Source: Isoalcanivorax indicus (lineage in GTDB: Bacteria > Pseudomonadota > Gammaproteobacteria > Pseudomonadales > Alcanivoracaceae). From it: a stretch of 64,000 nucleotides of DNA. The stretch spans positions 620,001-684,000 of the forward strand of contig NZ_QGMP01000001.1 in NCBI RefSeq assembly GCF_003259185.1. The letters are read 5' to 3'. The translations under genes and the position numbers were made by a program. Below, piece by piece: positions 1-64,000 of the stretch (the stretch's first letter is position 1; every line of letters begins with the position of its first letter). The notes under the pieces are model-generated. The model saw only the letters and a program-made list of their open reading frames with translations. It was not told the DNA's origin and did no database searches.

Positions 1-1286
1 AGCGCGTGTTTTCGCCGGACCATGCGCTGCGGCTACAGGTTTATGGCCAGCATACCGATGGCAACCAGCGTACCGAGTTGTGCCCGCGGGATATTCGTAC
101 GGGCGCCGTGGGACCTGGCGGGGCCTTGCTGTACAGCCGCGAGATGCGCGATCTGTTCGAGGCTACCGGCCGCGATACCCTGGCCACGGTGGTGGCCGCC
201 GCGACGCCCGGGACGGATGCGGCCATCGATCAGCGTTACGCCGCCCTGGTCAACAGTGGTGCCGGTCCCTTCTGCCATCGCTTGCAGCAGGATGTCACGG
301 AACGGCGGGTGGACATCGAGATCGAGGACACCGTGCGTTTGCATGAGCGGGTCCGCCTGGTGACCGGCGGCTCCCTGCGGCGCGACGAGGCGCGTTCGGA
401 TGCCTTGCTGGATGGCTCCGTCAGCAACCAGACCCGCGCCCTGTTCGGCAACCTGGAACTGATTCCCCTGAACAGCGTGCATGTGAATCTCGGCGGCTAC
501 TGGCAGTGGGACCAGATCAACAGCGGGCGCCTGAGCCCCCGGGCTGCCGTGATCTGGCGTCCGGCGCCGGGGCATGGCGTCAGGCTGGTCTATTCCGAAG
601 CCGTGCGCAACGTGGATATCTATGAAGAGCGGGCCAACACCGCCCTGCGCCCGGCCTTGCTGCCAGCCACCTATGCCGCCGATACGGTCGGTCTGCTGGG
701 CTGGGCAGACCCGCAGCTGTTCGTCACCCAGACCTCCCCCGGTGACTTGAAGCCGGAGCGTATCCGCTCGCGGGAGATCGGCTATTTTGGCCGTGCCGGG
801 CAATTCGAGCTGGATGTGCGGGTGTTCGACGAAGCCTTGCGCGACCTGATCAGCCAGCCCACCAACCCGTTCCGGTTCGAGGCCAACAACGACACCCAGG
901 TCACGCAGCGCGGCTGGGAGTCGCAACTCGCCTGGCGCCCTCATCCACGGCATCTGTTGCGCGGCACCTATGCGCGGCGTCACGGGGACGCCCCGATCGT
1001 CGCGGAAACCCGCTTGTTTGCGCGGCACATGAGTAGCATGCTCTGGCGGTACGATTTCAGGGACGGCTGGATGTTCTCCAGCAGCTATTACCTGGCGCGC
1101 CGATACGACGACTTCACCTATGAACAGCTGAGCGCCCAGTTGATGCGACGTCAGCGCCTGGGCCGCCACGAGTTGTCCCTGGCCGGGACGGTGGAACACA
1201 ACGTTTCCGGTGACAGCATCGTGTTCCGGCGCAATGATTATCTGGACCGGAGTCGCTATTGGCTCAGTGCCACGCTGCACTTCTGA
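1..1286 (+). CDS. TonB-dependent outer-membrane receptor, 3' part only
   Basis: The reading frame is open from the first bases of the window, so the N-terminal signal peptide, TonB box and plug lie upstream and only about 427 C-terminal residues are seen. The visible part is a beta-barrel: alternating amphipathic strands, segments such as LVYSEAVRN and LKPERIRSREIGYF that are typical of barrel strands of TonB-dependent receptors, and a C-terminal aromatic ending (ATLHF) used as the outer-membrane insertion signal. It is followed after 36 bases by a periplasmic binding protein gene and then a hybrid sensor kinase gene, suggesting one operon for recognition of an external ligand. The ligand cannot be told from this part. 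The GTG at base 6 is an internal codon, not a start. Confidence 0.85.
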   Translation, partial: RVFSPDHALRLQVYGQHTDGNQRTELCPRDIRTGAVGPGGALLYSREMRDLFEATGRDTLATVVAAATPGTDAAIDQRYAALVNSGAGPFCHRLQQDVTERRVDIEIEDTVRLHERVRLVTGGSLRRDEARSDALLDGSVSNQTRALFGNLELIPLNSVHVNLGGYWQWDQINSGRLSPRAAVIWRPAPGHGVRLVYSEAVRNVDIYEERANTALRPALLPATYAADTVGLLGWADPQLFVTQTSPGDLKPERIRSREIGYFGRAGQFELDVRVFDEALRDLISQPTNPFRFEANNDTQVTQRGWESQLAWRPHPRHLLRGTYARRHGDAPIVAETRLFARHMSSMLWRYDFRDGWMFSSSYYLARRYDDFTYEQLSAQLMRRQRLGRHELSLAGTVEHNVSGDSIVFRRNDYLDRSRYWLSATLHF

Positions 1287-1322
1287 ATCATGGCGTCGTG
1301 ACGCAGGGACGACAGGCACGTG

Positions 1323-2276
1323 ATGATGCATAGGACAACCCCACAGGCTGGACACTCCGCGCGGCGGCGCTGCTGGCGGTGGGGCGGGCTGCTGTCATGG
1401 TTCCTGGCATGGTCCCTGGCGTGGTCCCTGGTCTTGTTATGGCCGTTGCCGGTGTTGGCCGATGGCCCACGATTGGCCCTGCTCGGTGGTGATGAGGCCT
1501 TTCAGGCACGTTTCGGTGCCGCGCTGGCCGAGCAGCTGGTGGAACGCGGAGAGGGCGAGATCGGTTGGCAGGCGCCGCGGCGCAGCGATCTGATTGTTGC
1601 CCTGGGGGACGACGCCTTCACGCGGGCCCTCAGTTACCAGCGGCCCGTGATCGGGGTTTTCGTGAGCCGTGATGTGGCCCTGGAGGCCTACTCGGCGGGT
1701 TGTGCCTGCACCGCCTTCTTTGCCGAGGCCGATCCGGTGCGTCAGCTGCGTCTGGCGCGGTTGATGTTTCCTGCGGCCCAGCGTATCGGGCTGGTGACCG
1801 GGCCTCACTCCGCCTGGGCGGCTGGCCTGTTGCAGACCGATGCCGAGAGCGCGGGTCTGATCCTGGTGCATGAAGCGGTGGCCGGGCCCGCTGATATGGC
1901 GCGTCAGCTCCCGCGCCTGCTGTCGCGTGTGGACCTGTTGATTGCGGTGGGAGACTCGGCCCTGTACGGGCCCGATACGGCCCGCACGGTGCTGTTGACC
2001 AGCTACCGCCAGGGGCGCCCGGTGATCGGACCGGACGAATTCTTCGTTCAGGCGGGCAGTGTGGCGACCACCTATACCGGCGGCGCCGACATGGTTGAGC
2101 AGGTGGCGGACACCATCAGCCGTTTCCGTCGTCGCGGTGCCGCCCGGGGGCGCCTGCCGCCACCGGATTTTGGCAGTCGCTTCTCCGTGCGCGTCAACGA
2201 ACATGTGGCGCGTACCTATGATGTGCCGGAGCGGGACGCGGACGCGCTGGCGGCAGACCTGGAGGCGGGGTGGTGA
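1323..2276 (+). CDS. Periplasmic substrate-binding-like protein (ABC_sub_bind type)
   Basis: A protein of about 317 residues with an Arg-rich N-region and a hydrophobic core ending in PVLADG, a convincing signal peptide, so it should be periplasmic. The signal segment contains a small tandem duplication (FLAW-SLAW-SL). The mature part has the alternating Rossmann-like layout of periplasmic binding proteins, including PVIGVFVSRD, RIGLVTGP and a second-half segment TVLLTSYRQGRPVIGPDEFF, resembling the ABC_sub_bind (TrpX-like) group. No transporter genes are adjacent. It lies between a TonB receptor and a hybrid sensor kinase whose GTG start overlaps its stop, so a ligand-presenting role for the kinase is plausible but inferred. 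GTG at 1320 and ATG at 1326 are alternative starts. Confidence 0.7.
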   Translation: MMHRTTPQAGHSARRRCWRWGGLLSWFLAWSLAWSLVLLWPLPVLADGPRLALLGGDEAFQARFGAALAEQLVERGEGEIGWQAPRRSDLIVALGDDAFTRALSYQRPVIGVFVSRDVALEAYSAGCACTAFFAEADPVRQLRLARLMFPAAQRIGLVTGPHSAWAAGLLQTDAESAGLILVHEAVAGPADMARQLPRLLSRVDLLIAVGDSALYGPDTARTVLLTSYRQGRPVIGPDEFFVQAGSVATTYTGGADMVEQVADTISRFRRRGAARGRLPPPDFGSRFSVRVNEHVARTYDVPERDADALAADLEAGW

Positions 2277-4186
2277 CCGGAACACGCTCGATCAGACAGC
2301 AGTTGCAATGGCTTGGCATCCTGCCAGCGCTGATCCTGTTGTTGCTGTTGCTCGGTCTGCTCACCTGGCAGCGTTTCGGTGATGCGGAAGCCGAGTTGGG
2401 CGCCAAGGGCCAGTTCATGGTGCGCCAGCTGGCGATCAGCGCGGAATACGGTGTGCTGTCCGGCAACCACGAAGATCTGCGCCAGCAGGCGCAACTGGCC
2501 ATGCAGGACCCGGAAGTGCGCTATGTGCTGTTCGCGGATGCTGACGGCAGTACCCTGCTGTATCAAGGCGTGGGCGATGCCGTCAGCCTGGCCGGAGCGG
2601 AAGCGTCATCGCTGCGGCATTTCCGGGCCCCCATCCATCGTCAGCCGTTGATGCTGCCTCCTGCCCGTGACACTGGGCTGTCGGCACAACCCGCACAGCC
2701 GGAGGTCATCGGTGAGGTCAGTCTGGGCCTGTCCGGCGGCTCCGTGGCACGACGCCAGCGGGAAATCCTGCTGGCCAGTCTGGCGCCCGCGCTGGCGGCC
2801 GTGATCGTGGCACTGTGGACAGCCGGGCGCATGGCACGCTCCCTGTCCGGCCCCATTTCCCGCTTGTCCCGTCTGGTGCGCGTCATTCGCGGAGGCGGCT
2901 ATCATGTGCGTGGCGCCAGCCCGCTGCGCGGCGAGCTGGGTGCTCTGCAACAGGACATCAACGAACTGGCCTCGGCGCTGGAGCGTGCCCGGCGCGAGCA
3001 GGAAGCGGCCATGGATGACCTGCGCGATGCGCGTCAGCGCGCCGAGGCCGCAAGCCAGGCCAAAAGCGAATTCCTGGCCATGATGAGCCATGAATTACGC
3101 ACCCCCATGAACGGTGTGCTTGGCATGCTGCAGTTGCTGGAAACCACGTCGCTGAGTCGCGAGCAGCAGGAGTATTCCAGTGCGGCGGTGGAATCCACCA
3201 ACCATCTGCTGGAAGTCATCAACGACATTCTCGATTTCTCCCGTATCGAGTCGGGCCGCATGGAGATCGAGCAGCTGTTTTTCTCCCCCGCCGAGCTGCT
3301 GCAGAACTGTGTCGCGAACTTTCGTTATCTGGCTGAGCAGAAGCAACTGGCGTTGCGCCTGGAAGGGGTGGAGGCGGTCTCGGGTCTGGATATCTGTTCG
3401 GACCCGACCCGGCTGCGGCAGGTGCTGAGCAATCTGATTGCCAATGCCATCAAGTTTACCGAGCAAGGCAGTGTCACGGTGCAGGTGGAATGCGAGCCGC
3501 TGGAGGGTTCCAGCCGTGTGTCGCTGGTATGCAGTGTGACCGACACCGGCATGGGGATTGCGCCGGAGAAGCTGCCAACGTTGTTCGATGCGTTCTCGCA
3601 GGTGGATTCCTCCACATCGCGCCGCTTCGGCGGCGCCGGGCTCGGGCTGGCTATCTCACGGCGCCTGTGCCGCATGCTTGGCGGTCGCCTTGAGGTCAGC
3701 AGCACCCCGGGGCAGGGCACCTGCTTTACCGCCAGCTTTGTGCTCGACAGCCGCCGCAATGTCAGCCGCGCCCCGGCCGCCGCCGTCAGCGCGCCACCGC
3801 GCCTGGCGGGCCATGTGCTGCTGGTGGAGGACAACCCGGTGAATCGCATGGTGGCGGAACACATGTTGCGCGCCAGCGGCGTCACGGTGCATGCGGCGGA
3901 GCACGGCGGCCAGGCCCTCGATATCCTTCAGCGTGAGCGTTTTGATTGTGTGCTCATGGATGTGCAAATGCCGGTGATGGATGGTCTGGAGGCCACACGG
4001 CGCTGGCGGGCACAGGAACAGGCGCAGGGCAGCACGCGCCTGCCGATCGTGGCCCTGACGGCGAATGCATTGTCCGGCGAGCGCGAGCGCTGCATGGCCG
4101 CCGGGATGGACGATTACCTGGCCAAGCCTTTCCAGCGACAGGCGCTGCTGCTGATGATGAGCCGCTACCTGCCGCGCGAGGCATGA
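2270..4186 (+). CDS. Hybrid sensor histidine kinase/response regulator
   Basis: This 638-residue inner-membrane signalling protein has a transmembrane helix at about residues 15-33, a periplasmic sensor region to about 165, a second helix, a HAMP-like linker, and a coiled-coil into a HisKA domain with MSHELRTPMNG (phospho-acceptor His274). The HATPase_c domain shows NLIANAIKF, DTGMGI and GGAGLGLAI. A C-terminal receiver domain has the phospho-acceptor Asp564 in MDVQMPVMDG and the conserved lysine in AKPF. No Hpt domain is present, so a separate phosphotransfer partner may exist. The layout is that of BarA/RcsC-type kinases. Its start (GTG 2270 or 2273) overlaps the stop of the upstream binding-protein gene, implying translational coupling and a shared pathway. 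Confidence 0.88.
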   Translation: MVTGTRSIRQQLQWLGILPALILLLLLLGLLTWQRFGDAEAELGAKGQFMVRQLAISAEYGVLSGNHEDLRQQAQLAMQDPEVRYVLFADADGSTLLYQGVGDAVSLAGAEASSLRHFRAPIHRQPLMLPPARDTGLSAQPAQPEVIGEVSLGLSGGSVARRQREILLASLAPALAAVIVALWTAGRMARSLSGPISRLSRLVRVIRGGGYHVRGASPLRGELGALQQDINELASALERARREQEAAMDDLRDARQRAEAASQAKSEFLAMMSHELRTPMNGVLGMLQLLETTSLSREQQEYSSAAVESTNHLLEVINDILDFSRIESGRMEIEQLFFSPAELLQNCVANFRYLAEQKQLALRLEGVEAVSGLDICSDPTRLRQVLSNLIANAIKFTEQGSVTVQVECEPLEGSSRVSLVCSVTDTGMGIAPEKLPTLFDAFSQVDSSTSRRFGGAGLGLAISRRLCRMLGGRLEVSSTPGQGTCFTASFVLDSRRNVSRAPAAAVSAPPRLAGHVLLVEDNPVNRMVAEHMLRASGVTVHAAEHGGQALDILQRERFDCVLMDVQMPVMDGLEATRRWRAQEQAQGSTRLPIVALTANALSGERERCMAAGMDDYLAKPFQRQALLLMMSRYLPREA

Positions 4187-4196
4187 CGCGCGCGGC

Positions 4197-5558
4197 TCAG
4201 TCCTGATTCGTGTCCCCCGGACGAATGGCCGTGACGGTTGCCGTGATGCTGCCGTCATTCAACCGGGTGCGCAGCGTATCCCCGGGGGTCACTGCCTGCA
4301 CCGAGCGCACGGCGGTATCGCCCAGGAAGGTAATGCTGTAGCCCCGGCCCAGCGTGGCCAGCGGGCTGGCGGTGTGCAGGCGCTGGCCCAGCTGAGTCAG
4401 CGCGCGCTGGCTGTCTTGCAGGGCGCGTGGCGCGGGCAGCCGCAAGCGTCGCTGCAGGCCCTGCAATTGTTGCTGACGGCGCTGCAGCAGCGCGCTCGGG
4501 CTCTGGGCGCGCAGGCGCTGGCCCAGTTGCCGCAGCTGCTGGCCGTGCAGGGCCAGTTGATGGGTCAACTGGCGGCGCAAGCGGCCATCCAGCTCGTCAA
4601 GCTGCTGGGCGTATTGCTCCAGTTGCTGGCTCGGGTGGCGCAGGCGCCGCCGCAGGGCAGTAAAGCGCTCGCCATGGCGTGCCAGTTGCTGCTGCATCTG
4701 GCGCACCAGACGGCGCCGCGCCGCACGCAGCTGCTCTGCCGCCAGGCTCAGGTCTGGCCCCACCAGCTCGGCCGCTGCCGAGGGCGTGGGGGCGCGCAGG
4801 TCAGCGGCAAAATCGGTCAGCCCGACGTCGATTTCATGGCCCACCGCCGAGACCACCGGAATCGCGCTGGCCGCCACATCCCGGGCCAGTTGCTCATCAT
4901 TGAAGGCCCACAGGTCTTCCAGTGAGCCGCCGCCCCGGGTCAGGATCAGCACGTCGCATTCGTTCCGGGCATTGGCCAGCGCCAGCGCGGCGCGCAGTTG
5001 CCCCGGTGCCTCGCGGCCCTGGACGGCGCTGGGATAGATCAGCACCGGGATCTGCGGGCAACGGCGGTTCAGCACCTGGAGAATATCGCGCACGGCGGCG
5101 CCGCTGGGTGAAGTGATCAGGCCAATCTGTCGGGGCAGGGGGGGCAGGGCGCGCTTGCGCTCGGCGGCAAACAGCCCCTCGGCCTGCAGCCGGGCCTTGA
5201 GCGCCTCGAACTGCTGCCGCAGCTGGCCCTCACCGGCTTCCTCCATGTGCTCCACCACCAACTGGAAGCTGCCGCGAGGCACGTACAGCGTGATCCGCGC
5301 CCGGACCAGTACCTGCTGTCCGTTGCGCGGCGTGAAGCGCAGCCGCTGGTTGCGGGCACGGAACATGGCGGCATTGACCTGGGCCCGGTCATCCTTGAGG
5401 CTGAAATAGAGGTGCCCGGAGCCGGGCCGGGACAGGTTCGACAGCTCGCCCTCGAGCCAGACCAGCGGGAAACTGCCCTCCAGCAGGCCCTGGGCCTCCA
5501 GATTCAGGCGGCTGACGCTGTATACGTGGCGTTCACCGCCGGGAATGTCTGATTTCAT
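4197..5558 (-). CDS. xseA: Exodeoxyribonuclease VII large subunit
   Basis: XseA is the catalytic subunit of exonuclease VII, which degrades single-stranded DNA to oligonucleotides together with XseB. At 453 residues it matches the E. coli protein closely. The N-terminal OB-fold is recognisable (VWLEGELSNL, GHLYFSLKD), followed by the catalytic region with IGLITSPSGAAVRDIL, LTRGGGSLEDLWAFN and SAVGHEIDVGLTDFAADLRAPTPSAAAEL. The rest is a long Gln/Leu/Arg-rich coiled-coil and a short beta tail (LGRGYSI), as in the family. It is convergent with the hybrid kinase gene with a gap of about ten bases, and divergent from guaB; the xseA | guaB arrangement is common in gammaproteobacteria. No xseB is in the window. 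Confidence 0.97.
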   Translation of the reverse strand: MKSDIPGGERHVYSVSRLNLEAQGLLEGSFPLVWLEGELSNLSRPGSGHLYFSLKDDRAQVNAAMFRARNQRLRFTPRNGQQVLVRARITLYVPRGSFQLVVEHMEEAGEGQLRQQFEALKARLQAEGLFAAERKRALPPLPRQIGLITSPSGAAVRDILQVLNRRCPQIPVLIYPSAVQGREAPGQLRAALALANARNECDVLILTRGGGSLEDLWAFNDEQLARDVAASAIPVVSAVGHEIDVGLTDFAADLRAPTPSAAAELVGPDLSLAAEQLRAARRRLVRQMQQQLARHGERFTALRRRLRHPSQQLEQYAQQLDELDGRLRRQLTHQLALHGQQLRQLGQRLRAQSPSALLQRRQQQLQGLQRRLRLPAPRALQDSQRALTQLGQRLHTASPLATLGRGYSITFLGDTAVRSVQAVTPGDTLRTRLNDGSITATVTAIRPGDTNQD

Positions 5559-5577
5559 GTCAGGGATACTACTGACA

Positions 5578-5606
5578 TTTACCCGAAAGACGCCAGCGCC
5601 TATAAT
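5578..5606 (+). promoter_or_regulatory. Sigma70-type promoter of guaB
   Basis: A perfect -10 hexamer TATAAT (5601-5606) lies exactly 17 bases downstream of TTTACC (5578-5583), a 4/6 match to the -35 consensus. Transcription would start near 5613, about 40 bases before the guaB ATG. The site is in the xseA/guaB divergent gap. No stringent-response or PurR site could be confirmed by eye. Confidence 0.75.
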
Positions 5607-5617
5607 TGCGCGCTTAA

Positions 5618-7123
<1,506 letters not shown>

Positions 7124-7152
7124 GCGCTTGACGTATTCATGAAGACCTCAAC

Positions 7153-7181
7153 GGCCGGCATCCACGCCGGCCTTTGTGTTT
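7153..7181 (+). terminator. GC-rich hairpin with T-rich tail between guaB and guaA
   Basis: A perfect 7-bp GC stem (7153-7159 with 7166-7172) encloses a 6-base loop and is followed by TTTGTGTTT. It looks like a weak or partial intrinsic terminator/attenuator that would lower guaA expression relative to guaB. No separate promoter for guaA is obvious in the 35 bases that remain. Confidence 0.5.
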
Positions 7182-7216
7182 GACCCGGCCGACAGGCCCA
7201 GCGAGCGGACAACGCC

Positions 7217-8788
7217 ATGAAAGACATTCACTCCCAGCGCATCCTGATTCTGGATTTCGGTTCACAGTACACGCAGCTGATTGCCCGCCGCGTGCGCGAA
7301 ATCGGCGTCTATTGCGAAATCCGTGCGTTCGACATGGACGATGCCGAAATCCGCGCCTTCGACCCGGCGGGTGTGATCCTCTCCGGTGGCCCGGAAACCG
7401 TGACCATGAATGAGACGCCCCGTGCACCGCAGCGGGTGTTCGAACTTGGCGTGCCGGTGCTGGGGATCTGTTACGGCATGCAGACCATGGCCTCGCAGCT
7501 GGGCGGTACCGTGATTCATGGTGAGAAGCACGAATTCGGTTATGCCCGGGTGCAGAAAGTGGGCGCCTGCCGTTTGCTGGATGACATCGTGGACCACGAG
7601 GAAGACGGCCACAATTTCCTGGACGTCTGGATGAGCCACGGTGACCGTGTGGACACCGCGCCGGAAGGCTTTGTGGTCAGCGCCGCCACCGGCTCCTGCC
7701 CGGTGGCCGGCATGGCCGACGACGCGCGCCGCTTCTATGGCGTGCAGTTCCACCCCGAAGTCACCCACACGCTTCAGGGCGGCCGCCTGCTGGAGCGCTT
7801 CGTGCGCGATATCTGCGCCTGCGAAAAACTCTGGACCCCTGACAACATCATTGAAGATGCCATTGAGCAGATCCGTGAGCAGGTGCGCGACGAAGAAGTG
7901 ATCCTCGGCCTGTCCGGCGGCGTGGATTCGTCGGTGGTCGCCGCCCTGCTGCACAAGGCTATCGGCGACCAACTGACCTGCGTGTTCGTGGACAACGGCC
8001 TGTTGCGCCATCGCGAAGGCGATCAGGTGATGGAGATGTTTGCCGAAAACATGGGCGTGAAAGTCATTCGCGTGGACGCGGAAGACAACTTCCTGGGCAA
8101 GCTGGCCGGTGTGGAAGACCCTGAGCAGAAGCGCAAGATCATCGGCAACACCTTTATCGAGATCTTCGATGCCGAAGCCGCAAAACTGAGAAATGCCAAC
8201 TGGCTGGCCCAGGGCACCATCTATCCGGACGTGATTGAATCTGCTGCCAGCAAGACCGGCAAGGCCCACGTGATCAAGTCGCACCACAATGTGGGTGGCC
8301 TGCCGGAGCACATGAAGCTGAAACTCGTAGAGCCCCTGCGCGAACTGTTCAAGGATGAAGTGCGCAAGATCGGCCTGGAGCTGGGCCTGCCCTACGACAT
8401 GGTCTACCGCCACCCCTTCCCGGGCCCCGGCCTGGGCGTGCGCATCCTCGGCGAAGTGAAAAAGGAATACGCCGATACCCTGCGCCTGGCGGATGACATC
8501 TTTATCACCGAACTGCGCGCTGCGGGTCTGTATCACAAGACCAGCCAGGCCTTCACCGTCTTCCTGCCGGTCAAGTCCGTGGGCGTGGTCGGCGACGCCC
8601 GCCGCTACGAATACGTGGTGGCCCTGCGCGCCGTGGAAACCATCGACTTCATGACCGCCCGCTGGGCGCACCTGCCGTATGACTTCCTGGAGCATGTTTC
8701 CGGCCGCATCATCAACGAAATCCCGGGCATCAGCCGGGTGACCTACGACATCTCGTCGAAGCCGCCGGCGACGATTGAGTGGGAGTGA
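7217..8788 (+). CDS. guaA: GMP synthase (glutamine-hydrolysing)
   Basis: GuaA aminates XMP to GMP using glutamine and ATP. The 523-residue protein contains a class I glutamine amidotransferase domain with nucleophile Cys85 ([10 protein letters not shown]) and the His179/Glu181 pair in VQFHPEV, then an ATP pyrophosphatase domain with the P-loop SGGVDS at 233-238, and the C-terminal dimerisation domain ending in [11 protein letters not shown], which is strongly conserved. It follows guaB and completes the IMP-to-GMP branch. Its last 46 bases overlap, on the other strand, the 3' end of the next gene. Confidence 0.98.
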
Positions 8789-9153
8789 ACCGCATTCCGG
8801 ATGCCGCCACCCATGCCCGGGTGGCGGGGAACGGCGGTGGCCAGGATGACGCGTTCAAGCGCCAGGAAGTAATCAAACGCCGGGCACTTGCGCCCGACCA
8901 CGAATGAGTGATCTGCCTCGTCCTCTTCCGCAAGACGCACGATCAGCGCAGGAATGCCCTGGCGTGCGGCGAGCGTCGTGATCTGCTGCCCGAAGGGGTC
9001 AGCAGGATCCGTGACCACGATATCGGTGTGGCTGTCCTGCCAGGGCACGATCTCAATAGCCAGGCCGTGCTCGCGGAACAACGCAGCAACCAGCACCAGC
9101 TTCTGCACTGTTGCGTCATCGCAGCCCGCATGCGCTACGGTCAGATGCCTCAT
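8743..9153 (-). CDS. Hypothetical protein, 136 residues
   Basis: I do not recognise a family. The chosen ATG at 9153 has a GGGGGC ribosome-binding sequence at good spacing; the frame stays open to 9252 but that extension looks non-coding. The protein is soluble, with an alternating beta/alpha pattern in its first 105 residues ([38 protein letters not shown]) that could be a small receiver- or Rossmann-like fold. The last 15 residues are read antisense to the conserved guaA C-terminus, so the true protein may functionally end earlier. It is convergent with guaA. Reality as a gene is supported by ribosome-binding site, length and composition only. Confidence 0.5.
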
Positions 9154-9354
9154 GGTATGCCCCCGGAACTGCCCGCTGTATTGAACGGTCTTGTGATGGC
9201 TGTGCCGTTTGTTCAGCGTCTCGATTATTGGCAGAGCGTGTGATCGGGACAACGCCTTTTTTTACGTATTTTTCTCCTGGTTCATGTTGCGATTATGGTT
9301 ATTTCTGCCTGTTCATGCGGGGGGCGTTCGCGGCTTGCCGGGGATGTCATCTGT

Positions 9355-10239
9355 TCATGTTTCCGTAGCCTGAATAAATGACCTGTTCAGGTCTCGTGCG
9401 TCGGCAGTCAGGCGCGCCGAAAGCTGTTGTCGCAGCAGATCGCCCAGGCGCTGGGTCAATCCGGGACGGTCGGGCAGTCGAATATCCATCATGGCTTCCA
9501 GCAGGGCGACGACAGCCTCGGCGCTGCCCAGCAGATGGCGTTCGATGCGCCCATCGGCATGGCGTCGGGTATAGCGGTCATTGTGCAGGATATGGCGCAC
9601 GGTGCCGTCCACGCGGCTGGCCATCAGTTGACTGACGAAAGGTGACGATGGATGGCAGGCAGTGTACCAGTTGGCCATCTCGTAATCGGCGGGCCATGCC
9701 GTGTGCAGGGCGAAGCGGTACATGGCGCGCCATTGTCCGTGTTCCAGTGCTTCCAGCGTACAGAGGTCATTATCGGTGCGCAGGCGAAAGGTCTCATGGC
9801 GTGTCAGTTGCAGAGCGGTGTCGTGCAGTCGCAGCGGGGCCACGCCGGTGAGGGCGCCGAAGGCGGTATCGACGAGATAGTCCTCTCCGGCCAGGGTGAC
9901 ACAGAGAAGCAGATGCGAGGCGGCAGTCCTGGCGTCTTCAGGTTGGCCCCAGAGCACGCGGGCCAGGAGCGGCCGCACTGAAAACCCCAACTGCCGCAGC
10001 ACCTGGGCAAACAACAGGGCATGTTCATGGCAGTAGCCTCCGCGCTGCTGCATCACCAGCTTTTTTTCCAGATCGCGCAGCGCCAGTGAAACGGGCTGGC
10101 CCATCAGCGGGTTCAGGTTCTCGAACGGAATCCGGTTGACGTGCTGCCAGTGCAATGCGGCGAGCGTCTCCAACGAGGCATCCAGCGGGCCGGTATAGCC
10201 GATGCGGGCAAGGTAGGCAGAGAGGTTCACGGCGGTCAT
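9355..10239 (-). CDS. nat: Arylamine N-acetyltransferase
   Basis: This enzyme family transfers acetyl from acetyl-CoA to arylamines and hydrazines. The 294-residue length is typical. The Cys-His-Asp triad is visible: Cys70 in RGGYCHEH, His109 in AASHLLL and Asp124 in YLVDTAFG (usually VDVGFG). RIPFENLNPL near residue 37 is another family signature. It stands alone on the minus strand, divergent from the VOC/ArsR operon. An ordinary detoxification role is likely; the physiological substrate is not indicated by its neighbours. Confidence 0.93.
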   Translation of the reverse strand: MTAVNLSAYLARIGYTGPLDASLETLAALHWQHVNRIPFENLNPLMGQPVSLALRDLEKKLVMQQRGGYCHEHALLFAQVLRQLGFSVRPLLARVLWGQPEDARTAASHLLLCVTLAGEDYLVDTAFGALTGVAPLRLHDTALQLTRHETFRLRTDNDLCTLEALEHGQWRAMYRFALHTAWPADYEMANWYTACHPSSPFVSQLMASRVDGTVRHILHNDRYTRRHADGRIERHLLGSAEAVVALLEAMMDIRLPDRPGLTQRLGDLLRQQLSARLTADARDLNRSFIQATET

Positions 10240-10376
10240 GCAAGGCTCCTTCTGTTCGGGTGATCGGGAGCAGGCTAGAGGCTGGACCTTGGTTGAGGTA
10301 AATCCTGCGGGGAGAGTAATTCGCCAATCGTTGCCATAGGCGAGAGCTATGGTGCGAGGTGATGGGTTTTATATTA

Positions 10377-10388
10377 AACCATATGGTT
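10377..10388. promoter_or_regulatory. Perfect 12-bp palindrome, candidate ArsR operator
   Basis: AACCATATGGTT is perfectly self-complementary and lies in an AT-rich stretch, immediately after TATATT (10370-10375) and about 58 bases before the VOC gene. Outer ATT/AAT bases extend the symmetry with one mismatch on each side. Its place in front of an operon encoding an ArsR-type repressor makes an autoregulatory operator the simplest reading. Confidence 0.5.
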
Positions 10389-10445
10389 GAATTATGAGTG
10401 CGCCCATGCGATGCTGTCCGGGTCATGCCAAACCGGAGACAGATC

Positions 10446-10811
10446 ATGCCTGCTCAACCCGCATTCGAGGGCGGCCGCAACATCGCCATGAAAGTGCCGG
10501 CCCATCACTATGACGCCACGGTGCAGTTCTACCGTGAGACCCTGCGCCTGCCGGTGCTGGCGCAGTATGCGCCGAATATCGTGTTCGCCTTCGGGGTCAA
10601 CCAGTTGTGGATCGACCGGGTGCCCGGTGCCGGGCAAACGGAGCTGTGGCTGGAGATGGAGACGGCAGAGCCGGAGGCCGCGGCGGACTGGCTGGCGGAG
10701 CAGGGCCTGACCCGCTGCGACGAGGCGGAGCCGCTGCCGGAGGGCTTCCGGGGGCGCTGGATCAGCAGCCCGGCCGGGGTCATTCATCTGGTCCGGGTGG
10801 CGCAGTCGTGA
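10446..10811 (+). CDS. VOC-family (glyoxalase/bleomycin-resistance fold) protein
   Basis: A 121-residue single-domain protein. The pattern MKVPAHHYDATVQFYRETLRLPV followed by FAFGVNQLWIDRV and WLEMET matches the beta-alpha-beta-beta-beta repeats of the vicinal-oxygen-chelate superfamily, which includes glyoxalases, dioxygenases and antibiotic-binding proteins. Start at 10446 is chosen because of GGAGAC just upstream; the frame extends to 10398 but without good context. Its stop overlaps the GTG start of the ArsR-type regulator, and an SRPBCC gene follows, a common trio in proteobacteria. Substrate unknown. Confidence 0.75.
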   Translation: MPAQPAFEGGRNIAMKVPAHHYDATVQFYRETLRLPVLAQYAPNIVFAFGVNQLWIDRVPGAGQTELWLEMETAEPEAAADWLAEQGLTRCDEAEPLPEGFRGRWISSPAGVIHLVRVAQS

Positions 10812-11137
10812 GAGCGGCGGCGTCGGGGCTGGACCAGGTGTTTCATGCGTTGGCCGATCCGACACGGCGGGCCATGCTGGGCAGGCTGGCCGAGGGTGAC
10901 TGCCGCATCGGCGAGCTGGCCGCGCCGTTTGCCATGTCGTTGGCGGCGGCGTCCAAGCATGTGCGGGTGCTGGAGCAGGCGGGCCTGGTGCGCCGCCGTG
11001 TCGAAGGCCGGGTGCATCACTGTGGTCTGGAAGCAGGCCCGCTGCGTGATGCCCAGGCCTGGCTGGCACATTATCAACGCTTCTGGACCGCCCGGCTGGA
11101 TACGCTGGAAGCGCTACTGCGTGACGACGAGACATGA
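10808..11137 (+). CDS. ArsR/SmtB-family transcriptional regulator
   Basis: A 109-residue winged-helix repressor. FHALADPTRRAMLGRLAEG and the recognition region AAASKHVRVLEQAGLVRRR are characteristic of the ArsR subgroup that is paired with AHSA1/SRPBCC proteins. I see no metal-binding CxC in the recognition helix region, so it is probably not a classical arsenic or zinc sensor. It starts at a GTG overlapping the VOC stop (GTGA), giving translational coupling, and is followed 9-15 bases later by the SRPBCC gene. It most likely represses its own operon through the palindrome at 10377-10388. Confidence 0.85.
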   Translation: MRAAASGLDQVFHALADPTRRAMLGRLAEGDCRIGELAAPFAMSLAAASKHVRVLEQAGLVRRRVEGRVHHCGLEAGPLRDAQAWLAHYQRFWTARLDTLEALLRDDET

Positions 11138-11152
11138 ACAGGGGAGATGACC

Positions 11153-11647
11153 ATGGATAGCACTGATTGGGGACAGTCGCTGGCCGCCGACACGCTACGC
11201 TTTGAACGCACGCTGCCGGGCACGCCGGAACGGCTCTGGCCCTGGCTTGCCGATGCCGGCAAACGTGCACGCTGGCTGGCGGCGGGTGTGTTGCCAGCGC
11301 AGCCCGGGGCGGCCTTTACCCTGACCTTCGAGTATGAGGGGACGCCGGTGCAGACCCGGCACACGGTGCGCCTTTATGAGCCGCCTTCGCGCCTGTGTAT
11401 CACCTGGGATGAAGGTGAGGACTGGCATTCGGAAGTGACGTTCGAGTTGAGTGCCCTGACGGCCGATCAGGTGCGGCTGTGCATCACCCACCGACGTTTG
11501 CGGCAGGCAGACCGCGTGGATGTGGCCAGCGGCTGGCATGCGCATCTGGCGCTGTTGTCGTCCTTGCTGACGGGGAGTGCCGCGCCGGACTTCATGGCCT
11601 TGCACCGCGAACTGGAACGGGCCTATCAGCAGCGGCTTGAGGTTTGA
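11153..11647 (+). CDS. SRPBCC (AHSA1/START-like) domain protein
   Basis: A protein of about 164 residues with the helix-grip pattern: an N-terminal strand LRFERTLPGTPERLWPWLADAGKRARWLAAG, then FTLTFEY, VRLYEPPSRLCITWDEGE and a long C-terminal helix starting DVASGWHAHLALLSSLL. This is the AHSA1-type subgroup. Such proteins bind hydrophobic ligands in a central cavity. ATG at 11153 is about eight bases from GGGGA; the ATG at 11147 is also possible. Third gene of the VOC-ArsR-SRPBCC operon; it may be the ligand-binding or catalytic partner of the regulator, which is an inference. Confidence 0.78.
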   Translation: MDSTDWGQSLAADTLRFERTLPGTPERLWPWLADAGKRARWLAAGVLPAQPGAAFTLTFEYEGTPVQTRHTVRLYEPPSRLCITWDEGEDWHSEVTFELSALTADQVRLCITHRRLRQADRVDVASGWHAHLALLSSLLTGSAAPDFMALHRELERAYQQRLEV

Positions 11648-11720
11648 GGCTTGACAGCGTCCGGGGCAGACGCCATAAGACCGGGGCGGTTTACATTATC
11701 GATCACAAGGACATCTCCCC

Positions 11721-12104
11721 ATGCACAACCCGGATATCGGCAAACTGATCCTGCGTCTTACCGTTGGCATTCTGATGTTGTTCCACGGCGTCTCGAAACT
11801 CACCTCCGGCATTGCCGGTATCAAGGGCATGCTGGCGGCCAACGGCTTGCCGCAGTTTTTTGCCTACGGTGTCTTTGTCGGCGAGATCATTGCGCCGCTG
11901 ATGCTGATCGTCGGCTTCTACAGCCGCATCGGTGCGGCGCTGATCGTGGTGAACATGCTGTTTGCCATCGGCCTGGCGCACATGGGCGATATCTTTGCGC
12001 TCTCCGGGCACGGTGGCTGGCGTCTGGAACTGCAGGCCTTCTTCCTGTTCACCGCGCTGGCGCTGATCTTTACCGGCCCGGGTAAATACAAGTTCCGCCA
12101 CTGA
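11721..12104 (+). CDS. DoxX-family membrane protein
   Basis: A 127-residue inner-membrane protein with four predicted transmembrane helices (about 10-28, 48-68, 70-90, 103-120). The start GKLILRLTVGILMLFHGVSKL and the segment FVGEIIAPLMLIVGFYSRIGA are typical of DoxX/YphA proteins, small quinone-linked or redox-associated membrane proteins of mostly unknown function. It is a single gene: preceded by 73 bases of spacer with AAGGACATC as a ribosome-binding region and closed by a strong terminator at 12121-12161. Confidence 0.88.
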   Translation: MHNPDIGKLILRLTVGILMLFHGVSKLTSGIAGIKGMLAANGLPQFFAYGVFVGEIIAPLMLIVGFYSRIGAALIVVNMLFAIGLAHMGDIFALSGHGGWRLELQAFFLFTALALIFTGPGKYKFRH

Positions 12105-12120
12105 GGCGCGACGGATCGGA

Positions 12121-12161
12121 GCATGCCCATATTCCCTGATGGAATATGGGCATGCTTTTTT
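12121..12161 (+). terminator. Strong intrinsic terminator after the DoxX gene
   Basis: A perfect 15-bp inverted repeat (12121-12135 with 12141-12155) with a 5-base loop CTGAT is followed directly by six T residues (12156-12161). It is oriented for plus-strand transcription and separates the DoxX gene from the downstream transporter. Confidence 0.93.
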
Positions 12162-12225
12162 ATTCCTTTGCAGTCCTGCAGGTCCGGGGTACCTTGCGCC
12201 CCATTGACTGTGCAGGACGCCGCGT

Positions 12226-14019
12226 GTGATACCCGAAGCCTTCCAGCCCCTTGTTGTCGGCCTGATTCTGATTGGCCTGTTCGCGGCCTTTGTGCGCGAG
12301 TGGTTCAAGCCGGACGTGGTGGTGATGATTGCCGTCGCCCTGTTGCTGGGCCTGGGGCTGCTCTCCAGCGGCCAGGTACTCAGCGTGTTCAGCAACAGCG
12401 CGCCGATCACCATTGCCTGCCTGTTCGTGATCAGCGCTGCCCTGGAAAAGACCGGCTGCGTGGATCGACTGGGGGACTGGCTGGGCGTCATGGCCGGGCA
12501 GAGCGAGCGGCGCCTGCTGCTGGCCTTGTTGCTGGTTGGCATCGTCGTGTCGCCGTTCATCAATAACACCCCGGTGGTCATGGTGCTGATGCCGGCGGTG
12601 ATTGCCATGGCGTCGCGTTATGGCATTGCGCCGTCGCGCATGCTGATCCCGCTGTCCTACGCGACCATCCTGGGCGGCATGATCACCATGGTGGGCACCT
12701 CCACCAATATTCTGGTGGACGGTGTGGCCCGTGACATGGGTCTGGCGCCGTTCAGCATGTTCGAAATTACCGCCCCGGCGATCCTGATGGCGCTGCTGGG
12801 CGGTGCCGTGATCTTCTTCCTGGCGCCGAAGTTGCTGCCCGCACGGGAAACCCTGGCCCAGCAGTTCACCGGCAGTGGTGATCGCACCTTCATGTCGGAA
12901 CTGTTCGTGCCCGAGGGTTCACGGTTGGCGGGGCAAACCTTGCAGGCCGCGCGGCTCAGCAACGGCACCATCGCGGTACTGAAGCTGTTCCGGGGCGATG
13001 ACGAAATGTCGTCGCCGTCACCGCAGACCCGTCTTGAGGTGGGTGACAAACTGGTTGTGCACAGCCAGAGCGCCGACATGGTGGAGCTGCGCAGCACCGA
13101 TCTGGTCAGCCTGCAGGGCGGCGCCAGCCGCGACCTGGAGACGCTGCGCAGCCGTGGCGCGGTGATTGTGGAGGCCATCGTCGGACCGACCTCTCGCTAC
13201 GTGCAGCGGCCGATTCGCGATCTGGATCTGGCTGCCCGTTATGGCATCCACCTGATTGCCGTGCACCGCAAGGACGCCAGCATTGGCGAAATCGTTGATG
13301 ACTTTCAATTGCAGTTCGGTGATGTGTTGCTGGTGGAAGGCACCCCGGCCCAGATCAAGCGTTTCTGCGAGAACGGTGACCTGTTTGCCATCACCGACGG
13401 CAAGGCACCAACCAATCGCCAGAACAAGGCCCCCATCGCGCTGGGCACCATTATCGGCGTGATGGTACTGGCGGCGTTCAAGGTCATGCCCATCGAAGGG
13501 TTGGCCCTGATGGGCGCGGCCATTGTGATTGCCACGGGCTGCATTCGCTCCGACGAAGCCTACAAGGCCATTGAGTGGCCCATCATCATCCTGATTTTCG
13601 GCATGCTGGCCGTTAGCATCGCCATGCGTGAATCCGGCCTGGCAGACCTGCTGGCGGGTCTGCTGGTGGGCTGGGGCGACGGGCTGTCGCCGTGGATGAT
13701 GCTGGCCATCGTTATCCTGATGACCTCCATTGCCACGGAGATGATCAGCAACAACGCCGTCGCGGTGCTGTTCACCCCCATTGTCATCGGTGTGGCCCAG
13801 CAGTTGGGGGTGGACCCGCGGCCGTTCGTGGTCGGGGTGATGTTTGCCGCCAGCGCCAGTTTCGCCACGCCCATCGGCTACCAGACCAACACCCTGGTCT
13901 ATGGGGCGGGCAACTACCGCTTCACCGACTTTGCCCGCCTGGGCATCCCCATGAACCTGATTATCTGGCTCAGCGCCACGCTGCTGATCCCCTTCTTCTG
14001 GCCGCTTAATCCCGTCTGA
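12226..14019 (+). CDS. SLC13/DASS-type anion transporter with two TrkA-C domains
   Basis: A 597-residue polytopic membrane protein. The N-terminal half (about residues 1-205) and C-terminal half (about 400-597) each carry a block of transmembrane helices, with SPFINNTPVVMVLMP and a mirrored EMISNNAVAVLFTPI, the paired Ser-Asn-Asn/Thr motifs of sodium/dicarboxylate-sulfate symporters. Between them lie two cytosolic TrkA-C domains (about 216-290 and 307-390), probably regulatory ligand sensors. This architecture is usual for bacterial SLC13-like permeases annotated as sulfate or dicarboxylate transporters; the substrate is uncertain. Starts at GTG 12226, after a terminator, so it has its own promoter. 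Confidence 0.88.
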   Translation: MIPEAFQPLVVGLILIGLFAAFVREWFKPDVVVMIAVALLLGLGLLSSGQVLSVFSNSAPITIACLFVISAALEKTGCVDRLGDWLGVMAGQSERRLLLALLLVGIVVSPFINNTPVVMVLMPAVIAMASRYGIAPSRMLIPLSYATILGGMITMVGTSTNILVDGVARDMGLAPFSMFEITAPAILMALLGGAVIFFLAPKLLPARETLAQQFTGSGDRTFMSELFVPEGSRLAGQTLQAARLSNGTIAVLKLFRGDDEMSSPSPQTRLEVGDKLVVHSQSADMVELRSTDLVSLQGGASRDLETLRSRGAVIVEAIVGPTSRYVQRPIRDLDLAARYGIHLIAVHRKDASIGEIVDDFQLQFGDVLLVEGTPAQIKRFCENGDLFAITDGKAPTNRQNKAPIALGTIIGVMVLAAFKVMPIEGLALMGAAIVIATGCIRSDEAYKAIEWPIIILIFGMLAVSIAMRESGLADLLAGLLVGWGDGLSPWMMLAIVILMTSIATEMISNNAVAVLFTPIVIGVAQQLGVDPRPFVVGVMFAASASFATPIGYQTNTLVYGAGNYRFTDFARLGIPMNLIIWLSATLLIPFFWPLNPV

Positions 14020-14062
14020 TGGGTTACTATGGGCGTCCTGACATGATCAAGGAGCCCGGGGG

Positions 14063-14515
14063 ATGAAGACGGGGATGCTTTCAGTGCTGATGCTGACGGC
14101 CCTGCTGTGCGCCAGTATGGCGCAGGCCAGCGGTATCTATCGTTGGGTGGACGAACAGGGTGTGGTGCATTTTTCCGATGAACCGGGCGGCCCGGCGGCG
14201 GAGCAGATCACGGTCAATCCCATGGTGTTGCCGATGGTACCGGAGAATGCGCGCGGGCGTACCGGGGCCACCACGGGGGCAGCGGGCGGGCAACTGGTCA
14301 TGTACAGTGCCGAGTGGTGCGGTTACTGCACCCGGGCGCGCAACTACTTCCGTCGTAACAATATTCCCTTTGTGGAAAAGGATATCGAGAAATCCACCCA
14401 GGCGCGTCGCGAGCATGAAGCCGCTGGCGGTCGGGGTGTGCCGTTGCTGGTGCGGGGGGATGCCCGTATGAGCGGTTTTTCCGAAGAACGTTTTGAGAGC
14501 TGGTATCGCCGCTGA
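14063..14515 (+). CDS. DUF4124-glutaredoxin fusion protein, exported
   Basis: A 150-residue protein with a signal peptide (cleavage near ASMAQA|SG), then a DUF4124 segment (GIYRWVDEQGVVHFSDEP, residues 24-41) and a C-terminal glutaredoxin-like thioredoxin fold with CGYC (Cys86/Cys89) in MYSAEWCGYCTRARNYF and the cis-Pro segment RGVPLLV. The signal sequence places a glutaredoxin domain in the periplasm, where glutathione-type reduction is not usual, so it may act on disulfides of envelope proteins. Its stop overlaps the start of the DEAD-box helicase gene by one base. Confidence 0.85.
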   Translation: MKTGMLSVLMLTALLCASMAQASGIYRWVDEQGVVHFSDEPGGPAAEQITVNPMVLPMVPENARGRTGATTGAAGGQLVMYSAEWCGYCTRARNYFRRNNIPFVEKDIEKSTQARREHEAAGGRGVPLLVRGDARMSGFSEERFESWYRR

Positions 14516-15852
14516 TGACTGATTTTTCTGCCCTGGGTTTGCACGAGCGCCTGCTGAGAGCGCTGACTGAAGCTGGCTATGAGGCGCCGACGCCGGTGCA
14601 GGCGGCGGCCATTGCGCCGGCGCTGGCAGGCCGGGACCTGCGAGTGACGGCCCAGACCGGCAGCGGCAAGACAGCGGCCTTTGTGCTGCCCATGCTGCAA
14701 CGCCTGATGGACAAGCCGGATCATCAGGTGGGCACCCGCGCGTTGATCCTGTTGCCCACGCGTGAACTGGCCCGGCAGACCCTGGCCCAGGTGGAAAAGC
14801 TGGCGCGCTATACTTTTATCCGTGCCGAGCTGGTGACGGGGGGCGAAGACTTCAAGGTGCAGGCCGCGCGCATGCGCAAGAATCCGGACATCCTGATTGG
14901 CACGCCCGGGCGTTTCATCGAGCACCTGACAGCCAATAATCTGGATTTCAGCGGACTGTTGATGCTGGTGCTGGATGAAGCCGACCGCATGCTTGATCTG
15001 GGCCTCAGTGAGGACGTGCTGCGTCTGGCGGCGTTGTCCAATCCTGACGCCCGGCAGACCCTGCTGTTCTCGGCCACGCCGGGGCCGCGCAGCATGGCGG
15101 AGCTGATCGCCTCGGTGCTGCGTGAGCCGGAGGAACTGGCGGTCAACCGGGTGCAGGAGCTGAACGAGAACACCCGCCAGCAAATCATTACCGTGGATGA
15201 TGTGCAGCACCGCGAACGTCTGGTGCAGTGGCTGCTGGCCAACGAGCAATACGACAAGGCGATTGTCTTCACCAATACCCGCGAGCAGGCGGATCGCCTG
15301 GGCGGCTATCTGACCAATCCCTCGCTGAAGCTGTATGTGCTGCACGGCGAGAAAGACCAGAAATTCCGCAAGCAGGCGCTGGACCGGCTGCGCAATGGCG
15401 ACATCAGCGTGCTGGTGGCCACCGATGTGGCCGCTCGTGGCCTGGATATTTCCGGCCTGGATCTGGTCATCAATTTCGACATGCCGCGCAGTGGTGATGA
15501 GTACCTGCATCGTATTGGCCGCACCGGCCGCTTCGGTAATCATGGCCTGGCCATTTCGCTGGTGGCCGCGCACGAATGGAACCTGATGGCCAGCATCGAG
15601 CGCTACCTGAAACAGGCGTTCGAGATGCGCGTGGTGGCGGCGCACCCGGGCCACTACAAGGGGCCGAAAAAACTGAAAGCCTCCGGCAAGGCGGCGGGCA
15701 GCAAGAAGAAAAAGCTGAAGAAAAAGCTGGCGCGGACAGAGGGCAAGCGCGAGGCTGGCGCGCCACGCAAAGCGGCGGCGAAGCCGAAGCGCGCCGCCCC
15801 GACCGACCTGAAAGAGGGGTTTGCGACGCCGAAGCGCAAGAAGCCGTCCTGA
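14515..15852 (+). CDS. DEAD-box ATP-dependent RNA helicase (SrmB/RhlE group)
   Basis: A 445-residue helicase of the type that remodels rRNA during ribosome assembly or structured mRNA. All motifs are present: Q motif region (FSALGLHERL ... TPVQ), Walker A AQTGSGKT (46-53), PTRELA, LVLDEADRMLD with the DEAD box at 154-157, SAT in LFSATPGP, VATDVAARGLDI and HRIGRTGRFG. The last 60 residues are rich in Lys/Arg/Ala, a typical disordered RNA-binding tail. Overall closest in plan to SrmB/RhlE. It is translationally coupled to the upstream glutaredoxin-like gene (ATG within the stop), an odd pairing with no evident functional link. Confidence 0.93.
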   Translation: MTDFSALGLHERLLRALTEAGYEAPTPVQAAAIAPALAGRDLRVTAQTGSGKTAAFVLPMLQRLMDKPDHQVGTRALILLPTRELARQTLAQVEKLARYTFIRAELVTGGEDFKVQAARMRKNPDILIGTPGRFIEHLTANNLDFSGLLMLVLDEADRMLDLGLSEDVLRLAALSNPDARQTLLFSATPGPRSMAELIASVLREPEELAVNRVQELNENTRQQIITVDDVQHRERLVQWLLANEQYDKAIVFTNTREQADRLGGYLTNPSLKLYVLHGEKDQKFRKQALDRLRNGDISVLVATDVAARGLDISGLDLVINFDMPRSGDEYLHRIGRTGRFGNHGLAISLVAAHEWNLMASIERYLKQAFEMRVVAAHPGHYKGPKKLKASGKAAGSKKKKLKKKLARTEGKREAGAPRKAAAKPKRAAPTDLKEGFATPKRKKPS

Positions 15853-15920
15853 AGGGCGGTACTTGCCCGACGAACCTTGTCCGGGCATGGTGAGCAGGAC
15901 GTAGATGGAGGAGCAGAACC

Positions 15921-16577
15921 ATGCGTCACTGCCTGCCCTGTTTCATCGCCTGCTGTGTGCTGCTGGGGGCCTGCGCAGCGCCCGGTGGCACCGCCGCTGT
16001 TTCCGACACCGTTCCGGACTCTCTCTCAGAGACGTCCGCCGCAGAGATCCATGTCATTCGCCATCGCTGGCACACCGGCATCGTGTTGCCGGCCGCCCTG
16101 ATCCCGGAATCCCCGCTGGCGTTTCTGTTGCCCCTGTCGGAGGACGCCCCCTATTACGAGATCGGCTTTGGCGACGACCGCTATTACCCCTTGCCCCGTG
16201 AAGAGACCAGCCAGACGCGCCGCTCGATGACCGCTGCGCGGGCTATCCTCTGGCCCACCGGTGGTGTCATGCAGGTGATGGCGTTACCGCGACCGCCGGA
16301 TCAGATGCCGCACACGGATCTGGTCACCGTGTCCCTGACGGAAAATCAGCTGCAGGTGCTGATCGCACACATTGCCGATCACTTTGCGCTGGCTGATGTG
16401 CGCACGGCCGTGGCGGGGGATATTACCGGTCAGTGGTTCCTGCCTGCCAGGCGGGCCTTCTGGGTCGGCCATACCTGCAATACCTGGACGGCACGCGCCT
16501 TGTCGGAAGCGGAGGCCGCGCAATGGGTAATTCTGCCCCGGCGGGCAGAGCCGGTGATGCGAGGGGTGCAGCGCTGA
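15921..16577 (+). CDS. DUF2459 lipoprotein (TIGR02117-like)
   Basis: A 218-residue protein with a lipobox LLGAC (Cys17), so an anchored lipoprotein. Family features of DUF2459 are visible: HVIRHRWHTGIVLPA (HxWHTG), YYEIGFGDDRYY and a late Cys in GHTCNTWTARAL, equivalent to the NCNTW motif. The conserved His and Cys suggest a papain-like or NlpC-like hydrolase fold, but no activity is established to my knowledge. GGAGGAG lies seven bases before the ATG. A terminator at 16780-16816 is downstream. Confidence 0.82.
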   Translation: MRHCLPCFIACCVLLGACAAPGGTAAVSDTVPDSLSETSAAEIHVIRHRWHTGIVLPAALIPESPLAFLLPLSEDAPYYEIGFGDDRYYPLPREETSQTRRSMTAARAILWPTGGVMQVMALPRPPDQMPHTDLVTVSLTENQLQVLIAHIADHFALADVRTAVAGDITGQWFLPARRAFWVGHTCNTWTARALSEAEAAQWVILPRRAEPVMRGVQR

Positions 16578-16779
16578 GGCCGCAGCGGCCCGTCATGGGC
16601 CGTCATGAGTAAGCCACGGCCTACGCCATCCATCAGGGATCACTGACAGCAGCTTCATCCCTGGCTGATAGTCGGAGGTGGGCTGCCGGGCCATCATGAT
16701 TCCCGTCGGCTGCGGCCCGGTCGGGCGGCTCCCCGGTGGCCTGGCAGGGCTGTAGTCGACACCCCTCCTAGCCCTGTTT

Positions 16780-16816
16780 CCTTTCCCGGCTTGCTCTGGC
16801 CGGGAAAGGTTTTTTT
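16780..16816 (+). terminator. Intrinsic terminator downstream of the DUF2459 gene
   Basis: A perfect 11-bp stem (16780-16790 with 16799-16809), 8-base loop, followed by TTTTTTT (16810-16816). It lies just before the convergent phosphofructokinase gene. The 200 bases between the DUF2459 stop and the hairpin hold no gene that I can support. Confidence 0.9.
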
Positions 16817-16819
16817 CGC

Positions 16820-18079
16820 TCAGATCTCGAATTTGCCTTTCAGTTTCTTCGGCACGGGCACCGCTTTCAGGCGTGCATGGACCGGCATGCCGTTGCGGAA
16901 CGGCGTTTCCGCCTCGCCCTGGATCAGGGGCAGCAGATAGTCGCGGGCCGCCTCAGTGATGCCGAAGCCATCGCGGGTGATAAAACTGCGCGGCATCATT
17001 TTTTCCACGTTGGCCACCTTGGCCAGCGGCGCTTCCTGAATGCTCCAGCTGTAGCGTTTGCCTTTGCCCCGAATGATGGCCGGCATCACGGCATTCTTCC
17101 CCGCTTCCGCCATTTCCACGGCGGCGCGGCCGACGGCATAGGCTTGTTCCAGATCCGTGGCCGAAGCCAGATGGCGACCCGAGCGTTGCAGATAGTCGGG
17201 CACCGCCCAGTGGTACTTGTAGCCCAGGGCGTCTTTCACTTTCTGCGCCAGCACGGGCGCCACGCCGCCGAGCTGCTTGTGGCCAAAGGCGTCGGTGGAG
17301 CCGGCGTCTGCCAGGAAGGTGCCGTCCTGGTAACGCGCGCCTTCCGACACGGCGATGACGCAGTAGCCGTGTTTCTTGACGGTCTGCTGGACTTTCTTCA
17401 GGAATTTTTCTTCGTTGAAGGCAATTTCCGGGAACAGGATGATATGCGGCGCATCGCCGTCCTGCTCCTGGGCCAGCCCGGCGGCAGCAGCAATCCAGCC
17501 CGCATGGCGACCCATCACTTCCATCACGAACACCTTGGTGGACGTGGAGCACATGGATTGCACGTCCAGCGCGGCTTCACGGATGGAGACGGCGGTGTAT
17601 TTCGCCACCGAGCCAAAGCCGGGCGAGCAGTCGGTGATCGGCAGGTCGTTGTCCACGGTCTTGGGCACATGAATCGCCTGGATCGGGTAGCCCATGGTTT
17701 CCGCCAGCTGCGATACCTTCAGGCAGGTGTCGGCGGAATCACCGCCGCCGTTATAGAAGAAGTAGCCGATGTCGTGGGCCTTGAACACCTCGATCAGACG
17801 CTCGTACTGGCGTCGCGACGTCTCCAGATCCTTGAGCTTGTAGCGGCAGGAACCGAAGGCACCGCCGGGCGTATGACGCAGGGCGGCGATGGTGGCCTTG
17901 CTTTCCTTGCTGGTGTCGATCAGGTCTTCGGTGAGGGCGCCGAGGATACCGTTGCGGCCCGCATAGACCTTGCCGATCACCTTGCTGGCCCGGGCGGCTT
18001 CAATGACCCCGGCGGCGGAGGCATTGATGACGGCGGTGACACCACCGGACTGGGCGTAGAAAGCGTTTTTGCGGGCCAT
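16820..18079 (-). CDS. pfp: Pyrophosphate-dependent 6-phosphofructokinase
   Basis: This enzyme reversibly phosphorylates fructose 6-phosphate with PPi. The 419-residue protein (ATG at 18079 after GGAGAC) has the phosphofructokinase fold. Two residues that separate PPi from ATP enzymes point to PPi: NGGGDSADT has Asp114 where ATP enzymes have Gly, and VPKTVDND has Lys140 where ATP enzymes have Gly. Catalytic Asp143 is in TVDND. The protein belongs to the group annotated as pyrophosphate--fructose-6-phosphate 1-phosphotransferase. A reversible enzyme fits an organism relying on gluconeogenesis. It is divergent from the membrane protein at 18208. Confidence 0.9.
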   Translation of the reverse strand: MARKNAFYAQSGGVTAVINASAAGVIEAARASKVIGKVYAGRNGILGALTEDLIDTSKESKATIAALRHTPGGAFGSCRYKLKDLETSRRQYERLIEVFKAHDIGYFFYNGGGDSADTCLKVSQLAETMGYPIQAIHVPKTVDNDLPITDCSPGFGSVAKYTAVSIREAALDVQSMCSTSTKVFVMEVMGRHAGWIAAAAGLAQEQDGDAPHIILFPEIAFNEEKFLKKVQQTVKKHGYCVIAVSEGARYQDGTFLADAGSTDAFGHKQLGGVAPVLAQKVKDALGYKYHWAVPDYLQRSGRHLASATDLEQAYAVGRAAVEMAEAGKNAVMPAIIRGKGKRYSWSIQEAPLAKVANVEKMMPRSFITRDGFGITEAARDYLLPLIQGEAETPFRNGMPVHARLKAVPVPKKLKGKFEI

Positions 18080-18207
18080 GATTGTCTCCGTGAATGCGGT
18101 GCGGCGCGGTTCAGTGCGGGCGCAGGGCCCGGCGAGGGCGCCATGATAAAGAGGATTGCCGGGCGCTGCCATAGCGGCGCCCGGAGCGGTCTGCGAGAAT
18201 ACGCCCC

Positions 18208-18735
18208 ATGAACTCACTCTGGTCTCTGTATTTCCGCGCCAGCACCCTGCGTAGCGGCCCTGAAGACATGCCGTATTCGCCGGCCTTGCTGCGTTTCACG
18301 CTGGGTGCCTGGTTGCTGTTGCAACTGCTCGGCGCCGTGCTGCAGACCCGTTTCAGCACGCTGGACAGCTTGCTGGCCCAGGTCTGGCTGCTGGTGATCC
18401 TGCTGGGCAGTGTCTGGTTACTGCTGCATTCCAAGGGCCTTCGCGCCCGCACCGTGCAGACCTTCATGGCCTTGCTGGCGGTGGAGCTGGTGATTGGCGT
18501 AGTGGCCCTGCCGCTGGTCATCGCCGCCCGGCCCCTGGGGGACGAGGCGCTGCCGCTGTGGATGCAGACCGCCTATCTGGTGCTGTTATGCTGGAATCTG
18601 GGCGCGCGCGGCTACATCCTGCACCGGGCACTGAATATCGGACCCTTCCTGGCCATGGCGCTGGTGATGACACTGCTGGTGATCAGTTTTGTATGGCTGG
18701 CGCTGCTGATGCCGTCGCTGGCGGCGGGGGCCTGA
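18208..18735 (+). CDS. Hypothetical integral membrane protein
   Basis: A 175-residue protein with four predicted transmembrane helices (about 28-46, 55-73, 86-106, 145-168) and little soluble sequence. The opening YFRASTLRSGPEDMPYSPALL resembles small Yip1-like membrane proteins found next to mpl in pseudomonads and relatives. I cannot assign a function. It precedes mpl by 34 bases on the same strand and so is probably co-transcribed with it. Confidence 0.72.
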   Translation: MNSLWSLYFRASTLRSGPEDMPYSPALLRFTLGAWLLLQLLGAVLQTRFSTLDSLLAQVWLLVILLGSVWLLLHSKGLRARTVQTFMALLAVELVIGVVALPLVIAARPLGDEALPLWMQTAYLVLLCWNLGARGYILHRALNIGPFLAMALVMTLLVISFVWLALLMPSLAAGA

Positions 18736-18769
18736 CGCCACCCGGATTAACCTGATAACGGAATCGTTC

Positions 18770-20128
18770 ATGCACATTCATATCCTGGGTATCTGCGGCA
18801 CCTTCATGGGCAGCCTGGCGCAACTGGCGCGGGCACTGGGCCATCAGGTGACCGGCTCTGATCAGCACGTCTATCCCCCCATGAGCGATCAGCTGGCGCA
18901 GGCCGGTATCGAGGTGCGAGAAGGCTATGATCCGGCGCACCTGGACCCGGCGCCGGACCTGGTGGTGATTGGCAACGCCATGAGGCGGGGCAATCCGGCG
19001 GTCGAGCAGGTGCTGGACAAGGGGTTGCCGTATACCTCTGGCCCGCAGTGGCTGGCCGAGCATGTGCTGCAGGGCCGCTGGGTGCTGGCGGTGTCCGGCA
19101 CCCACGGCAAGACCACCACCGCCAGTCTGCTCGCCTGGATTCTGGAGCATAACGGCCTGGCGCCGGGTTACCTGATTGGCGGCGTGCCGGGCAATTTCGG
19201 TGTCTCTGCCCGGCTCGGGGAGACGCCCTTCTTTGTTGTCGAGGCCGATGAGTACGACACCGCCTTTTTCGACAAGCGTTCCAAATTCGTGCATTACCGC
19301 CCGCGCACGCTGGTCATGAACAACCTGGAATTCGATCACGCGGATATCTTTGCCGACCTGGCCGCCATTGAAACCCAGTTCCACCATCTGGTGCGCACCG
19401 TGCCCGGGCAGGGGCGCATCATCCTGCCGACCGGTGAAGACGCCCTGGAGCGGGTGCTGGAGCGGGGTTGCTGGAGTGAGGTGGAGCGCTTTGGCGACGG
19501 CAGCGAGATCGAGGTGACACGTCACAGCGATGATGCCTCGTCCTTCTCCGTGGTCGAGACCGGACGAGAACCGGCGCGGGTGGACTGGGACATGACCGGC
19601 GAGCACAACCTGCGCAATGCGGTGGCCGCCATGCTGGCCGCGCGTCATGTCGGTGTGACCCTGGCCGATGGCGCCGCAGCCCTGAACGCCTTCAGCGGCG
19701 TCAAGCGACGGATGGAGCTGGTGGGCGAGGTCGGCGGGGTGCAGGTGTTCGATGATTTTGCCCACCATCCCACCGCCATCGCCCTGACGCTGGAAGGGCT
19801 GCGCAAACGGGTCGGCCCGCAGGGCCGGATCATCGCGGTGATCGAGCCGCGCTCCAATACCATGCGCATGGGCCGTCATCGGGAACAGCTGGCGGCCAGC
19901 ACGGCGGCGGCCAGCGAGGTGGTCTGGTATCAGCCGCCGGGCATGGACTGGTCGCTGGCGCCGGTGGCCGACGCTGGCCCCGTGCCCGCGCGCGTGGCTG
20001 GCGATCTGGAGGCCCTGATTGCCGAGCTGGCGGGGACGCGCGGGCCGGCGCATATCGTTATCATGAGCAATGGCGGCTTTGGGGGTATCCATCGCCGACT
20101 GGTCAACGCCCTACAACAGACAGGATAA
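18770..20128 (+). CDS. mpl: UDP-N-acetylmuramate:L-alanyl-gamma-D-glutamyl-meso-diaminopimelate ligase
   Basis: Mpl reattaches the murein tripeptide recovered from old peptidoglycan to UDP-MurNAc, a cell-wall recycling step in the cytoplasm. The 452-residue length is standard. It starts HIHILGICGTFMGSLA, carries the Mur-ligase P-loop SGTHGKTTTAS, the metal/carbamate region VVEADEYDTAFFDKRSKF and the C-terminal domain motif VFDDFAHHPTAI and EPRSNTMRMG. These distinguish Mpl from MurC. It is followed closely by DUF2214 and ubiX genes on the same strand. Confidence 0.97.
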   Translation: MHIHILGICGTFMGSLAQLARALGHQVTGSDQHVYPPMSDQLAQAGIEVREGYDPAHLDPAPDLVVIGNAMRRGNPAVEQVLDKGLPYTSGPQWLAEHVLQGRWVLAVSGTHGKTTTASLLAWILEHNGLAPGYLIGGVPGNFGVSARLGETPFFVVEADEYDTAFFDKRSKFVHYRPRTLVMNNLEFDHADIFADLAAIETQFHHLVRTVPGQGRIILPTGEDALERVLERGCWSEVERFGDGSEIEVTRHSDDASSFSVVETGREPARVDWDMTGEHNLRNAVAAMLAARHVGVTLADGAAALNAFSGVKRRMELVGEVGGVQVFDDFAHHPTAIALTLEGLRKRVGPQGRIIAVIEPRSNTMRMGRHREQLAASTAAASEVVWYQPPGMDWSLAPVADAGPVPARVAGDLEALIAELAGTRGPAHIVIMSNGGFGGIHRRLVNALQQTG

Positions 20129-20132
20129 AGCC

Positions 20133-20579
20133 ATGACCGCAGCACTGATTGCAGCCATTCACTATCTCGGCGTGATGTTGATCGCGGCCACCTTGCTGGT
20201 GGAGTTCCTGACCTTGAAGGGAGGTCTCAGTCGTCCGTTGCTGGATCGACTGGTGCGTGTGGATGTGCTGTATGGCCTGGCGGCGCTGGCGGTGCTGATT
20301 ACCGGCTTCCTGCGCATTACCGTGGCCTACGGCAAGGGCCCGGCCTTCTACATGCAGAGCATGGTGTTTCACACCAAGGTCGGTCTGTTTATTGTGATGG
20401 GGCTGATTTCCATTGTGCCGACGATCCGGTTTCTGCGCTGGCGCAAGGCGGCGGCCGCAGGCCAGCCGCTGCCCACCGCGCAGTCCATCGATGGCACCCG
20501 CAAGCTGGTGCTGGTGGAACTGCATATCCTGTTCGTATTGCCCTTCCTTGCCGCGATCATGGCGCGCGGGTTGATGTAA
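20133..20579 (+). CDS. DUF2214-family membrane protein
   Basis: A 148-residue protein with four predicted transmembrane helices. [20 protein letters not shown], a central [20 protein letters not shown] and the C-terminal [18 protein letters not shown] fit the DUF2214 family of unknown function; conserved His residues in two of the helices are a family trait and might bind a cofactor. ATG at 20133 is only four bases after the mpl stop, so the two are in one operon. Confidence 0.8.
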
Positions 20580-20601
20580 TAACGGTTTTACCGGAGGTTG
20601 C

Positions 20602-21234
20602 ATGAGCGACACATCATCACCCTGGTCCACCCGCGTCACGCTGGCGTTCACGGGCGCATCCGGTGCCCAGTATGGCTTGCGTCTGCTGCAATGCCTGCTG
20701 GCGGCCAACGCCGAAGTGTTCGTGATCCTGTCGAAAGCCGCGCGCGTGGTGATCGGCACGGAAACGGATCTGCGCCTGCCTGCGGGCACCGGCGCTGCGG
20801 AAACCGCATTGCGGGAATACGTGCAGGTCGATCAGGGCAGGCTGGTGGTGTGTGGTCTGGAACAATGGACCGCGCCGGTAGCGTCTGGCTCCGGTGCGCC
20901 AGCGGCAATGGTGGTGTGCCCGTGTTCCACCGGCACCCTGTCGGCGATCGCCACGGGCGCCAGCAACAACCTGATCGAGCGCGCCGCCGACGTCGCCATC
21001 AAGGAAGGCCGCAAGCTGATTCTGGTGCCGCGGGAATCGCCGTTTTCCGCCATCCATCTGGAAAACATGCTCAAGCTGGCGCGTCTGGGGGTGACCATCA
21101 TGCCTGCTGCGCCCGGCTTTTATCACCAGCCGCAAAGCGTGAATGATCTGGTCGATTTCATGGCCGCGCGCCTGCTCGACCATCTCGGTGTGGCGCAGAC
21201 GCTGGTACCGCGCTGGGGTGAGCACGGGGGCTGA
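20602..21234 (+). CDS. ubiX: Flavin prenyltransferase
   Basis: UbiX attaches a dimethylallyl group to FMN to make the prenylated flavin used by UbiD in ubiquinone synthesis. The 210-residue protein has the FMN-binding start [18 protein letters not shown], the [31 protein letters not shown] block (shown here only in part: [16 protein letters not shown]), and the conserved [16 protein letters not shown] with the catalytic Arg/Glu region. A ribosome-binding site CCGGAGG precedes the ATG. Probably in the mpl-DUF2214-ubiX transcription unit. Confidence 0.96.
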
Positions 21235-21248
21235 CGCCCCCGTGTGAT

Positions 21249-22340
21249 TCAGAAGCGGTAACTGCCCCCCAGTGAAAGACCGGCGGGGCTGCCGCCCGGC
21301 ACGGTGGCCAGTTCACCGCCGCCGCCTGTGGTACGGCCCTGCACATAAGGCCGCAGGGTGGCCGCGTCTTCGTTATCGATCCACGCGTAGCTGAAGTAGA
21401 ACAGCATATTGCGGGCCAGCGTATAGTCCACGCCGACGGCATACAGATCCGCCCGCAGGTCATCGTCGTCAGCATCCAGCCGGTAGACCTGGGTTTTCAG
21501 GGCCCAGCGTTCGTCCAGGGTATATCGCGCGCCACCACCATAGGCCTTGTCATCCGGATTGTCGGCGTACTGGTACAGGGCGGCGAGCCGCAGCGGGCCG
21601 ATGTCTTGCCAACCGGCTACGCGGGTGGCCTTGCGGCGGTACTGATCGTCGGTCAACAGACCGGCGCCGGGGTCGCCTGCTGGTATTGCTGCAACGTACT
21701 GCTGTTGCTCATGCGCGACGGCGACATAGGTGCGGCTGCCCTGCCAACTGACCGAGGCGCTCCAGGCGTTGGTGTCGGAGGTCGAGGTGCCATTGCCGTC
21801 AAGGCGGGTCGCATAGTGAAGATCACCCGTGACGCCATGCCAGACGGGGGTGCGGTAGGCGATGCCGTTGCGAAAACGCTCATCCCAACCTATCGGCCCC
21901 TGGCCCTCGGGGCCTGCAATCCGGTTGCGCAACACGTTCCGTGCATCGCCGACCTGATCGGCGAAAAAGTCCACCTGGCCACGCAGGTTCTTCAGCGGGG
22001 TGTTGAACTTGCCGAAACGCACCAGTCCCCAGTCGCCGCGTGCCCCGACAAAGGTATCGCGATCAATCCACTCGCCCCCCTGGTTGTCGATGCGCAAGGT
22101 GGTTTCCGCCTGCCACAGCAAGGTCAGATCATGGGCCTCGAAATAATGATCGCCCCGGAAGCCGATCCGGCTGTTGTTGCTGGACAGGTTCAGGGCCTCA
22201 CCGTTGCCATCGGTATCCAGAAAATCCACAGAGGCATTCATGCGACCATAGATTTCCACGGGCTGGGCCGTGGCCAGCGGCGGGGCAGTCAGCAGCGGGG
22301 CGATCAGCAGGGGCAGGGCAAGCCGGGGGGCGTGGCGCAT
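21249..22340 (-). CDS. Outer-membrane porin (Gram-negative porin, Porin_4 type)
   Basis: A 363-residue trimeric-porin-like protein with a signal peptide (cleavage near ATAQ|PVE), the typical first strand VEIYGRMNASVDF, NNSRIGFRGDHYF, a constriction-loop region after RFGKFNTPLKN, and a C-terminal strand ending LGGSYRF. Consecutive tyrosine- and glycine-rich strands alternate throughout. AAGGAG is seven bases before the ATG. It is divergent from chrA; the shared upstream region is rich in repeats that may be operators. General diffusion of small solutes is the likely role. Confidence 0.92.
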   Translation of the reverse strand: MRHAPRLALPLLIAPLLTAPPLATAQPVEIYGRMNASVDFLDTDGNGEALNLSSNNSRIGFRGDHYFEAHDLTLLWQAETTLRIDNQGGEWIDRDTFVGARGDWGLVRFGKFNTPLKNLRGQVDFFADQVGDARNVLRNRIAGPEGQGPIGWDERFRNGIAYRTPVWHGVTGDLHYATRLDGNGTSTSDTNAWSASVSWQGSRTYVAVAHEQQQYVAAIPAGDPGAGLLTDDQYRRKATRVAGWQDIGPLRLAALYQYADNPDDKAYGGGARYTLDERWALKTQVYRLDADDDDLRADLYAVGVDYTLARNMLFYFSYAWIDNEDAATLRPYVQGRTTGGGGELATVPGGSPAGLSLGGSYRF

Positions 22341-22363
22341 GAAATTCTCCTTGCGATGTCATT

Positions 22364-22469
22364 CTTGTGGAGGCGGTAACCCTTGTTCAGGCGGTAACAA
22401 TAGTGTCATGTAACCGAAAAATGAAAGCATATAAAACTCTTTGAATATTGTTTTTTGTTATATGACACT
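22364..22469. promoter_or_regulatory. Porin/chrA divergent regulatory region with direct and inverted repeats
   Basis: Two direct repeats of a 17-base unit ending in GGCGGTAAC (22364-22380 and 22382-22398, two mismatches) lie in the porin leader. Next to them a 13-base inverted repeat (22402-22414, AGTGTCATGTAAC, with 22457-22469, one mismatch) frames a 42-base very AT-rich stretch that must hold the promoters of both genes. The arrangement suggests a protein binding site that controls both transcription units. Confidence 0.45.
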
Positions 22470-22482
22470 GTGAAGTCTCGAC

Positions 22483-23844
22483 ATGCCACCGGCCCCCGCC
22501 ATGACCCCGCACAGTGATGCCCCGGTACAAGAGATTCCGCTGCGTGAAGCTTTCCGTGTATGGCTGCGCATCGGCCTGCTCAGCTTTGGCGGGCCCGCCG
22601 GGCAGATCGCGCTGATGCAGCGCATCCTGATCGACGAGAAAGGCTGGATCAGTGAAAAGCGCTTCCTGCACGCGCTGAACTACTGCATGTTGCTGCCCGG
22701 ACCCGAGGCCATCCAGCTGGCGATCTATATAGGCTGGCTGCTGCACCGCACTCGCGGTGGTCTCATGGCCGGGCTGCTTTTCCTGCTGCCCGGCGTGATC
22801 GCATTGATGGCTCTGAGCCTGCTGTACGCGCTGGCGGGTAACCTGGACTGGGTCGAGGCCCTGTTCTTCGGGCTCAAGGCGGCGGTGCTGGCCATCGTGG
22901 TCAGTGCCGTGGTGCGTCTGGCCGGGCGTGCGCTGGGAACGCCAGTGCGCTACCTGATCGCGGCAGGCGCCTTCGTTGCCCTGTTCGCCCTGGGGGCGCC
23001 GTTCCCCCTGGTGGTGCTGGGCGCAGGGTTGCTCGGTCTGGTCGGTGGGCTACGTGGCTGGCAGAGTTTTCAGCCCCCCGCGCCTGCAGAAGGCGGCAGT
23101 GATGATCGCCATCTGCACAGCGCGCCGCCGTCGCGCTGGCATGTGCCGCGCACGCTCGCCATCTGGCTGCCCTTGTGGCTGTTGCCCGTGGCGTTGCTGG
23201 CGCTGACCCTGGGCGGTGACAACGTCTTTACCCGTATCGGGTTGTTCTTCAGCCAACTGGCGGTGGTGACGTTCGGTGGGGCCTACGCGGTACTCAGCTA
23301 CATGGCCCAGCAGGCGGTCGAGAATTACGGCTGGCTGTCCGCTGGCGAAATGCTCGACGGTCTCGGGCTGGCGGAAACCACCCCCGGGCCCCTGATTATG
23401 ATCGTGCAGTTTGTCGGTTTTCTCGGCGGCCTGCGTGACAGCGGGCTGGACCCGATTCTCGGCGGCATCCTGGGTGGTCTGCTGGCCACCTGGGTCACCT
23501 TTGTGCCGTGCTTTCTGTGGATATTCATGGGCGCGCCTTACGTGGAAGGGCTGCGCCAGCGTCCGGCCATCAGTGGCGCGCTGGCCGCCATCACCGCGGC
23601 CGTGGTCGGTGTCATTCTCAATCTGGCACTCTGGTTTGCCGTGCATGTGCTGTTTGCACAGGTGGGCGAGTGGCGCGCCGGACTTCTGGCGCTGCCCCGA
23701 CCGGAATGGGCAACGCTGGAGCCCTGGGCGCTGGTGCTGGTGCTGTTCGCACTGGCCTGCCAGTTCGTGTTCCGGCTGGGGCTGTTTTCGGTGCTGGGGC
23801 TGTGTGCCTCAGCAGGCCTGTTAATCGGCCTGCTATTCGCGTGA
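22483..23844 (+). CDS. chrA: Chromate transporter (long-chain CHR family)
   Basis: A 453-residue membrane protein with two homologous halves of about six helices each, the plan of long-chain ChrA proteins that export chromate. The first half has [19 protein letters not shown] and [20 protein letters not shown]; the second repeats the signature as [19 protein letters not shown] and [19 protein letters not shown]. These FGG and PGP motifs define the family. The start at 22483 has only a weak ribosome-binding site; ATG at 22501 is an alternative. Divergent from a porin, convergent with a serine hydrolase. Confidence 0.93.
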
Positions 23845-23846
23845 AT

Positions 23847-24009
23847 ATTAACCCGGCAAGGTTTTATTGCCGGGTTAATGCGGCACAGGGATGTGCCGCC
23901 GCTGAGCGGTAGCTCGGCGCGAGCCCATGAAATACAAGAAGATCCACGCATCTTCGCCAGTATTTCATGGGCGACAATCAAATGGTTCAGGACGAACTAT
24001 TTGATTGTC
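23847..24009. other. Array of six adjacent hairpins between convergent genes
   Basis: Nearly the whole gap between chrA and the serine hydrolase gene is self-complementary. Successive stems are 23847-23859/23867-23879 (13 bp), 23880-23886/23893-23899 (7 bp), 23899-23902/23906-23909 (4 bp), 23912-23916/23920-23924 (5 bp), 23923-23935/23960-23972 (13 bp, with an inner 6-bp stem), and 23973-23988/23994-24009 (16 bp with one G-T pair). All are perfect apart from that pair. No run of T follows any of them, so they are not standard intrinsic terminators. Confidence 0.75.
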
Positions 24010-24012
24010 AGG

Positions 24013-25200
24013 TTAATAGTGCGCGGTGACGCCGCGCATGAAGGCAATCATTTCGCCGGTATGTGCTCTGAACTCGGGGTCAACGCTGGTTTTTACGATC
24101 ACGACATCGGCGTTCTCGTCGATCCAGATGGTCTGCCCCCAGACGCCATTGAAAAAATATTCGCCGTCGGGATTTTCCGGTGTCCACAGGTGGTAGCCGT
24201 AACCGCGCTCGGCGTAGCCGTGCCCGGCGGCCAGCCAGGGTTCCGGGCGTCGGGTGGCGTCGAACACCCAGTTGTCGGGCAACAGCGCTTCCCCGTCCCA
24301 CACGCCCTGCTGCAGGTGCAGCTGGCCCAGTTTGGCGTAGTCGCGCAGCGTCGCATTCAGGCAACAGAACCCCAGCTCATCGCCGTGCTGATCCAGATTC
24401 CATAGCGCATCGTCCTCCATACCCAGCGGCTGCCACAGGCGTCGTGTGGCGTAATCACTCAAGCGTTCGCCGGTGGCGGCTTCCAGCACCCAGGCCAGCA
24501 CCTGCGTGTTCGGGCTGATGTAGTGGAAGCGCTCGCCGGGCGGCCCGGCGGCGGGGCGGTTGGCCACCACCTCGCGGGCGGAGTGGCCGAACAGGAAAAC
24601 ACGATAGAACAGCTGATTGATATCGGAGAAATGATCGTGATAGGTCTCGTCAAAATCGATACCGGTGGCCATGCGCAACAGATCGTGCACGGTCACATCA
24701 CCGTAGGCCTTGCCGTCGAGTTCGGGCACGTACTGACGCACCGGATCATCCAGTGAGTCGATCAGGCCATCCGCCCAGGCCATGGCGATCAGGGTGCTGA
24801 CCACGGTTTTCGCCATCGACCAGGAGGTCAGGCGCGATGTGGGGTCGGTGCCCTGAAAGTATTCCTCCATCTGGATTTCGCCCGCCCGCAGGATCATCAG
24901 GCCGGTGGTTTCGGTGCGTTCCAGAAATTCCTGCGTGTCGACGGTTTCGCCCTGGTAGGTAAAGGTCTCTGGCAGCGAGCCGGGCTGCGCTGCCCGGGGG
25001 AAGGGGCGTGGCGTATCGCTGGCTTTCAGCGTCGTATAGGGAAACACACGCTCCATGGCGCGGAAGTTATCCAGCCGGTATTCCGGATGAAACAGGCGCG
25101 TCATGGCACTGGGGGAATAGGGAGACCAGGGGCGGAACCACCAGAGGGTGGCGGCAACAAGCAATGCCAGCAACGCCAGCAGAACAATGCGGGTACGCAT
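24013..25200 (-). CDS. Beta-lactamase-fold serine hydrolase (class C/esterase group)
   Basis: A 395-residue protein with an N-terminal hydrophobic segment (residues 4-22) that is either a signal peptide or membrane anchor, followed by a penicillin-binding-protein-like catalytic domain. The active-site SMAK (Ser128, Lys131) is in RLTSWSMAKTVVSTL; the second motif is FHYISPN, where Tyr is kept but the usual YxN is altered as in esterases and 6-aminohexanoate-dimer hydrolases; a late HLWTPENPDG segment ends the fold. The frame also offers an ATG at 25224. Convergent with chrA. More likely an esterase/amidase than an antibiotic-resistance enzyme. Confidence 0.87.
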   Translation of the reverse strand: MRTRIVLLALLALLVAATLWWFRPWSPYSPSAMTRLFHPEYRLDNFRAMERVFPYTTLKASDTPRPFPRAAQPGSLPETFTYQGETVDTQEFLERTETTGLMILRAGEIQMEEYFQGTDPTSRLTSWSMAKTVVSTLIAMAWADGLIDSLDDPVRQYVPELDGKAYGDVTVHDLLRMATGIDFDETYHDHFSDINQLFYRVFLFGHSAREVVANRPAAGPPGERFHYISPNTQVLAWVLEAATGERLSDYATRRLWQPLGMEDDALWNLDQHGDELGFCCLNATLRDYAKLGQLHLQQGVWDGEALLPDNWVFDATRRPEPWLAAGHGYAERGYGYHLWTPENPDGEYFFNGVWGQTIWIDENADVVIVKTSVDPEFRAHTGEMIAFMRGVTAHY

Positions 25201-25273
25201 GGGTGAGGCCTTTATTGGAATCATGACCCCAGAGTCTGCCAGCGTGTGGCGCCCGGCGCCATGCCGATGCGGA

Positions 25274-26017
25274 TCAGTTCAGGGTATAGGCCACCGGCAC
25301 GGTGATGCCGCCGGCGATGCGATCGGCAATGCTGTCCGGCGGTTCCGGCAGACGCAGGCGGCGCAACATGCGTTCGGTGGACATATCCAGAATGCGGCTG
25401 CCGGAACTGTTGAGCACTTCGATATTGTCCACGCGGCCGTTGCCGTTGACCTCGAAGCGCACTTCGACCACGCCTTCCTGGCTGCGCAGCCGGGCCTGGG
25501 CCGGGTATTCCTTGTGGCGCTCGATGGCGTCGCGAATCTTGCCCAGGTACAGGTTGTAGTCGTTCTCCACCTGCCCGGCCATGTCCGCACCCTCACCGAT
25601 TTCACCGGCACGGGCGCGCTCGGCGGCATCCGCCTGTGCGCTGTCAGTGGTGGCCCGTTCCTGCGGTGTGTCGCGCGGGGTGTCCACAACCTGCGTGGGG
25701 GGCGTGGTGACCACGGGCTCCGGCTCAGGCTCTGGTTCGGGCTCAGGCTCAGGCTCAGGCTCGGGTTCCGGTTCCGGCTCAGGCTCCGGTTCGGGTTCTG
25801 GCTCCGGCTGCACCGGCGCTTCGGTGTCTTCAGCCTCCGGTGCGGGGGCTTCGCTGTATTCTGCCAGTGACAAGGTCATGGCCTGTTGCTGGCCGGGGCG
25901 TCCGCCGGCCAGCGTGTCCGGTTCGCGGCTCAGCAATACCACCGCGTGTACAGCCAGTGACACCAGCACCCACAGCCACAGGCGGCTACGCCGGGGTGTC
26001 AGATCGGTGGCTGTCAT
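25274..26017 (-). CDS. tonB: TonB energy-transducing protein
   Basis: TonB links the inner-membrane proton-driven ExbB-ExbD motor to outer-membrane receptors. This 247-residue protein has one N-terminal helix with a His (LWVLVSLAVHAVVLL), a long periplasmic (Pro-Glu)n rod, about 17 PE units coded by hexameric DNA repeats at 25720-25810, and a C-terminal domain (QEGVVEVRFEVNGNGRVDNI ... PVAYTLN). It overlaps the preceding exbD gene by four bases (ATGA). The hexamer tract is prone to slippage and may vary in length between strains. Confidence 0.93.
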   Translation of the reverse strand: MTATDLTPRRSRLWLWVLVSLAVHAVVLLSREPDTLAGGRPGQQQAMTLSLAEYSEAPAPEAEDTEAPVQPEPEPEPEPEPEPEPEPEPEPEPEPEPEPEPVVTTPPTQVVDTPRDTPQERATTDSAQADAAERARAGEIGEGADMAGQVENDYNLYLGKIRDAIERHKEYPAQARLRSQEGVVEVRFEVNGNGRVDNIEVLNSSGSRILDMSTERMLRRLRLPEPPDSIADRIAGGITVPVAYTLN

Positions 26018-26427
26018 GGTGCGCTCCGCGACACCAGCCGTACCTCGCGTACCCCGGCCTGTTGCAAGGCGGTCAGTACCGGGCGCATGGCGTCCAGTCG
26101 GGTGTCGGCATCGGTGAGCAGCCGCACTGGCGGCATCTTGTCTGTGCCTTCTTCAGGCTGCGGCAGCAAGGCGGGCAGGTCTGCCAGCGTCAGCGCTTCG
26201 CCCTGTTGCGACAGGTTGCCGTCGCGGTCCAGAGTCAGCAGCAGCGAATCGGCTTCTTCGGCCAGTGGCATGCGTGTTTCCGGCGGCTGCACGTCGATGC
26301 GGTTGGGCGCGACCTGGCCGGCCACCATGAAAAACACCAGCAGCAGGAAGACCACATTGATCAGCGGCAGGGCCGGTTCCAGTGCCGGGCGGCGTGGCGG
26401 TTGTTCGGTCAGCAGGCCGCGTCTCAT
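26014..26427 (-). CDS. exbD: ExbD-like biopolymer transport protein, second copy (Asp replaced by Asn)
   Basis: A 137-residue single-helix protein of the ExbD/TolR family with a periplasmic domain. The transmembrane helix reads LPLINVVFLLLVFFMVAGQ: the position of the essential proton-carrying Asp is Asn24. The neighbouring ExbD copy keeps the Asp. The rest of the protein, including the C-terminal ALQQAGVREVRLVS segment, is normal. It overlaps the upstream exbD and downstream tonB genes by four bases each. It may form mixed dimers with the other ExbD, or act as a structural partner. Confidence 0.88.
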   Translation of the reverse strand: MRRGLLTEQPPRRPALEPALPLINVVFLLLVFFMVAGQVAPNRIDVQPPETRMPLAEEADSLLLTLDRDGNLSQQGEALTLADLPALLPQPEEGTDKMPPVRLLTDADTRLDAMRPVLTALQQAGVREVRLVSRSAP

Positions 26428-26810
26428 CGCATCAGCTCCAGCCGGGCTTCGGTCAGCCCGGCGTCCTGAAGGATGTCCACCACGCGCATGATGCTCTGCA
26501 CCGAGGCGCCGTCGGCGCCGGTAACGCGGGTCGCGCGTTGCGGGTCACGGCGCAGGGCCTGTTCCAGCGCCTCCAGAGAAACGGTGTCACCATCCAGATC
26601 CACCTGGCCATCCTCGCGCACCTGCACCTGACGGACCGTGTCGTCGGCAACCACGGGGGTGGTGGAAGGGCTGCTGACGCGCACCGGCAAGTCCTGCCAG
26701 GCGCCAAAGCGGGTGGCGAGCATGAAGAACACCAGCAGGATGAACACCACGTCGATCAGGGGTGTCAGGCCGATGGTCGGCGTGCGGTGACTGTGCTCAT
26801 TGATATGCAT
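26424..26810 (-). CDS. exbD: ExbD biopolymer transport protein, first copy
   Basis: A 128-residue ExbD-family protein: short cytosolic N-terminus, a transmembrane helix LTPLIDVVFILLVFFMLATRF with the catalytic Asp20, and a periplasmic domain ending LQDAGLTEARLELM. ExbD uses proton flow through its Asp to energise TonB. It lies between exbB, 11 bases upstream, and a second exbD that overlaps its end, in an exbB-exbD-exbD-tonB operon. Confidence 0.93.
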   Translation of the reverse strand: MHINEHSHRTPTIGLTPLIDVVFILLVFFMLATRFGAWQDLPVRVSSPSTTPVVADDTVRQVQVREDGQVDLDGDTVSLEALEQALRRDPQRATRVTGADGASVQSIMRVVDILQDAGLTEARLELMR

Positions 26811-26821
26811 GGATCAACCGA

Positions 26822-27520
26822 TCAGTAGGCGTGGGCCGGGTCGGCTTCGGTTTCCTGATGCCCTTCTTCAGCGCTGCTCAGGCGACCGTTGAGTTGCACC
26901 CGCAGGCGCGCCAGACGGTCTTCCATGGTGTGGCGGCATTGTTCGATGGTGCGGTCGCACCAGTGAAAGGCCGCCAGAGCAGGAATCGCCACGACCAGGC
27001 CGGCCGCAGTGGTCAGCAGGGCTTCCCAGATGCCGCCGGAAAGCAGGGCAGGGTCCACCTGGGAGCCGGCCATCTCCAGCTGCTGGAAGGCGCTGATCAT
27101 GCCGAATACGGTGCCGAGCAGACCGATCAGGGGCGCCAGGGTGCCGACCACTTCCAGCAGTCGCAGGCCGCCGCGCAGGGCTTCCAGCTCGGCGCGCGCC
27201 TGGCGCAGGACTTCCTCCTGCCATTGCACGGCGGTGACGCCGGGGCGGGCCAAAGACAGGGCGCTGGCGATCACGCGGTCTGCCGGGGTGGCCGGGCTCG
27301 TGAGGGCTGCTTTGGCAGCGCCGCGATCGCCACGGGCCAGTGCGCCCAGGGCATCATCGGCGGCGGGTGTGGCCAGCGGTTTGACGCGCAGGAACTGCAC
27401 CACCTTGCTCAGCAGTACGGCGAGGGAGATCACCGACAGCACCGCCAGCAGCCACATGGCAGGGCCACCGGCCAGGAACCAGGCGGGCAAGGCAGAGGAT
27501 TCGACGGCGGAAACGGGCAT
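26822..27520 (-). CDS. exbB: ExbB/TolQ/MotA-family proton channel protein
   Basis: A 232-residue inner-membrane protein with three transmembrane helices: near residues 15-37, 118-140 and 150-175. LLEVVGTLAPLIGLLGTVFGMI followed by SGGIWEALLTTAAGLVVAIPAL is the hallmark of the ExbB/TolQ family. With ExbD it forms the proton-driven motor for TonB. First gene of the operon, 80 bases downstream of a Fur-box-like sequence, hence probably induced by iron limitation. The order and the tonB gene at the end make ExbB more likely than TolQ. Confidence 0.93.
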   Translation of the reverse strand: MPVSAVESSALPAWFLAGGPAMWLLAVLSVISLAVLLSKVVQFLRVKPLATPAADDALGALARGDRGAAKAALTSPATPADRVIASALSLARPGVTAVQWQEEVLRQARAELEALRGGLRLLEVVGTLAPLIGLLGTVFGMISAFQQLEMAGSQVDPALLSGGIWEALLTTAAGLVVAIPALAAFHWCDRTIEQCRHTMEDRLARLRVQLNGRLSSAEEGHQETEADPAHAY

Positions 27521-27582
27521 GAGGCACTCCGTGTGAGGTCGGGGCCGGGGGCAAGAATGGATTCAGGTCTGAAAGCGCGCAA

Positions 27583-27624
27583 AGGGTAGCGCCAGGGAAG
27601 GATAAATGCAAGTCATTATCATTT
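27583..27624 (-). promoter_or_regulatory. Promoter of the exbB-exbD-exbD-tonB operon with overlapping Fur-box-like site
   Basis: On the minus strand TTGCAT (27606-27611) is followed after exactly 17 bases by TACCCT (27583-27588). The -35 is embedded in an AT-rich dyad, AAATGATAATGACTTGCATT (27604-27624 region), which matches 13 of 16 core positions of the Fur consensus half AATGATAATCATTATC on the opposite strand. Binding of Fe-Fur there would block RNA polymerase. This agrees with the iron-uptake role of the operon. Confidence 0.72.
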
Positions 27625-27647
27625 GGCGCGGCAGAATGCCGCAGCCG

Positions 27648-28619
27648 TCATCTCGGCGCAGGGGCCATTCCGGCCTGCTGACCCCGCAAGCGGAGCACAT
27701 CGGCGCGCGGTGGCGCGCCAAACAGGCGGCTGTACTCGCGGCTGAAGTGGGACGGGCTCTCGTAGCCGACCCGATAGCTGGCCGTGGCGGCTTCAAGGCC
27801 TTCGCTGAGCATCAGCCGCCGTGCTTCATGCAGACGCAACTGCTTCTGGAACTGCAACGGCGACATGCGGGTGACCTGTTTGAAGCTGTGATAGAGCGTC
27901 GACTCGCTCATATTGACCGTATCGGCCAGCTCGCGGATACGCAGTGGCTCGCTGAAGCGGTCCTTGAGGGTGGCAATGACGCGGGAGATGCGATGCGACT
28001 GGCTGTCCACGGCGGCGAACTTGCGCATGCGCGGCCCCATGTCGCTGACCAGGGCCCGATAGATGATCTCGCGTCGGGCGAGGGGCGCCAGCACGGGAAT
28101 GTCCTGCGGGGTATCCAGCAAACTCATCAGTCGGGTCAGTGATGAGAGCATGCCTTCATCCATTTGTGACAAACACAGGCCGCAATTGATATCAGGGCAC
28201 TCCACGTCTTCATGATGCGCGGCCTGATGACCGTTCTGCCCGAGTTCAACCACCAGTTCACTGACTTCCTGCGGATCGACGTTCAGTTTGGCGGCCAGAT
28301 AAGGGTGATCCGGGCAGGCGTCGACCACGCGACCGGTTACCGGAAGATGAACGGAGTTCGCCATGAACGTCAGTGGTGCATAAATGATTTCCCGATCACC
28401 AAGCTGAACGGTTTTCGATCCCTGAATAATGAAACACAGCGACGGTTCATACACGGTGGACGCACAGCCGGTTTCGCCATCCGAGCGTAACAGGGTCACG
28501 CCATCAATCGCGGTGTCATGCTGGCCAGGTTCTGGCGCCCAGTCAGCAGCAATACGGGCAAGCTGTTGCTGAAACAATGCAGACCGGACCTCGATCGGGG
28601 TCGGGTTATTCGACGTCAT
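27648..28619 (-). CDS. AraC-family transcriptional regulator (AraC_N/YqhC-like)
   Basis: A 323-residue activator. The N-terminal AraC_N domain shows LCFIIQGSKTVQLGDREIIY and MANSVHLPVTGRVV, and the C-terminal two helix-turn-helix motifs include IRELADTVNMSESTLYHSFK and YRVGYESPSHFSREY. Between them lies a Cys cluster CPDINCGLC (Cys141, 146, 149). The related E. coli YqhC responds to aldehydes. GGAGGGAGGA precedes the ATG at 28619. It is divergent from the RND efflux operon, across a 332-base control region, and upstream of the Ton operon on the same strand. Control of either neighbour is possible but unproven. Confidence 0.9.
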   Translation of the reverse strand: MTSNNPTPIEVRSALFQQQLARIAADWAPEPGQHDTAIDGVTLLRSDGETGCASTVYEPSLCFIIQGSKTVQLGDREIIYAPLTFMANSVHLPVTGRVVDACPDHPYLAAKLNVDPQEVSELVVELGQNGHQAAHHEDVECPDINCGLCLSQMDEGMLSSLTRLMSLLDTPQDIPVLAPLARREIIYRALVSDMGPRMRKFAAVDSQSHRISRVIATLKDRFSEPLRIRELADTVNMSESTLYHSFKQVTRMSPLQFQKQLRLHEARRLMLSEGLEAATASYRVGYESPSHFSREYSRLFGAPPRADVLRLRGQQAGMAPAPR

Positions 28620-28951
28620 GGTGTGTCCTCCCTCCGGTGGCAGTATTGGACAACCGCCGGCCTGCCGAAAGTGACGGGGTCGCGGTTTGCAGAATAAGGC
28701 AATCACTTCGCAGAAATGTGCAAGTTGGAGTTTTTCTGCAGCCTGCCATACGAGTGTGACGGAATCTGGCAGCAGGACGCCAGCCATATTAATCGGCATT
28801 AATGCGAGCAGAATCAGGCAATGACGCTGCAGTAATCCGATACCGTCTTGCCGCTCGTGCTGCCTAAAGTGCCGCTTCGATATCAGGGCTTGACCTTAAC
28901 CTTGATTGAGGATCTAGAGTCGCCCCCGAACGAGTACACACTGCGGAGTGC
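28620..28951. promoter_or_regulatory. Intergenic control region between the AraC-type gene and the RND operon
   Basis: No gene is supported in these 332 bases. They contain a symmetric site ATTAATCGGCATTAAT (28788-28803), a MerR-type promoter for the RND operon near the right end (listed separately), and AT-richer stretches near 28690-28740 that may serve the AraC-type gene. The symmetric site is a candidate operator. Confidence 0.5.
28890..28920 (+). promoter_or_regulatory. MerR-family (SoxR-like) promoter of the RND efflux operon
   Basis: TTGACC (28890-28895) and TAGAGT (28915-28920) are separated by 19 bases instead of the optimal 17, the hallmark of promoters untwisted by MerR-family activators. 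The spacer holds an imperfect 18-bp dyad, CCTTAACCTTGATTGAGG, with 12 of 18 positions symmetric, close to the SoxR box CCTCAAGTTAACTTGAGG. Aligned without gaps to the E. coli soxS promoter as I remember it, about 20 of 31 positions agree. No merR/soxR-type gene is in this window. Confidence 0.65.
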
Positions 28952-30142
28952 ATGGGCATGATGGTTTCCAATAAAGCAAAAGCGAGTGGCGCTGGCTGGA
29001 TAGTGGGCGCCTTGATCGGTGTAGTGGTGGCGGCGCTGTCCGGCTGTGATGCCCGTAGCGATGCCATGATGTTACCGCCGCCGCCGGAAGTGGACGTGGC
29101 TCAGGTACTGGCCGAACCGGTGACGATCTGGGACGCCCTGATTGGTCGCGTTGCGGCGCCGGAAACGGTGGACCTGCGGCCGCGTGTCAGCGGTTATATC
29201 GACGAAGTCGCGTTTACAGAAGGGGCGCTGGTACACGAAGGGGATCTGCTGTTCCGCATTGATCCACGCCCGTATCAGGCGTTGTTGCAAACGGCGCGGG
29301 CCGAGCAAAGCCGGGCGCGTAGCCAGCTTGCCCAGGCAGAAAGCGAAGCCGGTCGGGCGACGCAATTGCTGGAAAGTCGTGCCATTTCCCGCGAGGAATA
29401 TGATCAGCGACGCACGGCGTTGCTGGCAGCACAGGCCCAGCTTGAAGCCGCCAATGCGGCGGTGGAACGGGCGCAGCTTGATGTGACCTACACACGCATT
29501 ACTGCGCCAGTCACGGGGCGAGTCGGGCGCGCCATGGTTACGCGCGGCAATCTGGCCAGCGCCGATCAGACCCTGCTCACTACCCTGGTGTCGGTCGATC
29601 CCGTGCATGTGTATTTCGACAGTGATGAACAGGCGGCATTGCAGCGTGCTGCATTGTTGACGGATACCGGGCCGGTGCCCGTGCGGATCGGGTTGGCCGG
29701 GGAAGACGGACTGCCCCATCGCGGCGAACTGGATTTCGTCGATAACCAGGTTAATGCCGGCACGGGCACCTTGCGTTACCGCGCGGTGTTGCCGAATCCG
29801 GATGGCGTGTTCCGCCCGGGGCAGTTTGCCCGCGTACAGATGCCGCTGGCGTATCTGGATAACGCCCTGCTGGTGCATCGGCGCGCCGTCATGACCGATC
29901 AGGATCGCCGTTTCGTCTATGTCGTCGATGACGACAACCTCACCGTACGGCGTCAGGTGGTGACCGGTCGTCCCGTGGACGAACTGCTGGTCATCCAGGA
30001 AGGCCTGGAACGCGGTGATCGCGTCATCGTCAGCGGGGCCATCAAGGTTTATGGCTCCGGCATGGAAGTGGTGCCGCGCCAGGTGGCAATGCGTGACGCT
30101 GGCGTGGAAAGCGATGTGGCCCTGAACGCCGCACAGCACTGA
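28952..30142 (+). CDS. RND efflux periplasmic adaptor lipoprotein
   Basis: A 396-residue membrane-fusion protein that bridges the RND pump and the outer-membrane channel. An N-terminal hydrophobic segment ends in a lipobox ALSGC, so it is lipid-anchored in the inner membrane. Domains follow the AcrA/MexA plan: barrel-sandwich hybrid (VDLRPRVSGYIDEVAFTEGA), alpha-hairpin (residues about 105-165), the second lipoyl half (LDVTYTRITAPVTGRVGRAM), beta-barrel and membrane-proximal domain (DELLVIQEGLERGDRVIVSG). First gene of a complete three-gene efflux operon with a MerR-type promoter. Confidence 0.93.
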   Translation: MGMMVSNKAKASGAGWIVGALIGVVVAALSGCDARSDAMMLPPPPEVDVAQVLAEPVTIWDALIGRVAAPETVDLRPRVSGYIDEVAFTEGALVHEGDLLFRIDPRPYQALLQTARAEQSRARSQLAQAESEAGRATQLLESRAISREEYDQRRTALLAAQAQLEAANAAVERAQLDVTYTRITAPVTGRVGRAMVTRGNLASADQTLLTTLVSVDPVHVYFDSDEQAALQRAALLTDTGPVPVRIGLAGEDGLPHRGELDFVDNQVNAGTGTLRYRAVLPNPDGVFRPGQFARVQMPLAYLDNALLVHRRAVMTDQDRRFVYVVDDDNLTVRRQVVTGRPVDELLVIQEGLERGDRVIVSGAIKVYGSGMEVVPRQVAMRDAGVESDVALNAAQH

Positions 30143-30156
30143 ACTGGAATATTCCC

Positions 30157-33100
30157 ATGAATTTTTCGCGATTTTTCGTGGACCGGCCGATCTTTGCGGC
30201 GGTGCTGTCCATCATCATGTTTGCCGCCGGCCTGATTGCCATTCCGAATCTGCCGATCAGTGAATACCCGGATGTCGTGCCGCCCTCCGTGGTGGTGCGC
30301 ACGGTGTATCCCGGTGCCAACCCGAAAGTGATTGCCGAAACGGTGGCGACGCCGCTGGAAGAATCGATCAACGGCGTCGAGGACATGATGTACCTCAAGT
30401 CGGTGGCGGGTTCGGATGGCGTCTTGCAGATGACCGTTACCTTCCGTCCGGGCACCGATGCAGACGATGCCACGGTGCGCGTGCAGAACCGTGTCAGCCA
30501 GGCGCTGGCACGGCTGCCGGAAGATGTGCGGCGACAGGGGGTGACGACACAGAAGCAGTCACCGACGTTCCTCATGGTGGTGCACCTGACGTCACCGGAC
30601 GGTCGTTATGACACGCTGTATCTGCGTAACCATGCGCGCCTTCATGTGCGTGATCGCCTGGCACGGGTGCCGGGAGTGGGCGATGCCCAGGTCTTTGGTG
30701 GAGGTGATTACGCGTTGCGCGCCTGGCTTGACCCGGACAAGGTGGCGGCTCGCGATCTGACCGCCAGTGACGTGGTGCGCGCGATGCGCGAGCAGAACGT
30801 GCAGGTGTCGGCCGGGCAGTTGGGGGCTGAACCCATTGCCAACAGTGATTTTCTGACGCTGATCAACGCGCAGGGGCGATTGCGCACGGTGGAGGAGTTC
30901 GGTGATATCGTGCTCAAGCGCGGAGCTCGGGGCGAGATTGTACGTCTGTCGGATGTGGCACGGCTGGAACTGGGCGCGGGGGACTACACCCTGCGGTCGC
31001 AGCTGAGCGGCAAGGAGGCTGTGGCCATCGGCATCTTCCAGGCACCTGGCGCCAATGCGCTGCGCATCCGTGATCAGGTGATCGAGATCATGGACGAGCT
31101 GTCGGCGGGTTTCCCCGATGGCGTGGAATACGAGGCCGTGTATGACACCACGATTTTTGTCAGCGACTCGATCCGCTCGGTCATCAAGACGTTGCTGGAA
31201 GCGGTGTTGCTGGTGGTGCTGGTGGTCACGCTTTTCCTGCAAACCTGGCGCGCCTCGATCATTCCCTTGCTGGCCGTGCCGGTGTCCGTAGTCGGTACCT
31301 TTGCCGTGCTGCTGTTACTCGGCTATTCGATCAATACCCTGACCCTGTTCGCGCTGGTGCTGGCTATCGGCATCGTGGTGGACGATGCCATCGTGGTGGT
31401 GGAAAACGTCGAGCGTAACATCGAGGAAGGGCTGGCGCCGCTGGCGGCGGCACATCAGGCGATGCGTGAGGTGTCCGGGCCCATTATCGCCATCGGCCTG
31501 GTGTTGTGCGCCGTCTTTGTGCCGATGGCGTTCCTGTCCGGGGTTACCGGGCAGTTCTATCGCCAGTTTGCGGTGACGATTGCCATCTCTACGGTGATCT
31601 CCACCATTAATTCGCTGACCCTGTCGCCCGCGCTGGCGGCCATGTTGCTGAAACCGCATGATGCGCCGAAGGATCGATTGACGCGCTGGATTGATGCGCT
31701 GTTCGGCTGGGTGTTTCGGCCCTTCAACCGCTTCTTCAATGCCAGCTCGGAGCGCTATCAGCGCACCGTCAGCGGTTCACTCATGCGTCGTGGCATGGTG
31801 TTCGGGATCTATGCCTTGCTGCTGGTCAGCACCGGCCTGATGTTCAAGGTGGTGCCGCCGGGTTTCATTCCGACCCAGGACAAGCAGTATCTCATTGCGG
31901 GGGTCATTCTGCCGGAAGGCGCGTCGCTGTCGCGCACGGATCAGCTCTTGCAACAGGTCACGGATATCGCGCTGGACACCGAAGGCGTGGCCGATGCCGT
32001 CGCCTTCCCCGGCCTGAACGCGCTGCAGTTTACCAACACGTCGAACACGGGCGTGGTGTTTTTCCCGCTCGACCCGTTCGACCAGCGGCGTCGCAGTGCG
32101 GCGGAAATCAACGCCGAGATCAACGAGCGTATTGCTGGCCTGACGGACGGCTTTGCCTTTTCCTTCATGCCGCCGCCGATTCTCGGGCTGGGTAACGGCA
32201 ATGGCTACCAGATGTTTATCGAGGACCGGGCCGGACACGGCTACGGTGCCCTGCAGGAAGCCGTGGAGGCGTTGCAGTACGCCATCGCCGGCACGCCAGG
32301 CATGGGCTACCCGATCACCAGCTATCAGGCCAATGTGCCGCAGCTGGACGCTGAAGTGGATCGCTTGCGCGCCAAGGCCCAGGGCATTCCGTTGACCGAG
32401 TTGTTCGATACCCTGCAGACCTATCTGGGTTCGACCTACGTCAACGACTTCAACCTGTTCGGCCGCACCTGGCAGGTCATCGCCCAGGCCGACGCGCCGC
32501 ATCGCGCCAGCGTGACCGATATCGCCCGGTTGCGCACGCGCAATGAGCAGGGCGAAATGGTCCCCATTGGTTCGGTGGTGTCCGTGCGCGAGACCTTCGG
32601 CCCGGATCCGGTGCTGCGTTACAACGGTTTCCCGGCCGCTGATCTGGCCGGCGAAACCGATCCGCGTGTCATGTCATCGGCCCAGGCCATGCAGCAGCTC
32701 ACGGCGCTGGCAGAAAGTGTCTTGCCCGAGGGCATGGGCTTTTCCTGGACCGACCTGAGTTATCAGCAGGCCACCCAGGGGAATGCGGCGCTGGTGGTGT
32801 TCCCGTTATCCATCCTGCTGGTGTTCCTGGTGCTTGCTGCCCTGTACGAGAGCTGGACCTTGCCCCTGGCCATTATTCTCATTGTGCCGATGTGCATGTT
32901 GTCGGCGTTGATCGGCGTCTGGTTCGCCGGGGGTGACAACAACATCTTTGTTCAGGTGGGGCTGGTCGTGCTGATCGGGCTGGCGTGCAAGAACGCCATC
33001 CTGATTGTCGAGTTTGCCCGGGAGCTGGAAACCCAGGGGCGCGGCGTGGTCGAGGCGGCTCTGGAAGCCTGCCGCTTGCGTCTGCGGCCGATCATCATGA

Positions 33101-33327
33101 CCTCAATCACCTTTACGGCTGCGGTCGTCCCGCTGCTGTTCAGCAGTGGCGCCGGGGCTGAAGTGCGCCAGGCACTGGGCACGGCGGTGTTTGCCGGCAT
33201 GATCGGCGTCACCCTGTTCGGTCTGTTTCTGACGCCCGTGTTCTATGTGGCCTTGCGGAAACTGGCCCAGGCGATGGAGCGTCCATCGGGACCGGTAGCG
33301 GGAAATCTGGAGGAACGTCATGCGTAA
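30157..33327 (+). CDS. RND multidrug efflux transporter (HAE1 family, inner membrane)
   Basis: A 1056-residue proton/drug antiporter with the AcrB/MexF plan: twelve transmembrane helices and two large periplasmic loops. It begins with FFVDRPIFAAVLSIIMFAAG, an HAE1 signature; the proton-relay Asp pair is in TM4 (AIGIVVDDAIVVVENVER); the conserved block FVPMAFLSGVTGQFYRQFA follows. The second half has GLACKNAILIVEFARELE and a C-terminal TPVFYV. Length and motifs indicate an export pump for hydrophobic or amphiphilic compounds rather than a metal pump. It overlaps the outer-membrane gene by eight bases. Confidence 0.96.
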   Translation: MNFSRFFVDRPIFAAVLSIIMFAAGLIAIPNLPISEYPDVVPPSVVVRTVYPGANPKVIAETVATPLEESINGVEDMMYLKSVAGSDGVLQMTVTFRPGTDADDATVRVQNRVSQALARLPEDVRRQGVTTQKQSPTFLMVVHLTSPDGRYDTLYLRNHARLHVRDRLARVPGVGDAQVFGGGDYALRAWLDPDKVAARDLTASDVVRAMREQNVQVSAGQLGAEPIANSDFLTLINAQGRLRTVEEFGDIVLKRGARGEIVRLSDVARLELGAGDYTLRSQLSGKEAVAIGIFQAPGANALRIRDQVIEIMDELSAGFPDGVEYEAVYDTTIFVSDSIRSVIKTLLEAVLLVVLVVTLFLQTWRASIIPLLAVPVSVVGTFAVLLLLGYSINTLTLFALVLAIGIVVDDAIVVVENVERNIEEGLAPLAAAHQAMREVSGPIIAIGLVLCAVFVPMAFLSGVTGQFYRQFAVTIAISTVISTINSLTLSPALAAMLLKPHDAPKDRLTRWIDALFGWVFRPFNRFFNASSERYQRTVSGSLMRRGMVFGIYALLLVSTGLMFKVVPPGFIPTQDKQYLIAGVILPEGASLSRTDQLLQQVTDIALDTEGVADAVAFPGLNALQFTNTSNTGVVFFPLDPFDQRRRSAAEINAEINERIAGLTDGFAFSFMPPPILGLGNGNGYQMFIEDRAGHGYGALQEAVEALQYAIAGTPGMGYPITSYQANVPQLDAEVDRLRAKAQGIPLTELFDTLQTYLGSTYVNDFNLFGRTWQVIAQADAPHRASVTDIARLRTRNEQGEMVPIGSVVSVRETFGPDPVLRYNGFPAADLAGETDPRVMSSAQAMQQLTALAESVLPEGMGFSWTDLSYQQATQGNAALVVFPLSILLVFLVLAALYESWTLPLAIILIVPMCMLSALIGVWFAGGDNNIFVQVGLVVLIGLACKNAILIVEFARELETQGRGVVEAALEACRLRLRPIIMTSITFTAAVVPLLFSSGAGAEVRQALGTAVFAGMIGVTLFGLFLTPVFYVALRKLAQAMERPSGPVAGNLEERHA

Positions 33328-34750
33328 TGTCATGCATCTGATGGCTGGCGTGCTGTTGTTGGCGGGCTGTGCTTCCGGCAGACACCACGACGTGCCCGAG
33401 TACGGCATACCCGAGGCGCATATGCCGGCACGCTTCACGGCAGCAACGGAGCACGGCGGTGAGCAGGATGACCGGCACTTCTGGGCCGGTTTTGAAGACC
33501 CGTTGCTGGAACAGCTGCTGGCCCGCACGCTGCAGGCCAATCATGATTTGCTGGGTGCCCTGGCGCGCTACGACAGCGCCGCCGCACTGCTTTATGGTGC
33601 GCGACGGGAGCAGTGGCCGAGTATCACGGCCAGCGCCGCAGCCAGTGAGCAGCATCTTGCGGCGGTGGAGCAGATGCCCGGCGGCGACACGCGCGTGACG
33701 CGGTACCAGGCCGGGCTGGCGGCGAGTTGGGAGCTGGATCTGGCGGGCCGCCTGCGTCGTGCTACCCAGGCCCGGCGTGCAGACCTGGAGGCGGCGGGCG
33801 CTGACATCGCGGCCCTGCAGGTGGCACTGACCGGTGAGGTGGCGAGCACCTACTTCACCTTGCGCGGTTTGCAGCAGCAACATGAGGTGGCGCAGCAGAA
33901 TGTCGCCCTGCAGCGTGCCACGCTGGAGATCGTCGAAGCGCGTGTGGCGGCCGGTCGGGGCACCGACTTCGATGTCGTGCGCGCCCGCAGTCAGCTTGAA
34001 CGGACCCGCGCGGCCCTGCCGAGCCTGGAGGCGGCCATGCGTGCCCACATGCACCGCCTGGCCGTGCTGACTGGCGCCCCGCCTGCCACCTTGATCGACA
34101 CCCTGGCGACGGCCGGTCCCCTGCCCGAGCAGAGGCCGGTGATTCCGGTGGAGACGCCCGGCGAAGTGTTGCGTCGGCGTCCGGACATTGCCGCCGCAGA
34201 ACGTCGCCTGGCCGCCGCCACCGCGCGCATCGGTGTGGCATCAGCCGATCTGTTCCCGCGTTTCACCCTGAGCGGCCTGTTGGGGTCGGTGGCCAGCGAC
34301 GGCAGCGACCTGTTCAGTGGCGCGGCCGAGTCACGCCGCGTGGCGTTGGGGGTGGACTGGACGTTCCTGGACCATGGCCGGGTGCGGGCGCGTATCGAGG
34401 CGGCTGATGCCGACAGTCGTGCGGCGCTGGCCCAGTACCAGCGAACGGTGCTGCAGGCGCTGGAAGAAACCGAAACCCGGCTGGTGAACTATCAGCAGGC
34501 CCAGACCCGTGCAGCGCGCCTGCAACAGGCCGCCGAGGATGCGGCGCAGGCCGCTGCACTGGCGCGCACCCGCTACGAACGTGGCTTTATCGGGTATTTC
34601 GAGGTGCTGGCGGCGGAGCAGGAACTGAGCGAGACCCGGGATGCTGCCGTGCGCAGCCGGACCGAGGTGACACTGGCGATGGTGGATCTGTACCGCGCGC
34701 TGGCCGGAGCGCCGTCAGCGGTCGATGTCCAGCAGCAGGTTGAAGGGTGA
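33320..34750 (+). CDS. Outer-membrane efflux channel lipoprotein (NodT/OprM family)
   Basis: A 476-residue TolC-like protein with a lipobox VLLLAGC near residue 15, so a lipidated OprM/OpmD-type channel. Two repeats of the outer-membrane efflux domain are visible: the first with FWAGFEDPLLEQLLARTLQANHDL, and later the signature LRRRPDIAAAERRLAAATARIGVASADLFP. Long coiled-coil helices with Ala/Gln heptads form the periplasmic tunnel. It completes the adaptor-pump-channel operon. The last 36 bases overlap, tail to tail, the end of the NlpE-like gene on the other strand. Confidence 0.94.
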   Translation: MRNVMHLMAGVLLLAGCASGRHHDVPEYGIPEAHMPARFTAATEHGGEQDDRHFWAGFEDPLLEQLLARTLQANHDLLGALARYDSAAALLYGARREQWPSITASAAASEQHLAAVEQMPGGDTRVTRYQAGLAASWELDLAGRLRRATQARRADLEAAGADIAALQVALTGEVASTYFTLRGLQQQHEVAQQNVALQRATLEIVEARVAAGRGTDFDVVRARSQLERTRAALPSLEAAMRAHMHRLAVLTGAPPATLIDTLATAGPLPEQRPVIPVETPGEVLRRRPDIAAAERRLAAATARIGVASADLFPRFTLSGLLGSVASDGSDLFSGAAESRRVALGVDWTFLDHGRVRARIEAADADSRAALAQYQRTVLQALEETETRLVNYQQAQTRAARLQQAAEDAAQAAALARTRYERGFIGYFEVLAAEQELSETRDAAVRSRTEVTLAMVDLYRALAGAPSAVDVQQQVEG

Positions 34751-35200
34751 CCAGAACTCGCGCTTGAACTCGTCCAGCAGCTTGATGCGATCATCATCCA
34801 GACGCAGGAAGTTGCGGGTGCTGCCCGGGCGGTCAAAGTCGAGCTGATAGATGACGGCGTCGGGGTCGGTGTCGTTGCCGGTCACGCGGCGCCACTGACC
34901 GACACTGCGCTGTGCGGTGTCGGGGGTGCCGTTTTCAGCAAGGCGGGTTTCTGTCACCCGGTAGATCTTTTCCTGATGGTCGAGCACCAGCTCCACATCC
35001 AGGCCGTCGCAGTCGGGGCAAGGCAGGATGCCACGGTAGGTCACGGTGGTGGCCGCCGCCGGTGTATCGGCCGGCGCGGTGGCGGTCGGGGTGTCCCTGG
35101 CAGGGCGAGTGCTGCAGGCGCTCAGCAAGGCGAAACACAACAAGCCCAGACAGGCCGAGCCGATGGCGTGCCGTTGCGGATGAATGGCGGTGGTGCCCAT
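34715..35200 (-). CDS. NlpE-like copper-resistance/envelope-stress lipoprotein
   Basis: A 161-residue lipoprotein with lipobox ALLSAC. The mature part has TYRGILPCPDCDGLDVEL, the NlpE N-terminal signature with a CxxC (CPDC), followed by lipocalin-like strands (YRVTETRLAENG, VIYQLDFDRPG). E. coli NlpE is longer; this protein has only the N-terminal domain, as in many NlpE_N family members. NlpE senses lipoprotein traffic and oxidative defects in the outer membrane. ATG at 35200 is chosen for its GGGGAC ribosome-binding sequence; the frame extends to 35275. Confidence 0.82.
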   Translation of the reverse strand: MGTTAIHPQRHAIGSACLGLLCFALLSACSTRPARDTPTATAPADTPAAATTVTYRGILPCPDCDGLDVELVLDHQEKIYRVTETRLAENGTPDTAQRSVGQWRRVTGNDTDPDAVIYQLDFDRPGSTRNFLRLDDDRIKLLDEFKREFWSPFNLLLDIDR

Positions 35201-35302
35201 GCTTGCGTCCCCTTCGCTGGCGGATGGTGACCTCCTGATAGCACTCAATAGTACCGCAGAAGCACCCGCTGTCACGGTATGGTGACGCGTTCTGTCGTCG
35301 TG

Positions 35303-35758
35303 TCAGCCTGCCTGCCGACGGGCGGGCTGTGCTTCGGCTCGCACGCGCAGGGCGTGATTCATCCTGTTGAAGCCCGCGCGCGTCTCGCGGTCCAGCTTGC
35401 CACGCAGGAACGGCACCAGCAGACCCCGGAAGGTTTCACTGTGGCTCAGGCGCACGGTGCCATCTTCCAGCGGTGACAGGACGAAGGTGTGCTCACCATC
35501 AAACAGGCCGGGCATCAGGAAGCGCCCACGCCAGGCAAAGACCTGACCATGCTTGAGGGCGATCACTTCCGGGCGGAAGGTCATGCTGCGGCCTGGCCGG
35601 GTGGCGATGCTGAGGGTCAGCCGCTGACCGGGTCGGGGCACACCACGGGCCGCGATGATGAACGGATTCCACTCGCTGTAGTGTGCCAGATCAATCAGGA
35701 TCGCCCAGATACGCTCGGGGCTGGCGTTGATGTCAATGGTGGTGTCCAGCGTAAACAC
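35303..35758 (-). CDS. SRPBCC (polyketide cyclase/dehydrase-like) domain protein
   Basis: A 151-residue soluble protein. FTLDTTIDINASPERIWAIL, then HYSEWNPFIIAARG and GRFLMPGLFDGEHTFVLSPL, followed by a C-terminal helix, give the helix-grip fold of SRPBCC proteins of the polyketide_cyc2 type, which bind hydrophobic ligands. Such proteins are common single genes of unknown role. It stands 102 bases upstream of the NlpE-like gene on the same strand, without obvious coupling. Confidence 0.8.
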   Translation of the reverse strand: MFTLDTTIDINASPERIWAILIDLAHYSEWNPFIIAARGVPRPGQRLTLSIATRPGRSMTFRPEVIALKHGQVFAWRGRFLMPGLFDGEHTFVLSPLEDGTVRLSHSETFRGLLVPFLRGKLDRETRAGFNRMNHALRVRAEAQPARRQAG

Positions 35759-35848
35759 GGTGCGCCCCGACAGATGAACAGGTCCAGAAGGGTATCAGAA
35801 TCCGGCGGGCGTGACGCCCCGTATTCAGAGATGTGGCCCGTGTCAGCG

Positions 35849-37918
35849 TCATGGCAAGGTCACACTCAGTCCGGCGTAGATCATACGGTCGGGCGCCGGT
35901 TCGTAGTACTGGCCGTTACTGGCGTTGATGCGAATATTGCTGAAATAGTCGCGGTTGAACACATTGTTGATGCCCAGGTGGGTGTCCAGCCGTTGACCGC
36001 GCACGGCCCACTGGCGGCCGATGCGGGTGTTGACCACGGCATGACTGCCAGCCCGCTCGTCGTTGGCGTTGTTGGTCTCGATGTCGCTGGCGAAACGACT
36101 GTCCATGATGACAAAGTGCCCGCCCTCATGGCGCCAGGCGGCTTCGGTAAACAGGGTATGACGTGGCAGGCCCGGCAGCCGGCGGTGACTGAAATCGTTG
36201 CCGTTGCGGTCGAGAAAATCGTCAAAGCGGTAGCTGGCCCAGGTCCAGGCGGCGGTCAGTTGAAGGCGTGCAGTGGTGGCGTGGATCAGCGCCAGCTCAA
36301 GCCCCTGGCGTTCGGTACGGGCGGCGTTCTCGTAAAAGGTGCGACCGTCCTGTTCGAACGGCGTGATTTCATCCCGTACACGTATGGCGAACAGCGCCAC
36401 ATCGTAACGCAGGCGAGGCAGCAACATGCCCCGGGCGCCGGTTTCCGCGCTGCGCGTTTTCTGCGGGCTGATATCGGGGTTGAAGCCGCCGCTGCCGTCG
36501 GGGTTGGCGAACTCGGTAAAGGTCGGGGTTTCGAAGGCGGTGCCGACATTGGCATAAAGCTGGTGATCGACATGGGCATGCCAGAGCAGGCCAGCACCGT
36601 AGCTGTATTCATCGAAGGTGCGTGAACCGGAATCATCGCCGTTGGTGGTCAGTCGGTCATCGATCGCCAGCCTGACCCGGTCTGCCCGTGCGCCCAGCGT
36701 CAGGGTCAGGGTCTCCGTGAGCGCCGAGTCGCTTTGCAGAAAAAACCCGGTACTGGTGCCGGTCTGCAAGGCGTCGCCGCTGATGGCGGTGACTTCGCCT
36801 GCCGGATTGACGTTGCGGCGCAGCCGGTCGTCTTCCTGGCGTGCGATATCGGCACCGAGCACATAGCGATGGGCCAGGCCGAGCAGGCTGGCCTCGCGGG
36901 TGTAGTCGATACCTGCGCCGTAAAAGTTACGGTCATAGCTGACCAGACTGCTGCCGGGGAAGGGCAACTGCTGGACAAACTCGCGCCGGGTAAAAAAGGT
37001 ATGGCCGCTCAGACTGCCACCGAGCAGGGCGCTGTCTTCGTAGCGCAGGCCCACCCGTTGTTGCCGGACTGCCTGACCGGCATCCAGATTGATTGCATTG
37101 GCCACCGCCTGGCGACGGTTGTCGCGCACCTGCTGCCGGGTCAGGCCGCCGGGGTCCTGCGCCGTGTCGGTGTCCAGCGCATTCAGCAGCAGTGTCAGCG
37201 AGCGCTGGTCCGTCAGCGCCAACCCGACACCGGCGTTCAGTCGCCGCTGGCGCACCGCGCTCTGCTGGCGGTAACCGTCATAGTCCAGTTCCGTCAGGCT
37301 GACCTGATGGTGGAAGGAGCCGTCGCTGCCCGCCAGCCGGGCGTTCAGCTTCCGATAACCGTACTCGCCCGCTTCGCCGCGTACGGTCGCCGTGTACGGG
37401 GCATCGCGACCGTCCACGCTGCGCACGTCGATGACACCGCCACTGGCGTTACCGTACTGCACAGAGGCCGGGCCGCGAATGACGTTGATCGACGCGGCCG
37501 AGTCGAGGTCCAGGGCGTCCACCTGGGACTGCCCGTCCGGCAGGGTTTCGGGAATGCCGTCATAGAGAATGCGCAGCCCACGGATACCGAAGGGCGCGCG
37601 GGCGCCGAAGCCGCGTGCCGAAATACGTTGGCCCTGGGCAAAGTTGTGACTGTTCTGCAAATAGAGTCCGGGCACGCGGCCGAGTGATTCAGCCAGCTGC
37701 AACTGAGGTTGGCCGTCAGCGATATCGGCGCGCTCGATACGGGTCACAGCCAGCGGCGTGTCATCCAGTGAGCGACTCAGGCGTGTGGTCTCGATCACCA
37801 CCGGCGCCAGGGTGGCCCCGGGCGAGGACGCAGTGTCGGCGAACGTCATCGCCGTGACGCTGCACAGGAACAGGCCGGTAGCACCTGAAAAAAAAGAAAC
37901 CGGAAGGCGACAGCTCAT
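35849..37918 (-). CDS. TonB-dependent receptor, PqqU/YncD- or FecA-like
   Basis: A 689-residue outer-membrane receptor with signal peptide (cleavage near TFADT), plug domain (LAESLGRVPGLYLQN, ISARGFGARAPFGIRG, VIRGPASVQYGNASGG) and a 22-strand barrel ending YAGLSVTLP. The plug segments FGIRG, DGIPETLPDGQ and YGNASGGVIDV resemble E. coli YncD (PqqU), which imports pyrroloquinoline quinone, more than siderophore receptors of the FepA type; this is a memory-based comparison. Its ATG overlaps the arfB stop (ATGA). It would depend on the Ton system at 25274-27520 or another one. Confidence 0.87.
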   Translation of the reverse strand: MSCRLPVSFFSGATGLFLCSVTAMTFADTASSPGATLAPVVIETTRLSRSLDDTPLAVTRIERADIADGQPQLQLAESLGRVPGLYLQNSHNFAQGQRISARGFGARAPFGIRGLRILYDGIPETLPDGQSQVDALDLDSAASINVIRGPASVQYGNASGGVIDVRSVDGRDAPYTATVRGEAGEYGYRKLNARLAGSDGSFHHQVSLTELDYDGYRQQSAVRQRRLNAGVGLALTDQRSLTLLLNALDTDTAQDPGGLTRQQVRDNRRQAVANAINLDAGQAVRQQRVGLRYEDSALLGGSLSGHTFFTRREFVQQLPFPGSSLVSYDRNFYGAGIDYTREASLLGLAHRYVLGADIARQEDDRLRRNVNPAGEVTAISGDALQTGTSTGFFLQSDSALTETLTLTLGARADRVRLAIDDRLTTNGDDSGSRTFDEYSYGAGLLWHAHVDHQLYANVGTAFETPTFTEFANPDGSGGFNPDISPQKTRSAETGARGMLLPRLRYDVALFAIRVRDEITPFEQDGRTFYENAARTERQGLELALIHATTARLQLTAAWTWASYRFDDFLDRNGNDFSHRRLPGLPRHTLFTEAAWRHEGGHFVIMDSRFASDIETNNANDERAGSHAVVNTRIGRQWAVRGQRLDTHLGINNVFNRDYFSNIRINASNGQYYEPAPDRMIYAGLSVTLP

Positions 37919-38337
37919 GGATCCACTTTCCCTCGCAGGGCTTTGGTCTTGCCGCGTTGTTTCTTGCCGTCCAGTCGTCGCTGCCTTGCCCCGGCGCCCG
38001 GCCGAGTGGCAATACGCTGGCGTGGCACCACCGTGGCAGCTCGGATCGTCTCGGCCAGGCGTTGCAGGGCATCTTCGCGATTTTTTTGCTGGCTGCGGAA
38101 CTGCTGCGCCTTGATCACCAGCACACCATCACTGGTTATGCGCTGATCCGAGCGGGCCAGCAAACGTGCCTTGCAATCCTCCGGCAGCGACGAGGCGTGA
38201 ATGTCGAAGCGCAGGTGTACGGCGCTCGATACCTTGTTGACGTTCTGGCCGCCAGCGCCCTGGGCACGCATGGCTTCCATCTCGATTTCGGCGAGCGGCA
38301 AGCTGATCTGGCTGGTGATGAAGAGTGTCTCGGACAT
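37915..38337 (-). CDS. arfB: Peptidyl-tRNA hydrolase ArfB (ribosome rescue)
   Basis: ArfB (YaeJ) releases nascent peptides from ribosomes stalled on mRNA without a stop codon. The 140-residue protein has the GGQ catalytic motif (residues 29-31, RAQGAGGQNVNKVSSAVHL) and a basic C-terminal tail rich in Lys/Arg (RLDGKKQRGKTKALRGK) that enters the empty mRNA channel. The chosen start at 38337 matches family length; the frame continues to 38379. The stop overlaps the start of a TonB receptor gene, an unexpected coupling of a housekeeping rescue factor with a receptor. Confidence 0.94.
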   Translation of the reverse strand: MSETLFITSQISLPLAEIEMEAMRAQGAGGQNVNKVSSAVHLRFDIHASSLPEDCKARLLARSDQRITSDGVLVIKAQQFRSQQKNREDALQRLAETIRAATVVPRQRIATRPGAGARQRRLDGKKQRGKTKALRGKVDP

Positions 38338-38568
38338 GCTGCAGCATACCATTTTCAGGCTTTCACAATCTTTTCCCAATTATCGATGTTCCGTGAAGGC
38401 GGCCCGGAAAGAGCATGGGTTTCACTGATAACTATATGAAAACAGAACATAAATCGTAAGTCGGCGGTTTTACATTTTGTGCACATTTTCATGATGGACG
38501 CGCATGGCCTTGCGCAGTCCTGCGCACCGCCTTGAGGCACTGTGCCACCTGGAGGAGACTGAACGCCG

Positions 38569-40041
38569 ATGTTCTCTGCCGAGGCCAGAGCCATGACACG
38601 TCACACTCTGTTTTTACGTCCCACCAGCCGCTGGCTGACTCTGTTGTTGAGCGGGCTGCTGCTGGCGTCGCTCTCTGCCTACCTGCGTGCCCAGGACGAG
38701 CTGTTCAGCCAGGCAGAGCTGGACCAGATGCTGGCTCCTGTCGCCCTGTTCCCGGATTCATTGCTCAGCCAGGTCCTGATTGCCGCCACCTATCCCCTGG
38801 AAGTGGTGGACGCCGCGCGCTGGTCGGCCGCCAACCCGGATCTGTCCGGAGGCGATGCGGTGCGGGCGGTCGAACGGCGTGACTGGGACCCGGCTGTCAA
38901 ATCACTGGTCGCCTTTCCCGATCTGCTGGCGCGGATGGATCGTGATCTGGACTGGACGCGACGCCTCGGTGATGCCTGGCTGATGCAGGAAGCGGATGTC
39001 AGTGACAGCATCCAGGCCCTGCGTCGTCGCGCTGAGAGCGCCGGACACCTGCGCCAGGATGAACACATCCGTACCCGCCGCGAGCGTGACGTCATCATCA
39101 TCGAACAGGCGCGCCCGCAAGTGGTGTATGTGCCTTACTACCGCACCACCGTGGTGTATGGCCCCTGGTGGCATCCGGCCTACCCGCCGGTGTACTGGCA
39201 TCCGCCGGTGACCACCAGTGCTGTATTTTACTGGGGGAGCGGGGTACGGCTTTACAGTAACTTTTTCTTTACCCGCTTCGACTGGCCACGCCGCAATATC
39301 GTCATCATCAACGCGCACCAGCCGCCGCAATATCATGTCCATTATCATGGCGGCCGCCCGCCGCGCGGCGGCTATACCCGCTGGCGGCACAACCCGCAGC
39401 ACCGTCGCGGCGTGACCTATCGCTCGCCAGCGCTGAACCGGGATTTCACTCGCCATACCGCCTCTATCGACGCTAACCGCCGTCCTGTCTGGCAGCGTGA
39501 CCAGGCAGCACGAAACGAGACACGACGCGAGACACGGCCTGAACCCGGGCAGTGGCGCGGCAACCGTGATGGCGCGCGTCGTGACGGCGGACGCCGCGAC
39601 GCCGCAGACAACACACGGCGTATGAGACCACCGGCCACCCCCGATACGGGGCGCGAGCAGCGTGCCGACCCCCAGCGGCCTGGTCGGGATGCCCGCCGCG
39701 AGGACGCCGGACGTCGCGACACGCGATCCGGGAACAGGCAGCGTCAGGAGGCCGCCGCGCCACAGCCGGAACGCCCCCGCCTGACGCGACCCGCGCCCTC
39801 GGCGGGGGGCGAGCGCACCACCACCGGCAGAGAGCAGCGGCAGCGCCGTGACGCCAGCCAGCCGCGGCAGAGCCTGACCGGCGACCGCAGCCCCGGATGG
39901 CAACGGGGGAACAGCCGTGGCAGGGAGCACAGCGTCCAGCCGCGTCAGCAATCTGATGGCGGCGCCGGGCGTGGTCCGCAGCGCAGTGGTCGGGATGGCG
40001 GCCAGCGTGGCGGGGGCAACTGGCAACGCGGCGAACGCTAG
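38569..40041 (+). CDS. DUF3300 exported protein with low-complexity Arg-rich tail
   Basis: A 490-residue protein with an N-terminal signal segment (about residues 17-40) then the DUF3300 domain: LDQMLAPVALFPDSLLSQVL and AATYPLEVVDAARW are its hallmark, with DVSDSIQALRRRAESAGHL following and QVVYVPYYRTTVVYGPWWHP ending the conserved part. From about residue 300 the sequence becomes disordered, dominated by Arg, Gln, Asp, Gly and Pro with repeated RRD and REQR words. The function of the family is unknown. ATG 38593 is an alternative start; GGAGGAG stands 11 bases before 38569. Confidence 0.87.
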   Translation: MFSAEARAMTRHTLFLRPTSRWLTLLLSGLLLASLSAYLRAQDELFSQAELDQMLAPVALFPDSLLSQVLIAATYPLEVVDAARWSAANPDLSGGDAVRAVERRDWDPAVKSLVAFPDLLARMDRDLDWTRRLGDAWLMQEADVSDSIQALRRRAESAGHLRQDEHIRTRRERDVIIIEQARPQVVYVPYYRTTVVYGPWWHPAYPPVYWHPPVTTSAVFYWGSGVRLYSNFFFTRFDWPRRNIVIINAHQPPQYHVHYHGGRPPRGGYTRWRHNPQHRRGVTYRSPALNRDFTRHTASIDANRRPVWQRDQAARNETRRETRPEPGQWRGNRDGARRDGGRRDAADNTRRMRPPATPDTGREQRADPQRPGRDARREDAGRRDTRSGNRQRQEAAAPQPERPRLTRPAPSAGGERTTTGREQRQRRDASQPRQSLTGDRSPGWQRGNSRGREHSVQPRQQSDGGAGRGPQRSGRDGGQRGGGNWQRGER

Positions 40042-40061
40042 CGGAACGCCGGGGCTGCTAT

Positions 40062-40610
40062 CTAGGGCAGTCGGTCGCGCAGGTAGCTGTCGTCACCGAA
40101 GTAGACATCGTCGAGCAGAAACCCGTCGTCCGTCAGCGCCATGATGGCGATATCCCGCCATTGCCGGTCGCCGTGGCTCAGGCCAATTTCCACACCGACA
40201 TGGCGTGTGCTGATGGGCACGCGGCCGAGGACCACGAAGTGGTCGGGGTGCAGCGCGGGGCCGGTGAAGAGCGCCCCCTCTGCAAGCAGCGGCGGCCGGT
40301 CCGGGTGGTCCCGCTGCCAGGCGTCACGAGCCACCAGCGTGTTGTACAGCAGCGCATCCAGACTCTCGGTGATGAACGGATTGAGCACCTCCAGTGCCGT
40401 TTCCCCGGGCAGGCCCTCCGGCCGCAATGTCAGGTAGCGCCCATAGAACTGGCAGGCCACAAATTCCGGCGAGTGCGGCTCCCGGCAGGCAGGGTCTGCC
40501 TCGGGTTGCGCCAGCGGCTCGGTGACACAGGCGCTGATCAGGGTCAGCACAACCAGCGCCAGGGCAAGCAGGGCCGGGGGCAAACGATACAGAGGCAGGG
40601 TTCCAGTCAT
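40062..40610 (-). CDS. Hypothetical lipoprotein
   Basis: A 182-residue protein with a hydrophobic N-terminus and lipobox LISAC, so an anchored envelope lipoprotein. The mature part begins with a Cys-containing segment (ADPACREPHSPEFVACQFYGRY) and holds a compact alpha/beta region with VVLGRVPISTRHVGVEIG and FLLDDVYFGDDSYLRD, reminiscent of DUF3828-type periplasmic proteins that also end with a line on calculation of a displacement. I would not assign a function. It is convergent with the DUF3300 gene with a gap of only 20 bases. Confidence 0.7.
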   Translation of the reverse strand: MTGTLPLYRLPPALLALALVVLTLISACVTEPLAQPEADPACREPHSPEFVACQFYGRYLTLRPEGLPGETALEVLNPFITESLDALLYNTLVARDAWQRDHPDRPPLLAEGALFTGPALHPDHFVVLGRVPISTRHVGVEIGLSHGDRQWRDIAIMALTDDGFLLDDVYFGDDSYLRDRLP

Positions 40611-40643
40611 GCTGGCAAGGGTATACCGGAAGCGGTGCGCGTG

Positions 40644-41723
40644 TCAGGCCAGGTCGGCGCTGGCCAGGGACGTCGTGATGAGGCGCCGTGGCGCGCGCAA
40701 CATGGACTGAAGGCGATGCCACACGTCTTCCGGGTGCAGGCCTGCCATGCAGGGTGCGGTGGCCCGGCTGTCACTGGCCAGCAGCCTGCAGTGGCGTTTG
40801 CGGCACGGTGCACAGGGCAGATCGCTGGCAAAGTTGGTAGCGTGTGGCCCATTCAGCCCCACCCGTTCCAGCGGCGTCGGGCCGAACAGGCCGATGACCG
40901 GGGTGTCCAGCGCGGCGGCCAGATGCGTCAGCCCGGTATCCGGGCCCACCACGGCCCGTGCTGCCGCCAGGGTGCCCGCGACATCGGTGAGCGAACGCCG
41001 CGCGGCCGCGACGCTCACGGTGGAGCGATTGCCGCAGGCCGCAGCGATGCGCAGGGCCCGATCGGCCTCCGCCTGGTTACCCCAGAGCAGCTCCACCGAG
41101 TGCCCCGCCCCGGAGGCCAGACGGGTGAGCGTGATCCAGTGTTCCTCCGGCCACAGCTTGCTGGGCCATGTCGTGCCCGGCAGAAAGACCAGCGGAGCGT
41201 CGCCATGCTGAGGCGGCAGCAGCGCCTCGCGCAGACCGAACTCCGCCTGCCCTGACAGCGGGTATTCCAGCGCAGCAGCCAGCAGCAGGCGATTGCGCTG
41301 GATGGCATGCAGTGACGGGCTGATGCGATGCCCCCGCCCGGTGAGCAGGCCCGCCAACGACTCACGGGCACTGTGGCGATCAAAGCCATGCAGTTGGTCG
41401 CGCCGCGCCTGACGGGCGACGAGCGCACTCTTGAGCAGCCCCTGGCTGTCCACCACCCGGTCGTAGTGCTCGGTGCGCAAGGCCTCGCGCCACTGGCGCA
41501 GGGCCCGCAGACTGGCAGGCCCGGGCTGGCGCAACCAGGCACGCAGATTGACGGGGATGACACGATCGACCGCCGGATGCCAGGCCGCCGCCTCGGCGAA
41601 CGCCTCCTCCACCACCCAGTCAAGCCGGATGTCGGGGCGGGCCCGGCGCAGATCGGTCAGCGCCGGGAAGGTATGGAAAATGTCGCCCAGAGACGACATT
41701 CTTATCAGCAATATGCGCGTCAT
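40644..41723 (-). CDS. Glycosyltransferase family 9 heptosyltransferase (WaaC-like)
   Basis: A 359-residue GT9 enzyme that adds heptose to the lipopolysaccharide inner core in the cytoplasm. The start MTRILLIRMSSLGDIFHTFPALTDLR is typical of heptosyltransferase I; VDSQGLLKSAL, FLPGTTWPSKLWPEEHWITL and the ADP-heptose-binding PDTGLTHLAAALDTPVIGLFGPT are the conserved family blocks. The C-terminus has Cys residues (LPCAPCRKRHCRLL) seen in some GT9 proteins. No other LPS-core genes surround it here. Start at 41723 is preferred to the GTG at 41741. Confidence 0.9.
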   Translation of the reverse strand: MTRILLIRMSSLGDIFHTFPALTDLRRARPDIRLDWVVEEAFAEAAAWHPAVDRVIPVNLRAWLRQPGPASLRALRQWREALRTEHYDRVVDSQGLLKSALVARQARRDQLHGFDRHSARESLAGLLTGRGHRISPSLHAIQRNRLLLAAALEYPLSGQAEFGLREALLPPQHGDAPLVFLPGTTWPSKLWPEEHWITLTRLASGAGHSVELLWGNQAEADRALRIAAACGNRSTVSVAAARRSLTDVAGTLAAARAVVGPDTGLTHLAAALDTPVIGLFGPTPLERVGLNGPHATNFASDLPCAPCRKRHCRLLASDSRATAPCMAGLHPEDVWHRLQSMLRAPRRLITTSLASADLA

Positions 41724-41855
41724 GGGCAAGCATCTAAGCACGGCGTTCCTGACCCCTTCAATATAGGTTCTGTTATGCGGCGCACGCTTTCATGTAATGC
41801 CAGCCGCCCGACGCTTGGGTATGATGAGCCCTTGTTACACAAGAGCTACCTGACC

Positions 41856-42827
41856 ATGCTGTACCGTGCGCCCGCCCGCCGAAGCCCCCTGTTTCTGTTA
41901 CCCGCTACGGTTGTGGCCCTGCTTTGCCTGACCCTGCTGCCCGGCCAGGCCGCGCAGAGCCAGCCCCTGCCAGACCCGGACCAACTGAAACTGGCATCGG
42001 CCACCGCTGCTGTGGCCCGGCTGGACGACCCCGAGCCCCTGTTCCAGAAGCATGCCGCCCAGCCGGTACCGATTGCCTCGGTGACCAAAGTGATGACCGC
42101 CATGGTCGTCCTTGACGCCAACGCTGACCTGGACGAATGGCTGGAGATTCTCGAACGGGACACCCCGGCCCCGGCCAACGCCTGGTCGCGCCTGCGCATC
42201 GGCTCCGAAGCCCGGCGCCGCGATCTGCTGCATATCTCACTGATGTCGTCGGAAAACCTGGCCTCCCATGTGTTGGCGCGCCACTACCCGGGCGGCACAC
42301 CGGCGTTCGTGAAAGCCATGAACGACAAGGCGGAGGCGCTGGGCATGCACCAGACGCGCTTTGTCGATGCCACCGGTCTGTCATCTGCCAATGTCTCCAC
42401 GGCGGCGGATCTGCTGAAAATGGTGCAGGCGGCGCATGACTATCCGCTGATCCGTGAGCTCTCCACCAGCGGTGGCTTCCATGTCACCTTCCGTAATCCG
42501 CGTTACACGCTGGGGTACGGCAACACCAACCGGCTGGTGCATGCCGACAGTTGGGGCGTTTCCCTGAGCAAGACGGGGTATCTGACGGAGGCGGGGCGTT
42601 GCCTGGTGATGGTGGCGGACATCGACGGTGAACCCACGGCGATGGTGTTCCTCGATTCTCTGGGCACTCGCACGCCACTGGGCGATGCCGGGCGTGTGCG
42701 GCGCTGGCTCACCACGGGGGATGGTGGCGCTGTCGCCGGGGCTGCATTGTCCTACGAGCAGGAGCGTACGGCGCGCTTTAATGGCACGGGTGTGGGTGGT
42801 GTGCGTCAGGTGGCTGAGCGCGAGTAG
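41856..42827 (+). CDS. pbpG: D-alanyl-D-alanine endopeptidase (PBP7 family)
   Basis: PbpG cleaves peptide cross-links of peptidoglycan in the periplasm. The 323-residue protein has a signal peptide (ending QAAQS) and all three active-site motifs of peptidase family S11: SVTK (Ser75, Lys78), SSEN and KTG (SLSKTGYL). The frame is open far upstream (to 41328), but only the region from 41856 has coding character and a proper signal peptide; ATG 41775 is in frame but would mask it. It is divergent from the heptosyltransferase and followed by two hairpin elements. Confidence 0.93.
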   Translation: MLYRAPARRSPLFLLPATVVALLCLTLLPGQAAQSQPLPDPDQLKLASATAAVARLDDPEPLFQKHAAQPVPIASVTKVMTAMVVLDANADLDEWLEILERDTPAPANAWSRLRIGSEARRRDLLHISLMSSENLASHVLARHYPGGTPAFVKAMNDKAEALGMHQTRFVDATGLSSANVSTAADLLKMVQAAHDYPLIRELSTSGGFHVTFRNPRYTLGYGNTNRLVHADSWGVSLSKTGYLTEAGRCLVMVADIDGEPTAMVFLDSLGTRTPLGDAGRVRRWLTTGDGGAVAGAALSYEQERTARFNGTGVGGVRQVAERE

Positions 42828-42867
42828 TGGTTTGAGTGGTTTTCCATTCTTTTTGTTGGGGGGTGTT

Positions 42868-42986
42868 GGCCCTCTGGGGGCGGGTAAGGGTTTTCTGGAC
42901 ACGCCGTGAACCCATCCATGGGGGCTCTCGTTCGGCATCCATGCCTCTCGAAGGTCCAGAAAACCCTTACCCGCCCCCAGAGGGCC
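42868..42986 (-). repeat. Hairpin element copy 1 (locus-specific 33-bp arms, conserved core)
   Basis: Arms 42868-42900 and 42954-42986 are perfect inverted repeats of 33 bp. The 53-base loop holds the conserved core (42902-42947) in reverse orientation relative to the other two copies. It differs from them by one inserted base and two adjacent substitutions. No T run follows on either strand. Confidence 0.92.
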
Positions 42987-43082
42987 GTCACGCGCAGCCC
43001 GCTTAAAAACTTCCAGCCAACCAAGAGTCTCGTTCTGGCGACTAGCTACGAAGTGGCGTTCGTGTCGTTGGCACTGAACCAA

Positions 43083-43195
43083 GGACTCGGGGAGGGGTGA
43101 GCCCATCCAGAAGTGTGTGAGGCAGGATGCCGAACGCAAGCCCCCATGGATGGGTTCACGGCGGCTTCTGGATGGGCTTACCCCTCACCGAGGCC
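43083..43195 (+). repeat. Hairpin element copy 2 (locus-specific 31-bp arms, conserved core)
   Basis: Arms 43083-43113 and 43165-43195 pair over 31 positions with three mismatches, one of which is a G-U pair in RNA. The arm sequence is unrelated to that of copies 1 and 3. The 45-base core at 43119-43163 is identical to that of copy 3. Located 96 bases from copy 1. Confidence 0.9.
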
Positions 43196-43229
43196 GCGCT
43201 ACGAAGTACCCAAGGCTCAGTCGGAATAC

Positions 43230-44210
43230 TCAAGCCGGATGAGCAATCCCCACATCAATACCCTGATGCTGCAAGTCGGCATGATAGGAACTGCGCACCA
43301 TCGGCCCCGAAGCCACCGACGTAAAACCGAGTTCGTCAGCAATGCGCGCATATTCCCGGAACTCATCCGGATGTACATAGCGATCCACCGGCGCATGGTG
43401 CTTGCTCGGCTGCAGATACTGGCCGATGGTCAGCATCGCAATATCGTAACGGCGCAGATCATGCAGCGTTTCCACCACCTGATCGAACGTCTCGCCCAGC
43501 CCCACCATGATGCCGGTCTTCGTCGGCACCTGCGGGTTGCGGCGGCCGAATTCCTGTAGCAGCGTCAGAGAGTGTTCATAGCGCGCGCCCGGACGAACCT
43601 GCTTGTACAGATGCGGCACGGTTTCGATGTTGTGATTGAACACGTCCGGCGGGGTGGCCGACAGCAAGTCCAGCGCCTCGTCCATGCAGCCCCGAAAGTC
43701 CGGCGTCAGGATTTCGATACGCGTGTCCGGTGTCATGTCGCGCACCGCACTGATGCACTCGACAAAATGCGCCGCGCCGCCGTCCTTCAGATCATCCCGG
43801 TCCACCGAAGTGATGACCACATAGCGCAGGCCCATGTCGCGCACGCTTTCCGCCAGGTGTTGCGGTTCCAGCGGGTCGAGGGCGTTGGGGCGGCCAAAGC
43901 CGACGTCGCAGAACGCGCAGCGGCGGGTGCAGATGTCGCCCATGATCATGAAGGTGGCGGTGCCGTTGCCGAAACATTCGGGCAGGTTCGGGCAGGCCGC
44001 TTCTTCGCACACGGTGTGCAGCTTCTGCTTGCGCAGCATGTCCTTGACCTGCTGGATGCGGCCGCTGGACGGCACGCGCACGCGAATCCAGTCCGGCTTG
44101 CGGCGATGCGTGTTCTCTTCATTGACCATCGGGATGGTGCGCACCTTGCGCTCGCCTCGCAGCTTTTCGCCAACGGCGACTTTCTGGCGGGCGGGGCGGG
44201 GGTCTGTCAT
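43230..44210 (-). CDS. lipA: Lipoyl synthase
   Basis: LipA is a radical-SAM enzyme that inserts two sulfur atoms into octanoyl groups on lipoyl-dependent enzymes. In this 326-residue protein the auxiliary cluster cysteines are Cys68, Cys73 and Cys79 ([12 protein letters not shown]) and the radical-SAM cluster is Cys94, Cys98 and Cys101 (CTRRCAFC). [23 protein letters not shown] and the C-terminal RSSYHA motif are as expected. It lies downstream of lipB on the same strand, completing the lipoate assembly pathway. Confidence 0.98.
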
Positions 44211-44288
44211 GGGAACTCCTGTTGAGAACTCCTGTAACGAGGCGCCGTCTGTGGGGGCGGCCTCAGCCGGTATGAGGGAGCAGGCCGT

Positions 44289-45023
44289 TCAGGGGGATCC
44301 GGCCCCGTCTGCGGCGTCGGGCAGTATAGCAGTTGCCGGGACCTCGGGCAGCGTTGCCGGTGCGTTATGCAGAGCGCCCAGTTGCAGTGGCTGGCGCAGG
44401 GCGTCCAGCAGGGCCTGTTCGATGGCGTCGCGATCATGGGGCTTGCCCAGCAGGGCCAGGCTGGTCATCGGCTGGCCCGCGTAGCCGCAGGGGTTGATGC
44501 GTTGGAAGGGCTGCATGTCCATGTCGCGGTTCAGTGACAGGCCGTGGTAGCTGCGGCCGTGGCGGATGCGCAGGCCCAGGGAGGCGATCTTGGCGCCATC
44601 CACATAGACGCCGGGGGCGTCGGGGCGGCTGGCTGCGGCCAGCCCCAGTGTGGAGAGGGTGGTGACGATGGCTTCTTCGATGCCGTTGACCAGGGCGCGG
44701 GCGCCCATGCCCAGACGTTGCAGGTCCAGCATCAGGTAAATCACCGTCTGGCCGGGGCCATGGTAGGTGACCTGGCCGCCGCGATCGCATTTCACCACCG
44801 GGATATCGCCGGGATTGAGCAGGTGTTCGGGCTTGCCTGCCTGCCCCAGGGTGAACACGGGGGGGTGCTCGACCACCCAGAGTTCGTCCGGGGTGTCCGG
44901 GCCGCGCTGGTCGGTAAAGGCTTTCATGGCCTGCCAGCAGGGGGCGTAATCCACCTGGTCGAGGTGGCGCACCTGCACGGGGGGCAGGGGCTCGGGAGAC
45001 GGGGCAGCGGCGATATCGGTCAT
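44289..45023 (-). CDS. lipB: Octanoyltransferase
   Basis: LipB moves octanoyl from acyl carrier protein to lipoyl domains. The 244-residue protein has the substrate-binding [12 protein letters not shown] and the catalytic pair Lys145 ([13 protein letters not shown]) and Cys179 (RINPCGYAG). The C-terminal 20 residues are extended compared with E. coli. It is followed by lipA after about 80 bases. Upstream, where ybeD would normally adjoin, the beta-helix/cytochrome gene is inserted. Confidence 0.97.
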
Positions 45024-45096
45024 GGGACCATTATCGCCGCTGCCCGGGGGCTTTGAAAGCCGACTCGGGTCTAATCTCGGCTCTGATCAGGCAGCA

Positions 45097-47988
45097 TCAG
45101 AACAGCCCGCCGCCGCAGGACTCGCTGTTCGGGTAGGTGTCGTTGTTGCGTTCGATCACCTGGTTGATCCACTGGGTCACCAGCGTCACGCCTTCGTCGT
45201 GGGCCACGCTGCGGGCGATGGGTGGCATGCGCGCGTCGGCGCGGTCTTCGTTTTCCATGCGGAAGGTCATGATCGAGTCGTGGGCGCGGCGCGGCACGAT
45301 ATCGAAGCGGCGCCCGCCAGAGCCGTCACCGGCGGCAGTGGGACGCTTGCAGATGCCATAGCTGCCGTCGACGCGGCGCTGCACATCCAGGAACAGGCCG
45401 GTATTGGAAGCGCTGCCTGCCGGGTTGTGGCAGTGGGCGCAGTTCATTTCCAGGTAGCCGCGTGCGCGATGCTCGATATCGGCGGCCGACCCGGCCGCGT
45501 GGCCTGCGTCACCGGGCACATTGAAGCGGGCGACGCGCTCGACGTTGGTGGCCACCAGGCTGTCGTTGAGCTGCAACGCCGGCGCTTCGGCCAGCAGGCC
45601 GCGTTCGATCCAGTGGGCCAGCTGGTTGCGTGTGCCCAGGCCGGCGTAATCAAACGGCCGGTTCAGGTAGCGCACCATGGGGCCGATGGGCGCGGCGCCG
45701 CGCTCGCGGTCGTCGTTGGCGTGGCAGGTTATGCACTGGTTGGCGTGCGGAATGCTGTAATGATCGGTACGGCCGACGTAGGGGGTGCCGGTGTCGGGGT
45801 CGGTGTAATCCCAGGACACCGAGGCGCGACCACCGCCCAGGGACAACAGGGCACGGCGCTCGCCGTCGTCGCCGGTTTCCCAGACATAAGGCAGGCCTTG
45901 CCAGTTGAAGGAGCCATCGGCGTTGGCGCGTTTGATCAGCAAACGGGTTTCCACCACGTGCTCGTCGGCGCCGTTGGGGAAGGCGAAGGTTTTGCTGATG
46001 ACGGTGCCCACCGGGAACAGCAGGGTCTCCTGGGTGCCGTCGTCCAGGTCACGCCAGCGTGCCTGGCCTTCCGGTGGCAGGAAGACGGTGCGGTATTTGA
46101 CCGAGTAATCCGAGAACAGCGGGGTCGTCAGGTCGTAGGGCAGGGTGCGCTCGCCACGCGGCGTGCTGCGCGGGTCGCTGGCGTCGGTGAACAGGTTGTA
46201 GTGGGCCAGGTCGGGGCAATCGAACGCCAGTGCGGGCCAGTTGATGGCGTTGCCCGTATCGGCGCCGCACGCGGCGGCAATCTGTTCGTCAGAGGGCGGT
46301 GCGCTGCCGCCGTCCACGGGGGTGTAAGGTGCCAGGCTGACCGGTGGCAGGCTGGCCAGGGTGCGGCCCAGGGTGGCGCTGCACTGGTGCGGGGTCATGT
46401 CGTTGTCGCGCAGCAGGCGCGGGTCCAGCTCCAGGCCATGGAAGTTCAGGAAGCGTGCCGGCGAGACCAGTTCACCGATGGGTTTGAGCAGGCCGGAGAT
46501 CGGCCCGAGCAGGTCTCCCAGGGCTTCAACCAGGGGCCCGGCGACGAACTCGTTGTCTTCGATGCAGATCCAGAATTCGGGCTTGATGCGTGCGCCGTCC
46601 GGTTCAAATTTGTGCGCGTTGTAACGGCATTCCGGGTTCGGATCGCCGGGGCGAAACTGCGGTTTGCCGAATTCATCGGCGGGCACCGGCTCGCCGTCGC
46701 TGCCCAGCGGGTAGGGGCAGTCGGCGTCCAGTTCATCGTAGAGGCCGTCCCAGACAATATGCGCGCCCAGCCCCAGGTTCTTGAGCCGCACCAGTGTTGG
46801 CAGCAGAAACTCCACTTCGCCTTCGGGCAGCCCTTGCAGGTTTTCCAGGGTCAGCTCCAGCGGCGGGTTGTAGCCGGCATTCTTCAGCACATTGTCGCGA
46901 ATCAGAATGCCTTCGGGGTAGTAGTCCATGCGCCGGTCGCCGTCGCCGCCCAGCAGTTCATAGCTGGCGATGATGATGTTGGCGGTCTGATGGTCCTCGA
47001 ACACGTTGTCGAAAATCTCGATGCGGTCATAGGACAGAATCAGTGCGCCGGTGCCCTTCGGTACGGCGCGCACGATGCCGCCTGCAGCGAAGTTGCTGAG
47101 GTTGTTCTTGCGCGAGACGTTGTTGAACAGCCGTGTGCCGTCGCCGAACTGCGACAGCCCGGGCAGATCGAAAATCAGAAAGCCGCCGGTGTTGCACTCG
47201 GCCAGGTTGTCGTACTGATCGGCGCGGTTGGTGTTCTCGATTTCAAAACCGGCCACGTTGAAGGCTGCGCGGCTGTTGCGCACGATCACATCGTCGGACT
47301 GACCGACGTAGATACCGGCATCCGAGGCGCCGATGGCCTCGATGCCGTCGACCAGAATATGGCGCGATTCCACGGGATAAATGGCGTAGCGGCCGTTCGA
47401 TGAGGAAGGCTGGTAATCGTCCGGGCAGTCCCACTGCATGGAGGCGGGCACATTGTTGGCGGCCACCGGCAGATTGGCGCTGGACCAGAGCATGCGCAGG
47501 TCAACGAAATTGACGAAATCCGAGCCCTTCACCTTGATGCCGTCGCCAGGGGTGTCCACCACCGACATGTCGCGCAGGGTGACGCCCCGGGTGTTGGAGA
47601 CCAGGATGCCCTCGGCGGTGTTGGAGCCGCGGAAATTGAGGACAGTGTCGTCGCGTCCGGCGCCGCGAATGGTGACGTTCTCGCCATTCTGCAGAACCAG
47701 CCCGGTGTCCATCTCGAAGTAGCCGCTGGCAAATTCGATCTCGTCGCCGGGGCCAGCGGCGATAAAGGCTTCCAGTGCATCGCGGGTGGCATCCGGGCCG
47801 GGCGTGATCAGCCAGTGGCGCGGGGTGTAGGGGGCACTGTTGCCCGGCGGTGGCGGTTCACCGCCGCTACCGGGCTGGCCGGGCGCATTGCCGGTGACGC
47901 TGGAGCTGCCGCCGCAGGCGCTCAGCAGCAGACAGGAAAACAGCGCCGCTGCACCAAGGTGCCGCGGGAAATGGGTGAGGCGTGGCAT
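45097..47988 (-). CDS. Fusion of parallel beta-helix protein and diheme c-type cytochrome (SO2930-like), lipoprotein
   Basis: A 963-residue protein that begins with a lipobox LLLSAC. Residues about 50-500 form a right-handed parallel beta-helix (TIGR03805-like; repeated turns such as NVTIRGAGRDDTVLNFRG and DDVIVRNSRAAFNVAGFEI). Residues about 560-963 match the SO2930-type diheme cytochrome family (TIGR03806-like), with two heme c motifs, Cys752-Cys755-His756 (CITCH) and Cys850-Cys853-His854 (CAHCH). To my knowledge the two families usually are encoded by adjacent genes; here they are one reading frame. It should sit at the outer membrane or in the periplasm. It interrupts the ybeD-lipB order. 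Confidence 0.88.
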   Translation of the reverse strand: MPRLTHFPRHLGAAALFSCLLLSACGGSSSVTGNAPGQPGSGGEPPPPGNSAPYTPRHWLITPGPDATRDALEAFIAAGPGDEIEFASGYFEMDTGLVLQNGENVTIRGAGRDDTVLNFRGSNTAEGILVSNTRGVTLRDMSVVDTPGDGIKVKGSDFVNFVDLRMLWSSANLPVAANNVPASMQWDCPDDYQPSSSNGRYAIYPVESRHILVDGIEAIGASDAGIYVGQSDDVIVRNSRAAFNVAGFEIENTNRADQYDNLAECNTGGFLIFDLPGLSQFGDGTRLFNNVSRKNNLSNFAAGGIVRAVPKGTGALILSYDRIEIFDNVFEDHQTANIIIASYELLGGDGDRRMDYYPEGILIRDNVLKNAGYNPPLELTLENLQGLPEGEVEFLLPTLVRLKNLGLGAHIVWDGLYDELDADCPYPLGSDGEPVPADEFGKPQFRPGDPNPECRYNAHKFEPDGARIKPEFWICIEDNEFVAGPLVEALGDLLGPISGLLKPIGELVSPARFLNFHGLELDPRLLRDNDMTPHQCSATLGRTLASLPPVSLAPYTPVDGGSAPPSDEQIAAACGADTGNAINWPALAFDCPDLAHYNLFTDASDPRSTPRGERTLPYDLTTPLFSDYSVKYRTVFLPPEGQARWRDLDDGTQETLLFPVGTVISKTFAFPNGADEHVVETRLLIKRANADGSFNWQGLPYVWETGDDGERRALLSLGGGRASVSWDYTDPDTGTPYVGRTDHYSIPHANQCITCHANDDRERGAAPIGPMVRYLNRPFDYAGLGTRNQLAHWIERGLLAEAPALQLNDSLVATNVERVARFNVPGDAGHAAGSAADIEHRARGYLEMNCAHCHNPAGSASNTGLFLDVQRRVDGSYGICKRPTAAGDGSGGRRFDIVPRRAHDSIMTFRMENEDRADARMPPIARSVAHDEGVTLVTQWINQVIERNNDTYPNSESCGGGLF

Positions 47989-48036
47989 TGTTGTTATCCC
48001 CGATCAATAGCGTTATCAGCAGGCTATCCGGGGCGT

Positions 48037-48080
48037 GAAGGTACAAACAGGCGTGTTTGGTTAATCGGGGTGGTACCTTC
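48037..48080 (-). promoter_or_regulatory. Stem-loop in the leader of the beta-helix/cytochrome gene
   Basis: An 8-bp perfect inverted repeat GAAGGTAC (48037-48044) with 48073-48080 encloses a second perfect 5-bp stem (48045-48049 with 48054-48058). It lies 49-92 bases upstream of the start codon. It could be a terminator of ybeD transcription or an RNA leader structure; no T run is present. Confidence 0.35.
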
Positions 48081-48112
48081 GTATCAGATTGTGAAGGCCG
48101 TGCGAAGGCCGC

Positions 48113-48385
48113 TCAGAACACGACCTTTACATGGGGCGAGGCGTTCAGGGCGGCGTAGATGGCGCTGACCTGATCGCGATTCTCCATGACCACGCGGGCA
48201 TTCACCGACACATAGGTGCCTTTGCTGCTCGGCGTGATGGCGATATCGGCGTCCGGGTCGAAGGTCTCGCCCAGATGCTCCACCAGAATGGCGACCACCG
48301 CCTGCTCCAGCGGTGCGTCAGCGCGGCCCATGACCTTGAGGGTCATGGGGTGCGGAAATTCCCAGAGGTGCTCGTTGATACTCAT
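48113..48385 (-). CDS. ybeD: YbeD/DUF493 family regulatory protein
   Basis: A 90-residue protein of the DUF493 family with an ACT-like ferredoxin fold: WEFPHPMTLKVMGRADAPLEQ, then GTYVSVNARVVMENRDQVSAIY. YbeD proteins sit between dacA/dat and lipB in many gammaproteobacteria and are thought to be regulatory; no biochemical role is established. Its ATG at 48385 overlaps the dat stop (ATGA). Confidence 0.92.
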   Translation of the reverse strand: MSINEHLWEFPHPMTLKVMGRADAPLEQAVVAILVEHLGETFDPDADIAITPSSKGTYVSVNARVVMENRDQVSAIYAALNASPHVKVVF

Positions 48386-49248
48386 GCGTGGTCTGCCAGT
48401 GCGCGCTTGAAAGCAGTATACAACCCGGCCACCTGACGCCACACCGGGCCCGGGCGACCGCTGCCGACGGTGGCGCCGTCGAGCGTGACCACGGGCACAA
48501 TCTCGCGGGTGGAGCTGGTCACCCAGATCTCATCGGCGCTGCGCAGGGCGGCCTCGCTGATGGGCTGTTCGGCGCAGGGCACGCCGTGCTGGCGGCACAA
48601 CTCCAGAATCAGGTCGCGGGTGATGCCGCCCAGGATCAGCGGGCTTTTCGGGCAGGTGATGACGGTGCCGCCGGCAACGATGAACAGGTTGCTGGCGGAG
48701 CCTTCGGTGGCTTCGCCATCGCGCAGCAGTATCGCTTCTGCGGCGCCCTGGCTGACGGCCTGCTGGCGCATCAGGATGTTCGGCAGCAGCGATACCGACT
48801 TGATGTCACAGCGCAGCCAGCGGCAGTCCGGCAAGGTGATGGCGGTGACACCCGGTGTGGTGTCGGGCGTGTCCGCCGGCGCCGGCGCCATCGGGCTGAC
48901 CATGGCAAATACCGTCGGGTCGGTGCCCGCAGGCGGGAAGGCATGGTCACGTTTGCTGGTGGCACCCCGGGTGACCTGCAGGTACAGGCTCAGGTTGCCG
49001 CCACCGTTGCGTTCGATCAGCTCGTTGATCAGGGACGTCCAGCCCGCGTCGTCCAGTGGCGTCACCAACTGGATCTGTGCCAGCGAGAAGGCCAGCCGGG
49101 CAAGGTGCTCGGCCAGCCGGAAGGGGGTGCCCGCATAGACGGGAATGACTTCATAAACGCCGTCGGCAAACAGGAAGCCCCGGTCCAGCGGCGAAATACG
49201 GGCATCTTCCAGTGGCTGCCAAGTGCCGTTCAGATAGGCCGTCGACAT
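48382..49248 (-). CDS. dat: D-amino-acid aminotransferase (class IV)
   Basis: A 288-residue PLP enzyme of the class IV aminotransferase fold, which includes D-alanine aminotransferase and aminodeoxychorismate lyase. STAYLNGTWQPLEDARISPLDRGFLFADGVYEV is the family N-terminus (shown in part: SPLDRGFLFADGVYEV), the PLP-binding Lys is in CDIKSVSLLPN, and EGSASNLFIV is a phosphate-binding motif. Lying between dacC and ybeD it probably supplies D-glutamate or D-alanine for the cell wall. ATG at 49248, three bases after the dacC stop, is preferred over the longer frame to 49290. Confidence 0.92.
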   Translation of the reverse strand: MSTAYLNGTWQPLEDARISPLDRGFLFADGVYEVIPVYAGTPFRLAEHLARLAFSLAQIQLVTPLDDAGWTSLINELIERNGGGNLSLYLQVTRGATSKRDHAFPPAGTDPTVFAMVSPMAPAPADTPDTTPGVTAITLPDCRWLRCDIKSVSLLPNILMRQQAVSQGAAEAILLRDGEATEGSASNLFIVAGGTVITCPKSPLILGGITRDLILELCRQHGVPCAEQPISEAALRSADEIWVTSSTREIVPVVTLDGATVGSGRPGPVWRQVAGLYTAFKRALADHA

Positions 49249-49250
49249 GG

Positions 49251-50420
49251 TCAGAACAGGCCCTTGAAGAACAGCACCAGGTGGTGCCACAGACGCCGGA
49301 AGATACCGGCGCGCTCGACGTCGGCCAGTGCCACAAGCGGCTGTTCCAGCAGCACCTCGTCATCCAGGCTGATGGTCACGGTGCCCACCTGCTGGCCTGC
49401 CGCGACGGGCGCACGCAGGTCGCTGCGCAGGGACATGGACGCATCCAGACGGTCGTGGGCGCCGCGCGGTATGGTCAGCGTCATGTCGTCGGCCAGGCCC
49501 AGATTGACCTCGCTCTGCTTGCCCATCCAGACACGCGCGGGCATCAGCACCTCGCCCGCTGCATAGGCTTCATAGGTCTCGAAGAAGCGGAAGCCATAGG
49601 TCAGCAGTTTCTGGGTCTCCCGTGCCCGGGCCTGTTCCGAACTGGTACCCATGACCACGGCAATCAGGCGCATGCCATCGCGCTCCGCCGAGGACACCAG
49701 GCAGTAGCCAGCGGCTTCGGTGTGGCCCGTCTTGATGCCGTCCACGCTCGGGTCGCGCCACAGCAGCAGATTGCGGTTCTGCTGGGTGATGTTGTTGTAG
49801 GTAAAGGACTTTTCCCGGTACAGCTCATAGTTCTCCGGGTAGTCGTTGATCAGGGCGCGGGCCAGGATGGCCATGTCCCGGGCGCTGGTGTACATGGCTT
49901 CATCCGGCCAGCCGGTGGCGTTGGTGAAGTAGCTGTTGGTCATGCCCAGACGCCGCGCATGCTGGTTCATCAGGTCGGCAAAGGCGGACTCGCTGCCCGC
50001 GATGTGCTCGGCGATGGCCACGGCGGCATCGTTGCCGGACTGGATGATGATGCCCTTGATCAGGTCCTCGACACTCACCTGGGTGCCCTCACGCACGAAC
50101 ATGCGCGAGCCGCCCATACGCCAGGCCTTGACGCTGATGGTGACCTTGTCATCCATGCGCAGGTTGCCGTGGGCAATCTCCCGCGCAGCGATGTAGTCGG
50201 TCATGATCTTGGTCAGGCTGGCCGGGGGCAGGGCTTCGTCGGCGTTGTGTTCGACGATCACCTGACCGCTGGCGGCGTCCATCAGGATGTAGCCGGAGGC
50301 CTCGACCTGGGGGGGGCGCGGGACCAGCGTGGCCTGTGCGCTGACGGTGGCCAGCGTGGGCAGCAGGCAGCACAGCAGGGTCAGCAGCTGGCGGGCGGAG
50401 AGCAGATGTTTGCGGGTCAT
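49251..50420 (-). CDS. dacC: D-alanyl-D-alanine carboxypeptidase (PBP5/6)
   Basis: DacC-type enzymes remove the terminal D-Ala of peptidoglycan pentapeptides at the outer face of the inner membrane. This 389-residue protein has a signal peptide (cleavage near SAQA), SLTK (Ser68, Lys71), SGN in IIQSGNDAAVA and KTG in DGIKTGHTEAAGY, a PBP5-associated beta domain and a C-terminal amphipathic helix (FRRLWHHLVLFFKGLF) that anchors it. GAGGA lies before the ATG at 50420. It lies in the rodA/mrdA/mltB/rlpA shape-gene block. Confidence 0.96.
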   Translation of the reverse strand: MTRKHLLSARQLLTLLCCLLPTLATVSAQATLVPRPPQVEASGYILMDAASGQVIVEHNADEALPPASLTKIMTDYIAAREIAHGNLRMDDKVTISVKAWRMGGSRMFVREGTQVSVEDLIKGIIIQSGNDAAVAIAEHIAGSESAFADLMNQHARRLGMTNSYFTNATGWPDEAMYTSARDMAILARALINDYPENYELYREKSFTYNNITQQNRNLLLWRDPSVDGIKTGHTEAAGYCLVSSAERDGMRLIAVVMGTSSEQARARETQKLLTYGFRFFETYEAYAAGEVLMPARVWMGKQSEVNLGLADDMTLTIPRGAHDRLDASMSLRSDLRAPVAAGQQVGTVTISLDDEVLLEQPLVALADVERAGIFRRLWHHLVLFFKGLF

Positions 50421-50527
50421 GGTTCCTCGTTCCATTTTCTGCGCACCGGCGGCATGCCGGGGCGCGTCCTGTGAATAGATGCCGTGGGCGCGGCGGGGTT
50501 CATTCCGGTGGTCGGCCGGTGGTCGGG

Positions 50528-51418
50528 TCAGGGCATGACCCGCACCGCCTCGCCATAGCCTGCGCTATTGAGCTGGCCGTGGGCCCGCTCGCGGTCATTC
50601 TCGGTGGCAAACGGGCCTACCCATACGCGATAGGCCGGATTGCCCTGGATGTTGCCGGGCCGAATCGCCACGGGCCAGGCGAACTCGCCGAGCAGGCGGT
50701 TGACCAGGCTTTGGGCGGTTTCGGACTGACGGAAGGCGCCGATCTGCAGATACAGCTCCGCCGGCGGCGGCGGGCTGCTGGCGGCGGCCCGCATGGCCGG
50801 CTGATTGCTGCCCCCGGCGCGGGTGGCACTGGCCTGCTGCGGGCGGCTGTTTTCCGGTGTGATGACCTCGACCCGTACGCGGCCGGTGCCCGCCTGTTCG
50901 ATGCCCAGCTTGCTGGCGGCGGCCCAGGACAGGTCGATTTCCCGGTCGGGGTGGAAGGGGCCGCGATCATTGATGCGCACGATCACCGACTTGCCGTTCT
51001 CCAGGCTGGTGACCCGGGCGAAGGTGGGCAGCGGCAGATAACGGTGTGCGGCGGTGAACTGGTACATGTCATAGGGTTCGCCGCTGGAGGTGCGATGGCC
51101 GTGGAACTTGGTGCCGTACCAGGAGGCAATGCCCTCGGCGGTGTAGCCTTCGGCGCTCTCCATCACATGATAGGTCTCGCCAAACACCGTGTAGGGCGAA
51201 TGGTTGCCGTAGCGGCTGCGCGGCTCGTCGCGCGGCTCCGGCTGCGGGATGGTGGTGACGTCCGGCCGCTTGTCCGGTGCCGTATCGTGCTCCTGACTGT
51301 AGCGGTCACTGCCCGGAGTGACCGGCTGGGCCGGTGGTGCCGGTTCCGGCGGCTGGGTGGCGCAGGCGGTCAGCAGGAACAGCACCAGAGCAGAGGCCGC
51401 AATGACGGAACGGGACAT
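50528..51418 (-). CDS. rlpA: Septal ring lytic transglycosylase RlpA
   Basis: RlpA is an outer-membrane lipoprotein that cleaves glycan strands lacking stem peptides. The 296-residue protein has lipobox LLTAC, a double-psi beta-barrel domain (GIASWYGTKFHGHRTSSGE, and VIVRINDRGPFHPDREIDLS) with the catalytic Asp of the barrel, and a C-terminal SPOR domain (LYLQIGAFRQSETAQSLVNR) that directs it to septal murein. ATG 51418 with AGGTGG upstream is chosen; the frame extends to 51499. Confidence 0.95.
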   Translation of the reverse strand: MSRSVIAASALVLFLLTACATQPPEPAPPAQPVTPGSDRYSQEHDTAPDKRPDVTTIPQPEPRDEPRSRYGNHSPYTVFGETYHVMESAEGYTAEGIASWYGTKFHGHRTSSGEPYDMYQFTAAHRYLPLPTFARVTSLENGKSVIVRINDRGPFHPDREIDLSWAAASKLGIEQAGTGRVRVEVITPENSRPQQASATRAGGSNQPAMRAAASSPPPPAELYLQIGAFRQSETAQSLVNRLLGEFAWPVAIRPGNIQGNPAYRVWVGPFATENDRERAHGQLNSAGYGEAVRVMP

Positions 51419-51506
51419 GGCGTGAACCACCTGTGTAGAGAGTCTGTGTTGGCGCATAGGGTACCCTGTCCGCCCACCCGGCGGAAACTGGCATGGCATA
51501 AGGATT

Positions 51507-52544
51507 TCAGGGGATGGCCTGCATCCGTTCCGCCAGGATCTGGCTCAGTTGGAACACGGCCATCGCGTACAGATGGCTGTGATTGTACCGGGTGATGACA
51601 TAGAAGTTATGGCCGGTGAGCCAGTATTCGTCCCCCGGATGGCCCTCCAGGCCCAGTGCGGCCACCCGCGTGCTGCCGGGCAGGTCGAAACAGTAGCGTT
51701 CGGCATCATTACAGGACACCGGGGTGATGCCGGCGGCGGCTGCCTTCTCCAGGGTCAGATCACGGAGCCGGTACTCGGTGCCGAACAGGGAGGTGTCGGC
51801 GTTCCCGGCCAGCCGGGCCCGGGCGGCCACTGGCTCGCCGGTGCGCCAGCGGTGGGCGCTGAAATAGTTGGCGACACTGCCCACCACATCGGCCACGTTG
51901 TCGATCAGATCAATCTTGCCGTCGCCATCAAAATCCACCGCGTAGGCGCGGTAGCTGGAAGAAATGAATTGCGGCATGCCCATGGCACCGGCGTAGGAAC
52001 CGCGTACCGTGGCCGCGTCAATGCCAGCCTCTTTTTCCAGCCGGAACAGATGCGCCAGTTCGCGCCGGAAAAAATCCGCCCGTGGGGGGTAATCGAAGCC
52101 GAGCGTGGCCAGCGCATCGACGACACGCCAGTTGCCCTTGTTACGGCCGTAACTGGTTTCCACGCCAATAATGGCGACGATGATCTCTGCCGGCACACCG
52201 TATTGCTCTTCCGCCCTGGCCAGCAGATCACGATGCTCGGTCCAGAACTCGATGCCCTGGTCGATACGCGTATCGCGAATAAAGATTTGCCGGTAGTCGC
52301 CCCAGGTCAGCACCCTCTCTGCGGGCCGCGCAATGGCTTCGAGAATGGCCGGCTGGCGCTCCGCCGACGCCAGGACCTCACGGATACGCGCCACGTCCAG
52401 GCCTTCGTCCGCCAGTTCGCGGATCAGCGCCTGGCCATCGCTGCGGGTGGCGTAGTTGACGCGTTCATCCGCCTGCGCGGCCAGCGGCAGGGCCAGCAAG
52501 GCAACAAGGCAGGCAATCACGGGCGACCGCAGGTGTTGGCGCAT
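51507..52544 (-). CDS. mltB: Membrane-bound lytic transglycosylase B
   Basis: MltB cuts the MurNAc-GlcNAc bond of murein. The 345-residue protein has a cleaved signal (ending AAQADER) rather than a clear lipobox, so it is probably a soluble periplasmic SltB/MltB-type enzyme. The catalytic Glu129 is in IIGVETSYGRNKG; GSYAGAMGMPQFISSSY is the second hallmark, and DFDGDGKIDL is the EF-hand-like calcium loop of the family. It is followed by rlpA and preceded by rodA on the same strand. Confidence 0.95.
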   Translation of the reverse strand: MRQHLRSPVIACLVALLALPLAAQADERVNYATRSDGQALIRELADEGLDVARIREVLASAERQPAILEAIARPAERVLTWGDYRQIFIRDTRIDQGIEFWTEHRDLLARAEEQYGVPAEIIVAIIGVETSYGRNKGNWRVVDALATLGFDYPPRADFFRRELAHLFRLEKEAGIDAATVRGSYAGAMGMPQFISSSYRAYAVDFDGDGKIDLIDNVADVVGSVANYFSAHRWRTGEPVAARARLAGNADTSLFGTEYRLRDLTLEKAAAAGITPVSCNDAERYCFDLPGSTRVAALGLEGHPGDEYWLTGHNFYVITRYNHSHLYAMAVFQLSQILAERMQAIP

Positions 52545-52558
52545 CGGGCAATCCTTTT

Positions 52559-53707
52559 TCAATGGTGGCTCATCAGTTTTCGGTGTGTGTGAATCGACAT
52601 CAGAATACCAAAGCCCGCCAGCAACGTGACGATGGAGGTGCCGCCATAGCTGATCAGGGGCAGCGGCACACCCACCACAGGCAGCAGGCCGGAGACCATG
52701 CCGATATTCACGAACACGTAAATGAAGAAAGTCAGTGCCAGAGAAGACGCCAGAAGGCGGCTGAAAGTTTCCTGCGCTTGCCAACTGATGAACAGACCGC
52801 GACCGATAACGGCCAGATACAGCCCCAGCAGCATCAGCACGCCAATCAGGCCACCCTCTTCGGCCAGCACCGCAAGAATGAAATCGGTGGAGGATTCCGG
52901 CAGAAAATCCAGGCGTGACTGGGTGCCGTTGAGCCAGCCCTTGCCACTGATGCCGCCGGAGCCGATGGCGGTTTTCGACTGGATGATGTTCCAGCCTGCA
53001 CCCAGCGGATCGGCCTCGGGATTGAAGAAGGTGTCCACCCGGCGCCGCTGGTACGGGTGCAGCACAAAGAAATACATCAGCGGCGCCGCGATCGCCAGCA
53101 GACTGAGGGCCGCCAGGATCAGCCGCCAGGACAGACCGGCCACAAACAGCACCAGCAGCCCCGCCGCCGCCACCAGCAGCGAGGTGCCCAGATCCGGTTG
53201 CCGGGCAATCAGCAGCACCGGCACCAGAGTGATCAACAGCACCAGCAGCACATCGCGGAAACGCGCGGGCAGGCTGCGTTCACTGAAGTACCAGGCCACC
53301 ATGGCAGGTACCGCCAGCTTCATGATCTCGGCGGGCTGGAAGCTGCCGACCCCCGGCACGGTCAGCCAGCGCTGGGCGCCTTTGGCCTCGGTGCCGATAA
53401 ACAGCACCAGCACCAGCAGGAACAGCCCGCCGGCATAGACGGCCGGGGCCCAGAACCGGTAGGTGCGCGGCGGTACCTGAGCCAGAATCAGCAGCGCCAT
53501 GAAACCGCCGCCCAGACGGATGGCCTGGCGTACCACCAGATCGGGGTTGCCGTCGCCCGCGCTGTACAGCACCAGCAGACCGGCGCCGCACAGCACCAGC
53601 AATGCGGCCAGCAGCGGGGAATCCAGATGCAGGCGCCAGAGCAGGCCGTTGCCACTGCCCGCAAAGCTGCGACTGCTCGGCATCTGCCGCAAGAATTCGG
53701 TGTTCAT
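52559..53707 (-). CDS. rodA: Rod-shape SEDS glycosyltransferase RodA
   Basis: RodA polymerises peptidoglycan glycan chains with PBP2 in the elongasome. The 382-residue integral membrane protein has about ten transmembrane helices, the SEDS signature GIVQSKTAIGSGG-type segment (here NIIQSKTAIGSGGI), FLPESSTDFILAVLAEEGG and the C-terminal VVGVPLPLISYGGTS. It overlaps mrdA by four bases (ATGA), coupling both proteins of the complex. Confidence 0.97.
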   Translation of the reverse strand: MNTEFLRQMPSSRSFAGSGNGLLWRLHLDSPLLAALLVLCGAGLLVLYSAGDGNPDLVVRQAIRLGGGFMALLILAQVPPRTYRFWAPAVYAGGLFLLVLVLFIGTEAKGAQRWLTVPGVGSFQPAEIMKLAVPAMVAWYFSERSLPARFRDVLLVLLITLVPVLLIARQPDLGTSLLVAAAGLLVLFVAGLSWRLILAALSLLAIAAPLMYFFVLHPYQRRRVDTFFNPEADPLGAGWNIIQSKTAIGSGGISGKGWLNGTQSRLDFLPESSTDFILAVLAEEGGLIGVLMLLGLYLAVIGRGLFISWQAQETFSRLLASSLALTFFIYVFVNIGMVSGLLPVVGVPLPLISYGGTSIVTLLAGFGILMSIHTHRKLMSHH

Positions 53708-55599
53708 CGGTTGTCAGCCATCAGTGCAGGCACGGCGCCGGGGACGGCCACCGGAGGAATCTCCAGCTCACCGGCCCGGTTGAGCAGCCAGGCATCCATG
53801 ACCTGACGCGCCACAGGCCCCGCCGAAGAGCCACCGCTGCCGCCATTTTCCACCAGTACCGCCACGGCAATGGCCGGGTTGTCGGCGGGCGCAAAACCGA
53901 CGATCAGGGCATGATCGCGCAGCCGCTCGGCGATTTCCTCGGCGTTGTATTCCTCGTCCTTGCCCAGGGAGAACACCTGGGCCGTGCCGGTCTTGGCGGC
54001 GATCCGGTATTTCGCGCCCTGGCCCATGGCACGGGCCGTACCCCGGGCGCCGTGTACCACATCCACCATGGCGGCGGTCATCCGGTCCCAGTGACGGCTG
54101 TCCGGTGTCAGTGCCGGTTCGATGGGCGAGGCCGGCGGGTGCAGCTGGGCGACCCGAGGCACCACCGGCTCGCCGCGACGGGCGAAGACGGCGGTGGACA
54201 CCGCCAACTGCAAGGGCGATGTAAGCATGTAACCCTGGCCGATGCTGGCGTTGATGGTATCGCCGTGGAACCAGGGTTCACCGCGTACCGCGCGCTTCCA
54301 GGCCCGCGACGGCATGATGCCCCGCGATTCACCGGGCAGATCTATACCGGTGCGGTCGCCCAGCCCGAAGCGCACCATGAAGTCATGCATGCGGTCGATG
54401 CCGAGCTTGAAGCCCATGTCATAGAAGTAGGTATCACAGGATTCGACGATGGACTTGTGCATGTCCACCCAGCCGTGACCCTGGCGGCGCCAGTCACGGA
54501 ACACCCGGGTCTGGCCTTCCAGACGGTAATAGCCCGGGTCCCACATGGTGCGCTGCCAGTCGGTCACCCCGGCATCCAGCCCCGCCAGGCCCGCGATGGG
54601 CTTGAGGGTGGATCCGGGGGGATACTGCCCCTGCAAGGCCCGGTTGAACAGCGGCCGGTCCAGATCGTCCCGGTATTCGGAATAGTTGCGGTGTGAAATG
54701 CCGGTCACAAACAGATTGGGATCAAAGCCCGGGCGGCTGACAAAGGCCAGTATGCCGCCATCGCGGGGATCCATGGCCACCACGGCGCCCCGGCGCTCGC
54801 CCAGCGCATCCCAGGCGGCCTGCTGGACCCGGATATCCAGATGCAGGTGAACGTCCTCACCCGGCAGCGGCGGAATCTGCTCGAGCACCTCCAGTATTCG
54901 CCCCCGCGCATTGGTTTCCACCTTGCGGAAGCCCACCCGGCCGTGCAGCAGCCGTTCATAGTGTCGCTCTACACCCAGGCGCCCGTAGAAATGCGTGCCG
55001 CTGTAGTTGGCCTGCTCATCGGGCGTCATGCGCTCCAGGTCTTCGGCATTGATGCGATTCACATAGCCCAGGACATGGGAGAACAGCTCGTCATAGGGGT
55101 AATGGCGGATCGGGTTGGCATCGATGCGCACACCCGGCAGCTCATGCTGGATCACGGCGACGCGGGCAATTTCTTCCTCCGTCAGGCGCGCGCGCAGCGG
55201 CACCGGCTCCCACGGACGACGCGGGCTGCGCACCCGCCGCCAGAACCGCTCGATATCCGCCTCCTCCAGCGCCACCTTCTCTGCCACCAGCGCCAGGGTG
55301 TCATTGATATTCGGCACCTGCTCGACGATCAGCGCCAGAGAAAAGTCAGGCTGATTGTCTGCCAGCAGCTCGCCACGGCGGTCGTAGATCAGCCCGCGCG
55401 GCGGCGCAATCGCCTGGGTCTGCACCCGATTCTTGTCCGACAGGGTGGTGTAGCGGTCATGCTGAATGGCCTGCAACCAGAACATCCGCCCCGCCAACAC
55501 CCCCATCAGCGCCAGCACGATGACGGCAGACCACAGCAGGCGCGTCGAGAAGATACGCCCCTCGTTGTGGTGGTCCCTGAATGTCATGGGTGAGCGCAT
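53704..55599 (-). CDS. mrdA: Penicillin-binding protein 2 (elongasome transpeptidase)
   Basis: PBP2 cross-links peptidoglycan during cell elongation, with RodA. The 631-residue protein has one N-terminal membrane helix (LLWSAVIVLALMGVLAGRMF), the pedestal domain, and a transpeptidase domain with STLK in YPPGSTLKPIAGLAG, the SCD motif (VESCDTYFYDMG) and KTGTA in AAKTGTAQVF. It starts at 55599 or at 55587. Normally rlmH lies directly upstream; here a foreign-looking stretch of about 1.8 kb intervenes, so mrdA must have its own promoter in that stretch. Confidence 0.97.
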   Translation of the reverse strand: MRSPMTFRDHHNEGRIFSTRLLWSAVIVLALMGVLAGRMFWLQAIQHDRYTTLSDKNRVQTQAIAPPRGLIYDRRGELLADNQPDFSLALIVEQVPNINDTLALVAEKVALEEADIERFWRRVRSPRRPWEPVPLRARLTEEEIARVAVIQHELPGVRIDANPIRHYPYDELFSHVLGYVNRINAEDLERMTPDEQANYSGTHFYGRLGVERHYERLLHGRVGFRKVETNARGRILEVLEQIPPLPGEDVHLHLDIRVQQAAWDALGERRGAVVAMDPRDGGILAFVSRPGFDPNLFVTGISHRNYSEYRDDLDRPLFNRALQGQYPPGSTLKPIAGLAGLDAGVTDWQRTMWDPGYYRLEGQTRVFRDWRRQGHGWVDMHKSIVESCDTYFYDMGFKLGIDRMHDFMVRFGLGDRTGIDLPGESRGIMPSRAWKRAVRGEPWFHGDTINASIGQGYMLTSPLQLAVSTAVFARRGEPVVPRVAQLHPPASPIEPALTPDSRHWDRMTAAMVDVVHGARGTARAMGQGAKYRIAAKTGTAQVFSLGKDEEYNAEEIAERLRDHALIVGFAPADNPAIAVAVLVENGGSGGSSAGPVARQVMDAWLLNRAGELEIPPVAVPGAVPALMADNR

Positions 55600-56009
55600 G
55601 GCGGAGAAAGCCTCGGATATCGGTGCGGCGCGGATCAGCGCAAAGGGTAATGGGGTGGGGGCGGGGCGGCAAGGGGCATATGCCTGCCTGCCAGCGCTGG
55701 CAGGCGGTTGAGGGTGAGTAAGCGCTCTCTATGACACGGTTGCATCGGCTGCCAGTGAGGATGCGCCATACCATGGCTCTGGTAGGACTGCCGCTGCTTG
55801 CTTGAACAGGTGTGAAGTGGAGTGCGCATTGAGCTCGATTGGTGGGAGCCGCAATATTTGCTCATCTTGCCGGCCATATTGGCAAGTTCTCGGCATTGGT
55901 GCTTATTATTCATAGCATTCATGTTTGTTTTCTATGTGGTTTGGTCCCAGGGGGAGGTTTCGTAGTTTGGAGTGTGTGACTTTGGTCAATCGCTGCGGAT
56001 TCCATTTTT
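55600..56009. other. 410-base intergenic region upstream of mrdA, lower G+C, no gene
   Basis: I see no supported gene. The stretch changes from the surrounding high G+C to roughly 50 percent. It contains a perfect 20-bp palindrome, GCCTGCCAGCGCTGGCAGGC (55686-55705), and an AT-rich segment near 55890-55935. The mrdA promoter must be here, but I could not define it. It is probably the left end of an inserted module. Confidence 0.45.
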
Positions 56010-56135
56010 ATGAAAAGCCCAATTGCTGTTTGTGAAAGCGGGGATATCTCGATATTCAAGTCGGTGGCTGAAGCAGAGCGCTATCTGGAACCCATCGATG
56101 TGAGTAATCATGAGTATGTAGATACGGAGGATTGA
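56010..56135 (+). CDS. Small 41-residue protein, possibly truncated
   Basis: ATG at 56010 opens a 41-codon frame whose TGA overlaps the ATG of the next gene. The peptide starts KSPIAVCESGDISIFKS and continues VAEAERYLEPIDVSNHEY, a pattern (short strand, then AE-YLEPIDV-EY) that I recall from small Pseudomonas proteins of about 110 residues located near toxin or immunity genes. The remainder of that family is missing here, suggesting truncation or a short stand-alone version. Composition is AT-richer than neighbours. Reality as an expressed gene is uncertain. Confidence 0.4.
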   Translation: MKSPIAVCESGDISIFKSVAEAERYLEPIDVSNHEYVDTED

Positions 56136-56638
56136 TGGGCAGAGATCTGGATAATTTCGGGGGTGAACCGCCTGAGCATGAAGATTATAAAGCTGGAGAT
56201 GCCGATTGGTGGCTCGAAACTTTGAAGTTATGGCTGCCAGTCTTTGTCACCGTTGTGATTTTTATTTGGAAAATAGCTCAGCACGGCGCTCCGGACGATG
56301 AGGAGCGGGCCTTGATGGCAGCAGGTGATGCCTGGCTGGTCGTGCTGGATGAGAGTGGTGTCAGCGTAGCGTGCGGTGACAGGTTTATTGGGGACAATTT
56401 CTCGCGCGACAGATGCCTTTCTCTTGTGAGTGGCCTGTATGAAAGCATGCCCAGGCCGCGCAGGAAGCTGGAAAGCCGTTTGTTCCTTTCAAGAATGTTG
56501 CCTCAGCACACGGATGGCGCCAGAGCCTGGTTGAAGTACACGACAAGGTTTGGGCGGCAGCGTTATGAAGAAACATTGGTCATGGCCTATCAGCAGGGCT
56601 GGAAGGTAGATGGCTACATGATCAAGCCAATTGAATGA
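56135..56638 (+). CDS. DUF4019-like membrane-anchored protein
   Basis: A 167-residue protein with a single transmembrane helix at about residues 32-47 (LWLPVFVTVVIFIWKIA) and an extracytoplasmic or cytosolic domain of about 110 residues. The domain has AAGDAWLVVLDE, a central RKLESRLFL and the ending ETLVMAYQQGWKVDGYMIKP, which fits the DUF4019 pattern (AxxWL...D ... R.L ... WkV.GY). Function unknown. Its ATG overlaps the stop of the 41-residue gene (TGATG), so they are coupled. Codon use and G+C are clearly lower than the flanking cell-wall genes, a sign of transfer. Confidence 0.65.
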   Translation: MGRDLDNFGGEPPEHEDYKAGDADWWLETLKLWLPVFVTVVIFIWKIAQHGAPDDEERALMAAGDAWLVVLDESGVSVACGDRFIGDNFSRDRCLSLVSGLYESMPRPRRKLESRLFLSRMLPQHTDGARAWLKYTTRFGRQRYEETLVMAYQQGWKVDGYMIKPIE

Positions 56639-56656
56639 ATCGATTCCCAGCTGGTT

Positions 56657-57318
56657 TTATCGCTCCCAAAGCCATCGAAGTGGCACAGCGTACAGGCCCT
56701 CACCAAAGCGGACGCACATTTCACCATCATAGAGCACGACGCCTGCGGCAAAGCGCTTGCCTGCGGCATCCTTGAGTTTCTGCAGGCCGCGAAAGTCTGC
56801 AGCGGTGACCGTGGCGGCAGCCTTGATCTCAACACCCGCGAGTGGGCCGTCGCCCCGTTCTATCACGACATCTACTTCCACCTTGTCTTTGTCCCGGAGA
56901 TGGAAGAAGTCATGGTGCCGGGGATGCCAACTGGCAAGGCGACGTAGCTCCTGATACACAAAGGTTTCCAGTAGCGGCCCAAGTTGAGAGCGATTATTAC
57001 TGAGCATATCGCTGCTGAGGCCGAGCAAGGCGCAAGCCAGGCCGGTATCTCCCATATGTAATTTCGGGGTTTTTATCAAACGACTTGTGTGATTGCTGTG
57101 CCAGGGGGGCAAGCGCTCCAGCAGAAAGATGTTTTCCAGCAAGGTGACATAGTCACCAATGGTTGTCCGGCTGAGCTGGAAGGCAGATCACCGAGCATTC
57201 TGGCAAGCGTGCTCTTGCCGCATTGGCGCGGCCCATGGACCAGGACCACGGGTGAATCTTCGAGGGCCTCGGCAAGCGTGGCCTCGGCAAATCGCTGGCT
57301 CAGGGGCATGCTTTTCAT
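56657..57318 (-). pseudogene. AAA_14-DUF4143 ATPase, internally deleted
   Basis: The N-terminal fragment starts at 57318 (MKSMPLSQRFAEATL) and has an intact Walker A VHGPRQCGKSTLARMLGDLP. Directly afterwards, near 57180, the reading frame changes and the sequence resumes in another frame as QLSRTTIGDYVTLLENIFLL, which is the DUF4143 domain, and runs to a normal C-terminus at 56657 (PLAGVEIKAAATV, GLYAVPLRWLWE). About 150-180 codons of the middle, including Walker B and sensor motifs, are missing, and the join is out of frame. Complete members have about 400 residues. This is a decayed gene on a lower-G+C insert. Confidence 0.85.
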
Positions 57319-57321
57319 CGG

Positions 57322-57382
57322 CTAATTGCAAGTTTTTCGCCGTCCAATTGTCAGTTTATGGTCCGGCTGATTGTCAGGTTGG
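57322..57382. repeat. Three imperfect direct repeats spaced 22-23 bases
   Basis: The word AATTGCAAGTTTT (from 57324) recurs as AATTGTCAGTTTA (from 57346) and GATTGTCAGGTTG (from 57369), about two helical turns apart. They lie immediately upstream of the broken ATPase gene and downstream of rlmH. They may be operator sites for the former ATPase gene or part of the junction of the inserted segment. Confidence 0.4.
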
Positions 57383-57398
57383 TGCCAGCTTGCAACCC

Positions 57399-57872
57399 TC
57401 ACCCCCGATGATACGGATGCCCCGCCAGAATACTCCACGCCCGATAGACCTGCTCCGCCAGCAGAATCCGTACCAGCGGGTGGGGCAGGGTGAGGTCGGA
57501 CAGCGACCAGCGCAGGTCGCAGCCGGCGGACAGTTCCGGGCACAGGCCGTCGGGGCCGCCGACCAGCAGGATCAGGTCCTGGCCCAGGTCGCGCAGGTGG
57601 CCCAGTTCGGTGGCGAGTTTTTCCGTGGTCAGGCGGCGCCCGGTGACTTCCAGGGCGACACTGCGGGCGCCGGGGTACCGGGCCATGCGTTTGCGCAGCA
57701 GCTCGGCTTCCTGGCGGATCAGGGTGGGTACCGGGGTGCTGCCGCGTTTCGGCAGGGGAATTTCCTCAATTTCCAGGCGGATATCACCGGCCAGTCGCTT
57801 GCTGTACTCGTCGGTGCCCGCTTGCACCCAGTCTGGCATGCGGGTACCCAGGGCCAGCAGGTGGACCCGCAT
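57399..57872 (-). CDS. rlmH: 23S rRNA (pseudouridine-1915-N3) methyltransferase
   Basis: RlmH methylates pseudouridine 1915 in helix 69 of 23S rRNA on assembled ribosomes. The 157-residue SPOUT protein matches E. coli (155). The SAM-binding knot is seen in LVGGPDGLCPEL, and the end LPHPLVRILLAEQVYRAWSILAGHPYHRG is typical (here shown in part: LLAEQVYRAWSI). Its ATG is two bases downstream of the rsfS stop. The gene that should follow, mrdA, is displaced by the insert. Confidence 0.97.
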   Translation of the reverse strand: MRVHLLALGTRMPDWVQAGTDEYSKRLAGDIRLEIEEIPLPKRGSTPVPTLIRQEAELLRKRMARYPGARSVALEVTGRRLTTEKLATELGHLRDLGQDLILLVGGPDGLCPELSAGCDLRWSLSDLTLPHPLVRILLAEQVYRAWSILAGHPYHRG

Positions 57873-57874
57873 GG

Positions 57875-58255
57875 TTATTCGCTATCGCCGTCGCGGCTTT
57901 CGCGGGCGATGCCGTCCGGGCGGGCGTCAGGTTTGCGCCAGAGGCGTTCCAGGTCATAGAACTCGCGGGTGGCGGGCTGCATCACATGGACAATGACATC
58001 GCCCAGATCCACCAGAATCCACTCGGCATTCTGCTGGCCTTCGGTGCCCACGGGCATGACGCCTGCTGCCTTGGCCTGCTCGACCACGTTGTTGGCCAGC
58101 GCCTTGACGTGGCGGCTGGAGGTGCCGGTGGCAATCACCATGTGGTCGGCGATGCTGGTGAGTTCGCGCACGTCCAGGTCCGTGACGTTGCGGGCCTTCA
58201 GTTCGTCGAGGGCCTCAAGGGCGATGTTCAGGATATCGGGTGTGTTCGCGGTCAT
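57875..58255 (-). CDS. rsfS: Ribosomal silencing factor RsfS
   Basis: RsfS binds ribosomal protein L14 and blocks subunit joining in starvation. The 126-residue protein carries the family features: ALDELKARNVTDLDV, MVIATGTSSRHVKALA, EWILVDLGDVIVHVMQP and REFYDLERLW. It overlaps nadD by four bases (ATGA) and is followed by rlmH, the standard nadD-rsfS-rlmH order. Confidence 0.97.
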   Translation of the reverse strand: MTANTPDILNIALEALDELKARNVTDLDVRELTSIADHMVIATGTSSRHVKALANNVVEQAKAAGVMPVGTEGQQNAEWILVDLGDVIVHVMQPATREFYDLERLWRKPDARPDGIARESRDGDSE

Positions 58256-58908
58256 GCGGTCCCTGGTCTGGTTGGGGGCTTGGAAGTGTTCGGCACATTA
58301 TACAGGTGATGGCGCTGGATATATGCCTCTACGTCGCTGCTCAGGGCGGGGCAATGCCCGTTGCGCGCCAGGGCGTCGCGTACGGCGCTGGCCGAGACAT
58401 TGAGGAACGGGCGCTTGAGCATCAGGCGCCGCCCGGCTGGTAGCTGGCACAGGGTGGCGGCATCGCCTTGCGGAAAGGCCTGAAGCACCGCGGGGTCGGC
58501 CTCGCCGGCCTCCGGGCGCGGCAAGACGGCCAGGTGGCACAGGGTGGGGTAATCCTGCCAGCGGTGCCAGGTGTGCAGTCCGGCCAGGCTGTCGGCGCCG
58601 ATCAGCAGCACCAGTGGGCGCGGACCGGCCAGCGTGCGAAAGTGTTCCAGCGTATGCAGGCTGTAGGACGGGCCGCTCTGGCGCAACTCCCAGTCATCGG
58701 CGATCAGTTCGGGGTAGCGGGCCACGGCGGCTTCGAGCATGGCCAGCCGATGGGTGCCGTTGGCGCCAGGTTGTGGTCGGTGCGGGGGCACTGCATTGGG
58801 CAGCAGGTGCACCGGGGCATGCAGCGCCCGCGCGACCGCTCGGGCGCCGTTGATATGTGCCCGGTGCACTGGATCAAAGGTGCCACCGAACAGCACCAGC
58901 GGCGTCAC
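58252..58908 (-). CDS. nadD: Nicotinate-nucleotide adenylyltransferase
   Basis: NadD adenylates nicotinate mononucleotide in NAD+ synthesis. A GTG at 58908 overlaps the proA stop (GTGA), giving a 218-residue protein that starts [18 protein letters not shown] with the nucleotidyltransferase signature GxFDPxHxxH. The second signature appears as [11 protein letters not shown] (usually ISSTxIR). The frame extends to 58941 but the coupled start is more credible. proA-nadD-rsfS-rlmH form one transcription unit. Confidence 0.95.
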
Positions 58909-60161
58909 TGGCGGATGTGTCCGTCGCCGAGCACCACCCACTTCTCGCTGGTCAGCCCTTCCAGACCCACCGGGCCACGGGCGTGCAGCTTGTCGGTGGA
59001 AATGCCGATCTCGGCGCCCAGGCCATACTCGAAGCCGTCGGCGAAACGGGTAGAGGCATTGACCATCACCGAGCTGGAATCCACCTCCGCCAGGAAACGG
59101 CGGGCGCGGGTGTAGTTCTCGGTGATAATGCTTTCTGTATGGGCGGAGCTGTAGTGATTGATATGCTCAATCGCTTCGTCCAGCCCGCTGACCACTTTCA
59201 CGGCCAGCACCGGGGCCAGATACTCCTCATACCAGTCGGCGTCCACGGCCTGCTTCATGTCGCTGATGAGGGCGCGGGCACGCTCGCAGCCGCGCAGTTC
59301 CACGCCAGCCTCGGCGTAGGCGGCCGCCAGGGGCGGCAGGATGCGTTCGGCAATGCCTTCGGCTACCAGCAGGGTTTCCATGGTGTTGCAGGTGCCGTAG
59401 CGGTGCGTCTTGGCGTTGATCGCCACGCGCAGGGCCTTGTCCTCGTCAGCCTGGTCGTCGATGTAGACGTGGCAGTTGCCGTCCAGATGCTTGATCACCG
59501 GCACCCGGGCATCCCGGCTGATACGCTCGATCAGGCCCTTGCCGCCACGCGGCACGATCACGTCCACGTATTCGGGGTGGGTAATCAGCTCGCCCACGGC
59601 CGCGCGGTCGGTGGTCTCGATCACCTGCACGGCATCTTCCGGCAACCCGGCTGAGGCCAGCCCGGCGCGCACGCAGGCGGCAATGGCCTGATTGGCCCGA
59701 ATCGCCTCGGAGCCGCCGCGCAGGATGGCCGCATTGCCGGATTTCAGGCACAGCGCCGCCGCGTCGATGGTCACGTTCGGGCGCGACTCATAGATGATGC
59801 CGATGACCCCCAGGGGCACGCGCATGCGACCCACCTGGATGCCTGTCGGGCGATAGTTCAGATCGGTGATGCCGCCCACCGGGTCCGGCAGGGCCGCGAC
59901 CTGGGACAGGCCTTCGATCATGGCCTCGAAGCGCGCCGGGGTCAGTTCCAGACGGTCCAGCAAGGCCGCGTCCAGGCCGTTCTCGCGGCCGGCGGCCATG
60001 TCTTCCCGGTTGGCGGCCAGAATGGCCTCGCGCTGCTCGCGCAGGGCCGCTGCGATCCCCAGCAGGGCCGCATTCTTGGCGCCGGCGTCAGCCCGCGCCA
60101 TCAGGCGCGATGCGGCCCGGGCGCGCTGGCCCAGGTCCTGCATGTACTGCTCTATGTTCAT
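58905..60161 (-). CDS. proA: Gamma-glutamyl phosphate reductase
   Basis: ProA makes glutamate semialdehyde in proline synthesis. The 418-residue protein of the aldehyde dehydrogenase superfamily has [39 protein letters not shown] and the catalytic Cys in [16 protein letters not shown] at 60161 with TGGAG upstream gives normal length; the frame runs to 60287. It heads the proA-nadD-rsfS-rlmH unit, as in other gammaproteobacteria. No proB is in the window. Confidence 0.97.
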
Positions 60162-60384
60162 GGTGCTCCAGAGTGGCTGGTCAAGCGGACACACAGTATA
60201 GCGGTACTGTCTGGTGGCGGACACCGCGCGCTCGTCACCCGGTGGTTTACCTGTCCCCGGAAATACCACAGAATGGCATCTTGCCACTATGCACTGTCAC
60301 CGACAGGGGGCGGGCCGGGGGCACAGAAGAACAACAACGACAAAAACCATAACAACAAGGTGGCCAGTACCGGAGGCCCGAACA

Positions 60385-61677
60385 ATGCTCATCGATTATC
60401 AGGAATACAACCGGCAGGCCATCAAGGCCGTGCCGCGGCACTTCTGGGTGGGTCAGTGGCGTGTAGACTATCTGCCGTTTGCCAGCCCCGAGAATGCGCA
60501 CAAGCCGCCGCTGGTGGTCATTGGCGGTGCCTTCCAGAATTTCACCTCGTACAAGTATTGCGTCGAGCGCATCTACGAAGATTTCCCCGTGATCCTGGTG
60601 GATCTGCCCTCGCTGGGCAGCAACGACCAGGTGGCCCCGCAACTGGGCATGGAAGATCTGGCCGACCTGCTGCATGAATTTGTCGCGCACATGGGGCTGG
60701 AAACGGTACACCTGATGGGCCTGTCGCTGGGGTCGGCCATCGCCAGCACCTTTGCCTACAAGTATCCCACCCTGACCGGCAAGATGATCGTGGCGGGCAT
60801 CGTGGTACGGCCGCGCAAGAGCTGGCGCATGCTGGTGGAAGAATCCGTGCGCGTGCTGGATGAAGGGCGCATGGATGAATTCTCCCAGGCCGTGGTCCTG
60901 TATCTGGTGAACTATCACCGCATCAAGGAAACCGGCATCACGCCCACCGCCCGCCGCCTGTTCTACCGGCAGATGAAAGCGCTGAGCGAGAACGAGCGCG
61001 AGCGTTACAAGATCAATGGCCGCCGCCTGCTGACCGTGGAAGGCCTGCTCGGCTACCCGGAGTGCGAAACCCTGGTGACCACCGGCGAATACGACAGCTT
61101 TACCCTGCCGTGGGAAAACGCCCATTTCGCCAGCAAATGCCCGAATGCCACCTTCGCCCTGATCAAGGGCGCCGACCACCTGCCGCAGCTGGAAAAACGC
61201 GAAGTGTCGCTGGAGCTGTTTTCCAGCTTCCTGCGCGGTGACTCCCTGGAAAAGGTCGACGGCGTGGACGTATTGCCGCGCGGCACCTACGACCAGCTGG
61301 AGCGGCGCCGCAGCGAACGCCTGCTGCCCTGCAACAGTCGTGGCCGCGTCACCAGCGAATCCCGCATCGGCGACCAGTTCCGTTTCGATCAGGACGTCAA
61401 GGTGGTGGATATCAACTTCTTTGGCTGCCTGCTGAAACTCGAACGTCCCGGTTTCTCCACTGCCGAGCACGCCCGTGATTGCACCCTGCATCTGGCGTCA
61501 CCGGATCTGCAACTGGAGCTGCTGGTGTTCGATTACGACGACAACGGTTACCTGCGTTGCCTGTTCAAGCACGGCAACATCGCCCAGGCAGAACGTTTCT
61601 CGGAATTGCTGCAGGACCGCAGCTACTTTATCGAACCGAAAGGCGAGCCGGCTAAAGTCCACAAGATTTACGGATAG
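60385..61677 (+). CDS. Alpha/beta-hydrolase with C-terminal PilZ-like domain
   Basis: A 430-residue cytosolic protein (GGAGG eight bases before the ATG). Residues about 40-290 are an alpha/beta-hydrolase fold with nucleophile Ser114 in LMGLSLGSAIAS, a preceding VILVDLPSLGSN and a late acid/His region (TTGEYDSFTLPWENA, KGADHLPQLE). The order and some segments recall RhlA, which makes 3-hydroxyalkanoyl-alkanoates, but the resemblance is modest. From about residue 310 a PilZ-like domain follows: RRRSERL fits the RxxxR c-di-GMP motif and DINFFG fits DxSxxG with Asn for Ser. It is divergent from proA and followed by hairpin element 3. Confidence 0.8.
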   Translation: MLIDYQEYNRQAIKAVPRHFWVGQWRVDYLPFASPENAHKPPLVVIGGAFQNFTSYKYCVERIYEDFPVILVDLPSLGSNDQVAPQLGMEDLADLLHEFVAHMGLETVHLMGLSLGSAIASTFAYKYPTLTGKMIVAGIVVRPRKSWRMLVEESVRVLDEGRMDEFSQAVVLYLVNYHRIKETGITPTARRLFYRQMKALSENERERYKINGRRLLTVEGLLGYPECETLVTTGEYDSFTLPWENAHFASKCPNATFALIKGADHLPQLEKREVSLELFSSFLRGDSLEKVDGVDVLPRGTYDQLERRRSERLLPCNSRGRVTSESRIGDQFRFDQDVKVVDINFFGCLLKLERPGFSTAEHARDCTLHLASPDLQLELLVFDYDDNGYLRCLFKHGNIAQAERFSELLQDRSYFIEPKGEPAKVHKIYG

Positions 61678-61701
61678 CGACCTACAAGGACAGTGCTGGA
61701 C

Positions 61702-61819
61702 GGTCACTCGGGGAGCGGCAACGCTCTCCAGGACTGTCGAGAGGCAGGATGCCGAACGCAAGCCCCCATGGATGGGTTCACGGCGTGTCCCGGAGAGCGT
61801 TGCCGCTCCCCGAGTGGCC
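61702..61819 (+). repeat. Hairpin element copy 3 (locus-specific 33-bp arms, conserved core)
   Basis: Arms 61702-61734 and 61787-61819 pair over 33 positions with two mismatches, one of them a possible U-G pair. The core at 61741-61785 is identical over 45 bases to copy 2, some 18.6 kb away, while the arms are unrelated. It fills the gap between the convergent hydrolase-PilZ and methyltransferase genes. Confidence 0.92.
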
Positions 61820-61834
61820 ATACCACCGTCCTTC

Positions 61835-62698
61835 CTACACCCGCCCTTCGATGACCCGCACAAACGGATTGCCCCGCGAACGCGGCATCGGCAACAGATC
61901 GTAGTAGTCCTTCGGGTTATGCACCGTCACCGGCGCAAACCCCTGCGCTTCAAAATGCGCCTGTGCTTCGGCATCGCTGCCAAAATGAAAACTTACCCGG
62001 CTGCGCGATACCGTACCCAGCATGCCCCGCAACACCTTCATGGTGCGATAGAACGGATGATCGTGCAGCAGCGGATAGTTGTCGGTCAGGTACATGCCGC
62101 CACCGTTGGCGGCCAGCGCCGCCCGCAAACGGACCCAGAAATGGTTGATGCTTTCCAGATCGAAGTAGTTGACCAGCCCCTCGGTGATCACCAGTAATGG
62201 CTTGTCTGCATCAAACGATTCACGGATGACCGACTCCAGCGACTCGGGGCCTTCTGTGGTAAACGCATTCAGCGCCACCGCCTGATGCAAAGGGCTCAGA
62301 GCATCCGCCTGCGCCAGCAGCTTCTGCTTGCGATCCGCCATGCCCGGCAGGTCAGCCTCGATATATTTCAACTGCGGATATTTTGCCGTGAAACGGCAAC
62401 CGCGCGGCGACAACCCGCAGGCAATTTCCAGCACCTGCGTGACGCCCTCATCCTCGATGGCACGCGTGACCAGGTGATCGATCAGATGATGACGCTGCAA
62501 CAGGAAGGTGCGGATATTGCCGCCGGCAATCTTGCCACCGATATATTCGAACGGCGCCAGCGCATGGTAATAGACGCTGCCCATGCGCGTGTGGAAGCTG
62601 GGCGCGGACAAACCGTTGGCGGCCCAGACATGGCCGGTATACAGCGCTGTGAAACTGATGGAAGAGGTATCAGGCGAGTTCTGCGAATCGTTGCTCAT
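61835..62698 (-). CDS. SAM-dependent methyltransferase (LCMT/O-methyltransferase-like)
   Basis: A 287-residue class I methyltransferase. Motif I is VLEIACGLSPRGCRFT, followed by the acidic loop KYIEADLPGMADRKQKLL, typical of the leucine-carboxyl-methyltransferase-like group that also contains polyketide O-methyltransferases. VITEGLVNYFD is a later motif. ATG at 62698 is chosen because the upstream extension (frame open to 63064) is not coding. Substrate unknown. It lies between holA and the hydrolase-PilZ gene and ends about 15 bases from hairpin element 3. Confidence 0.85.
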   Translation of the reverse strand: MSNDSQNSPDTSSISFTALYTGHVWAANGLSAPSFHTRMGSVYYHALAPFEYIGGKIAGGNIRTFLLQRHHLIDHLVTRAIEDEGVTQVLEIACGLSPRGCRFTAKYPQLKYIEADLPGMADRKQKLLAQADALSPLHQAVALNAFTTEGPESLESVIRESFDADKPLLVITEGLVNYFDLESINHFWVRLRAALAANGGGMYLTDNYPLLHDHPFYRTMKVLRGMLGTVSRSRVSFHFGSDAEAQAHFEAQGFAPVTVHNPKDYYDLLPMPRSRGNPFVRVIEGRV

Positions 62699-62811
62699 GG
62701 TTATGAGAGCCGGGCAGTGGAAAGTCCCGAAAGGGTAGCAGCCCCGTGCCAGTGACGCACGGCCTCGCAGCAGGCCGACGGGGCCAATCGCACCAGGCCG
62801 GCCTCTGCCTG

Positions 62812-63804
62812 TTAAACGGGACCGAGGGGGCGCCCGCACAGGCGCATGACCAGATTGGCCAGGTGCAGCCAGGGGTCTCCGGGCACCATCCCTTTCAGGG
62901 TCTGGTCTGCCAGGGCCGCCTCGGCCAGCCCGCGATGCAGACTGTCTGCGCCCAGCTTGCGCGCCAGGCCCTCCAGCTGGCGAATCCGCTGCGGCGGCAT
63001 GCGGCCCGGGTCCTGCCCTGCGGTCATGGCGGCGAGCGCGCGGACATCGCGCGTCAGGGCCCACAGGATCACCGGCGCTTCGACGCCTTCGGTATGCAGC
63101 GTGTCGAGAATACGCAGCGCCCGCGGCAGGTCGCCGGCGGTAATGGCATCGCCCAGATCGAACGGGCTGAAGCGGCTGCTGTTGCCGACCGCTTCCTGTA
63201 TCTGTCCGGGCTCCACCGTGGCGCCGGGAAACAGCAGCGCCAGTTTGTCGATTTCCTGGGCGCAGGCCAGCAGGTTGCCTTCGCTACGCTCGCACAACAG
63301 CGCCAGCGCATCCGGCGTGGCGCTCAGGCCAGCCTGGCGCAGGCGGCCCTCGACCCAGCGCGGCAACTGTGCGGCCGGTACGGGCCAGATTTCCAGCAAC
63401 GCCCCGACACCGGTGACGGCCTTGACCCATTGGCTGTTCATGTCCTTGCGCCGGTCCAGCTTCGATGCCGTCAGCAGCAGCAGGGTGTCGGGGGCGGGGG
63501 TCTTGCACAATTGCACCAGGATTTCGCTGGCGGCCTTGTCCGGGCGTTTTTCGCCAAAGCGGATTTCGATCAGGCGTTGGCCACCAAACAGGCTCATGCT
63601 CTGTGCTTCGCTGTAGACACCGGGCCAGTCGATGCCGGTGTCACTGCTGAACAGGTGGCGCTCTTCGTAGCCTCGACCACGGGCGGTGCGGCGGATCAGA
63701 TCAGCGCATTCGCCCTGCTGGAACGGCTCGTCCCCTGCCACCAGATAAACCGGCAGCAACGCCTGATCCAGATGGCGTTTGAGCTGTTCCGGCTTCAGTT
63801 GCAT
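62812..63804 (-). CDS. holA: DNA polymerase III delta subunit
   Basis: HolA is the clamp-loader subunit that opens the beta sliding clamp. The 330-residue protein is normal in length. It starts MQLKPEQLKRHLDQALLPVYLVAGDEPFQQGECADLIR, in part LPVYLVAGDEPFQ, the typical clamp-binding N-terminus, followed by DLLLLTASKLDRRKDM-like helicase-fold segment (here DTLLLLTASKLDRR) and the collar domain. Its ATG overlaps the lptE stop by one base (TGATG). Confidence 0.96.
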   Translation of the reverse strand: MQLKPEQLKRHLDQALLPVYLVAGDEPFQQGECADLIRRTARGRGYEERHLFSSDTGIDWPGVYSEAQSMSLFGGQRLIEIRFGEKRPDKAASEILVQLCKTPAPDTLLLLTASKLDRRKDMNSQWVKAVTGVGALLEIWPVPAAQLPRWVEGRLRQAGLSATPDALALLCERSEGNLLACAQEIDKLALLFPGATVEPGQIQEAVGNSSRFSPFDLGDAITAGDLPRALRILDTLHTEGVEAPVILWALTRDVRALAAMTAGQDPGRMPPQRIRQLEGLARKLGADSLHRGLAEAALADQTLKGMVPGDPWLHLANLVMRLCGRPLGPV

Positions 63805-64000
63805 CAGAGCGCGTCCCCGGCCTGCGGCGTGCTGTCCGGGCGCGGGGCCGCGCCCCGGTCGCCATTGGGCAGGGCATTGGTGTCCAGCAGATCATGGTCG
63901 ATCAACTGGCCGCTGACGGCATCCAGCTGCCGCAACAGTTGCCAGGTGGCATCCTCGAACATCTCCTGGCGGGTGGCGCGTTCTTCGTCACTGGCGGCCG
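63804..64000 (-). CDS. lptE: LPS-assembly lipoprotein LptE, 3' part
   Basis: Only the last 65 codons are in the window; the gene continues beyond base 64000. The sequence EERATRQEMFEDATWQLLRQ matches the LptE C-terminal helix that lies inside the LptD barrel, and the tail is an extended Asp/Pro/Gly-rich region (GDRGAAPRPDSTPQAGDAL). LptE plugs LptD and helps deliver lipopolysaccharide to the outer leaflet. The lptE-holA order is standard in gammaproteobacteria, usually after leuS. Confidence 0.93.
   Translation of the reverse strand, partial: AASDEERATRQEMFEDATWQLLRQLDAVSGQLIDHDLLDTNALPNGDRGAAPRPDSTPQAGDAL

Follow-up and report, generated by a model that had tools for sequence, protein, structure and literature searches.

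The CsrB/CsrC and RsmX/Y/Z RNAs are encoded by one or a few genes per genome, carry many GGA motifs and have their own promoter. The protein side of such systems, CsrA/RsmE, requires an ANGGAN hexaloop with a conserved A and GGA, and two sites can be bridged when they lie 10-63 nt apart, with an optimum above 18 nt (PMC7652899). A less familiar RNA, TwoAYGGAY (Rfam RF01731), was listed by Weinberg et al. (2010) for gut, gamma-Proteobacteria and Clostridiales (PMC2864571); both of its loops fit the CsrA motif, and CsrA binding has been predicted in Clostridia (PMC4333381). RF01731 and rsmX share one Rfam clan.

The 64,000-nt stretch of the Isoalcanivorax indicus genome analysed here (the window) contains three hairpins that a first-pass annotation, made from the sequence alone, had described as a family with an identical core in the loop and a different long stem at each locus. 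Reading of the sequence together with computed arms bore out all three hairpins, with 33/33, 28/31 and 31/33 paired positions, and the common 45-base core is as that annotation described it (Table 1). What it had missed is that, on the opposite strand, its loop forms two hairpins and that the RNA belongs to a known family. The strand to read is the reverse complement of the core, on which a long stem, P1, bears the small hairpins P3 and P2, giving the sense layout 5'-P1-(C/U)GU-P3[ANGGAN]-CG/CA-AGCCCCC-[ANGGAN]-GGGUUCACGG-CGU-P1'-3'. Predicted folding energies of copies 1, 2 and 3 are -91, -76 and -88 kcal/mol on the GGA strand, which folds slightly more stably than its complement in 3/3 cases. 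Copy 1 was scored by our covariance model R1 (see below) at G000:C1:662891-662963:-, G000 being the I. indicus genome, while the best ungapped stem of copy 2 is 28 bp long at 43086-43192, and the site of copy 3 is also occupied in genome G005 (ortholog L347).

Table 1. Hairpin elements of the window and their parts (window positions).
Feature	Position	Strand	Remarks
Copy 1 (type A)	42868..42986	- (sense, GGA)	Left member of inverted pair; 33/33 bp arms; R1 78.8 bits
Copy 1, P1 5' arm (sense)	42954..42986	-	Computed arms
Copy 1, P1 3' arm (sense)	42868..42900	-	Computed arms
Copy 1, P3 loop AUGGAU	42937..42942	-	Read from sequence
Copy 1, P2 loop AUGGAU	42914..42919	-	Read from sequence
Spacer of the copy 1/copy 2 inverted pair	42987..43082	.	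Resembles spacers of other pairs in the genome
Copy 2 (type B)	43083..43195	+ (sense)	Right member of pair; 28-31 bp arms; R1 76.7 bits
Copy 2, P3 loop AGGAU (5-nt variant)	43124..43128	+	Read from sequence
Copy 2, P2 loop AUGGAU	43146..43151	+	Read from sequence
Copy 3	61702..61819	+	Single; private arms, 31/33 bp; R1 71.2 bits
Copy 3, P3 loop AGGAU	61746..61750	+	Read from sequence
Copy 3, P2 loop AUGGAU	61768..61773	+	Read from sequence

The link to TwoAYGGAY comes from a paralogue elsewhere in the genome (G000:C2:39312-39430), which RF01731 matches at 51 bits in an alignment that takes in the outer stem and both loops; six further loci are matched below the threshold, at 29-40 bits. At the Rfam gathering threshold of 43 bits, the Rfam scan of the window was empty, with no RF01731 match to the window copies. 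As such, these are filed as paralogues of a formal member rather than as Rfam-called members. The elements do carry two AYGGAY-type hairpin loops on one outer stem, strictly AYGGAY in both loops of copy 1. The 51-bit match (locus L185) was missed by wider cmscan runs, presumably because of filters, and was found in a short run; annotation based on Rfam may under-report the TwoAYGGAY family. Sub-threshold Rfam matches to microRNA families reflect only the long stems, and intrastrand triplex and BoxC motifs turned out on reading to be unrelated. A literature search with the core sequence itself retrieved no relevant paper.

Searching the genome with the core, as the first-pass annotation had proposed, returned 37 copies by pattern search, and the covariance model R1, built from an alignment (A1) of 83 copies all from other genomes, found 80 copies in 54 clusters. 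The good pairing of each arm with its partner generalises, with 76 of the 80 copies having arms of at least 25 bp and at least 85% Watson-Crick pairs. The reported lack of resemblance between arms holds inside the window, where pairwise identity is 50-68%, but not genome-wide: of the 78 long-armed copies, 65 resemble at least one other copy in their arms at 80% identity or more. The number of such relatives is 31 for copy 1 and 12 for copy 2; copy 3 has none and is one of 13 long-armed copies with private stems. The main arm families are A/A2, B and C, joined by about a dozen private stems. Since the three window copies represent three different arm families, the impression of a separate stem for each locus arises mostly from the sampling of a single window, and the locus-specific stem model, which was to be given up if the arms proved to be related sequences, fails for most copies.

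Both the pairing of the helices and the strand on which they are kept can be read from the copies. Across the 83 sequences from other genomes, standard pairs fill 92.2% of pair cells, against 67.7% in shuffled alignments, and the covariation score is 0.622, against 0.165 for shuffled alignments and at most 0.118 for slid registers. Covariation is found at every pair of P1 and at most pairs of P3; P2 is nearly invariant in this alignment because the search pattern fixed it. In I. indicus, P2 does covary, occurring as GCCCCC/GGG/GGC (34 copies), GCCUAC/GUA/GGC (23) and GCUUAC/GUA/AGC (9). On the tandem GA in a stem that marks TwoAYGGAY, the copies are divided: P3 of most copies here has the form GA-GGC..GCC-GA, and it is fully paired instead in many copies from other genera. 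In all three helices, P1, P3 and P2, compensatory changes preserve the pairing.

Mismatches in P1, counted on the GGA strand over 90 non-redundant arms with symmetric scoring, are G-U in 88 cases and A-C in 21. Elements with more G-U outnumber those with more A-C by 51 to 8 (p = 9e-9, copies of the same lineage not being fully independent). In the inner eight pairs of P1 the two kinds are even (9:9), so the excess comes from the outer stem. With G-U so far above A-C, the mismatches indicate that it is the GGA strand that folds and is under selection, most readily as RNA, with single-stranded DNA as the alternative. Such an asymmetry would not be expected had the arms been kept similar solely by the double-stranded palindrome or by template-switch correction. 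Among the options raised by the first-pass annotation, that of selection maintaining pairing only is therefore supported, by strong covariation in all helices and by the one-strand excess of G-U over A-C.

On their long stem, the elements present two ANGGAN loops, each with a C-G closing pair, and the two GGA triplets lie about 20 nt from each other. The P2 loop is ANGGAN in 80/80 copies here, with all four bases occurring at each N. In the P3 loop of the copies from other genera, which lay outside the search pattern, the GGA positions are conserved in 83/83 (G), 80/83 (G) and 80/83 (A) and the first A in 72/83; the closing pair is C-G in 78/83 (A1) even though the remaining P3 pairs vary freely. 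The GGA-GGA spacing is 20 nt in 66/80 copies here and 101/123 elsewhere. R1 was itself trained on GGA loops and is biased toward finding them. Hairpin loops of this kind at a bridgeable distance are what a CsrA/RsmA-binding RNA displays, and the loops and spacing match the published CsrA/RsmE requirements closely, from which we infer that the elements may bind CsrA. Against this, the stems of CsrA ligands obtained by SELEX mostly have no more than 4 contiguous pairs, and P3 of the elements can reach 7-10. Also against it, mutation of GGA motifs did not abolish binding in RsmU, another 3'UTR-derived RsmA-binding RNA, from Xanthomonas (PMC7694677). As to whether the elements might themselves be RsmU, inspection by eye showed no comEA-like neighbour next to them in the Xanthomonas loci examined.

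The csrA gene is present in I. indicus. In the class sample it was found in 37/38 near-complete element-bearing genomes and 175/198 others (one-sided p = 0.07), and because csrA is nearly universal this co-occurrence is weak and non-discriminating, though consistent. One genome (G232; 98% complete, 270 contigs) has nine elements and no detected csrA, which may reflect a gap in the assembly or a genuine departure from the CsrA idea.

The copies lie mainly at gene 3' ends. By our own gene caller, 24 clusters in this genome are convergent, 22 tandem and 4 divergent, and in other genera the counts are 16, 45 and 8; taken together, the excess of convergent over divergent sites (24:4 here, 16:8 elsewhere) gives p = 1.3e-4. 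The placement of all copies between convergent genes, as the first-pass annotation had it, is thus correct for the window and extends to 24 of 50 clusters genome-wide. Elements here typically begin about 25-45 nt past a stop codon. In tandem contexts in other genera, 21 are sense and 24 antisense, showing no sense bias. An intrinsic terminator has a U tract directly after its stem, and such a tract (at least 5 T in the 8 positions after the stem) follows only 3/140 sense and 9/136 antisense copies, and none of the three window stems is followed by a T run; the earlier judgement that the elements are not standard intrinsic terminators holds for the window copies and across the counted copies alike.

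Neighbouring copies are arranged with great regularity. In this genome, the sense strands diverge in 26/26 inverted pairs; in other genera 33 pairs are so arranged, against 6 of the other orientation, 4 of which fall between successive pairs or array members. Two Xanthomonas loci (L147, 2503-3342, and L082, 830-1510) hold arrays in which inverted pairs follow one another, two or three in a row, at regular spacing. Another locus (L316, G008:C1:93500-96500) holds, at 788-2223, a tandem array of six direct repeats spaced 226-229 bp apart where R1 finds a run of elements. A motif, CTACG(A/G)AG, is conserved 3' (sense) of type B copies and of several private-arm copies with otherwise unlike arms, for instance at window 43200-43208, at G000:C1:1195316 and from C2:236400 onward; on the complementary strand it reads CTTCGTAG, similar to the GTAG tag of REPs. 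In the spacer of the window pair (42987..43082), no sigma-70-like promoter was found by consensus.

Element matches occur in 46 of 274 sampled gamma-proteobacterial genomes. Within the genus, copy numbers are 80 (68 at a stricter E limit), 43, 21, 17, 0, 0 and 0. Elsewhere, with 150 candidates scored per genome and counts that are lower bounds, there are at least 122 copies in Stenotrophomonas maltophilia SJTL3, at least 147 in Xanthomonas arboricola, at least 149 in Saccharospirillum salsuginis and at least 81 in Marinobacter flavimaris. The lipA/carboxypeptidase site that holds copies 1 and 2 lacks an element in the congeners G001 and G003 and has no palindrome there; at the element-less sites the flanks are too diverged for a target-site duplication, the mark of a MITE insertion, to be read. 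Comparison with orthologs in G005, a sister species, revealed several kinds of change. A double compensatory change distinguishes the arms of C2:236283 from those of L343; whole hairpins are replaced at 2192614 and 755241; and at G000:C1:1629411-1629518, compared with L338, arms and flanks are the same and the apex is inverted. From these comparisons, the arms undergo compensated drift as well as exchange among copies, and the apex can flip, the last seen in one case; recombination between the element's own arms can account for such a flip. At G000:C1:755241 and its counterpart L344 in G005, one species has a type B single and the other a different inverted pair, which suggests repeated use of the same site or replacement of the whole unit.

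Candidates for what moves the elements were also considered. No Y1 transposase was found in G010 with its 25 copies, and G013 and G027, both free of elements, do have one; the sole Y1 gene of I. indicus (C1:836342) lies more than 20 kb from the nearest element. Across the genomes compared, a Y1/RAYT mobiliser is thus not associated with the elements. The apex had no match in plasmid and phage records, so those collections give no sign of spread by plasmids or phages.

We consider it probable that the elements are an amplified, REP-like RNA of the TwoAYGGAY type whose sense transcript would serve as a two-site landing pad for CsrA/RsmA. Sense transcripts would arise by read-through from flanking genes or from a start of their own and would offer both loops to a single CsrA/RsmA dimer; the long, GC-rich stem would keep the two sites in position and shield the RNA from exonucleases. 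Copies could then act as scattered CsrA-binding sites or decoys. They would spread as units, whether single hairpins or inverted pairs, by some mobiliser, after which the arms would drift by compensatory change and swap between copies, which would explain the unlike stems of three copies in one window. Genomes may in this way carry CsrA-binding decoys that spread like mobile repeats. A bolder version, which we hold only tentatively and lean against, is that a mobile RNA family has put dual CsrA sites at tens to more than 100 gene 3' ends, forming a dispersed, genome-encoded sponge that sets CsrA/RsmA activity, turns over within a genus and has an apex that can be flipped via its own arms. The main weakness of the CsrA mechanism is orientation. 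In an inverted pair, whichever member lies nearer to the gene is read in antisense, so that read-through from either neighbour meets the non-GGA form first; together with the lack of sense preference among singles, this implies either that the RNA comes from its own start or that a CsrA role is secondary.

The same lack of sense bias fits selfish, REPIN-like mobile repeats without a CsrA role, whose apex would be the recognition structure of the mobilising enzyme, as single-stranded DNA or RNA, and for which gene 3' ends would be the least harmful insertion sites. High copy number, patchy distribution and strict pair orientation agree with this, as do the element-less sites, the tandem array in G008 and the replacement of whole hairpins at orthologous sites, and REP dimers and REPINs show this same behaviour (PMC3733652, PMC3116915). 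We nevertheless think it rather unlikely, given that it does not predict the exact ANGGAN loop with C-G closure and two free N or the near-constant 20-nt GGA spacing, and given that Y1, the usual REP mobiliser, does not follow the elements across the genomes compared. Bidirectional 3'-end elements, that is, very stable hairpins stopping transcription or protecting both convergent mRNAs from 3' exonucleases, would account for the convergent excess, the position about 40 nt past stop codons and the GC-rich stems, perfect over 25-33 bp, which can fold on either strand. Their stems, however, far exceed those of intrinsic terminators and are not followed by a U tract, and a terminator or stabiliser needs neither conserved ANGGAN loops nor a strand-specific G-U excess, which makes this account improbable. 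Hardly any credence is left for the first-pass proposals of a core that enters pre-existing palindromes at their apex or of an insertion that makes an inverted copy of the local flank, giving each locus its private stem. The minority of private arms, among them those of copy 3, speaks for them; most arms, however, are common to copies at unrelated sites, the element-less sites have no palindrome, and arms drift with compensation between orthologs.

TwoAYGGAY has been an orphan RNA family whose proposed CsrA role is a prediction, and with its discovery as an abundant non-coding repeat in Stenotrophomonas, Xanthomonas, Marinobacter, Saccharospirillum and this genome, the CsrA question becomes testable in culturable bacteria. 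If CsrA binds, its titration would be spread across the genome and differ between sister species, tying a mobile repeat to a global regulator. If it does not, some other reason, likewise unexplained, must account for the conservation of a three-helix RNA fold in a mobile repeat.

Compared with known systems, the elements share with TwoAYGGAY the long outer stem and two AYGGAY-loop hairpins, and the gamma-proteobacteria are within its reported range. They differ in that the window copies and most others score under the cut-off and in that the second loop is often ARGGAY or the 5-nt AGGAU; the dozens to more than 100 copies per genome, the inverted pairs, the shared and exchanged arms and the apex inversion are undescribed for TwoAYGGAY in the literature found. 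Like CsrB/CsrC and RsmX/Y/Z, they have ANGGA in hairpin loops at a spacing that lets one dimer bridge two sites, but each element has two sites, copies are many, and no promoter was identified in the copy examined. With REP, BIME and REPIN sequences they share palindromes in high copy at the 3' ends of genes, inverted dimers that face one way (26:0 here, 33:6 in other genera) and a patchy distribution between relatives (PMC3733652, PMC3116915). In contrast to REPs, which are 20-40 bp palindromes with a GTAG or CGTC end tag, they are 113-119 bp long, with a GTAG-like flank confined to the type B copies and some of the private ones; they also have a conserved three-helix RNA apex, selection on one strand and no association with a Y1 transposase. 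The elements are, on this comparison, an amplified, paired, REP-like form of the known TwoAYGGAY RNA.
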